Part shown: piece by piece, positions 1 through 38,316 of the stretch
Layout of the letters: each line of letters starts with the position of its first letter
How positions within the stretch are numbered: position 1 is the stretch's first letter
Assembly (NCBI GenBank): GCA_002796835.1
Contig: LUGL01000091.1
Location: 1 to 38,316, forward strand
DNA from: Elainella saxicola E1
GTDB taxonomy: Bacteria; Cyanobacteriota; Cyanobacteriia; Elainellales; Elainellaceae
DNA length: 38,316 nt
Direction of reading: 5' to 3'
Made by a program: the position numbers and the translations under genes
The notes under the pieces: generated by a model
The model's input: the letters and a program-made list of their open reading frames with translations, nothing else
What the model was told of the DNA's origin: nothing
The model's database searches: none

Positions 1-293
1 ACTTGTATTTGTCTAAAACTCAGGTAACAGACCTATCAGCTTTGAGCGGACTAACTCAGCTCACTTACTTGAATTTGTCTGAAACTCAGGTAACAGACCT
101 ATCAGCTTTGGGCGGACTAACTCAGCTCACTTACTTGGATTTGTCTGAAACTCAGGTAACAGACCTATCAGCTTTGAGCGGACTAACTCAGCTCACTCGA
201 CTACTTTTATCTACAACTCAGCCAACAGATGTGTCATGTCTAAAGCATTTACAAGCCCATCTCAGAATTTTCGGATTAGGATCACGGGATTAA
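1..293 (+). CDS. Leucine-rich-repeat protein, C-terminal part (5' end outside window)
   Basis: The reading frame enters from before base 1 and stops with TAA at 291-293, so only the C-terminal end is present. It encodes internalin-like 22-residue leucine-rich repeats with the pattern L-x-L-S-x-T-Q-V-T-D-L-S-A-L-x-G-L-T-Q-L-T-x. Three units are nearly identical, and a last degenerate unit is followed by a short polar tail. LRRs of this class form curved protein-binding surfaces, but the ligand cannot be told. At the DNA level the units are 66-bp direct repeats with only a few differences, which points to recent expansion or gene conversion. No membrane anchor or sorting signal is visible in the part present. 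The TTG at base 3 is probably internal and not the start. Confidence 0.75.
   Translation, partial: LYLSKTQVTDLSALSGLTQLTYLNLSETQVTDLSALGGLTQLTYLDLSETQVTDLSALSGLTQLTRLLLSTTQPTDVSCLKHLQAHLRIFGLGSRD
16..213 (+). repeat. Tandem 66-bp repeats encoding LRR units
   Basis: The word AAACTCAGGTAACAGACCTA recurs at 16, 82 and 148, exactly 66 bp apart (22 codons). The copies differ at only a few positions, for example AGCGGA versus GGCGGA. The repeats keep the reading frame of the LRR gene, so changes in copy number would lengthen or shorten the protein without breaking it. Confidence 0.9.
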
Positions 294-386
294 GCAATAG
301 GAATAACACTAAAATTAAAAACTTTAGCTGCCTGTGAATGGCGATTTATTAAGCTTTTTATAAAAACGAATATTCAACTGGTAAAA

Positions 387-401
387 ATATCTATGAGATA
401 T
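387..401. promoter_or_regulatory. Inverted repeat upstream of small antitoxin gene
   Basis: ATATCT-ATG-AGATAT is a perfect dyad with 6-bp arms and a 3-bp centre in AT-rich DNA, 65 bp before the ATG at 466. Antitoxin genes are often autorepressed through such palindromes. The assignment as operator is inference. Confidence 0.3.
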
Positions 402-465
402 ACATAAAAATATATTGATCGTGAAAAGCAAGAATAATATCATGAGCAATTAGATCGTCACACAA

Positions 466-678
466 ATGATTGAAAGAGTAAATAATTTATCAAACAATCT
501 TCAGCAACAAGCTCTTGCTCTTGTGCTTACTTTGCGAGAAGAGCATTTGCAAGCTTCTGGCAATGCCTGGGATGCACTAAGATCTCTCACTGGAACTGTG
601 GAAGCTCCTGTCGATTGGTCAACCGAACACGATCATTACCTCTACGGCACCCCCAAACATCAGGAACCTAAATTATGA
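466..678 (+). CDS. Putative antitoxin of a PIN-toxin pair (small protein)
   Basis: A 70-residue soluble acidic protein. Its C-terminal part, W-D-A-L-R-S-L-T-G-T-V-E-A-P followed by DWSTEHDHYLYGTP, resembles small cyanobacterial proteins usually encoded just upstream of PIN-domain toxins, where they act as antitoxins. That family memory is the only functional evidence. The stop codon overlaps an ATG (ATGA at 675-678), the layout expected for a coupled toxin, but the downstream toxin frame is destroyed and only a C-terminal scrap remains. No clear Shine-Dalgarno precedes the ATG. If the pairing is right, this is an orphan antitoxin. Confidence 0.5.
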   Translation: MIERVNNLSNNLQQQALALVLTLREEHLQASGNAWDALRSLTGTVEAPVDWSTEHDHYLYGTPKHQEPKL

Positions 679-732
679 TGGGCGCATTTCGTTCAGGCAG
701 GTTTTCGTGCTCTGATGCTAGATAGCCCATAG
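675..732 (+). pseudogene. Remnant of a PIN-type toxin gene (start overlap and C-terminal scrap)
   Basis: The ATG at 675 overlaps the antitoxin stop and opens a frame that ends after 16 codons. In another frame (679-732) the DNA encodes WAHFVQAGFRALMLDSP and a stop. This looks like the last helix and strand of a PIN toxin, where an HF-x-QAGF-x-x-L motif near the C-terminus is common. The simplest reading is that most of the toxin gene was deleted and the end was joined out of frame to the antitoxin. The identification rests on a short motif only. Confidence 0.35.
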
Positions 733-790
733 AAGAGGACGATCGCCCTTGCTACAATTCAGGTATCCCTAATCTTCAGAAGAGAAAATC

Positions 791-1021
791 ATGAAGCAAC
801 TTACCCGCATCACCATTAATCCAGAAGTGATGGGAGGCAAACCTTGCATTCGAGGAATGCGGGTTACTGTTGGCATGGTTCTAGGACTCATGGCATCCGG
901 GCATTCCACCGAGGAAATTTTGCAAGCCTATCCTTACCTGGAAGCCGAAGACTTAAGAGAATCATTAGCCTATGCCGCATGGCGAGTTGAGGAGATCGAG
1001 GTTCCCTTAAGCGCATCATGA
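791..1021 (+). CDS. DUF433 family antitoxin
   Basis: A 76-residue protein of the DUF433 family. The N-terminus has the typical ITINPEVMGGKPCIRGMRVTV signature (I-x-x-x-P-x-V-x-x-G-K-P-x-I-x-G-x-R), followed by a helix-turn-helix-like segment with GHSTEEILQAYPYLEAEDL. DUF433 proteins commonly form two-gene modules with DUF5615 (PIN-like) toxins. Here the stop overlaps the next ATG (ATGA at 1018-1021), as in intact modules. AAGAG lies about eight bases before the start. The partner toxin is truncated after 25 codons, so this antitoxin is probably an orphan. Confidence 0.85.
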   Translation: MKQLTRITINPEVMGGKPCIRGMRVTVGMVLGLMASGHSTEEILQAYPYLEAEDLRESLAYAAWRVEEIEVPLSAS

Positions 1022-1095
1022 AAATATTGATTGATATGAACCTCTCTCCACTTTGGGTCAATACATTCGCTAAGCACATGTTGGATGGTCCATGA
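1018..1095 (+). pseudogene. Truncated DUF5615 (PIN-like) toxin
   Basis: The frame encodes MKILIDMNLSPLW followed by VNTFAKHMLDGP and a TGA at 1093-1095. MKILIDxNLSPxW is the characteristic N-terminus of DUF5615 PIN-like toxins and contains the first catalytic aspartate (D6). Full-length members are roughly 110-130 residues, and here only 25 remain. The downstream DNA (1096-1200) shows no recognisable continuation in any frame, so this is a deletion and not a single frameshift. Start overlap with the DUF433 gene is retained. Confidence 0.65.
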
Positions 1096-1287
1096 AGTGA
1101 GAAATAGCGATCGCCCGAAAACCCACTAAAACGCATCTCCCGTCTAGAACGGCTGGTAGTAATTCTGGACACACCACCGCCCGTGCGATCGAATCAGTCA
1201 GGTTAAAATAAAACATGATTGACCACTCAAATCAGTCATGCCTTTTCTACTCTGCTGGGTCAACCTTGAGCACAAGGGAGGTTGCGA

Positions 1288-1851
1288 ATGGTTCAAGTGC
1301 CGCAAAAAACAATCACGCTAGAGGAGTTTCTCAAGTTACCAGAGACGAAACCCGCAAGCGAATATATTGATGGGCATGCCATTCAAAAACCAATGCCACA
1401 AGGGAAACACAGTACTATCCAGGGTGAGTTGATAACAGCCATCAACGCGGTGGTTAAAAAGCAACGAATTGCTCACGCTTTTCCAGAATTACGCTGTACC
1501 TTTGGTGGTCGATCGATTGTTCCTGATGTTGCTGTCTTTGCCTGGAATCGAATTCCGGTTGATGACAATGGCGACATTGCCAACGTCTTCCCAATTCACC
1601 CCGATTGGACGATCGAAATCTTGTCTCCAGACCAAAGCCCGACAAAAGTGACGGGGAGTATTCTGCATTGCCTAAAGCACGGATGTCAGATGGGCTGGCT
1701 GATTGATCCAGAGGAGAAGTCACTCCTCATTTACCCATCCGGACAACAACCTGAGTTTTTACAGGAATCCCACGAACTATTACCCGTTCCAACTTTAGCT
1801 AGCGATTTGCAATTAACGGTAGGAGAGATTTTTGGCTGGTTAAAGCTGTAA
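1288..1851 (+). CDS. Uma2 family (DUF820) putative restriction-endonuclease-like protein
   Basis: A 187-residue protein of the Uma2/DUF820 family, greatly expanded in cyanobacteria, with a PD-(D/E)XK nuclease fold. The family start T-L-E-E-F-L-x-L-P-E-T-K-P-A-S-E-Y-I-D-G is present (E25). The core shows VPDVAVF (D80) and WTIEILSPDQS (E110, Q116), the expected active-site residues. The ATG at 1288 is preferred over an in-frame TTG at 1282 because AAGGGAGG (1273-1280) sits at the right distance. It is a single gene with no partner. The biological substrate of Uma2 proteins is not established, and many copies lie in mobile regions. Confidence 0.85.
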   Translation: MVQVPQKTITLEEFLKLPETKPASEYIDGHAIQKPMPQGKHSTIQGELITAINAVVKKQRIAHAFPELRCTFGGRSIVPDVAVFAWNRIPVDDNGDIANVFPIHPDWTIEILSPDQSPTKVTGSILHCLKHGCQMGWLIDPEEKSLLIYPSGQQPEFLQESHELLPVPTLASDLQLTVGEIFGWLKL

Positions 1852-1896
1852 ATCTCATACACCTGCCTCATCTGGATAGAAATAGAATTGCTGTGG

Positions 1897-2892
1897 TTAC
1901 AAGGACTTTTGACTAGAAGAAACTCCCTGTTTCGAAAAACCCGTCAATTTCTGCGCTGCAAAATCCCAAAAAACGATCGATTCATCAGACGATCGCAAGA
2001 CCAACTGCGAATGGGCCTGGACTTCTCCAACTTCTGCACACACTAAATTCTGCCGTTGAAACTGGGATTGCACCGTGGCAGCCTGCTCTGGTCGAACGCT
2101 CAGCAAAAAGCCATAGCTGGGAAAGCTAATCAACCAGCGATCGAGCGATAGTTCAGTCGGGCAGGGAATGCGATCGAGATTGAGAACGGCACCGCAGCCA
2201 GAGGTTTCCAGCAGCATTAACAGCGTGCCGATGATGCCGCCCATGCTGATATCTTTGCCTGTGTCACACTGACCCGTTTCAGCCAGATAGGGCAAGATGG
2301 CTAGATTCTCGCGAAGCTGCATTGGATCGGCAGTTGTGGCCGCATCCCAAAACGGATATTTTGGATGAGGTTTACCGCGTAGATCGATCGCGACCAATAA
2401 CCGATCGCCCGGTCGCGCATTAAAACTGGTGATTAAATGGTTAGCTCGGCCCAGGATTGCTACCGACAGCGCATTGTAAGGACTATGGCAGTTGGTGTGG
2501 CCACCGACGATCGGCACATTAAACGCCTGAGCTGCGGCTTTCATACCGTCCCATAATAACTGCGTATCGGTTGTATTTTGGCTCCACAGGGCATCGACAA
2601 CGGCGATCGGTCGGCCTCCCATCGCATAAATATCGCTAACGTTCACCATAATGGCGGACCATCCGGCAAACCAGGGTTCCGTTTCGACCAGCAAAGGCCA
2701 CATTCCTTCTGCTGCCAGCAGCAAATAGCCCTCACTATCGGGAATTGCCGCACAGTCATCACCCAGCAAAATGTCACCCTTGGATAAAGTCGAAGCCACC
2801 CGCGATCCTAAGGTTTGCGAGGCAGTTTGAATGTCCTGCTTTTGCAGCCAGCTCAGCGATTGTTGAAGTTGGGCGGTCAGACTAGCCAACAT
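1897..2892 (-). CDS. nitF: Sll0787-family AIR synthase-related protein (Nit1C cluster, NitF)
   Basis: A 331-residue member of the PurM/AIR-synthase-like superfamily, in the Sll0787 family found only in Nit1C-type clusters. The ATP-binding N-terminal half shows GDDCAAIP (the DD motif that binds Mg-ATP) and MVNVSDIYAMGGRP. The middle shows VGGHTNCHSPYNALSVAILG. The C-terminal half carries KDISMGGIIGTLLMLLE. Relatives of this fold (PurM, ThiL, SelD, HypE) activate a substrate with ATP. The actual substrate here is unknown. Its start overlaps the nitE stop (TAATG), indicating translational coupling, and it is the last gene of the cluster. Confidence 0.85.
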   Translation of the reverse strand: MLASLTAQLQQSLSWLQKQDIQTASQTLGSRVASTLSKGDILLGDDCAAIPDSEGYLLLAAEGMWPLLVETEPWFAGWSAIMVNVSDIYAMGGRPIAVVDALWSQNTTDTQLLWDGMKAAAQAFNVPIVGGHTNCHSPYNALSVAILGRANHLITSFNARPGDRLLVAIDLRGKPHPKYPFWDAATTADPMQLRENLAILPYLAETGQCDTGKDISMGGIIGTLLMLLETSGCGAVLNLDRIPCPTELSLDRWLISFPSYGFLLSVRPEQAATVQSQFQRQNLVCAEVGEVQAHSQLVLRSSDESIVFWDFAAQKLTGFSKQGVSSSQKSL

Positions 2893-3404
2893 TAAGACGC
2901 CTCTCTGGTTTGGCGAAGAACAGGACGCAGTTCATTGCCTGCTGGATAAAAATTTAGATCCGCCTGCATCAAGTGGTGAGGCCGATCGCAAATCGTGATT
3001 TCTTCCAAAGATTCCCAGTGCAGCCGCTGAAAGAACCGCACATTTTGTAATTGAACGGTGGCCAGAAATCGATCGCAGCCCCAGGTATTGGCAGTCGTGA
3101 CAGCTTTGTAAATCAAGCCTTTGCCGATTTGCCAACCTTTGCGGTAATCCGGATGCGTGCCCAATCTGCCGCCATACCAGAGTCCAGGTTCCGACTCATA
3201 GATGCGAACGACACCTACGATCGGCTGAGTTGCCACAGTTTGATCGATCGCCACGATCGGATAGGCATATTGATCGATCTCATCCACATCAGAGGTGGGA
3301 AATAGCCCCTGTTCCTGACAAAAAATTAACTGCCGCAGATTAAAGTAAGCCTCGATTTCAGGGGCAGCAACCGCTAATTCAAAACGATACGGTCGATCGG
3401 TCAT
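2892..3404 (-). CDS. nitE: MSMEG_0567-type GNAT acetyltransferase (Nit1C cluster, NitE)
   Basis: A 170-residue N-acetyltransferase-fold protein of the family found in Nit1C clusters (Sll0786-like). It starts RPYRFELAVAAPEIEAYFNLRQ and continues IFCQEQGLF, followed by VGVVRIYE and GGRLGTHPDYRKGWQIGKGLI, a typical acetyl-CoA-binding motif A (R/Q-x-x-G-x-G/K). The ATG at 3404 is chosen because AGGAA lies upstream. A longer frame to 3452 would run into the nitD coding end. There are 13 bases between it and nitD, and its stop overlaps the nitF start. The acceptor molecule is unknown. Confidence 0.82.
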   Translation of the reverse strand: MTDRPYRFELAVAAPEIEAYFNLRQLIFCQEQGLFPTSDVDEIDQYAYPIVAIDQTVATQPIVGVVRIYESEPGLWYGGRLGTHPDYRKGWQIGKGLIYKAVTTANTWGCDRFLATVQLQNVRFFQRLHWESLEEITICDRPHHLMQADLNFYPAGNELRPVLRQTREAS

Positions 3405-3417
3405 CGTTGAATCATTC

Positions 3418-4527
3418 CTATTCAAAATTAGCAAGGGCTGAGCAGGCCCCACATTTGGCGCATCCTGCTTTGATCTCGGCAGAAGACATTCCCGATCGCT
3501 TCAACATTCCTCCTACTTTTTCATAGAGCGTAAACATGAATTCACTCTTCGGAGCGGGATGATTCGCCAGCGGTGTTCCCGTAATCGGTACGAAAGGTAC
3601 CACAAATGGATAGACTCCCATTTGAATCAATCGATCGCTCATATCCAACAGCGTTTCTAAGCTATCTCCTAGACCTGCTAGCAGATAGGTACTAACCTGT
3701 CCCCACCCAAACACCTGCACTGCGGCTTCAAATGCCTGGAAATAGTAATCTAGTGGCACAGAAGCCTTACCCGGCATGATTTTTGCCCGCACTTGTGGAT
3801 CTGCCGCTTCCAGATGCATTCCCAAACTGTCTACGCCTGCGGCCTTCATTCGATCGAACCAGATGAAATCGTCCGGCGGTTCGCATTGCGCTTGAATCGG
3901 CAAATCGACTTTGGCTTTAATCGCTTTCGCACATTCGGTTAAATAGGCCGAGCCGCGATCGCTGGTATTTGGTGTTCCCGTGGTCATCACCAAATGTTTC
4001 ACGCCGTCCAGCCGCACTGCTGCTTCTGCCACTTCAGCCAATTGAGCAGGTGTTTTGCGAGCAATGGTACGACCGGCTTCCAGCGATTGACCGATCGCAC
4101 AAAACTGACAGGATGTGGCGGCATCGTTATAGCGCATGCAGGTTTGCAGCACCGTGGTTGCCAACACATCGCGGCTGTGCAGCAGGGCAATTTTCCAATA
4201 GGGAATGCCGTCTGCTGTGCTTAGACTATAGAACTTGGGTTGTTCTGGAAAATGGATTTCTGAAATCGCTTCTCCATCCCGTTCCAATACTAAAGGTTCG
4301 ATCGGTGAATGCTCCAAAAGCGCAACCGACGAATTTCGAGTGACCGTATAGGGAGATTCAGCAGCAGAACTATTGAAAATGGGCACCATCACGGTCGTTC
4401 CTTCAATGATCACGGCTTTGTGATCGGATGGACCTGCGCCACCTTTTCGTCCAGAGGCTCCTTGCTCATCGGTAATCAACTTCAACCCGTGCGATTGAAG
4501 CTCGGTAATTAATTGCTGTTTATTCAT
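3418..4527 (-). CDS. nitD: MSMEG_0568-type radical SAM protein (Nit1C cluster, NitD)
   Basis: A 369-residue radical-SAM-family protein. The cluster-binding cysteines are C130, C140 and C143, spaced C-x9-C-x2-C and not the usual C-x3-C-x2-C. This wide spacing is read directly from the sequence. A C-terminal C356-x2-C359-x2-C362 group (GCAKCGACSALANFE) could bind a second iron-sulfur cluster. The central part shows MTTGTPN and other barrel strands. Members occur with the nitrilase and the GNAT protein in Nit1C clusters. The reaction is unknown. A 152-bp gap containing a 20-bp palindrome separates it from nitC. Confidence 0.85.
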   Translation of the reverse strand: MNKQQLITELQSHGLKLITDEQGASGRKGGAGPSDHKAVIIEGTTVMVPIFNSSAAESPYTVTRNSSVALLEHSPIEPLVLERDGEAISEIHFPEQPKFYSLSTADGIPYWKIALLHSRDVLATTVLQTCMRYNDAATSCQFCAIGQSLEAGRTIARKTPAQLAEVAEAAVRLDGVKHLVMTTGTPNTSDRGSAYLTECAKAIKAKVDLPIQAQCEPPDDFIWFDRMKAAGVDSLGMHLEAADPQVRAKIMPGKASVPLDYYFQAFEAAVQVFGWGQVSTYLLAGLGDSLETLLDMSDRLIQMGVYPFVVPFVPITGTPLANHPAPKSEFMFTLYEKVGGMLKRSGMSSAEIKAGCAKCGACSALANFE

Positions 4528-4618
4528 AGTGTAGGAGCATCGCTAATCTTGAGATCATGTCGCTGCCGAATTGACTGAAGCATCCTATCGAATTGCTTGG
4601 ATATTGCCGATTGGGTTG

Positions 4619-4638
4619 GGGCACAGCATGCTGTGCCC
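4619..4638. repeat. Perfect 20-bp palindrome between nitC and nitD
   Basis: GGGCACAGCATGCTGTGCCC is a perfect 20-bp palindrome in the 152-bp gap between two cluster genes. Similar GGCACAGCATGCTGTGCC elements are dispersed in intergenic DNA of many cyanobacteria, so this is probably a small repetitive palindromic element. Transcribed, it would form a hairpin between the two reading frames that could affect mRNA processing. No T-run follows, so it is not a classical terminator. Confidence 0.7.
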
Positions 4639-4679
4639 GTACAGGATATTGAATTTCGCGAGCGATTGAATTCCTGGCT

Positions 4680-5696
4680 CTAAGCATCGATCGCAAGTGG
4701 TGAATCAGGGAACGTTGGCAGCATTGCCGCATTCATTTTTTCAGCCTGATCGGCAGCATTCACACTCGAATCATTGATCAAGGTCCGGGCATCTCGATTG
4801 ATTTGAAGTTGCAGCAAATCTGGACGCGAGTAATGGCCGACTGAATCCATCATGCGTTTCCGCTTGGTGATCAGGGAAAAGTCCAGATCGGCGATCGCCA
4901 TTCCTTCGCCTTCCGTGATCGGGGGACAGAGGTGATTGCCTTCGGGACCAATAATGGCCGTATTACAACCGCCGCTCAAAACGCGCTGCAATTTCTCATC
5001 AGAGGTGATTTGCTGCACCTGTTCGGGCGATAACCATCCGGTGGAATTCACGACAAAACAGCCGGACTCCAGCGCATGGTGGCGAATCGTGACCTCAATT
5101 TGATCGGTAAAAATCTGGCCGACCAAAGAACCGGGAAATTGGGCGCAGTGAATTTGTTCATGCTGCGCCATTAATGCAAACCGGGCCAGCGGATTGTAAT
5201 GTTCCCAGCAGGCCAATGAGCCAACTTTACCGACTGCTGTATCTAACACTTTCAGTCCCGATCCATCCCCCTGCCCCCAAACCATGCGCTCATGATAGGT
5301 GGGCGTAATCTTGCGGCGTTTCAGCAACAATGTCCCATCTGCGTCAAAAATCAGCTGCGTGTTGTATAGCGATCCATTCTCCCGCTCATTCACCCCTAAG
5401 ACCACCACCATGCCATAGGAACGAGCCGCCCGACTGACCGCATCCGTAACTGGACCGGGCACTGTCACCGCTTCCTCATATAGCCGCATATGCTCTTTGC
5501 CCATCAAAACGGGCGGTTGCACAAACGAAAAATAGGGGTAATAGGGAATGAAGGTTTCTGGAAAAACAATCAGCTGCACACCTGACTGGGCCGCTTGAGC
5601 GATCGCCTGCAACACTTTTTCGGTGGTGCCATCGCGACTAAACAAAACGGGGCTAAGCTGGACTGCTGCTGCGCGAATGGTTCGTGAGTAATCCAT
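4680..5696 (-). CDS. nitC: Nit1 subfamily nitrilase (Nit1C cluster, NitC)
   Basis: A 338-residue carbon-nitrogen hydrolase. The catalytic triad is visible: E47 in [14 protein letters not shown]129 in [20 protein letters not shown], and C163 in [19 protein letters not shown]. These surrounding sequences are those of true nitrilases and differ from amidases. The enzyme hydrolyses a nitrile, R-CN, to acid and ammonia. In Nit1C clusters of other bacteria NitC is required for growth on cyanide as nitrogen source. Start at the ATG beginning [17 protein letters not shown]. It lies 95 bp downstream of nitB, and that gap holds a hairpin. Confidence 0.93.
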
Positions 5697-5714
5697 AAAT
5701 TTGATTCCTCAAAG

Positions 5715-5732
5715 TCCCCCAGAATTGGGGGA
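5715..5732. repeat. Hairpin-forming C/G-run element between nitB and nitC
   Basis: TCCCCCA-GAAT-TGGGGGA is a perfect 7-bp stem with a 4-base loop, followed by ATTTAGGGGG. This C-run/G-run sequence is a recognised type of dispersed intergenic repeat in cyanobacteria. It lies between two co-oriented genes and would fold in the transcript. It has no downstream T-run on the minus strand and so is not a typical terminator. Confidence 0.6.
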
Positions 5733-5791
5733 TTTAGGGGGCCAGAAAGACTATCGATCGATTCGTGAGATAGGTTTGGATAACTAAGAGA

Positions 5792-6274
5792 TTACAAAGT
5801 CCAGGTATCGAGAATGAATGCGCCATCTTTACGATGCAGCAAAATCAAATCCAACACATCTAAGGGATTAATGGGGCGAATGCCAGGAATCAGCGAAGGT
5901 TCACCATGGCCATAAAGCGCTTGCAGCGCAAAACGACAGGCATAGACCTTGCCCCCTTCAGCCATAAATTTGGTGATCTGATCATTGAAATTCTGGTGGC
6001 CAGGAAACGCAGAATCTCCAAGCTTGGGAAAACCGCGCTGCACACCCAGCGTCACACCCGGACCATAGAGCAGCACCGAGGTTTCAAAGCCTTTGCGCTG
6101 CAGACGGGTAGCTTGCAGCAAATTCACAAAACCGATCGATCCTTCAAACGCAACGGTATGGAAAGTGACGAGTGCCTTCTCACCCGGTTCCGCCTTGACA
6201 TCGGGAAATACTTTCTCTTCGTAGTCAACTAGAAAATCGCCAGTTTGATGAGCGGGAGCGGTTACTTCAGGCAT
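5792..6274 (-). CDS. nitB: Sll0783/MSMEG_0572-family nitrogen-starvation response protein (NitB)
   Basis: A 160-residue protein of the Sll0783/MSMEG_0572 family. It contains [18 protein letters not shown], then [20 protein letters not shown] and [13 protein letters not shown], and looks like a DsrE/DsrF-type fold. In Synechocystis, Sll0783 is strongly induced by nitrogen starvation and is needed for normal polyhydroxybutyrate accumulation. The biochemical role is unknown. The ATG has an excellent AAGGAG upstream. It is the first gene behind a perfect NtcA-type promoter (6300-6342), which fits nitrogen control seen directly in the sequence. nitC, nitD, nitE and nitF follow on the same strand. 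Confidence 0.88.
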
Positions 6275-6299
6275 GACTTTCTCCTTAAAACGTGTTGCA

Positions 6300-6342
6300 A
6301 GATTACGAGTTTGCAGAATGTAAAGTTTGTATCTCTGACTAC
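6300..6342 (-). promoter_or_regulatory. NtcA-activated promoter of nitB
   Basis: On the minus strand, GTAGTCAGAGATAC (6342-6329) is a perfect GTA-N8-TAC NtcA box. After 23 bases comes TAATCT (6305-6300), matching TA-N3-T, and the start codon follows 25 bases later. This is the classical class II arrangement, where NtcA replaces the -35 element. A start site near 6293 is expected. This is established consensus matched by direct reading; binding is not proven. Confidence 0.85.
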
Positions 6343-6395
6343 GGAATTGCGAAATCTAGCGATAAGCATAGGGGACAGCAGCGTAACCCAAAAAT

Positions 6396-6407
6396 GTCAA
6401 ATTTGAC
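6396..6407. promoter_or_regulatory. 12-bp palindrome upstream of nitB
   Basis: GTCAAATTTGAC is a perfect palindrome located 54 bp upstream of the NtcA box and 10 bp downstream of the lux-box-like dyad. It may be an operator for another regulator, but nothing identifies which one. Confidence 0.3.
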
Positions 6408-6417
6408 GGCTTGTCTT

Positions 6418-6437
6418 ACCTGACGATTTCGATAGGT
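6418..6437. promoter_or_regulatory. Lux-box-like dyad upstream of nitB
   Basis: ACCTGACGATTTCGATAGGT is a 20-bp element with ACCT and AGGT ends and 7 of 10 paired positions. It has the layout of classical LuxR-type operators. Its right half, TCGATAGGT followed by YGAGA, recurs upstream of nitH at 7852-7865. The LuxR-type regulator encoded at 7906-9330 is the obvious candidate to bind. Function is inferred. Confidence 0.45.
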
Positions 6438-6469
6438 TGAGAGATACAATATGAATTCTGTAGCGAATA

Positions 6470-7753
6470 CTACGAACCTAACAGAAATTCATTCACAATA
6501 CTCCAGGCGTTGGTGTGGACCGTTCTCGTGCGAGCCACAATGTAATCAGCCAGATAGTTGGCATCTCTGGCAATCCCGGAGAATCGACCTGAACCCCAGG
6601 TGTAGAGCCAGGGTAGCCCCAAGAAATAGAGGCCGCGCACACCAGTCACTCCTCGTTCATGGCCGGGATAACCTTTGCCGTCAAAGACCGGCACTTCGAT
6701 CCAGCTAAAATCAGATTCGTAGCCCGTACACCAAATTACGGCTCCAATATTCGTCTGCTGATAATCCAGGGCCAGCACCGCTTCAGTTGGCTCCCAGATA
6801 GGCTGATATTCCGGCTCAACTGGGGCATCGATCTGATGTTTAGCAATAAATTTATCGATCGTCTGCTTGATACTTTCGGCCACTGCATCAGCCTGATCGA
6901 GGTTTTGCTTCAAATCATTGTGGAATTCCAGGATGTTGCCGCTCACCTGCTTTAATCGGCCATGCAGCTGCATCCCTTCCAGGGCAAACTGCCGCAAATC
7001 AATTTCACGACCTCCATCTCGTCCCGTTACGTAGTGATTGGCTTTAGTGCGGACCTTTTCCTTCTGGGGATGCTCATCGATCGACAGATCGTAATACCCC
7101 ATTTGATCCAGCCAATCCACCACATCTTTGCCGCGATAGCGTCGGGGCGATCGGGGTGCGCCACCCACACAGAGATGGACTTGTTTTCCAGCAAGGTGTA
7201 AATCTTCAGCAATTTGGCAGCCTGACTGTCCCGTACCAACGACTAAGACACTGCGATCGCCTACCTGTTCAGGATTTCGATATTCCGACGAATGTAGCTG
7301 CAAAATAGATTCTGGCAGTCGTTCGGCAATTCTAGGAATTTTTGGTTTGTGATAGCCTCCAGCCGCAATCACTACCTGATTCGCAGTATAGTCCCCGATC
7401 GAAGTGGCGACCTCAAACACTTCCAGTTCCTCACTCAGGCGGACGCTCAACACCTCCACACCTTCTTTGATGGGGGGATTGAATGAGGCAGCGTATGCCT
7501 CGATATACTGAACGATCTCGTCTTTTTTCATGAATCCTTGCGGATCATTGCCCGGATAAGGATAGCCAGGGAGTTGGCATTGCCAATTTGGCGTCACGAG
7601 ACAAAACGAATCCCATCGTTTAGAGCGCCAAGCATACCCAATTTGATGCTTCTCGAAAATTAGGTGATCAATTCCTCTTTCGCGCAAGGCATAACTTATG
7701 GATAGCCCAGCTTGGCCACCGCCAACAATAATGACTGAGAAGTGATTCGTCAT
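6470..7753 (-). CDS. nitH: MSMEG_0569-type flavin-dependent oxidoreductase (Nit1C cluster, NitH)
   Basis: A 427-residue flavoprotein monooxygenase of the family found in Nit1C clusters. The N-terminal FAD-binding motif is VIIVGGGQAGLSISYAL (GxGxxG variant). A second Rossmann motif, VLVVGTGQSGCQIAEDL near residue 170, binds NADPH. The C-terminal region has VIWCTGYESDFSW and GLYFLGLPWLYTWGSGRF. The overall architecture is that of class B monooxygenases, which act with NADPH and O2. It may prepare or oxidise the nitrile or cyanide-derived substrate; this is inference. It has its own NtcA-like promoter (7787-7829) and lies 195 bp upstream of nitB. Confidence 0.88.
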   Translation of the reverse strand: MTNHFSVIIVGGGQAGLSISYALRERGIDHLIFEKHQIGYAWRSKRWDSFCLVTPNWQCQLPGYPYPGNDPQGFMKKDEIVQYIEAYAASFNPPIKEGVEVLSVRLSEELEVFEVATSIGDYTANQVVIAAGGYHKPKIPRIAERLPESILQLHSSEYRNPEQVGDRSVLVVGTGQSGCQIAEDLHLAGKQVHLCVGGAPRSPRRYRGKDVVDWLDQMGYYDLSIDEHPQKEKVRTKANHYVTGRDGGREIDLRQFALEGMQLHGRLKQVSGNILEFHNDLKQNLDQADAVAESIKQTIDKFIAKHQIDAPVEPEYQPIWEPTEAVLALDYQQTNIGAVIWCTGYESDFSWIEVPVFDGKGYPGHERGVTGVRGLYFLGLPWLYTWGSGRFSGIARDANYLADYIVARTRTVHTNAWSIVNEFLLGS

Positions 7754-7786
7754 AATCTGGTTTCACCTGCATCGAAACGTGCTGCC

Positions 7787-7829
7787 AGATTATGAGGGGA
7801 AAGAAACTGTGTTCTGTGCTGAACATTAC
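7787..7829 (-). promoter_or_regulatory. NtcA-like promoter of nitH
   Basis: On the minus strand, GTAATGTTCAGCAC (7829-7816) is GTA-N8-CAC, one base off the NtcA consensus. It is followed after 23 bases by TAATCT (7792-7787), exactly the spacing and -10 hexamer of the nitB promoter. The bases from -10 onward also match nitB at 16 of 18 positions (TAATCT-x-GCA-x-CACGTTT). Confidence 0.65.
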
Positions 7830-7840
7830 AAAAAGCTTAA

Positions 7841-7860
7841 GCCTATCCTTATCGATAGGT
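7841..7860. promoter_or_regulatory. Lux-box-like dyad upstream of nitH
   Basis: GCCTATCCTTATCGATAGGT contains the perfect inverted repeat CCTATC-N6-GATAGG. The right half with its flank, TCGATAGGTCGAGA (7852-7865), matches the nitB element except for one base. It lies directly upstream of the NtcA-like box of nitH, where an activator or repressor could contact NtcA. Confidence 0.45.
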
Positions 7861-7881
7861 CGAGATGAGATGAAGTCTATT

Positions 7882-7905
7882 CAGGTGACATCTCAGGCGA
7901 CATCT
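7882..7905. repeat. 12-bp tandem repeat just after the luxR-type gene
   Basis: CAGGTGACATCT and CAGGCGACATCT lie head to tail and differ by one base, directly before the stop codon of the minus-strand regulator gene. They lie in the distal part of the nitH upstream region. The role is unknown. Confidence 0.6.
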
Positions 7906-9330
7906 CTAAATCCATCCGTTTAAAATTGCCTGATGAATTGCCTGGTAGCGAGTGCGTACTTTCAGTTTGGTCAACACGTTATTCATATGAAATTTGACAG
8001 TGCTTTCGCTAATAATTAAATGCTCAGCAATGTCGCGATCGCGATATCCCTGCGTTAGCAAAACCAGAACTTCTAACTCCCGCTCTGAGAGTACCTGGCC
8101 TGAAGGCTCCGATTCCACCCCCCATTGCTGATCTTGCATGACTGTCGCCACCACTTCCTGCAACTGCGCTGGATCGATCGACAAATCCACTTTAGCCTGA
8201 ACCCCTTTAGGGACTGCCTGGTTTCCCTGCTGAATCCAGATCACCCGTTTTGCAGCAGCGGCTTGAACCGGATCATCTGTGAATAAAACAACGTCGATAT
8301 CGTCAGTAGGGCAAATCGTAAACCCTGCCGAAACAGCCAGGTGGATAAAGGCACATTGCAGCAAGGGCAAACGGCAACGAATTCTTAGGGCCTGATTAGA
8401 GCGATCGCGTCCGTAAGGCAGTTCGACCATCACCTGAAGCGCTCGTTGATCGGGGCTAATTTGAGTTTGCAAGACTCCACCTAACCCAGAAACAGTGGGC
8501 AACAGTTCACAAGAGAGAGAGTCCATCCAGTGCGTCGCGATCGAACTAGCTGCCAGAGTGGGCACGAGCGCTTCCAGCACCACTGATTCTTCCCCATAGC
8601 TGAGGCGACAAGACGCCCGCCCCATTTGATTCAGCAACTCAGCCGCCTTCAGAAAAACATAGACCACAGTCAAGCTGAGCGGTCTTTCCGTTCCAACCAG
8701 CGTCAAGCGAGTGGTGCTAAGCATGCTAACTAGCTGTTCTGAGAGGGGCAGATCGCTAAAAATCGGACGATGGTTAGTCACTTGCCAGAGGCGCTTTTCA
8801 CTTTGGTAGCGTACGGCGGTATCTAGAACGATCGCCACTGTAGTGCAAAGCGTCTGCAACACCTCCAGAAATTCCGGCTCCATCGCATGATGGCTGAAGG
8901 TGGCCAGCACGCCCACCACCTGATCTTTAATTGCCAGAGGATAACCCGCAAATCCCCGAATATCATTGGCAATTGCCCAATCTCGATTCCCCACCCAGGA
9001 TTCCGCCGCCAAATTATTGCTGAGAAAAGACACACGATTTTGAGCAATCTTGCCCACTTTATAAGCGCCCAGGGGAATGCGACCAAAAAAACCGTCCGTG
9101 TGGGTATACATTCCTGCCGAGGCCACCAGTTTAAGAATTGTCTGATCCGGCTCTAGCAACCAAATGCGAGCAAAGGCAACGCCAAATTTTTCGACTAATC
9201 CCTGCGTCACCTGCTGCGCGATCGTCTCCGGCTCTAAACAGCCAGAAAAACCTTGCACGATCTCGTTCGCCTGTTGCAAATCAAACAGGATACGCGGTAG
9301 GTTGAGAGATCCTGTCAGAGAGTCAGGCAT
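7906..9330 (-). CDS. GAF-domain LuxR-family transcriptional regulator
   Basis: A 474-residue cytoplasmic regulator. An N-terminal GAF domain (about residues 18-175) includes FGVAFARIWLLEPDQ, then VGNRDWAIANDIRGFAGYPL and VGVLATFS. A long middle part has no recognised domain. The C-terminus is a LuxR/NarL helix-turn-helix: LSERELEVLVLLTQGY, then IAEHLIISESTVKFHMNNVL and TKLKVRTRYQA. GAF domains bind small molecules, haem or NO-type ligands. No receiver domain is present, so control is probably by ligand. Its place directly upstream of nitH, in the same direction, and the paired dyads near nitH and nitB suggest it controls the cluster. The cluster's usual nitA regulator is otherwise absent from the window. 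Confidence 0.85.
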   Translation of the reverse strand: MPDSLTGSLNLPRILFDLQQANEIVQGFSGCLEPETIAQQVTQGLVEKFGVAFARIWLLEPDQTILKLVASAGMYTHTDGFFGRIPLGAYKVGKIAQNRVSFLSNNLAAESWVGNRDWAIANDIRGFAGYPLAIKDQVVGVLATFSHHAMEPEFLEVLQTLCTTVAIVLDTAVRYQSEKRLWQVTNHRPIFSDLPLSEQLVSMLSTTRLTLVGTERPLSLTVVYVFLKAAELLNQMGRASCRLSYGEESVVLEALVPTLAASSIATHWMDSLSCELLPTVSGLGGVLQTQISPDQRALQVMVELPYGRDRSNQALRIRCRLPLLQCAFIHLAVSAGFTICPTDDIDVVLFTDDPVQAAAAKRVIWIQQGNQAVPKGVQAKVDLSIDPAQLQEVVATVMQDQQWGVESEPSGQVLSERELEVLVLLTQGYRDRDIAEHLIISESTVKFHMNNVLTKLKVRTRYQAIHQAILNGWI

Positions 9331-9508
9331 GAGAAAAGCCGATCGAGTCCATAACTCAATTGAGACGCAGATACAAGCCTAATTTTGTATTTGAATTGAC
9401 GGAAATCTAGGTTCACTCTGAACAGAGGAAGAACTTAGCTCAAACCAAACGGCTCGATCAAACCCTCCCATTACGTCCCGCTTTTGTCATCCACCCAATG
9501 GATGGAAT

Positions 9509-9910
9509 TTATTCGGGTAATTGATAGACCTGAACGCTCTCTTGTTCATTCGGATCATTGCGGGCCACAATCGCGATCGCCGCTTCGGTATCGCTGAGAT
9601 TATGGGGCTGATGTGGTACACCTGCTGGAATGAAGATAAAGTCACCCATTTCGTTGATTACAGATTGCTTGAGACCGGGACCATATTTTGTTTCTACCTT
9701 GCCCTTCAGCAAGTAAATTGCCGTTTCAAATCCCTTGTGAAAATGGGGTTCAGCCTTTGCCCCCGGTGGAATGATCACCATATTCATCGAGATGCCTTGT
9801 GCCCCTGTCGTCGCCTCCGAAATCCCCACATAGTTTGGCAACTTTTGCAGGGTGTCAGTTGTCATGTTGGGCCGGACCGTCACGATTTCATCGGTTGAAA
9901 TTTCATCCAT
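9509..9910 (-). CDS. Cupin domain protein
   Basis: A 133-residue single-domain cupin. Metal ligands are visible as H56, H58 and E62 in EPHFHKGFETAIYLLKG and H100 in IPAGVPHQPHN, which is the complete set (H-x-H-x3-E plus H). The small barrel is typical of dioxygenases, isomerases or small-molecule binding proteins. It lies 178 bp upstream of the GAF-LuxR gene on the same strand, with no shared overlap, so membership in the Nit1C unit is suggested by orientation only. The start codon is the ATG at 9910; an internal ATG at residue 16 is possible. Confidence 0.8.
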   Translation of the reverse strand: MDEISTDEIVTVRPNMTTDTLQKLPNYVGISEATTGAQGISMNMVIIPPGAKAEPHFHKGFETAIYLLKGKVETKYGPGLKQSVINEMGDFIFIPAGVPHQPHNLSDTEAAIAIVARNDPNEQESVQVYQLPE

Positions 9911-10177
9911 GCTGAGTTTCCTCTGTTTACTATTAGAGCGAGTCTGATAGCTGATGCGATAGCCAACGCAAGCAATTTGAATCTGTAATTTTTAATTCAT
10001 CCATCTACAAGATTTCGCTGCTCACTTTGCGCTGCTTATTTAATAGTTATAGTGCTCTGTTGCGAAGCTTGTCAGTAATCGCCTGGATCCATCTTCACGC
10101 CTTCTCGATTTTGGTCCCTTCCACAAAAAACCTCCATAAGCATGGGAGCGGGTGACTTTGCTCAACAGGACAGGCTT

Positions 10178-10654
10178 TTAGAGATCGATCCAGTGGCTAA
10201 AAGTAGCGGCCTGCCCCGCATAGTGATTGTGTCGATCGATCAAATTCCAAACGATCGCCTGTTCAATTCGAAAGCGTTTGCCCTGTTTAGAAATGCGGAC
10301 GCCAGCATAATTTTCGATAAACCCCTGCGCTGCAACGGTGGCCAACAGTCGGGTGCGCTCCTCTCGATCGGGCAGTTCTGCTGATTTGCGAGAAGGCAGG
10401 GTCGTCAATTCTTCCCAGGTCATTTCGAACAGGGTTTGGGCCGCTTTGTTGCCGTAGTTGAAGATGGGGTCGCTTGAAGTATCGTGAGAAACCACAATAA
10501 AAGGCGCATTGTAAATCGTTTTGGCAACCTCAATGTCATCGAGTGTCGAATCAATCAACGATCGGCCTAAATAATGTCGAAAACTGTGGCACAGCAGATT
10601 GACATGTTCAATCAAATACCAGTTTTGCTCACTCGGCTCGGGAAAGATTGGCAT
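10178..10654 (-). CDS. MEKHLA domain protein
   Basis: A 158-residue protein consisting of one MEKHLA domain, a PAS-related sensory fold also found in plant class III HD-ZIP proteins. The family pattern is clear: APFIVVSHDTSSDPIFNYGN, then AAQTLFEMTWEELTTLPSR, ERTRLLATVAAQGFIENYAG and VRISKQGKRFRIEQAIVWNL. Stand-alone MEKHLA proteins are widespread in cyanobacteria and of unknown function; redox or ligand sensing is assumed from the fold. It is transcribed away from the plus-strand signalling genes beginning at 11005. Confidence 0.88.
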   Translation of the reverse strand: MPIFPEPSEQNWYLIEHVNLLCHSFRHYLGRSLIDSTLDDIEVAKTIYNAPFIVVSHDTSSDPIFNYGNKAAQTLFEMTWEELTTLPSRKSAELPDREERTRLLATVAAQGFIENYAGVRISKQGKRFRIEQAIVWNLIDRHNHYAGQAATFSHWIDL

Positions 10655-11004
10655 TTTTCACAGGTTTGAACGCATCAATCACAAAAATAGCTGAAAGCCA
10701 AGAAAAAAGAGATGCAATTATTGCCAATCAATTTATTTCAATGGTTTCTATCCAAGCACTGCTCTGCCCCAAAAATGAAAAGATTTTTAATCAGTTTAAA
10801 TTGGGGGATACCGATCGAACCAAAACAGCTTTATGTAGCGTAATTCGCTTGAATTGAAACAGATTTGTATGCCATTCTTAAGGACAGGCTGAATTCAAAG
10901 TATACCGATCGTTCGCTCTGTCGAGGCTATCTTCAAACCCAGTTTTATATTGTGCTGAGCTCGGAAGTAAGCCGCTGCCCCTAAACGGTTTGAATCGGAG
11001 TTCT
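10655..11004. other. Divergent intergenic region, 350 bp
   Basis: This region separates the minus-strand MEKHLA gene from the plus-strand signalling genes. It is AT-rich at the left. AATTC-GCTT-GAATT at 10843-10856 is a perfect small inverted repeat. A GGAAGTA word near 10962 recalls the glutamine riboswitch, but the rest of that motif is missing. No RNA gene or convincing promoter hexamers were found. Confidence 0.5.
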
Positions 11005-11595
11005 ATGAAAATCTCGTCTTATCAGCAGTATTATGTTCGCAAAGTTCTGTGCCGCTATGCCAATCAATTTCACTATCCAGTTTCTGGGATTGGGCTTCAG
11101 CCATGTTTGCAATTAGAAATTAATTCATTATTAAAGCAGCTCTATCCCATAGAGTCTGATTTATATCCCAAAATTTATGAATTGGAAAAATTGATTGATT
11201 TACACCATAAAGCTTCTAGAGCGATTCTTGCTTTTCCAAATATTTTGCAGATTGAGCAAAGAATCCTGTGGCTTTTAGGACTCAAATTCTTGGCAATCCT
11301 TTCAACCTTGCCCGTTCCAATGATTCCGGAGGCATCCGGTTCAGTCTTTCATTTTGTATTAGGAAATCAACTCTATCAAGGAATACGATATGCCGATGAA
11401 CTGTATGGCAAAATTGTCACGTTTGAGGCCGATTATAATCTATTTGCCTGTCAGCTAATTTTTACTTTAAGTGCGCAAAAAATCTCTTTCATCACCACAG
11501 TATCAGATATTCAACATGGAATTTGGGTAAATTTGCGATCGCCTCTCTATTTCACCCTTGTCTCCAAACAGCCGATGAGACAGGCAGTCGCTTGA
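11005..11595 (+). CDS. Protein of unknown function preceding multi-PAS kinase
   Basis: A 196-residue protein that I do not recognise. It has mixed hydrophobic and polar sequence, one moderately hydrophobic stretch (ILWLLGLKFLAILSTLPVPM) and no signal peptide. The ATG at 11005 follows CGGAG; an upstream in-frame TTG at 10990 is less likely. The gene ends 25 bp before the seven-PAS histidine kinase, in the same direction, so the two are probably cotranscribed. The lack of any catalytic motif would fit a sensor partner or inhibitor, but that is a guess. Confidence 0.7.
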   Translation: MKISSYQQYYVRKVLCRYANQFHYPVSGIGLQPCLQLEINSLLKQLYPIESDLYPKIYELEKLIDLHHKASRAILAFPNILQIEQRILWLLGLKFLAILSTLPVPMIPEASGSVFHFVLGNQLYQGIRYADELYGKIVTFEADYNLFACQLIFTLSAQKISFITTVSDIQHGIWVNLRSPLYFTLVSKQPMRQAVA

Positions 11596-11620
11596 TGATC
11601 TCTTGATGATCTGATGATCT
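11593..11620 (+). repeat. Triplicated TGATGATCT before the kinase start
   Basis: TGATGATCT occurs at 11593-11601, 11604-11612 and 11612-11620. The first copy contains the stop codon of the preceding gene and the last abuts the kinase ATG. It occupies the place where a ribosome-binding site would be expected. Confidence 0.7.
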
Positions 11621-14600
11621 ATGGATGGACATCGTACACAAATGAAAAATGGGCACAGCTTGAATCATCTGGCAGAAGGTGATCAGACCTTCAACCCAAC
11701 GGGCAATGGAGTCAGCGAGATCTCAAGTAATTTGCCCTTTCAGCTTTTGTTTGAACAGATTGGTGTAGGTATCGCTTGCGTCAACCAGGCGCATCAACTC
11801 ATCCAGGTCAACACCAAATTCTGTGAATTGTTGGGGTATGCCGCCACTGAATTGCAATTGCGCCCCTGGCAGGATTTCCTTTATCCAGAGGATTACCGGG
11901 TTCATTGGTCAGCAATCCGAGGTCAAGCGGCCCGACTGCCAGTTCATCAGCCCACTAGCTCTTCTCTGGAACTGCGGTTTGTCTGCAAAGATGGTTCAAT
12001 ACGATGGACCCAAGCTACAGTGTCCTGGATTCAAGCGGCGGCTGAAACGGATAGCTTCCAAACGATCGTCGTCCAAGACATCAGCCATCGCAAGCAAATG
12101 GAGGTTGATCGGGAATACCATCGTGCTGAATTGCAGGCTATTTTTAGTGCGATTACTGAACTGATTATTGTCACAGATGCGGAAGGGCGCTATCTAGAAA
12201 TTGCTCCGGCCAACCAGAAATTGCTTTATCGATCGGCAGCCGAATTAATTGGCAAAACGGTCCATGAGGTGTTGCCTCCTGCCGTAGCCGATGCGAGCAT
12301 TACGGCGATTCGACAGGCGCTTCAGACTCGTCAGACGGTGAACTATGAATATAGTTTGGAAATTGCAGGCCGAGAAGCCTGGTTTTCGGCAAATGTCTCG
12401 CCCTTTTCTGAAAATTCGGTTGTGGTCGTTGCCCATGACATCACGCGGCATAAACAGCTCGATCTGGCCCTGCAAGTTTCCGAGGCTCGACTCCATCGGA
12501 TTCTCAATAGTATTAATGGGTCGATCGCTTCTTTTCGCTGCATCTCTGAAGGCGATTATCAGACCGAATATATTTCTGCTGGCAGTGAACAGGTGTTTGG
12601 CTTCACCGCAGAAGAGTTTATGGCAGATAAGGAGTTATGGCGATCGCGGGTTTTTCCAGAGGATCTGCCTCACCTGCTGCTGCCAGAACATGTCAGTCAA
12701 GCCATGAGCACTACCACCGAATACCGCTTTCGTCACAAAGATGGCCGTCTTCGCTGGCTCGTTAGTCTAACCAGCACCGAGTGGGAAGAGACTTTAAATA
12801 GCTGGGTCTTAACGGCGATCGATATCGATATTACCGATCGCAAGCGCACAGAAGCCGAATTACAAGACAAGGAAGCCTTTCTTCGCAGTATTTATGAAGG
12901 AGTTGGCAACTGTATTTTTGTAGTGGATGTGACCGAAACGGGTAATTTTCAGTTTGTTGGACTGAATCCCTATCATTCTGAACTCACAGGCCTCTCAGTT
13001 GAAGATGTGCGTGGGAAAACACCAGAACAATTATTTCCACCCCATCTGGCTGCCGACCTCTGCCAGAATTATCAGAGATGCGTTGATCAAGGCAGCAGTA
13101 TTGCCTATGAAGAGTTGCTGCCTTTTCAAGGGTGCGAGCATTGGTGGCTGACTCGTTTAACGCCACTGTGGGATGAGTCTTCTCGGATTTATCGAATTAT
13201 TGGCACCAGCATTAATATCACGAAACGCAAGCTGGCAGAAGCTGCACTGCGCAACAGCCAGGAACGACTTGCGTTTTTGTTGACCTCTTCACCCGCAGTC
13301 ATTTACACAAAACCAGAATCACGCCATTGCATGCCTTTTCTCAGCGACAACGTTGAGCAGTTGACTGGCTTCACGATTGCAGAGCTGCTGCAAACTCCTC
13401 ATTTCTGGCAGCAACAAATTCATCCAGACGATCGGACCAGCTTTTTGCAAACCGCAGCAGCACTCTATCAACAGGCTTGCTATAGCCAGGAATACCGCTT
13501 CCGTCACAAAGATGGATCCTATCGTTGGTTTCGAGACGAAGCGAAATTGATGCGGGATCAGAATGGCCGACCGATCGAAACCATTGGCTACTGGATTGAT
13601 ATTACGACTCGTAAAATTGCAGAACTGGCGCTACAGCAACTCAATAGCGATCTTGAACGCAGAATTGAGGAACGCACAACGGCGTTACAACAAAGCCAAG
13701 AAATCTTTCGCCAATTTGCTGAAAATATTCAGCGCGTGTTTTGGATGAAGGATATGGAGGGGAATCTCCTTTATGTCAGCCCTAGCTATGAAGACATTTG
13801 GGGGCAGTCAGTCCAATTTCTCTATCAAAATCCTCGGAGCTGGATTGAAGCAGTCTACCCTGAAGATCGGGCGCAATTAGCTTCTCTCAAAAGTCGTCCT
13901 TCAAGTTGGCTTCAGCAGGAAGTGGAGTATCGAATTACCCAACCCAATGGAAAAGTGCGTTGGATCTGCGATCGGGCTTTCCCGGTTTACAATCTGCAGG
14001 GAGAAGTTTATCGAATTGCTGGAATTGCTGATGATGTCACGGTTTCACGAGAAGCCGAAGCCAAAATTCGCTGTAGCCGCGATCTGTTTGAGGCGGTCTT
14101 TCAAGAATCTGCTGATGCCATTTTTCTAGTGGATCCTGTCACGCTGCTGAATTTGGACTGTAATCAGCGAGCGATGCAACTGTTTGAAGCCAGTAACAAA
14201 GAGCAATTGCTGAGCGTTCAGGGTCAGACGCTCCACCGATATCCCTTTCCTGAGGAGGCGTTGAGCAAGGCCTTAGCAGAGTTGGATCTGTATGGCGTCT
14301 GGAGTCAAGAAATTGAGTATCGCACGCTCAAAGGCAATTATTTTTGGGGCAACATCGCGACCAAACGCATTCAGGTGGGTGGCCAACTGATGTCTCTGGT
14401 GCGAGTCACAGACATCAGCCAGCGCAAATTTACTGAACAGTTGCTACAAAGTCAACTTAGCCAAAAAGAGATTTTGCTGAAGGAAATTCATCATCGGGTC
14501 AAAAATAATTTGCAGGTGATTTCAGCCATGCTGAAGCTGCAGGCCCGAACGACGCAAGATGTCGCGATCCTAGATGTGTTAGAAGATAGCCGCAGCCGTT

Positions 14601-15160
14601 TACGCGCGATCGCCCTGATTCACGAAATTCTGTATCAGTCCAATAATTTAGAGCAACTCGAATTCCATCGATATATTCAACATTTAGCCAGCACAATTCT
14701 GACCAGCCATAGCAACAGCAATCAGATCTCGTTGACCTATCAGTTGCAACCCGTCTTGCTCAATCTGGAAACTGCCATTCCTTGCGGATTACTATTGAGT
14801 GAGCTGATTACTAACGCGATCAAGCATGCATTCCCAGATGGCCGCAGAGGCAAAATCCACCTTACCTTAGCTACTCAGGAGGAAAACCCCGACTGTTCCA
14901 ACCCATTGACTTCGCCATCCTTAACGCCTGACTTACCTGATCGATCGCCTAAAACAACCCCTCGTCACTATGTTTTAACCGTGCAGGATACGGGGATTGG
15001 CATTCCGGCTGACTTCGATTTCAGCAACTTAAAATCCTTGGGACTGAAGATTGTTGATGACCTGACCCTGCAACTCCGGGGAACATTGAAATTGGATCGG
15101 TCTCAAGGAACACAGTTTCAACTCACCTTTTCAGAGTTGGTCTACCACAGACGGCTTTAG
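11621..15160 (+). CDS. Seven-PAS sensor histidine kinase (HisKA_2)
   Basis: A 1179-residue cytoplasmic kinase. Seven PAS/PAC units can be counted at about 40-160, 170-285, 290-415, 420-545, 550-675, 700-825 and 830-950, most ending with a D-I-T/S-x-R-K type PAC motif. A HisKA_2 dimerisation domain follows, with LLKEIHHRVKNNLQVIS, where the first His of HHR is the likely phosphoacceptor. The HATPase domain has SELITNAIKHAF and DTGIGIP. No membrane segment is present, so it senses internal cues. HisKA_2 kinases usually pass phosphate to stand-alone receivers, and the next gene supplies a receiver two bases downstream. No clear Shine-Dalgarno is seen before the ATG at 11621. Confidence 0.92.
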   Translation: MDGHRTQMKNGHSLNHLAEGDQTFNPTGNGVSEISSNLPFQLLFEQIGVGIACVNQAHQLIQVNTKFCELLGYAATELQLRPWQDFLYPEDYRVHWSAIRGQAARLPVHQPTSSSLELRFVCKDGSIRWTQATVSWIQAAAETDSFQTIVVQDISHRKQMEVDREYHRAELQAIFSAITELIIVTDAEGRYLEIAPANQKLLYRSAAELIGKTVHEVLPPAVADASITAIRQALQTRQTVNYEYSLEIAGREAWFSANVSPFSENSVVVVAHDITRHKQLDLALQVSEARLHRILNSINGSIASFRCISEGDYQTEYISAGSEQVFGFTAEEFMADKELWRSRVFPEDLPHLLLPEHVSQAMSTTTEYRFRHKDGRLRWLVSLTSTEWEETLNSWVLTAIDIDITDRKRTEAELQDKEAFLRSIYEGVGNCIFVVDVTETGNFQFVGLNPYHSELTGLSVEDVRGKTPEQLFPPHLAADLCQNYQRCVDQGSSIAYEELLPFQGCEHWWLTRLTPLWDESSRIYRIIGTSINITKRKLAEAALRNSQERLAFLLTSSPAVIYTKPESRHCMPFLSDNVEQLTGFTIAELLQTPHFWQQQIHPDDRTSFLQTAAALYQQACYSQEYRFRHKDGSYRWFRDEAKLMRDQNGRPIETIGYWIDITTRKIAELALQQLNSDLERRIEERTTALQQSQEIFRQFAENIQRVFWMKDMEGNLLYVSPSYEDIWGQSVQFLYQNPRSWIEAVYPEDRAQLASLKSRPSSWLQQEVEYRITQPNGKVRWICDRAFPVYNLQGEVYRIAGIADDVTVSREAEAKIRCSRDLFEAVFQESADAIFLVDPVTLLNLDCNQRAMQLFEASNKEQLLSVQGQTLHRYPFPEEALSKALAELDLYGVWSQEIEYRTLKGNYFWGNIATKRIQVGGQLMSLVRVTDISQRKFTEQLLQSQLSQKEILLKEIHHRVKNNLQVISAMLKLQARTTQDVAILDVLEDSRSRLRAIALIHEILYQSNNLEQLEFHRYIQHLASTILTSHSNSNQISLTYQLQPVLLNLETAIPCGLLLSELITNAIKHAFPDGRRGKIHLTLATQEENPDCSNPLTSPSLTPDLPDRSPKTTPRHYVLTVQDTGIGIPADFDFSNLKSLGLKIVDDLTLQLRGTLKLDRSQGTQFQLTFSELVYHRRL

Positions 15161-15162
15161 CA

Positions 15163-16266
15163 ATGAACGTAATGGCACCCGCAAAAATTCTGATTACTGA
15201 AGACGAAGTCCTGATTGCTCGGGAAATTGAAATCACGCTGCAAGAGCTGGGCTATGTGGTTGTCGGCATTGCGTCGGATGGTCAGTCGGCTCTCGCTAAA
15301 GTGGCGGAAACTCAGCCGGATCTGGTGCTGATGGACATTGTGATTTCAGGTGAGGCCGATGGAATTGAAACAGCCGATCGAATTCGCGATCGCTTTCGCA
15401 TTCCCATTATTTTTTTGACGGCCTATGCTGATTCAGACACGCTGCAACGGGCTAAAGTGACCGCACCATTCGGCTATGTGCTTAAACCCTTTCAGCCACA
15501 AGAATTGAATATTGCGATTCAAATTGCCCTCGTTCGGCACCGGGCTGAACAGTTTCGTTTAGAGTCTTTGCGAAAGGAAATCAGCACCTTACTGCCCCAT
15601 GAAATTAATACTCCCCTGCACAGCATTCTAGGCTTCACAGATGTCTTATTGAACCACTATGATTCGATGTCGAGAGTTGAGGCATTGGAAACGTTGCAAT
15701 GTATCCGTTCTTCGGCAACTCAATTAGAGCGGCTGTGTCAGAATTTTCTGCTTCATGCCAAGCTGAATTTGCTAGCGAATAATCCGGCTTATGTCGAGCG
15801 GCTGCTGCAGGCAGAAACATGGGCAACCCAGGAGCTTATTCAAACCTGTTCTGAGCGAACCGCCAAATTATGTGGTCGTATTGCTGATCTGCGGTCTGAT
15901 TTGCAGGATCGAGCAGTGCAAATGGAGTCCATCTATTTTGAGAAGATAGTGATCGAACTGCTAGAAAATGCCTTTAAATTTTCTGAACCGCGAACAGTCG
16001 TCTGGGTCAGGAGCTACATCAAACAGCAAAAATTTCACTTATCCGTTGCCGATCGAGGTCGGGGTATGACTCCAGAACAAATTAACCGGATTGGAGCCTA
16101 CACCCAGTTTACGAGAGATACTTTTGTACAGTCAGGTCTTGGATTAGGATTGGCACTCGTGCAGCAATTAGTGACACTCCATCAAGGCAATATCACGATC
16201 GCTAGTGCGATCGACGATGGAACAACCGTCACGATTCAACTGCCAATGCCTGCTACCGATCTTTAA
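15163..16266 (+). CDS. Receiver-histidine kinase hybrid
   Basis: A 367-residue protein with an N-terminal receiver domain followed by a kinase core. In the receiver, D13-D15 region ITEDE, phospho-acceptor D58 in LVLMDIVISGEADG, T86 in FLTAYAD and K108 in VLKPF are intact. The kinase begins with H146 in TLLPHEINTPLHSILGF, a HisKA dimerisation helix pair. The ATPase shows IELLENAFKFS (N box), DRGRGM (G1) and SGLGLGLALV (G2). The receiver could be phosphorylated by the preceding multi-PAS kinase and gate its own kinase. ATG at 15163 is two bases after that gene; an in-frame ATG at 15172 is also possible. Confidence 0.9.
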   Translation: MNVMAPAKILITEDEVLIAREIEITLQELGYVVVGIASDGQSALAKVAETQPDLVLMDIVISGEADGIETADRIRDRFRIPIIFLTAYADSDTLQRAKVTAPFGYVLKPFQPQELNIAIQIALVRHRAEQFRLESLRKEISTLLPHEINTPLHSILGFTDVLLNHYDSMSRVEALETLQCIRSSATQLERLCQNFLLHAKLNLLANNPAYVERLLQAETWATQELIQTCSERTAKLCGRIADLRSDLQDRAVQMESIYFEKIVIELLENAFKFSEPRTVVWVRSYIKQQKFHLSVADRGRGMTPEQINRIGAYTQFTRDTFVQSGLGLGLALVQQLVTLHQGNITIASAIDDGTTVTIQLPMPATDL

Positions 16267-16311
16267 GCCTGCTTAAAGCCTGTTGTGTGTACTTAGCCTC
16301 AGGTTGGTCCT

Positions 16312-17517
16312 TTATTCTGGCAATTTATACTGGTCAACAATCCGCTTCGCAAAATCCGGCACATGGGCTGCCAGTTTTTCTGGATGATGGCGCTTCACGT
16401 ACAAATAATTGCGGGTGAAATGAGAATCGATCGAAAACCGAGCGTACTCCAGTCCTTTGGGACCAATTTTTTCGATCACGACACCCATTAGCTTCGCAGC
16501 CCACATCGGCAGGGTCACCCCTTTGTCATAGGCTGGAATGCTTTGCTGTACTGCGTTTTTACGATCGCCCTGCGACATCACAGGCTGGGTTTCAATCTGA
16601 TCCATCACCAGATCCAGCATTTCTTGGCCGCGATCGTTTCGTACCACAATCCACTGCCAGCCAAACGGTGCTCCCATGTAACCCACGACGAGATCGGCCA
16701 GCGAGTTGACATAGTCAAAGCAACTCATGCAAGAAGGGGCAAACACATCTTTGAGCTGATTCGTCTTCAAGCCAAAAAACGGCACGGTTTCGGTGGAGCC
16801 ATCTTCATGCTTGAAGTGCACCCGAAAGTCCTGCATGAACTCATAGTAGACAACCGTATCGGGCGATCGGCTGGTGGTGTCTAAAAACTTCTGCAATCCG
16901 GCCCGCGTCACATTATCCACGCAGGGTGTGCCCAACACGTACAGCTTCTCCAGGCCCAACTGCTTTTCGACCGCTCGCAAAGCCTGAATCTGGCAACCCA
17001 CGCCAATTACCAACAATCGCTTCAGACCAGACTGCTCAATTTGTTCAAGGACTGACAGATTAGGCGACAGTGTTGGCTTGTTCACACGAGCCGCCAAGAT
17101 TTCTTCTGGGGTACGGGCAATCACCGGCATCGGCTGAAACCGATCTTCCGCTGTATTCTGCACACAAACCACGCCCTCGACCCAGCCGCGATTTAGCATT
17201 TCGATCGCCAACGAGCTGACAATCCCGGTCCACTGTGCTCCTTCGATCGGCTGGATTTTGCGAGCTGCCATCATCTGTTGATTGACGCCAAAATACCAGT
17301 CGTCGGGATGATCGAGATTGCGGCTGCGGCCATGCGTCTGTTCTTCCAGTTCTGGAATTTGCTGATTCAGAAAGGCGCAGGCTTCTTTGACGTAATGGAT
17401 GTAATAGGTGTCGCACAAGCCGCACTCGCTGCACAGTTCCTTGGCTGGACGCTGGCTGCCCGGTTTGAGTGCTTTTGCTTTCTTATGCTGGTTTGAGTCG
17501 GGAGTAATTGCAGTCAT
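16312..17517 (-). CDS. bciB: Ferredoxin-dependent 8-vinyl reductase (BciB / Slr1923 type)
   Basis: A 401-residue iron-sulfur flavoprotein of the F420 hydrogenase beta-subunit family. It matches the cyanobacterial 3,8-divinyl (proto)chlorophyllide 8-vinyl reductase (Slr1923), which makes monovinyl chlorophyll with reduced ferredoxin. Cysteines for two [4Fe-4S] clusters are visible in ELCSECGLCDTYY, VGCQIQAL, GTPCVDN and APSCMSCFDY. The FAD-binding region follows as VNSLADLVVGYMGAPFGWQW. The C-terminus, MGVVIEKIGPKGLEYARFSI, is typical. It stands alone between convergent and co-oriented neighbours. Plant 7-hydroxymethyl chlorophyll a reductase is a relative, but in a cyanobacterium the vinyl reductase role is far more likely. 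Confidence 0.9.
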   Translation of the reverse strand: MTAITPDSNQHKKAKALKPGSQRPAKELCSECGLCDTYYIHYVKEACAFLNQQIPELEEQTHGRSRNLDHPDDWYFGVNQQMMAARKIQPIEGAQWTGIVSSLAIEMLNRGWVEGVVCVQNTAEDRFQPMPVIARTPEEILAARVNKPTLSPNLSVLEQIEQSGLKRLLVIGVGCQIQALRAVEKQLGLEKLYVLGTPCVDNVTRAGLQKFLDTTSRSPDTVVYYEFMQDFRVHFKHEDGSTETVPFFGLKTNQLKDVFAPSCMSCFDYVNSLADLVVGYMGAPFGWQWIVVRNDRGQEMLDLVMDQIETQPVMSQGDRKNAVQQSIPAYDKGVTLPMWAAKLMGVVIEKIGPKGLEYARFSIDSHFTRNYLYVKRHHPEKLAAHVPDFAKRIVDQYKLPE

Positions 17518-17620
17518 TGCAAATCATCTATGAAACGAGAGAAATCCAAGGCTCTCTCCTGATCACAATACCGTAGAGCATGACCAGAAGGATAATTAGG
17601 GCAACGAAATTGATCGGGAT

Positions 17621-18256
17621 TCAGCTCGCTGGCTCTAATTCCACCGATCGATTGTTATACAGGCTCATCGCTTTTGGGATTCCCTGCTTCAGGCTAAGTT
17701 CAACCGCATCCACCACGAGCTGCAAAACTTCTTTCATGGCCTGAGCTTCAGCCCCAGAAAAGCGGCCCAGCACATGGGACACTACTTCACCATCGCTGCT
17801 CTTTTGCTTGGGACTGCCAATGCCAATCCGCAGACGCGGAAAATTCTGGCTGTTGAGATGGGCGATCGTCGATTTCATGCCATTATGACCACCCGCTGAC
17901 CCAGACTGCCGCAGTCGTAATTTACCGATCGGCAAATCCATATCGTCGTAGATCACCAAAACGGCTTCTGGCGGCAATTTGTACCAATCGGTGACAGCCC
18001 GAATCGACTGACCCGACAGATTCATATAAGTCGTGGGTTTGAGTAACCGAATTCTTTGGCCCTTCACCCCAATGCCCTCGCCAAAAATGCCTTGAAACTT
18101 GCGATTTTCAGATAGGGGAATTTGCCAGGTGCGAGCCAGGGTGTCGATCGCCTCAAACCCAATATTGTGGCGCGTCTGATCATATTTCGTGCCGGGATTG
18201 CCTAAACCGACAATCAGTTGAGGCATGATCAACGTTTCAGAAGATGGTTCTGCCAT
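17621..18256 (-). CDS. pth: Peptidyl-tRNA hydrolase
   Basis: A 211-residue enzyme that recycles peptidyl-tRNA released from stalled ribosomes. Family motifs are LIVGLGNPGTKYDQTRHNIG (Asn of GLGNPG and catalytic His of TRHNIG), RLLKPTTYMNLSG, YDDMDLPIGKLRLR and SAGGHNGMKS. The length is usual for cyanobacteria. ATG at 18256 gives MAEPSSETLI before the conserved MPQLIVG; the second ATG at 18226 starts exactly at the conserved core and is an alternative, and neither has a strong ribosome-binding site. It lies 91 bp downstream of tatA on the same strand. Confidence 0.95.
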   Translation of the reverse strand: MAEPSSETLIMPQLIVGLGNPGTKYDQTRHNIGFEAIDTLARTWQIPLSENRKFQGIFGEGIGVKGQRIRLLKPTTYMNLSGQSIRAVTDWYKLPPEAVLVIYDDMDLPIGKLRLRQSGSAGGHNGMKSTIAHLNSQNFPRLRIGIGSPKQKSSDGEVVSHVLGRFSGAEAQAMKEVLQLVVDAVELSLKQGIPKAMSLYNNRSVELEPAS

Positions 18257-18347
18257 AGAAGTGCAGCAAAATAGAGCAAACCAGTGGAGTCAACCCACGA
18301 AGCAGACAAGGGAAGCGATCGAGCAGACAAGCAAAAATAGCTGGGGA

Positions 18348-18665
18348 CTAGCTGGCCTTCTCTTCAACGACTTCTGCATTCACAATTCCGTCGTCTGTGG
18401 CAGAGGCCGTTTCAGCTGAATTCGCAGACAATGCTTTGGGTTCAGGCGTTTCCAGCTTGGCCTTCATTGGTTCATTTACAACCTGTTCCAGGCGCTCAGC
18501 CTCCTTCTTGAACTCACTCTCAAACTCTTTAGAGGCTTCTTGAAATCCCCGAATCGCTTTGCCCAGGCTACGCCCAATTTCTGGCAGCTTTTTAGGACCA
18601 AAAATTAGCAAGGCGAGCACCATAATCAGTGCCATTTCGGGTAAACCGATCCCAAAAATATTCAT
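18348..18665 (-). CDS. tatA: Twin-arginine translocase subunit TatA/TatE family
   Basis: A 105-residue Tat pore component. One membrane segment (IGLPEMALIMVLALLIFGP) is followed by the conserved FGPKKLPEIGRSLGKAIRGF hinge and amphipathic helix, then a charged coiled segment and an acidic tail. Tat carries folded proteins across thylakoid and plasma membranes. GAGGAGGA sits six bases before the ATG. The gene is separated from psbH upstream by an intrinsic terminator and followed by pth. Confidence 0.95.
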   Translation of the reverse strand: MNIFGIGLPEMALIMVLALLIFGPKKLPEIGRSLGKAIRGFQEASKEFESEFKKEAERLEQVVNEPMKAKLETPEPKALSANSAETASATDDGIVNAEVVEEKAS

Positions 18666-18759
18666 CTCGCGTCCTCCTCAGAACGTTTCATCTGCTCCCT
18701 CTAGTGTAGAAGTTGTTGGCGCTAGGCGGATGCTCTGCCGTTTTGGGCTGCAGAACAGC

Positions 18760-18783
18760 AAAAAGCCCCGGAACAACCAGGGC
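18760..18783 (-). terminator. Intrinsic terminator of psbH
   Basis: On the minus strand the transcript would fold GCCCTGG-TTGTT-CCGGGGC (one G-T pair) followed by TTTTTG. It lies 40 bp beyond the psbH stop and before tatA. Confidence 0.85.
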
Positions 18784-18822
18784 GATTGTAATGAAAGCTT
18801 ACAAAGCTTAGAGAGCCAAAAT

Positions 18823-19026
18823 TTAGCCGCCCAAACTAGTCCAGTCCACATCGACGCCGTTCAGAATCAGCGAAGAGTTGTAGATCTGAAGAATAATTAG
18901 CAAGAAGACGAAGAACAGTCCCATAAAGGTTGCCATGAGGGGCGTTGTACCCCAACCGGGCGCAACCTTACCATATTCTGAGTTCAGGGGTTTAAGGATA
19001 TCTCCCAAGCGAGTCCGCTGTGCCAT
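18823..19026 (-). CDS. psbH: Photosystem II reaction center protein PsbH
   Basis: A 67-residue single-span PSII phosphoprotein-type subunit, which stabilises QA/QB electron transfer and PSII assembly in the thylakoid. The sequence begins [20 protein letters not shown], then [20 protein letters not shown] as the start of the single membrane helix, and ends [13 protein letters not shown]. All are diagnostic. AAGGT lies upstream of the ATG. It is transcribed divergently from psbN with 81 bp between them. Confidence 0.97.
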
Positions 19027-19055
19027 GAGTGACCTTCTATCGTTCTCTAAAGTTT

Positions 19056-19078
19056 TTAATGATCCGTAATATCATTAA
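19056..19078. promoter_or_regulatory. Dyad in the psbH-psbN divergent promoter
   Basis: TTAATGAT-CCGTAAT-ATCATTAA has 8-bp perfect arms in the 81-bp space shared by the psbH and psbN promoters. It lies within the psbH leader/promoter region. It could be an operator acting on both genes or an mRNA 5' hairpin. Confidence 0.4.
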
Positions 19079-19107
19079 GGATAATACTATTTATGTTTCA
19101 TCTGAAC

Positions 19108-19272
19108 ATGGAGCTTGCAACAGTTTTTAGCATTCAAAATCTAGAGCCTGCTACAGCAATGATTTTGGCGATCGGCGTTTTCTTGCTGGCCATTACTGCG
19201 CTCTCGATTTACACTTCCTTCGGGCCACCCGCAAAGGAATTGGACGATCCGTTCGAAGACCACGAAGATTAG
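19108..19272 (+). CDS. psbN: PsbN, with an N-terminal extension
   Basis: A 54-residue protein required for photosystem II assembly, with one membrane helix (residues about 17-38) and the diagnostic C-terminus SFGPPAKELDDPFEDHED. The family is usually about 43 residues and starts MEPAT. Here the matching position reads LEPAT with a CTA codon, so translation must start at the ATG at 19108, which adds MELATVFSIQN. The extension itself echoes the ME-x-ATV start. No other in-frame ATG would keep the full helix. It is divergent from psbH, as usual in cyanobacteria. Confidence 0.93.
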   Translation: MELATVFSIQNLEPATAMILAIGVFLLAITALSIYTSFGPPAKELDDPFEDHED

Positions 19273-19312
19273 TCTTTTGGCTGCTGATTGTGGCAGTAGA
19301 GGATAAAAAGCT

Positions 19313-19345
19313 AAAAGAGGGGCATCATCATGCTCCTCCTTTTTA
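19313..19345. terminator. Bidirectional terminator between psbN and the STAS gene
   Basis: GAGGGGCAT-CATC-ATGCTCCTC (19317-19338) is a nine-pair stem with one G-T pair, followed by CTTTTTA and preceded by TAAAA. It can end psbN transcripts on the plus strand and, being A/T flanked on both sides, the converging STAS transcripts as well. Confidence 0.85.
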
Positions 19346-19446
19346 GTTGCTAAAAGCATTTAACGGATAGAGCTGCGATTTGATCAGTGTCTTTCAACGC
19401 CAGCAGACCAACTGTAAGTAGGGTTTGAAGGGAAGCTTCACTAAAC

Positions 19447-19806
19447 TTAACTCACTAAACCCCGCCGCAAGCCTGCTAATGCATCTTCCTCTGTCTCAAA
19501 AATTTCGAATACCGAATCCATCATGGTGACTTCGAAGACGAGTTTGGCTTCGGGGTGCAGCTTACAAATGCGAAAACTCCCCTTCACCTTGTCGGCATCC
19601 CGCATCCCAGCAACCAACGAAGTGAGGCCAGAACTGTCGATGAAATTGACCTGCCCCAAATTCACGACGATATGAGGACTGACCTTGGAAATGCATTCTT
19701 GCAGCTTCAGACGAAACTGCCAGGCCGTCGTGATATCTAGCCGTCCTGTTGGCGCAAGCACAACAACAGTTCTGCCATCTTGAGTCGTACAGATTGTCTG
19801 CTCCAT
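19447..19806 (-). CDS. STAS domain anti-sigma-factor antagonist
   Basis: A 119-residue single STAS domain protein of the SpoIIAA/RsbV type. It shows PTGRLDITTAWQFR, then VVNLGQVNFIDSSGLTSLV, where S58 of the DSSG motif is the expected phosphorylation site. Partners would be an anti-sigma serine kinase and a phosphatase, which are not in the window. The ATG at 19806 is chosen because GGAAGGA lies before it; a longer frame to 19881 lacks such a site. Cyanobacteria use such proteins in stress and motility control. Confidence 0.88.
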   Translation of the reverse strand: MEQTICTTQDGRTVVVLAPTGRLDITTAWQFRLKLQECISKVSPHIVVNLGQVNFIDSSGLTSLVAGMRDADKVKGSFRICKLHPEAKLVFEVTMMDSVFEIFETEEDALAGLRRGLVS

Positions 19807-20063
19807 TCGATGTCTATCCTTCCTTAGGACATATGAGTATCTTAAGCTAGCCCTAGCTATCTGCAAGACTCTAAGCCCCAAACTTCCGATCGTTGCCGCC
19901 GGGTTAGTGACTCATCGTGAGCACCGCAGAACTTAATGAGCAAGATGGCTGAAGTAATTGCCCAACCCTAAGGTAGCTTCCTCAACCCTCCCTAGGTTGC
20001 CCTAAGCGAGGTCGTTAATCACACCGAACAGAGCTTTTTAATCAATGACCCCATCAATGACCC

Positions 20064-21095
20064 CTAGCCAACTGCGCCACCCAGCCAATCTTGAGGTTTG
20101 AGGAAGATGTCATACAGTTGGGCTTCGCGGGTTCCTGCTTCAGGCTGATAGCTATATTCCCAGCGCACCAAAGGCGGCAGAGACATCAGGATCGATTCAG
20201 TGCGGCCATTGGTTTGCAGCCCAAAAATTGTGCCCCGGTCATAGACCAAATTGAATTCCACATAGCGGCCCCGACGATAGAGCTGGAAGTCACGCTCCCG
20301 ATCGCCCCATTCGGTATTCTGGCGACGTTCTGCGATCGGCACATAGGCAGGTAGGAACGCATTGCCACACTCTTGAATAAAGGCAAAGATCTGTTCCCAA
20401 TTACGGGACTCCACGTTGTTCAAGGCATCGCTATACACTGCTGCCGGACCTTTCGGATCGGGACCGTGATACAGCCTTGGACGACTGTCTTGATAGTCGA
20501 AGAAAATGCCACCCACGCCACGCGTTTCTTGACGATGCTTCAAATAGAAGTATTCATCACACCAGCGCTTAAATGTAGGGTAATACTCGCTGTGGTGCTT
20601 ATCGCAGGCATCCTTCAAGGTTTGATGAAAATGCTTTACATCCTCGATAAACGGATAGTAAGGAGTGAGGTCAATGCCGCCACCAAACCACCAAACTGGG
20701 CCGGCCTCGAAATAGCGATAGTTCAGGTGGACTGTTGGAATATAAGGATTGCGCGGATGCAGCACCATAGAAGTGCCCGTTGCATAGAAGCCATGACCGG
20801 CAGCTTCAGGACGTTGCACCAAAATCGAAGGCGGTAGATCGTTACCCCAAACCTCTGAGAAGTTGACGCCACCTTGCTCAAAAACATTGCCTGCCTTGAT
20901 CACACGAGAACGGCCACCGCCGCCTTCTTCCCGCTGCCAGCTGTCTTCCTGAAATTGACCTTGACCATCGAGCTGCTCTAACCCCTGGCAAATGTTGTCT
21001 TGGAGCTGTTTGAGAAATGTGCTGACCCGCTCGCGTGAGTCAGAAGGTGGCAAGTATTGTGTTGTGGACGTGGGATTTGGAGCAGTGTTCACCAT
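20064..21095 (-). CDS. hemF: Oxygen-dependent coproporphyrinogen III oxidase
   Basis: A 343-residue enzyme that oxidatively decarboxylates two propionates of coproporphyrinogen III to give protoporphyrinogen IX, on the shared haem-chlorophyll path. Diagnostic motifs are [57 protein letters not shown] and [20 protein letters not shown] with [16 protein letters not shown]. The length is full. It is divergent from the Nudix gene, and no strong ribosome-binding site precedes the ATG. Confidence 0.97.
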
Positions 21096-21262
21096 AATCG
21101 TGGCTTGTTGAGCGAAGATCTGAACAAATTTAAACGAAGCGGTTGATTAAACGAGAGAGTCTAGAAACCGAGCTTTGTCGATCGATCGGACTCATCTCGC
21201 CCTCTAGCCTATACCGAATTGGGATCCGACCAAACTCATTTGTTAACCGAACGTAACGTTTG

Positions 21263-21739
21263 ATGATTTCAAAAGTAACTGCCTACATAATCCGTAAACG
21301 CAGCATTCAATCAGCCAATGCCGCAACTCATGAGCTATTGGTCTTCGCCCATCAAGGTCAGCCTGACGTGCCAATTCAGGTTCCTGGTGGAACGATCGAT
21401 CCAGGAGAAACCCCAGAAGATGCCCTGTTTCGAGAAATTTGGGAAGAATCTGGGCTCACAGATATCCAATTACGCCGCAAGTTAGGGGTACAAGATCTCG
21501 TCCTCAAAGGCAAAACCAGGCAGCAGCATTATTTCTTGCTAGAGGCGACAGATCCTCTAGCCGATCGCTGGAACCATCATGTCCAAGGTACTGGATTAGA
21601 TGCTGGACTGGTTTTCTCCTACTTCTGGCTGACGATCGAGCAGGGATTTGACATTTACTTCGGTCAGACTGCTTTTTTGAATGCAATTCATGTACCAGAA
21701 TTATTTTCACCTTCTAGTTCGTCTGAAGGGAGCATTTGA
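21263..21739 (+). CDS. Nudix hydrolase
   Basis: A 158-residue Nudix protein. The Nudix box G-x5-E-x7-R-E-U-x-E-E-x-G-U is complete in GTIDPGETPEDALFREIWEE followed by SGL. Such enzymes cleave nucleoside diphosphates linked to another group. The specificity cannot be read here. ATG at 21263 is preferred to a TTG three bases earlier. The stop is one base before the next gene, so the pair is an operon. Confidence 0.88.
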   Translation: MISKVTAYIIRKRSIQSANAATHELLVFAHQGQPDVPIQVPGGTIDPGETPEDALFREIWEESGLTDIQLRRKLGVQDLVLKGKTRQQHYFLLEATDPLADRWNHHVQGTGLDAGLVFSYFWLTIEQGFDIYFGQTAFLNAIHVPELFSPSSSSEGSI

Positions 21740-21740
21740 G

Positions 21741-22526
21741 ATGGATCCCTGGGCCCTTTATCCGCCTCGATCGCCCGAAATTCCTGTAGTTGCCAATTTG
21801 CCTCATAGTGGTCAGGCGTTGCCGCCCGAGATGATAGAGCAGGCCCATCCAGAATTTTTGCAGGCGTTGCCCAATACCGATTGGCATCTCGATCAGCTTT
21901 ATCGATCGCTGCCTGATTTGGGAATCACAATGCTGCAAGCCAACTACAGCAGGTATTGTGTTGATTTAAACCGATCGCTCCAACCTCCTTATTTTGGCAA
22001 CTTTTGGCGATCGGTGATTGCTAAGGAAACGGCATTGGGCCAGCCCATTTATCGTGTGTTGCCAACAGAAGCAGCGATTCAAGCCCGAATTGAACAGTTC
22101 TACAAGCCGTATCATGAACAGTTGGCAGCCTTGCTGCAGGCTAAAATCGACCAATTTGGCAAGGTTTATCTGTTTGATTTACATAGTTTTTTGGGGTTAA
22201 TTGACGATCCGATCTGTCTGGGCAATGCCGATGGCAAGACCTGTTCAGACTTGTTGATGTCGCTGGTCGAACATCGTTTTGCAGAGCAGGGTTATTCAGT
22301 CGTCAAAAACAAAGTTTTCACAGGCGGCTACATTACGCGCCACTATGGTCAACTGCCCCAGGTCGAAGCCTTACAGATCGAACTACGTTACACGGTCTAC
22401 CTCGATGCCGATCAGCTAGAACAACCTCATCCACCCAATTGGCAAACTTCAGGGTTTGCAGCAGCCCAGCAGAAGATTAGCAATGCTTTTGGGGCGATCG
22501 TCCAAGATCTCCAATTTCATGGGTAG
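21741..22526 (+). CDS. N-formylglutamate amidohydrolase family protein
   Basis: A 261-residue protein of the N-formylglutamate amidohydrolase (HutG-like) family. Zinc and substrate residues are visible in ANLPHSGQALP, NTDWHLDQLY, NYSRYCVDLNR, VYLFDLHSFLG and TGGYITRHYG. The reaction would release formate from an N-formyl amino acid. Histidine degradation genes are absent nearby, so the physiological substrate is open. The ATG at 21741 has GAAGGGAG at the right distance. A longer frame from 21681 would overlap the Nudix gene and is rejected. Confidence 0.82.
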   Translation: MDPWALYPPRSPEIPVVANLPHSGQALPPEMIEQAHPEFLQALPNTDWHLDQLYRSLPDLGITMLQANYSRYCVDLNRSLQPPYFGNFWRSVIAKETALGQPIYRVLPTEAAIQARIEQFYKPYHEQLAALLQAKIDQFGKVYLFDLHSFLGLIDDPICLGNADGKTCSDLLMSLVEHRFAEQGYSVVKNKVFTGGYITRHYGQLPQVEALQIELRYTVYLDADQLEQPHPPNWQTSGFAAAQQKISNAFGAIVQDLQFHG

Positions 22527-22604
22527 GCCATTGAAGCAGGAAGAAAGTGCCGCCATCAGCGATAATTGGCGGAGCAGCAATTGAGACAGGTTGAGAAGCA
22601 ACGT

Positions 22605-24233
22605 ATGGTTAGGGATTTATTTGCCCGTGAAGCACTTGCCCAAATTCCTAAAATTCTGACGCTTTTGGATCGCAATCCCCACAGTCCAACTTACGGATGC
22701 TTCGATCGCAACTTCTGGCATTACAAAATTATTGATTTTCCTAGCGGCATGTCGCAAGAATTCGTCTTGCCGTTGACATTAGCCTATACCACTGATCTGC
22801 CAGATAATTCCTTTTACGGTCAGTCTGCCATCCAACAATGGGCTGAGGCGGGAATTCGCTATGCGGCTAAAAGTTCCCATCCTGACGGTTCCTGCGATGA
22901 CTATTTTCCATTCGAGCGGGCAGGCGGTGCAGCAGCTTTTTCCTTATTGGCCTGCATTGAAAGCTATACCAGACTGGGACTAAACGACTCAACCCTGCTT
23001 GATTTTTTTGCTAAACGAGCAGATTGGCTCGCGCACCATCAAGAAAGCGGCCAACTCACCAACCACCAAGCTCTGATTGTCTTATGCTTGGAATTATTGT
23101 CTCGCTTGCTGAAGACCGATCGCTGGGATCGAGCGAAGGCGCAACGATTGGAGCAGGTATTTAACTGGCAAAACGAAGAGGGATGGTTTCAGGAATATGA
23201 AGGATGCGATCCGGGATATCACACGCTCACCATTTCTTGTCTTGCCAGACTCCATCAACTCAATGCTGATCCACGCTTGCAGGAATCTTTGATCAAAGCC
23301 GTTGAATTAGCGAGTCATTTCGTGCATCCAGACGGTTCCTTTGGCGGTGAATATACCAGCCGCAACACCTATAACTTTTTCCCTCATGGGTTCGAATTGG
23401 TTGGCAAATGGTTCCCCAGCGCTTTAGCCATCAACGATCGCTTTCTATTAGGGTTAAAGAACGGCAAAGCCCCTTGTTACGCCGATGATCACATTATTGG
23501 CCATCACACCTGGAATTATCTATTAACCTGGGAAGATTTTGTTGAATCTCAGCGACCGACGCTGGCTCCTCGTCCCGATGGCCGCATCTGGTTGAAGCAG
23601 GCTCGTCTGCTGGTCGATCGACGAGATGGCACAGAACTTTATCTGGCCTTAAATAAAGGGGGAGCTTTCAAAGTATTTCAGGGCGATCGGTTGATTGCTT
23701 CCGATACACAGTTCTCATTGCAGGTGAAGCAAGGCAACAAGCTGAAGAATGCGGTAGGACATTTGGTCAGCGATTATACGGTAGAAGTGGGCGAAGATGA
23801 AATTCTGATTCGTGGTCAATTAGGTTGGGCCAAGCAAAAGCAAATGACTCCGTTGAATTTGATGATCCTACGAGTTGTCATGTTGACGATCGGTCGGTTT
23901 TATCCCAACTTGATTCGTAAATTGCTGCAAAAATTGCTGATCGTGGGTAAGAAAGATGCGCCGTTCCAGTTTGCGCGTCGATTATTCTGGCAGGAGGGTT
24001 GCTGGCATGTTAGCGATGAGTTGCGGGCTAGCGATTGGAGTCCTGTTGTCTCTGCAGGGATCGGCGGCGATCAGACTTCAATTTATGTGGTGATGAGCCG
24101 CACCTTTCAAGTTGGACAGTTGCAGGAATGGTTGGATTTAACGCCGCAAGTGCAGCAACTCAAGTCTGGAGAAGCTTTAAAGCTCAATCGATCGCTTAAA
24201 TTGAACCCCAATCTCCCCTTTCGCCGATGGTAG
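22605..24233 (+). CDS. Heparinase II/III-like protein
   Basis: A large protein of 542 residues resembling cyanobacterial heparinase II/III-like, alpha/alpha-toroid proteins. It begins with FAREALAQIPKILTLLDRNP and then SPTYGCFDRNFWHYKIIDFP, SGMSQEFVLPLTLAY and later HPDGSFGGEYTSRNTYNFFP and DDHIIGHHTWNY. The second half is beta-rich, as in polysaccharide lyases. Relatives usually sit with exopolysaccharide genes, but none is close here. The start is uncertain: ATG at 22605, or TTG at 22581/22566 further upstream. Confidence 0.7.
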   Translation: MVRDLFAREALAQIPKILTLLDRNPHSPTYGCFDRNFWHYKIIDFPSGMSQEFVLPLTLAYTTDLPDNSFYGQSAIQQWAEAGIRYAAKSSHPDGSCDDYFPFERAGGAAAFSLLACIESYTRLGLNDSTLLDFFAKRADWLAHHQESGQLTNHQALIVLCLELLSRLLKTDRWDRAKAQRLEQVFNWQNEEGWFQEYEGCDPGYHTLTISCLARLHQLNADPRLQESLIKAVELASHFVHPDGSFGGEYTSRNTYNFFPHGFELVGKWFPSALAINDRFLLGLKNGKAPCYADDHIIGHHTWNYLLTWEDFVESQRPTLAPRPDGRIWLKQARLLVDRRDGTELYLALNKGGAFKVFQGDRLIASDTQFSLQVKQGNKLKNAVGHLVSDYTVEVGEDEILIRGQLGWAKQKQMTPLNLMILRVVMLTIGRFYPNLIRKLLQKLLIVGKKDAPFQFARRLFWQEGCWHVSDELRASDWSPVVSAGIGGDQTSIYVVMSRTFQVGQLQEWLDLTPQVQQLKSGEALKLNRSLKLNPNLPFRRW

Positions 24234-24242
24234 TGGCTTGCC

Positions 24243-24827
24243 ATGGAACTTGAAGCACTACTGATGCACCATCGATTGATTCGGGCGATCGGATTTGATG
24301 ATGCACCTTTCATCAAACAATCGTCTGAGCCAGTCCCTGTTGCTGGCGTCATTTGCGCAGGCACCCGGTTTGAGGGAATGCTGTGGGATACAATCCAGGC
24401 CGATGGATGGGATGCAACGGATACGCTGTGTAATATGCTGTTGCGCAGCAAGTTCTTCTCGCAGGTCCATGTTGTTTTACTGGACGGCATTTCGGTGGGA
24501 GGCTTTAACTTAATCGATCTACCGCTGATGGCCGATCGGCTTGCTTTGCCCTGCGTTACGGTGATGCGGCGATTGCCCAACTTTACTGCGATCGAATATG
24601 CCATTCGCAAATTGCCCAATCCCGAAGCTCGTTTAGAAATTCTGCGACGGGCAGGCACCATTCATCAACATCCGCCCTTTTTCTTTCAGGTTTGTGGTGC
24701 AGAACCAGTCGTAACAGCCAAGGTATTGGCCCGCTTGACCGATCGGGGGCATGTCCCAGAAGCACTCCGGATTGCACACTTGATTGCTGCTGCTGTAATT
24801 AAGGGCGAGAGTGGTAAACAAGCATAG
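24243..24827 (+). CDS. DUF99 family protein (UPF0215)
   Basis: A 194-residue protein of the DUF99 family, distantly related to the endonuclease V fold. The typical pattern is present: RAIGFDDAPF, VAGVICAGTRFEGMLW, VVLLDGISVGGFNLIDL, FTAIEYAIRKLP and GHVPEALRIAHLIAAAVIKG. DUF99 is mostly archaeal and is found in some cyanobacteria; its function is not known. It begins 10 bases after the heparinase-like gene, so the two may be cotranscribed. A second ATG at 24264 is an alternative start. Confidence 0.85.
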   Translation: MELEALLMHHRLIRAIGFDDAPFIKQSSEPVPVAGVICAGTRFEGMLWDTIQADGWDATDTLCNMLLRSKFFSQVHVVLLDGISVGGFNLIDLPLMADRLALPCVTVMRRLPNFTAIEYAIRKLPNPEARLEILRRAGTIHQHPPFFFQVCGAEPVVTAKVLARLTDRGHVPEALRIAHLIAAAVIKGESGKQA

Positions 24828-24930
24828 GGATCGTCAAACCACTTCGATGGACTGTCCCAACCTCTAGCCGAATTCGGAGAACAACTGCTATAGTTGCCCC
24901 AACAGCCATTTCCACAGAGGGGAGGAATTG

Positions 24931-25116
24931 ATGTCTGAGCATGTCAACATTGAGAAGCTTGCCAGCGTCCTGAACAGCACGAGCCAACAGGGAAAAGGCA
25001 ACTTTGCCAGAATGTTGTGGCAAAATCAACCTGCCGATGTGCAAATGGAATTAATGCCGCTCCTCAACGAAGAAGCTCGGCTGGCCATCAATACAGCTTC
25101 TAGTGAACCTAGTTAG
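24931..25116 (+). CDS. Small protein of unknown function
   Basis: A 61-residue soluble protein that I do not recognise. It has two predicted helices, IEKLASVLNSTSQQGKGNFA and ADVQMELMPLLNEEARLAI, with no cysteine or membrane segment. The start is well supported by GGGGAGGA about six bases before the ATG. The strong ribosome-binding site and isolated position, 103 bp after DUF99 and converging with the Coq4 gene, suggest it is real and well expressed. Confidence 0.6.
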   Translation: MSEHVNIEKLASVLNSTSQQGKGNFARMLWQNQPADVQMELMPLLNEEARLAINTASSEPS

Positions 25117-25147
25117 ATTCACCCGACATCCAGGAGTAGATTATGCG

Positions 25148-25798
25148 TTAGCGTTTAATAATGCATAGGGATGTCTGGACATCTTCTAACGGTGTTTCCC
25201 ATAACTGGTTCCATTGGATGCCAAATAGCGGTTTTGCCTGTCTTCCCATCATCCAACCCTGTGTTAACGCATCCATGATCTGCTCACAGAGTTCAATTTC
25301 ATACAGGGCTGTTTTCAGCAGATTCTTAGTCAGCAGGGCAAGAAATAAGCGATCTGGATACAGTTGTGCTACATAGAACGCTTCTAATTGAACCTCTCCC
25401 GATTTGTCCGTGTCAGCCCCTGTTACAACATGCCAGATATCATGGGTTTCGCTAATATGTGCCTGCAAATATGTAATTGAATCATTTACTTGTGTATTGG
25501 CAGATAGGGGTGTGAGCCCATTCCTAATCATATGATCGGCATATAAATAGCCCAAAGTCTCTGTTGGTAACTGATGGAGATGCTGTAAATCAACCTGTCC
25601 TAGTAAAGGCCGATCGATAAAAGCTTGTTTGCCTTGAGGAGTCAGGCTGAGGGCAGCAACAATTTTTTGAAGCGTGGCTGGATCATTGAGCAGATAAGCA
25701 AGTTTGTTGATTGCAGTAAAGTTGCCATAGGGAGACGTTACCAGTTCTAGAAAGCAGTCTAGAATAGCGGTTTCTTGAGTTTGTTGGGTCGCTGCCAT
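25148..25798 (-). CDS. Coq4 family protein
   Basis: A 216-residue homologue of COQ4, the ubiquinone-biosynthesis protein. The Coq4 metal motif H-D-x-x-H-x(n)-G-E is clear in SETHDIWHVVTGADTDKSGE, followed by VQLEAFYVAQL. Preceding motifs are AYLLNDPATLQKIV and LLGQVDLQHLHQLPTETLGY. In eukaryotes and some bacteria Coq4 performs C1 oxidative decarboxylation of a ubiquinone precursor. Cyanobacteria make plastoquinone, so this homologue must have another role. The ATG at 25798 has CGGAGA upstream; a GTG at 25801 is possible. Confidence 0.85.
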   Translation of the reverse strand: MAATQQTQETAILDCFLELVTSPYGNFTAINKLAYLLNDPATLQKIVAALSLTPQGKQAFIDRPLLGQVDLQHLHQLPTETLGYLYADHMIRNGLTPLSANTQVNDSITYLQAHISETHDIWHVVTGADTDKSGEVQLEAFYVAQLYPDRLFLALLTKNLLKTALYEIELCEQIMDALTQGWMMGRQAKPLFGIQWNQLWETPLEDVQTSLCIIKR

Positions 25799-25912
25799 CA
25801 CTGATCTCCGTTAGAGTTGTGTCTAGTCAAGATTACAATTGCTAATGTTGTTCTGATATCGACTTTACTCTTAAAGTAGGTGTTCAACAAAATTGCATCA
25901 TGACATTTTACA

Positions 25913-25950
25913 GAAATAGAAAAGGTCGATCTGCAATGCGATCGACCCTT
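25913..25950 (-). terminator. Intrinsic terminator downstream of gnd
   Basis: On the minus strand GGTCGATC-GCATTGCA-GATCGACC gives a perfect 8-bp stem, followed by TTTTCTATTTCT. It lies 55-90 bp beyond the gnd stop and isolates gnd from the Coq4 gene. Confidence 0.85.
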
Positions 25951-26004
25951 GATTGGCTATTACAAACCGACTATTGCAAAATCAGACCGTTCGATTGAAC
26001 AGTC

Positions 26005-27420
<1,416 letters not shown>

Positions 27421-27889
27421 AAAACTCCGCCTTTCTCTGATTACTCTGGACAACGGTTTAGAATCCATTTCGGACTCTATGCGCATGGACGATATCTGGC
27501 TAGGCTCGCATAGGTCCTATTAGGCTCGCACCTACCAGAGTAGTCAATTGTTTAGGGAAGACTGGCAGAGTGAAAGGTTTTCTTTATCCCTTGGGGGAAA
27601 AGAGGTCGATATAACCTGTCAACCTGTCTATTAGGCTACAAATTCGCTTTACCAGCAGGCTAGTCTATAGACTGATCCCATCGTTTGGAAAAGCCAATGA
27701 ATGACTAAGTATATCTACCTGATCACCAGCTTGCTCCACATCAATGAACATCAGGCTATAAAAGGAGTTCAGGCCAATCGAGCCATCAACTCAGTCACCA
27801 ATTTAGGCCGATCACCTCACCTGACAGACAAGATGCTGCCCTGTCACTCATCTGAGAATTCAATTCATTTGAGAACTCGTTGCACTTCC
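27421..27889. other. Intergenic region between the CHASE4 kinase and gnd, 469 bp
   Basis: Besides the repeats at 27501-27530, this region has AACCTGTC in tandem at 27613-27628. The plus-strand frame beginning near 27701 runs into antisense of the kinase and is not considered a gene. No promoter hexamers stand out. Confidence 0.5.
27501..27530. repeat. Paired direct repeats with central palindrome upstream of gnd
   Basis: TAGGCTCGCA occurs at 27501-27510 and 27521-27530, exactly 20 bp (two helical turns) apart. Between and across them is ATAGGTCCTAT (27510-27520), a perfect palindrome. A third TATTAGGCT lies at 27629-27637. The pattern suggests cooperative protein binding 80-110 bp upstream of the gnd start. 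Confidence 0.55.
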
Positions 27890-29770
27890 CTATTTCGACT
27901 GATACAACGGTACTTGTACAATGAACTCCACACCGTTGGAAACGTTTTTGCAAAAAAGCTGTCCTTGGTGCTTCTCCACTACAATCTGGTAACTAATCGC
28001 GAGTCCCAGCCCTGTACCTTTGCCAACCTCTTTCGTTGTAAAGAAAGGCTCAAACAGCCGTTTCTGGACTACTTCTGGGATTTGAGTGCCGTTGTCCCCA
28101 ATCTTGATCACGATCTGATCATCCAATAAGCGCTCCGTCTCAATCCAAATCGCTGGTTCAGCTTGGATATTCAGCACACTTAGATCATCTGCACCATCCA
28201 CTTCGCAATCTTGAGTTTCTCCCTCCAGGGCATCGATCGCATTACTGAGCAAATTCATGAACACCTGGTTCAACTGGCTGGGATAGCACTCAACCAACGG
28301 CAGATCCCCATAGCGCCGCAGAACCTGGATATCAGGACGGCTACCTCGTAACTTCAAGCGGTTTTGCAGCAAGAGCAGTGTACTTTCAAGCCCCTCATGG
28401 ATATCTATCGCTTTAATCGCTGTTTCATCTAAACGAGAGAAGTTACGCAAAGAGAGGACGATCGTCTGAATTCGTTCTGCGCCTATTTTCATCGATTGAA
28501 TCAATTTGGGTAAATCATCTCGCAGAAATTCGGTATCAATTTCGGCCACTTCTGCCTGCATCTTCGGTGAAAGCGTCAAGCAAGATTGCTGATAGAGATC
28601 GATCAAATGCAGCAAACTTTGGGTATAGGACTCAGCATATTCAATATTGCCCGAAATAAAATTGACTGGATTATTGATCTCATGGGCGATCCCCGCCACA
28701 AGCTGCCCCAGACTCGACATCTTTTCACTATGAATCAGCTGGGCTTGAGCCTGCTTCAGCTCCCGTAGCGTCTGCTCCAGTTCTTCAGCCTTTGCTCGAT
28801 ATTTCTGGTCTGCCTGCCGCAGGGCGGTTTGTTGCTGTAAGGCTTGCTGCATCCGATCGCGCTCTGTTAAATAGCGCACCGATTGCTGAAACAACCACCA
28901 AATGACCAATCCTGCCAACCCGCCGCTGATGGTCAACGTGATGGCCAGATAACGCAGGCTGACTAACCCTTGCTGATAAATCGTGCGATTGTTCACAGCC
29001 TGGAGAACAGCAATCGGCTTGCCATCAATGTCTCTCAGCAGGGTGTACCCAGCCACCTGAGTCGGACTCAATGGCTGCACAACGATCGCCTCTTCGGACA
29101 ACCGAGTCGCAATCCGCTGTAAATCTGGGGAATGAGCAATTTCGGCAATCGGGCGCAGCTTCAGCGAGAGACGGCTCAGTTGACTAAATTTCTGAAGCAT
29201 TGCAGCATCCAGATACTGGCCAAACATGATGTTTCCCATCGCGGGTCCCTGTCCGTCATTAGTCAGAATTGGCTGAGAAATGACGATCGCAGGAGCCTTC
29301 GGCAGCATCACGAACTGGAGCTGTGGCTCATCTTGCCGAATATGTCGCCGCAAAAGGGCGTGTTGGCTCAGGTAATTGTCGAATTCCGCAGGTAAGGGAA
29401 CCCGGATCGCAGATTGCAGATCATAACCAGAGCTGTAGAGAATACGATCTTTGGCATCACTGATGGCCACTAAATTAATATTGAGTGCGGTGAATGTTGA
29501 TTCCGTTAGATCAGCCGTAATATAGTCCGGCTTCTTGCCTTGGGCATAGTTATAGGTGGAATCCCATGCCGAGTAATCCATCAAGCCATTGAAGAGGGCA
29601 GCCTGTTGGCTGGTAATCATCTCGATTACCCGCTTAACATCATCTTGAGTCCTTTGCTGCTCAACCTGAATGAAACTATGCAGCAAAACTTTCGAAGAAA
29701 CGACATAGAGTGCGCCGATCGTGCCAACTAAAGTGACACCAAAAATCATTGGCAGCCGACGCAGGATCAT
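27890..29770 (-). CDS. Membrane histidine kinase with CHASE4 domain
   Basis: A 626-residue sensor kinase. Transmembrane segments lie at about 8-30 and 273-295. Between them is a CHASE4 extracytoplasmic sensor with DYSAWDSTYNYAQGKKPDYI (near 65-84) and LVAISDAKDRILYSSGYD. A coiled linker (about 300-350) leads to H363 in LVAGIAHEINNPVNFISGN. The ATPase has MNLLSNAIDALEG, DNGTQIP in the G1 position (the usual G of D-x-G-x-G is altered at the second glycine), FEPFFTTKEVGKGTGLGLAI and FIVQVPL. No response regulator is next to it. Confidence 0.93.
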   Translation of the reverse strand: MILRRLPMIFGVTLVGTIGALYVVSSKVLLHSFIQVEQQRTQDDVKRVIEMITSQQAALFNGLMDYSAWDSTYNYAQGKKPDYITADLTESTFTALNINLVAISDAKDRILYSSGYDLQSAIRVPLPAEFDNYLSQHALLRRHIRQDEPQLQFVMLPKAPAIVISQPILTNDGQGPAMGNIMFGQYLDAAMLQKFSQLSRLSLKLRPIAEIAHSPDLQRIATRLSEEAIVVQPLSPTQVAGYTLLRDIDGKPIAVLQAVNNRTIYQQGLVSLRYLAITLTISGGLAGLVIWWLFQQSVRYLTERDRMQQALQQQTALRQADQKYRAKAEELEQTLRELKQAQAQLIHSEKMSSLGQLVAGIAHEINNPVNFISGNIEYAESYTQSLLHLIDLYQQSCLTLSPKMQAEVAEIDTEFLRDDLPKLIQSMKIGAERIQTIVLSLRNFSRLDETAIKAIDIHEGLESTLLLLQNRLKLRGSRPDIQVLRRYGDLPLVECYPSQLNQVFMNLLSNAIDALEGETQDCEVDGADDLSVLNIQAEPAIWIETERLLDDQIVIKIGDNGTQIPEVVQKRLFEPFFTTKEVGKGTGLGLAISYQIVVEKHQGQLFCKNVSNGVEFIVQVPLYQSK

Positions 29771-30073
29771 AAATCTTTATGTTCTCCAGGAACTACGGAA
29801 TAACCTATCTCTTTCTGGAATATGCCCATTCAAAATTTGTAAAAGTACAATTTCTCGCTGAATTCAGGGGAATTGCGGACACTCACCTCCATCTGTCTCG
29901 TTACCCTAAAGCGCGATATTGAAGAGGTTTCCTCAACCGGGTTCCGTGTTTCACTTACCCTTACTTACTACCCCTACCAGAAGTCGGACCTGCTTGGGAA
30001 GTGCTGTTGGCTGAACGCGAGATGTGATACATCTAAGAGGCGAAAGCTAAACCTCTAGGCTGAGAGAAGTGAT
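29771..30073. other. Divergent intergenic region, 303 bp
   Basis: It separates the minus-strand CHASE4 kinase from the plus-strand DUF4090 gene. AGATGT-GAT-ACATCT at 30020-30034 is a perfect dyad 40 bp before the DUF4090 start. AGAGG-N11-CCTCT follows at about 30036. No RNA gene was recognised. Confidence 0.5.
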
Positions 30074-30364
30074 ATGAGTTCAGAGTTGGATACAAAAGGC
30101 GCAGATGCAATTGATGTGGCGATCGATCGCGGCATTGACTTTGATGGCAGTCCAATTCCTACAGCAAAGCTCGATCTTTACAAAAAAGTGATGGGGCTGG
30201 AAGCAGGTCGTCAGCGCAGTGGCGTTTCTAATACCATGCGGTCTCGAATTGTGCGGATTGGTGCAAAGCACATTCCTCAGGATGAATTAAATCAGATGTT
30301 GATTGATGCCGATTTCGCACCCTTGAAAGACAAAGAAATTGCCTTTTATTACGGCGGCAAGTAA
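30074..30364 (+). CDS. DUF4090 family protein
   Basis: A 96-residue cyanobacteria-specific protein of the DUF4090 family. It has the characteristic ADAIDVAIDRGIDFDGSPIP, then RQRSGVSNTMRSRIVRIGAK and LNQMLIDADFAPLKDKEIAF ending YYGGK. The function is unknown. GAGAGAAG precedes the ATG. It stands alone with a dyad upstream. Confidence 0.88.
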   Translation: MSSELDTKGADAIDVAIDRGIDFDGSPIPTAKLDLYKKVMGLEAGRQRSGVSNTMRSRIVRIGAKHIPQDELNQMLIDADFAPLKDKEIAFYYGGK

Positions 30365-30674
30365 TTTTTGCCCCGTTAATCGCCCATTGCTGCAACCCTG
30401 TCTCGATCGTCGATAGAGTCAGTTCAGGCAGGGTTGGCCTTAAAGAAACAATTGGTTGAAGGATTGGTCAATTCAATCAGCATCATATTGTTTGATTTTG
30501 AAAATTCATCTTTCTTTACGTTGGCATCATTTCGCCTGATATCGCCGGAAAAATCTCGAATGAACAGACTGCTTTGCCCTCAGCTATCAATTGCTGATCT
30601 GTAAAATTGAAGACGCAAAGTTCTGTGGTCAGTCATAATCTAGAGAAAATTCCCTTAAAAAGTTGATGTTTTCA
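30365..30674. other. Intergenic region, 310 bp
   Basis: AACCCTG (30394-30400) and CAGGGTT (30429-30435) can pair across an inner TCGA-TCG-TCGA hairpin, a possible transcript end for DUF4090, though no T-run follows. The remainder is AT-rich with no recognised element. Confidence 0.4.
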
Positions 30675-31004
30675 ATGGTTGATATAGATTTCTGGTTTGA
30701 TTTCTCGCGGACTCACTGCATTGCAATTTGTGCAGTTCTGGTTCCGGCAAATTTGCTGGCCACCTTGCAAACGATGCTGATGGCTGCTTTTGGTCGATCG
30801 ATCGCTCAGGTCCAGCTTATGGCCGCAATCGCGACTGTTTATGCCCTGCTGCTCGTCTTGCATGTTTATACCTGGTTTGCGATCGGTGTAGTCATGGCTC
30901 CCACTTTTATCCTGACTCTGTTGGGGACCGTCTGTATTACTATCAATTTTTGTGCCGTTCTATACCTGAAAAAACGCAGCCAGCTCCAGCAACAACGCGC
31001 CTAA
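30675..31004 (+). CDS. Small conserved membrane protein
   Basis: A 109-residue protein beginning VDIDFWFDFSRTHCIAICAV. It has three or four membrane helices and a basic tail (LKKRSQLQQQRA). Similar short proteins starting W-F-x-F-S-R-T-H-C occur in many cyanobacteria, with no known function. ATG at 30675 fits those homologues; ATG at 30666 is an alternative. No enzymatic motif is seen. Confidence 0.7.
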   Translation: MVDIDFWFDFSRTHCIAICAVLVPANLLATLQTMLMAAFGRSIAQVQLMAAIATVYALLLVLHVYTWFAIGVVMAPTFILTLLGTVCITINFCAVLYLKKRSQLQQQRA

Positions 31005-31219
31005 GCCAAGGATGGGCCATTTCTGCACCGAGGTAGTCCTCCAGAGTGTCGAGCAACCTGCGGGCTGGATTACCGATGGTTGGGGCCATTGATCAATAAA
31101 AGCCCCACAAGCAAGTTGCAGGGCAGGGACAGTTAAACGCTTAATTCTAAGTTTGATGAACCCGACCAGAGGATTTGGCAACCGCTGTGACGATTTTTTC
31201 GCTGTCCATTTAAAACAAT

Positions 31220-31582
31220 TTAAGAATTGAGCCGACGATAGCTGAGCAGCCAATTCACTATCGTAGCCCGACGAGTTTTACGAGGCACGAGTTCGCCAAC
31301 TTTGTAACCCTCAAATCCCAATTCTTCTTTCAGGAGCTGTTTGTTCTCAGGCGGGATCGATCGCGTCAACTTTACAGTCGCAGGGCGGCTCTCAATAAAA
31401 TTGGGGGGTTCGGCATAGTCTTGCTTCCAAGCTTCATCGACCGCAGAGGCATCCCACCCTGTCGCAGGATCATAGGTGTAGCCTAAACAGCGCCAAACCA
31501 GCTGATTCATCGTCGTGTCGTCAATCTCATCTCGAATCATTGCCCACAAGGTTTCATCAGTGAGGGGAGGAAGATCAGCCAT
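31220..31582 (-). CDS. DUF1823 family protein
   Basis: A 120-residue soluble protein of the cyanobacterial/plastid DUF1823 family. Conserved stretches are LPPLTDETLWAMIRDEIDD, NQLVWRCLGYTYDPATGWD, ESRPATVKLTRSIPPENKQL, and KEELGFEGYKVGELVPRKTR leading to ATIVNWLLSYRR. The function is unknown. It converges with the small membrane protein gene, with 215 bp between. Confidence 0.9.
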   Translation of the reverse strand: MADLPPLTDETLWAMIRDEIDDTTMNQLVWRCLGYTYDPATGWDASAVDEAWKQDYAEPPNFIESRPATVKLTRSIPPENKQLLKEELGFEGYKVGELVPRKTRRATIVNWLLSYRRLNS

Positions 31583-32014
31583 ACAATCTCATCCATTGGG
31601 TTGATTTCACTGCAATTTTGCGACTTCTCATTGTATCTTGCTGGCCGATTCACCCGCTGAATTCCTCTGAAGCATCTCACTCTCCTCCCTGCAGACCATG
31701 AGAGTTGAACTTTTATGAGTCTCTATTGCTAGATATGTCAAACCAGCCAGTCCTTCAAATCCCCCCACTAGAATGGGAGCAGACGGGGTAGTCCGCAGTC
31801 AGGAAAAGTTTTTTGGCTGCTCATACCCTCAGCAAATTTTGCGCCTCAGCAAATGTCGATCGCTAAAGTTGATCGATCGCAAAGTCAGTCGATCCCTTCA
31901 TTGGGTGAAAGCTTTGTCATTGCTCCCTCTAAACTCAAAATCAGACTCAAAATCAGGCTCAACATTGCTAGAGGCGTTTTGGATCCAATCAACATTGTTT
32001 CAGGAGAAGCGAGC
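31583..32014. other. Region upstream of the succinic semialdehyde dehydrogenase gene, 432 bp
   Basis: CCTCAGCAAAT occurs at 31827-31837 and 31844-31854. ACTCAAAATCAG is tandem at 31933-31944 and 31945-31956. The reading frame is open from 31853 into the enzyme gene, but the added 54 residues show no family similarity, and AGGAG before ATG at 32015 marks the real start. The rest is a leader or promoter region without clear hexamers. Confidence 0.5.
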
Positions 32015-33406
32015 ATGGGAATTGCAACCGTTAACCCGTCAACCGGCGAGACGGTGAAGGTGTTTGAACCGTTAGTAGCAGAAGAGATCGATCGCAGAAT
32101 TGGTTTAGCCCAGCAAACATTTGAGCAATATCGCCGGTTATCGTTTGCTCAAAGGGCAGAGTGGATGCATCGGGCTGCCCAGATCTTGATTGATGAGCGC
32201 CAGCATTTTGGCAAAATTATGACGCTGGAAATGGGCAAACCGATCGCTGCCGCCATTGCAGAAGTCGAGAAATCAGCCTCGGTATGCCGCTATTATGCTG
32301 ACCATGCTGAGCAGCTTTTAGCCGATGTGACCATTGAGACAGACGCCAGCCATAGCTTCATTTGCTATCAGCCGCTGGGCGTGATTTTGGCCGTAATGCC
32401 CTGGAACTTCCCATTTTGGCAGGTGTTTCGGTTTGCTGCGCCAGCTTTGATGGCCGGAAATGTGGGCATCCTCAAACATGCTTCCAATGTGCCGCAATCT
32501 GCTTTAGCGATCGAAGAGGTGTTCTTGCGGGCAGGTTTTCCGACGGGTGCCTTTCAGACGCTGTTAGTGGGAGCCAGTCAGGTCAGCCAAATTATCGCGG
32601 ACGATCGGGTTAAAGCTGCCGCGTTAACGGGCAGTGAGTCGGCTGGAGTCAGTTTGGCCAGTGCCGCAGGAGCCCAAATCAAGAAAATGGTGTTGGAATT
32701 GGGTGGCAGCGATCCGTTTATGGTGATGGAGAGTGCCGATCTGGAAACTGCTGTCGCGACTGCCGTTACAGCTCGCATGATCAATAACGGTCAATCCTGT
32801 ATCGCAGCGAAACGATTCATTGTTCAAGAATCGATCGCAGATGCATTTACCGAACGATTAGTTCACAAATACGCCGCGTTGAAATTGGGCGATCCGATGA
32901 ATCCAGAAACCGATATCGGTCCCTTGGCGACTGCGGCGATTCTGCACGAGCTACATGAACAGGTAGAAGCCTGCATTGCTTCTGGAGCAAAGGTGCTGAT
33001 CGGCGGCAATCCTGAAACTGTACCGACCCGATCGATCGTAGCGCTGCAACATGGCAATTTCTATCCGCCCACCATTCTGACGGATTTACCGATCGACAGT
33101 CCATCCCGTCAAGAGGAATTCTTTGGACCTGTGGCGCTTTTGTTTCGAGTACCCGATTTGGATGCGGCGATCGAACTTGCGAACAGCACCTCCTTTGGGT
33201 TAGGGGCAAGCGCTTGGACGCAAAATCCAGAGGAACAGCAGCGCTGTATGCGGGAACTGGAAGCCGGATCGGTCTTTATCAACGGCATGGTGAAATCGGA
33301 TCCGCGTTTGCCGTTTGGAGGAATTAAGCGATCAGGCTATGGTCGAGAGTTGGGAGCCGAAGGGATTCGAGAGTTCGTCAACATCAAGACCGTTTGGGTG
33401 AAGTAG
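32015..33406 (+). CDS. gabD: Succinic semialdehyde dehydrogenase
   Basis: A 463-residue aldehyde dehydrogenase. The catalytic residues are C262 in NNGQSCIAAKRFIV and E228 in LELGGSDPFM, with N131 in MPWNFPFWQ. Start MGIATVNPSTGETVK is typical for the SSADH group. It oxidises succinic semialdehyde to succinate. The gene lies 74 bp upstream of a 2-oxoglutarate decarboxylase, the pairing described in Synechococcus PCC 7002, where the two enzymes replace 2-oxoglutarate dehydrogenase. AGGAGAAG sits eight bases before the ATG. Cofactor preference (NADP or NAD) cannot be read. Confidence 0.92.
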   Translation: MGIATVNPSTGETVKVFEPLVAEEIDRRIGLAQQTFEQYRRLSFAQRAEWMHRAAQILIDERQHFGKIMTLEMGKPIAAAIAEVEKSASVCRYYADHAEQLLADVTIETDASHSFICYQPLGVILAVMPWNFPFWQVFRFAAPALMAGNVGILKHASNVPQSALAIEEVFLRAGFPTGAFQTLLVGASQVSQIIADDRVKAAALTGSESAGVSLASAAGAQIKKMVLELGGSDPFMVMESADLETAVATAVTARMINNGQSCIAAKRFIVQESIADAFTERLVHKYAALKLGDPMNPETDIGPLATAAILHELHEQVEACIASGAKVLIGGNPETVPTRSIVALQHGNFYPPTILTDLPIDSPSRQEEFFGPVALLFRVPDLDAAIELANSTSFGLGASAWTQNPEEQQRCMRELEAGSVFINGMVKSDPRLPFGGIKRSGYGRELGAEGIREFVNIKTVWVK

Positions 33407-33480
33407 GAATGCCAATTGCAACAGGCAGGGAGTTGAGCGCCAACGATCCAAAACTTGCTTTGAGGAGATAGAGAATCAAT

Positions 33481-35145
33481 ATGACCGAAAAACTGAAGAA
33501 TACTGAAATGAATACTGCTGATGTATTAGTGAAATGTTTGGAAAATGAAGGGGTTGAATATGTCTTTGGTTTGCCCGGTGAAGAGAACCTGCATGTTTTA
33601 CAAGCATTAAAACGATCTTCCATTCAATTCATTACCACGCGACATGAGCAAGGGGCCGCCTTCATGGCTGATGTTTATGGCCGCTTGACTGGCAAGGCTG
33701 GGGTCTGTTTATCTACGCTGGGTCCGGGCGCAACGAATTTGATGACGGGAGTTGCCGATGCCAATCTCGATCGCGCTCCCTTGGTGGCGATTACAGGTCA
33801 GGTAGGGACCGATCGGATGCATATCGAATCGCATCAATATTTGGATCTGGTGGCCATGTTTGCGCCTGTAACAAAGTGGAATGCCCAAATTGTTCGCCCC
33901 AGCAACACTGCCGAAATTGTTCGCAAAGCCTTTAAGATTGCCCAGAGCGAAAAACCGGGAGCCGTTCATATTGATTTGCCAGAAAATATTGCTGCGATGG
34001 CAGCCCCCGGACAGCCTTTAAAGATTGACGCCAGGGAAAAAGTGTATGCCTCGTTCCACAGCATTACTCGTGCGGCAGAAGCCATTTCTCAAGCCGAAAA
34101 CCCGATCATCCTTGTCGGTAATGGTGCCATTCGAGCCCAGGCCAGTCAGACTGTAACAGCTTTTGCCAGAGAACTCAATATCCCTGTTGCCAATACGTTC
34201 ATGGGCAAGGGTGTGATTCCCTATACCGATCGCCTTGCGCTCTGGGCGGTGGGGCTGCAACAGCGCGATCACGTGAGCTGTGGCTTCGACCATACGGATT
34301 TAGTGATTGCAGTTGGCTATGACCTGATCGAATATTCACCTAAGCGCTGGAATCCAGATGGCACCACGCCGATTATTCACATTGATCTCACCCCCGCAGA
34401 AGTAGACAGCAGCTATTCACCCCTAGCTGAAGTGATTGGCGACATCTCTGACTCGCTGACTGAAATTCTCAAACGGGTCAATCGTACAGGCAAACCGGAA
34501 CCCTATGCCGTGCATTTGCGATCGGAAATTCTGGCGGACTATGAAGAACATGCCAAGGATGATGGTTTCCCGATCAAGCCGCAAAAGCTAATTTATGACC
34601 TGCGCCAAGTCATGGGGCCGGAAGATGTGGTGATCTCCGATGTGGGAGCGCACAAGATGTGGATGGCGCGGCATTATCACTGCGATCGGCCAAATACTTG
34701 CATTATTTCGAATGGATTTGCGGCGATGGGGATTGCGATTCCAGGAGCAATCGCGGCCAAGTTAGTCAAACCTAGTAATAAGGTCGTTGCGGTCACAGGG
34801 GATGGGGGCTTCATGATGAACTGTCAGGAGTTGGAAACTGCCCTGCGGGTTGGCACGCCTTTTGTGACGATCATTTTCAATGATGGTGGCTATGGCCTGA
34901 TCGAATGGAAGCAATACAATCATTTTGGTGAGTCGAATTTTGTCCACTTCACCAATCCCGATTTCGTCAAACTGGCTGAAAGTATGGGTTTGAAGGGCTA
35001 TCGCGTTGAGTCTGCCCTTGACTTTATTCCAACCCTCAAAGAAGCCTTGATGCAAGAGGTGCCTGCCGTGATCGATTGTCCGATCGATTATCGGGAAAAC
35101 CTGCGATTCAGTCAACGGGCAGGCGATCTCACCTGTGCAATCTAG
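33481..35145 (+). CDS. 2-oxoglutarate decarboxylase (acetolactate-synthase-like)
   Basis: A 554-residue thiamine-diphosphate enzyme, homologous to acetolactate synthase large subunits and often annotated as such. E56 in ITTRHEQGAAFMADVYGR is the activating glutamate. The TPP/Mg motif is VTGDGGFMMNCQELETALRV followed by GTPFVTIIFNDGGYG. The adjacent SSADH identifies it as the 2-oxoglutarate decarboxylase of the cyanobacterial TCA bypass, producing succinic semialdehyde and CO2. No small regulatory subunit gene (ilvN) is nearby. GAGGAG lies upstream of the start; a second ATG at residue 10 is possible. Confidence 0.85.
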   Translation: MTEKLKNTEMNTADVLVKCLENEGVEYVFGLPGEENLHVLQALKRSSIQFITTRHEQGAAFMADVYGRLTGKAGVCLSTLGPGATNLMTGVADANLDRAPLVAITGQVGTDRMHIESHQYLDLVAMFAPVTKWNAQIVRPSNTAEIVRKAFKIAQSEKPGAVHIDLPENIAAMAAPGQPLKIDAREKVYASFHSITRAAEAISQAENPIILVGNGAIRAQASQTVTAFARELNIPVANTFMGKGVIPYTDRLALWAVGLQQRDHVSCGFDHTDLVIAVGYDLIEYSPKRWNPDGTTPIIHIDLTPAEVDSSYSPLAEVIGDISDSLTEILKRVNRTGKPEPYAVHLRSEILADYEEHAKDDGFPIKPQKLIYDLRQVMGPEDVVISDVGAHKMWMARHYHCDRPNTCIISNGFAAMGIAIPGAIAAKLVKPSNKVVAVTGDGGFMMNCQELETALRVGTPFVTIIFNDGGYGLIEWKQYNHFGESNFVHFTNPDFVKLAESMGLKGYRVESALDFIPTLKEALMQEVPAVIDCPIDYRENLRFSQRAGDLTCAI

Positions 35146-35755
35146 CGTGATTGCTCAACCTCTATCAAAGCAAAAAACTATCAGGGTAAAGGATTTGGGA
35201 AAAGCAGTAGCAAGCAGTTTGGGACTGTTTGGCATTGCGTCACCCGATGCTTTGCCCTTTCTTGTCGATACACAAATTGGCACACAAAATTGTCAGTCTT
35301 TTTTCATTGCTTTTTCATCGACGATCTATAGAATACTGCTAAAGCATAATTTAGCCTCTAGAGGAGCATGAAGAGGAACTTGAATTGAGAACGATCGGGA
35401 ATTGGGATCTTAGAGTTGAGGCTAACACCAGGTTGTAGAACAGAATAGGGTTGAATTACTCAATCCAGGAACTGAAAATTTGCTGCTTAATCTACCCAAG
35501 GATAGATTTGGCTAAGATTTCTGATAGATATCCTTGAAGCCTACTGACAAATACCTGTTTGATTGCCTTTAAAAGACAGCGCGAATACAAGAGATTACGC
35601 TTAAAGGCGTTAAAATTTTGTCGCAAGCTGGATTATCTGATTGACTACCGATCTGAAGGACTTTTAAATCCAAGGCTTTTCGTAAGCTTTTGCTATAACC
35701 ATTGCTCTATTTAACTCCATGTAGTTTAGACAAATTGGCTTAAGAGGTGAATCAG
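35146..35755. other. Intergenic region, 610 bp
   Basis: This is the longest gap in the window. A weak open frame (35135-35371) has no recognisable protein and overlaps the enzyme end, so it is not called. CCTCTAGAGG is a palindrome near 35355. A possible sigma-70 promoter lies at 35641-35669. No RNA gene was recognised. Confidence 0.5.
35641..35669 (+). promoter_or_regulatory. Candidate promoter upstream of the FkbM gene
   Basis: TTGACT and TTAAAT are separated by 17 bases, about 90 bp before the FkbM start. The match to sigma-70 hexamers is moderate and unsupported by other data. Confidence 0.3.
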
Positions 35756-36583
35756 GTGATTGAATCAGCGACTCAGTACAACTATTCATTCAAGCGTCGT
35801 ATTGCTAACACACTCAGAGAGGTGGGAATTTATTCCAAAGCAAAAGCGCTCTATCGCCAGACTCTTAATCGCAAGTATTTACATCAACGTCAAAGTCTAA
35901 TTCAATTTTTTAGCGCATTTGTGCAGCCCGATGACATCGTATTCGATGTAGGCACAAACCTGGGAGATTTCACAGACGCTTTCTTAGCTTTAAGTGCAAC
36001 GGTGTATGGCTTAGAACCTAATCCTTTCTGCATTCGAGAATTGCAGAGTTTATATGGGAGCCACAGCCAATTTACATTAATTCCCAAAGCGGTTGGGCCC
36101 ACTATCGGCAAAAGTACGATGTACCTGGGTAGCGAGGATATGCATATTACCTCTACCCTTTCAAGTGGATGGACTGAAGCAGCCCGTAAGCTTCCCGGCA
36201 TGAATCGCGCAGGTTGGACCGAAACGATCGAAGTTGAAGTGACAACGCTCGATCAGTTGATTCAGGCTTACGGCATTCCCGCCTTCTGCAAAATCGACAT
36301 TGAGGGGTTTGAGTATGAAGCACTCACCGGTTTAAGCCAGCCGATTCCCTGCCTTTCTGTGGAATATGTACCCTGGCGAATTGAACCGACCTTTCAATCC
36401 ATTGAATATTTAGCCAACCTCGGCAATTATCAATTCAATATCACAACCCGCAAAACGGTAGAAGGCATCGGGGAATTCCGCTACGCCAATTGGATGTCTG
36501 ACACAGAAATGATCGATCGCCTCGATCAGGAAATTCGGGATACGGAAGTCTTTGGCGATCTCTACGCCAAGCTAGTTCGCTAG
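35756..36583 (+). CDS. FkbM family methyltransferase
   Basis: A 275-residue SAM-dependent methyltransferase of the FkbM family. The SAM-binding motif is DIVFDVGTNLGDFTDAFLAL, followed by VYGLEPNPFCIREL and CKIDIEGFEYEALTGL (the D-x-E-G-x-E motif). Members O-methylate sugars or small molecules, but the acceptor here is unknown. GTG at 35756 is preferred because AAGAGG lies eight bases before it; a GTG at 35747 is also in frame. It is followed by a terminator. Confidence 0.87.
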   Translation: MIESATQYNYSFKRRIANTLREVGIYSKAKALYRQTLNRKYLHQRQSLIQFFSAFVQPDDIVFDVGTNLGDFTDAFLALSATVYGLEPNPFCIRELQSLYGSHSQFTLIPKAVGPTIGKSTMYLGSEDMHITSTLSSGWTEAARKLPGMNRAGWTETIEVEVTTLDQLIQAYGIPAFCKIDIEGFEYEALTGLSQPIPCLSVEYVPWRIEPTFQSIEYLANLGNYQFNITTRKTVEGIGEFRYANWMSDTEMIDRLDQEIRDTEVFGDLYAKLVR

Positions 36584-36660
36584 TAGCAAATATTCATTTT
36601 CCTCCCCTCTCTTCTATCTAAACACACGGCTTTTCCTTCACACCTGAATCCATTCGACCG

Positions 36661-36698
36661 ACCTGCCGCTGGAATTTACTGAGGCAGGTTATTTTTTA
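36661..36698 (+). terminator. Intrinsic terminator after FkbM
   Basis: ACCTGCC (36661-36667) and GGCAGGT (36683-36689) pair with a 15-base loop, followed by TATTTTTTA. It ends FkbM transcription just before the marR promoter. Confidence 0.8.
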
Positions 36699-36708
36699 GC
36701 TCTAGATA

Positions 36709-36723
36709 TATGTATAATACATA
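36709..36723. promoter_or_regulatory. Palindromic operator over the -10 box of the marR gene
   Basis: TATGTAT-A-ATACATA is a perfect dyad with 7-bp arms. It contains TATAAT (36713-36718), a perfect -10 hexamer. A MarR-type repressor bound here would block its own promoter, the usual arrangement for this family. It also implies that the start codon lies downstream, not the ATG at 36710. Confidence 0.55.
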
Positions 36724-36733
36724 CATTAATAAG

Positions 36734-37264
36734 ATGAAGGCAATGGATGAAGATCGCACAGTCAATCTGTTAGGCGCTCTTGCGCTGGGGCTCATGGATT
36801 CGTTGCATCAAGCAACCGCCAGCCTAGGACAGGGTGGTGAAACGCCAGCAGCCCTGATCACGTTAGGGGTTGAACCGGGCATCTCGATCAATCAACTTTG
36901 TCAAATTCTTGGTCTGTCGCATCCCGGCACCGTACGCTTAATCGATCGTCTGGAAACTGCTGGGTTGGTCGAACGGAGAGCTGGCGTTGATGGTCGAACG
37001 ATCGCCCTTTTCCTGACAGCCGCAGGAGAAGCGGAACGTCACCAATTATTAGCCAAGCGGCGACAGCAGTTACTCCCTGCCATCCATTGTCTGGATGAAA
37101 CCGAGCGTGACCAATTAAGTCACCTGCTGGAAAAAATGCTGGCGGCCATGACGACCGATCCGTTGCGGGCTTATGCGCTCTGTCGGCTCTGCGAAGAAGA
37201 AATTTGCCCTGGCGATCGCTGCCCGGTTGAACAGCAATATCAACAGCTCAAGCAAACAGAATGA
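36734..37264 (+). CDS. MarR family transcriptional regulator
   Basis: A 176-residue winged-helix repressor. DNA-binding region: GVEPGISINQLCQILGLSHP then TVRLIDRLETAGLVERRAG with VDGRTIALFLTAAG as the wing (the D-x-R motif is present). The C-terminus has a cysteine group CRLC-x5-C-x4-CPV, which could bind metal or sense redox state. An upstream ATG at 36710 lies inside the promoter palindrome, so ATG at 36734 or 36743 is preferred. Its stop overlaps the permease start (ATGA), so they are translationally coupled and the permease is likely its target. Confidence 0.85.
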   Translation: MKAMDEDRTVNLLGALALGLMDSLHQATASLGQGGETPAALITLGVEPGISINQLCQILGLSHPGTVRLIDRLETAGLVERRAGVDGRTIALFLTAAGEAERHQLLAKRRQQLLPAIHCLDETERDQLSHLLEKMLAAMTTDPLRAYALCRLCEEEICPGDRCPVEQQYQQLKQTE

Positions 37265-37800
37265 AACACCTCATCATTTCTCTAGGTTATGCCTGCTGTT
37301 GGGGAGTGGGTACAACCCTGGCAAAACTGGCGCTCACCGAAATTTCCCCGACCACGTTATTGATTATTCAACTCCTGGCCAGCGTGCTTTTCCTCTATGC
37401 CCTGCTTTACTGCCAGAAACAAAGGTTGCCCACCATCCAGCAAAGCTTCAAACAAGGCACTGCCGGTGTTTTTGAACCCGCCCTTGCCTATATGGTAGGG
37501 ACGATCGGCCTATCACTGACCACGGCCAGCAATGCTTCGCTGATTGGCTCAACGGAAGTGATTCTGACGATTTTGTTTGCCGCACTCTTCCTTAAAGAAA
37601 AATTGACGCGAACCAAAATTATTTTGGCGATCGTCAGTTTTATTGGTGTGTTCCTGCTGATCGGAGAGGCCAATACCGGCAGCGCCAGTTCTATCCTTGG
37701 CGATTTGCTGGTGCTCCTGGGCACCTTGTTTGCTGTAGGCTATGTCATTTTCAGCAAAACCCAAATTGCGCAGGTGAGTGCTTTAGAGTACCCCTGTTAA
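37261..37800 (+). pseudogene. EamA/DMT-family permease, truncated
   Basis: The frame encodes 179 residues with five to six membrane helices, including GYACCWGVGTTLAKLAL and LSLTTASNASLIGSTEVILT, which identify the drug/metabolite transporter superfamily. Intact members have about 290 residues and ten helices in two EamA repeats. Here the second repeat is lost after SKTQIAQVSALEYPC, where the reading frame reaches a stop 12 bases before the transposase gene of an IS4-type element. The fragment is probably nonfunctional. The missing part may lie beyond the IS outside the window. Confidence 0.75.
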
Positions 37801-37814
37801 GGTGAATATTTGTA

Positions 37815-38316
37815 CTATTCTGGATTGAGCAATCGAGCAGTTGCGACATGGGGATGTTTTGGGTCAAACGGCTTCTTGGTCGTCGGTTTCTTTTGTCCTC
37901 GTTTGGATTTACGAAACCGTTGCAGATTGACCCGTTCTGCCCATTGCCGTAAACACAGGGCAAATGCCACACTATCTATTGCCCTAAACACCTGCCAATC
38001 TTGGGCTAGTATGGCAATCTCCAATCCTCGCCAGGTGGCTTGGATGTCTTCCACCACATAGTAATTCGACAACTGCTCTTCAATCACTGCTGCACCATGC
38101 ACTTGCTGGAGAACCGCTCTCACCGTTGCCAGAATGTTAAAAGCCACCAAGGCAACGCAAAACACAAACAGGGCAGCCCGTGGATAACCAAGCGTATTCA
38201 ATTCGCAGTGAAATGTGTCGGTGATAGTTTGAAACATATTCTCAATTCGCCAACGTTTCAGATACAAATCGGCAACTGTTGATGCATCTGCCAACGCTAT
38301 CGGTAAATTCGTCAAC
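37815..38316 (-). mobile_element. IS4-family transposase gene, C-terminal part (N-terminus outside window)
   Basis: The minus-strand frame runs from beyond 38316 to a stop at 37815; 166 residues are present. The IS4 signature Y-x2-R-W-x-I-E-x-x-F appears as LYLKRWRIENMFQTITDTFH, holding the catalytic glutamate. It is followed by AALFVFCVALVAFNILA, LRQWAERVNLQRF and a basic tail. The IS end should lie between about 37787 and 37814, near CCCCTGTTAAGGTG. Target duplication cannot be judged with only one end visible. Confidence 0.85.

Follow-up and report, generated by a model that had tools for sequence, protein, structure and literature searches.

An NtcA class II promoter predicted upstream of nitB in the Nit1C gene cluster of Elainella saxicola E1, and its counterparts in other cyanobacteria

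The window analyzed here – the whole 38,316-nucleotide stretch of Elainella saxicola E1 DNA – carries a Nit1C cluster, together with a regulator gene that adjoins nitH. In order of coordinates, the genes are:

1897..2892, minus strand: nitF, Sll0787 family AIR synthase-like protein (TIGR04049)
2892..3452, minus strand: nitE, Sll0786 family GNAT acetyltransferase (TIGR04045)
3418..4527, minus strand: nitD, MSMEG_0568 family radical SAM protein (TIGR04043)
4680..5696, minus strand: nitC, Nit6803-type nitrilase (TIGR04048)
5792..6274, minus strand: nitB, Sll0783/MSMEG_0572 family nitrogen starvation response protein, 160 aa (TIGR04044)
6470..7753, minus strand: nitH, MSMEG_0569 family flavin-dependent oxidoreductase (TIGR04046)
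7906-9330, minus strand: GAF-LuxR type regulator gene, adjoining nitH

The genes nitB, nitC, nitD, nitE and nitF are adjacent and on the same strand, with nitH nearby, upstream and on that strand as well, which is the arrangement by which a Nit1C cluster is recognized. The same nitBCDEF families make up the Nit1C operon sll0783-0787 of Synechocystis PCC 6803, although the two layouts differ in points that can be drawn from passages of the Synechocystis literature. There the flavoprotein gene is divergent (PMC1199592), whereas in the window nitH stands before nitB on the same strand; and there ssl1464, which by its place we take to be nitG, lies in the operon (PMC10094980), whereas nitG is absent from the window's cluster and the only match to it in the genome (TIGR04042) is on another contig, C209. 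That nitG gene and the end of an MSMEG_0565-type glycosyltransferase gene overlap (L147:5844-7287), and no class II site, even with one box mismatch allowed, was found in the 8,172 bases around the relocated pair.

Reading toward nitB, the leader contains the following elements:

6342-6329, minus strand: NtcA box of nitB, GTAGTCAGAGATAC, an exact GTAN8TAC, read directly
6328-6306, minus strand: 23-nt spacer between the NtcA box and the -10 box
6305-6300, minus strand: -10 box of nitB, TAATCT, which fits TAN3T
6286-6281, minus strand: ribosome-binding site of nitB, AAGGAG
6274-6272, minus strand: ATG of nitB

An NtcA class II promoter is described, in the relevant passages of PMC3898017 and PMC9430850, as a GTAN8TAC box with a TAN3T -10 box at class II distance, and the nitB leader has both, with TAN3T falling 23 nt downstream of the box and thus within the 22-24 nt of the class. 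A preliminary description of this DNA had listed GTA-N8-TAC, 23 bases, TA-N3-T and a strong ribosome-binding site in that order before nitB, and direct reading shows it to be exact. The -10 box places the predicted transcription start near 6293-6294. These are the same sequence elements as in the canonical class II promoters of glnA, nirA and urtA, only the target being different, and the segment 6342-6300 is a well-supported predicted NtcA class II promoter and an ordinary member of a known promoter class.

How often such an arrangement might arise by chance depends on how much of it is required. The GTAN8TAC box alone is not above chance in the 38-kb window, where it occurs three times against 2.0 expected (at least three in 32 of 100 shuffles). 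When the whole class II arrangement is required, with the box followed after 22-24 nt by TAN3T, and both strands are scanned, the window has a single exact instance, and a sample of 305,790 bases drawn from 20 contigs of the genome has two, of which one precedes ntcA; in any given 150-nt leader about 0.0005 exact arrangements are expected. Arrangements with one mismatch in the box are frequent, numbering 45 in the 305,790-base sample and eight in the window. The other exact palindromes of the window, at 6473-6460 over the nitH stop codon and at 6739-6726 inside nitH, were rejected as promoters because neither has TAN3T at 22-24 nt on either strand; the one at 6460-6473 could be a secondary NtcA site or a chance occurrence.

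The genome encodes a single NtcA match over the family cut-off (TIGR03697, 390.6 bits), and its glnA leader carries an exact class II arrangement. No class II site was found at four glnA-like paralogue loci or in three amt leaders, two of which have a box without a -10 box and the third no box.

Conservation was followed in a locus set that combines the best 80 of 463 NitB-similarity matches, 27 over-cut-off matches from 386 genomes of the phylum, and the window, less five loci that duplicate the window or other members of the set (L082, L083, L089, L090 and L091). Six phylum matches below the cut-off (L108-L110 and three without loci) and five partial or broken family matches (L173-L177) were also left out, four loci with doubtful labels (L012, L014, L021 and L024) are counted separately in the NtcA counts, and the nitB start of L154, L165, L167, L171 and L093 was set by profile match. 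Among the 44 cyanobacterial loci of this set that are not picocyanobacterial, the best 80 of 463 matches included, 33 have an exact class II site within 500 nt before nitB (28 within 150 nt and 30 within 300 nt); in shuffled 300-nt leaders of the 44 loci a site was present in 0.07 on average and in at most one in any of 300 rounds. Only one of the four doubtful-label loci has an exact nitB site, namely L021, a contig labelled Tatlockia that is probably misbinned, since in the NitB+NitC tree it forms a pair with a cyanobacterial locus (SH-aLRT 100).

The window's own family gives a similar picture: nitB over the cut-off is present in 25 of its 36 genomes, and 24 of the loci are usable. An exact site stands in 18 of these 24, and the number rises to 22 when one box mismatch is allowed. 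By comparison, nitB passes the family cut-off in 27 of the 386 genomes drawn from the phylum. Both other members of the genus in which nitB was found have exact sites, with box interiors that differ. When the sets are combined (again including the best 80 of 463 matches), an exact nitB site is seen in 47 of 63 distinct loci and one with at most one box mismatch in 55 of 63, counts that are not of independent events, the loci being kin. The exact site is thus absent in 16 of the 63 cyanobacterial loci, and even a one-mismatch site in eight; for four of these eight (L015, L018, L107 and L160) nitH was not found in the locus, so that a nitH site is no explanation. L015 has a one-mismatch site at -503.

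The geometry of the site is more constant than its surroundings. Of the 33 loci with exact sites, 15 have a 22-nt spacer between box and -10 box and 18 a 23-nt one, while the nitB ATG lies anywhere between 68 and 466 nt away. Pairs of loci share on average 47% identity in the 40 nt upstream of the site and 34% in the 20 nt that follow the -10 box, with more than 60% upstream identity in 42 of 528 pairs; with flanks so diverged, most of the sites are not recent copies.

The nitB site is accompanied by another before nitH, for which the elements in the window are:

7816..7829, minus strand: degenerate NtcA box of nitH, GTAATGTTCAGCAC, with one mismatch (TAC to CAC; GTA-N8-CAC)
7787..7792, minus strand: -10 box of nitH, TAATCT, separated from the NtcA box by 23 nt and from the ATG by 33 nt

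A one-mismatch match alone proves little, as 45 arise by chance in 306 kb; the position of this one, together with the exact sites seen in relatives, makes a class II site likely. Away from the 500 nt before nitB, the 44 loci were scanned as 2655 segments of 300 nt, 27 of which hold an exact class II site, and a site-by-site listing for these loci gives 27 further exact sites, of which 25 stand before nitH as judged by the start of the next ORF; the remaining two are a reverse reading of the nitH box in L076 and an unrelated site in L067. The gene is testable in 30 of the 44 loci (11 are without nitH and three lack its start), and within the 250 nt scanned an exact site precedes it in 24 of the 30 and one with at most one mismatch in 27 (set including the best 80 of 463 matches). 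Two of the three nitH genes without a site have leaders of only 33 and 51 nt (L084 and L087), and in L034 the site lies beyond 250 nt. Exact sites are present at both nitH and nitB in 19 of the 30 testable loci, nitH sites occur both when nitH is divergent and when it is in tandem, and no class II site precedes nitH in any of 32 proteobacterial-group loci. Four tandem loci have a site at nitH and none at nitB: L042, L043 and L076 (Xenococcaceae), with 58-97 nt between the end of nitH and nitB, and L067 (Pleurocapsales), with 186 nt; the nitH site is exact in L043 and L076 and has one mismatch in L042 and L067. At 7829-7787 the window would accordingly have another class II site, weaker than that of nitB, and nitH is probably co-induced with nitB. 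The preliminary account of the promoter therefore holds for nitB and is incomplete, having missed the site that nitH has of its own.

Downstream of nitB, the genes nitB-C-D-E-F, where present, are collinear in all 34 of the long cyanobacterial loci, and scanning the 160 nt ahead of nitC (34 loci) and of nitD (32 loci) gave no exact class II site at either gene. Terminator-like sites in the region are at chance level (9 versus 9.6), with none listed between nitH and nitB, nitB and nitC, or nitC and nitD. Given the collinearity, the lack of internal class II sites at nitC and nitD, and the lack of listed terminator-like sites, read-through from the nitB promoter into nitC-F is likely, and the earlier proposal that NtcA control extends through nitB to the nitrilase genes is plausible. 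The product of the GAF-LuxR gene at 7906-9330 is a candidate second regulator. A relative of this gene lies upstream of nitB in four of 43 other cyanobacterial loci (L002, L013, L042 and, in part, L011), many of the loci being too short to show it.

The proteobacterial counterparts of the cluster present a different promoter. Passages of PMC11049912 describe the nit1C cluster of Pseudomonas CECT 5344, whose homologous nitB-H genes serve cyanide assimilation and which is adjoined by a gene for a Fis-type sigma-54-dependent regulator, NitA; in contrast, the window has an NtcA site and no strong sigma-54 element (at best 8 of 12 positions of the GG-N10-GC / TGGCACG-N4-TTGCW consensus within 400 nt of nitB), and its genome yielded no rpoN-family match. 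An exact class II site before nitB was found in none of 41 proteobacterial-group loci, one Polyangiaceae MAG (L071) among them, in the set that includes the best 80 of 463 matches. Of 44 loci, comprising the 41 of the proteobacterial group and L012, L014 and L024 (set including the best 80 of 463 matches), 37 have a sigma-54-like element matching at least 10 of 12 positions no more than 400 nt from nitB, against a mean of ∼1.5 of 44 in shuffles; none of 44 cyanobacteria or 14 picocyanobacteria has one. The proteobacterial elements stand mostly 50-130 nt before nitB. In a NitB+NitC tree of 101 loci, made by a quick method with midpoint root and no bootstrap, a single change accounts for the NtcA and sigma-54 states, with loci having neither site not counted, and the split has an SH-aLRT of 90. 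One Nit1C cluster thus appears to be wired to different regulators in cyanobacteria and proteobacteria. As for a local NitA in these loci, a GAFTGA/GSFTGA motif was found in 0 of 81, the proteobacterial ones included (flanks of 6 kb or less; all but the two shortest locus sets), and Pfam searches of 10 upstream ORFs, some of which may be spurious, returned GntR-aminotransferase regulators in four and nothing in six.

The loci that we label picocyanobacteria – Synechococcus loci L060 and L061 and the 12 loci L095-L106 (family code f19), which form one clade – have an exact nitB class II site in 0 of 14 and a nitH class II site in one of 14, with one mismatch. Aligned, their nitB leaders show two conserved GT-N10-AC-like stretches, ∼60 and ∼120 nt before nitB, and a consistent TAN3T was not seen; the stretches possibly represent a diverged NtcA arrangement. 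Comparably degenerate NtcA promoters have been proposed for marine Synechococcus WH7803 in a passage of PMC9430850. Taking these distributions together, we think it fairly probable that the wiring of Nit1C changed where its tree divides into cyanobacteria and proteobacteria, with a sigma-54 promoter on the proteobacterial side and NtcA class II promoters on the cyanobacterial one (usually one on nitH and one on nitB, kept whether the genes are divergent or tandem), with picocyanobacteria in a third, divergent state, and with control by nitrogen status kept through exchanged master regulators.

We are highly confident, on sequence grounds, that the nitBCDEF operon has an NtcA-activated class II promoter whose core is 6342-6300. 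A shortage of combined nitrogen would raise 2-oxoglutarate, and NtcA would bind the box, which is centered ∼41.5 nt before the predicted start. PipX helps NtcA, and may do so at the nitB promoter as well. Bound NtcA would recruit RNA polymerase to TAATCT, and transcription from about 6293 would read nitB and then, by the expected read-through, nitC-F, with nitH probably induced together with nitB from the weaker site at 7829-7787. Dependence on 2-oxoglutarate is known for other NtcA sites (PMC3898017, in the passages concerned) and is presumed for the nitB box. Nitrogen shortage very probably switches the cluster on, given that the NtcA site is a textbook one and also stands before nitB in about three-quarters of the related cyanobacterial copies examined. 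The NtcA control of nitB predicted in the preliminary description is supported by the NtcA gene, the class II arrangements on glnA and ntcA, and the contrast between 47 of 63 cyanobacterial and 0 of 41 proteobacterial-group loci; the arrangement is, however, widespread in non-picocyanobacterial cyanobacteria and nothing special to the strain.

The most serious competitor to this account is one in which nitB-nitF are transcribed mainly from the nitH promoter, with the nitB site secondary. The four loci that have a site at nitH and none at nitB fit such an arrangement, as does the window's nitH-nitB gap of 195 nt with no terminator-like site listed in it; but in the window it is the nitB site that is exact and the nitH site that has a mismatch, and exact sites are retained at both genes in 19 of 30 testable loci, so that we regard this arrangement as unlikely. 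That the nitB site is a chance match, nitB being controlled otherwise, for instance by the GAF-LuxR regulator (7906-9330), might be suggested by the ordinary frequency of the box alone in the window and by the relatives of that regulator upstream of nitB in a few other loci (4/43, one partial); yet the exact full arrangement, for all its rarity (2 in 306 kb), stands before nitB in 47 of 63 loci, and we hold this reading to be very improbable.

Equally improbable, in our judgment, is that NtcA binds the site and represses or only modulates nitB, with another factor as the activator. Some genes are indeed repressed by NtcA, nirP1 being an example in a passage of PMC10907346, but the 22-23 nt spacing in all 33 exact sites is the activator arrangement given in PMC3898017, and the Synechocystis homologue rises in nitrogen starvation (PMC3901256, in the part that concerns it). 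This induction of sll0783, invoked in the preliminary description as agreeing with an NtcA promoter, is a published one, and the response of the homologous Synechocystis operon, which is induced by nitrogen starvation (PMC3901256) and repressed by ammonium (PMC10094980), speaks for the NtcA account. Activation by NtcA is the preferred reading, although NtcA may not act alone, since in Synechocystis the operon's repression by ammonium depended also on the protease Slr1821, according to passages of PMC10094980.

The Synechocystis NtcA regulon is given as 79 genes in the portion of PMC10907346 that lists it. Within partial coverage of the literature on NtcA with sll0783, nitrilase or cyanide, a published statement of an NtcA site on the Nit1C cluster was not found, and the NtcA-Nit1C link may already be in print. 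What the present analysis adds is the conservation of the site, the paired promoter on nitH, and the contrast with sigma-54 in proteobacteria.

The Sll0783 family member of Synechocystis is needed for bioplastic accumulation. The promoter described here would place that family, and with it cyanobacterial assimilation of cyanide and nitriles, under NtcA by way of a testable site, and would add nitH to the same control. It would also provide a case in which one metabolic cluster has kept its nitrogen control while the regulator was exchanged between phyla.
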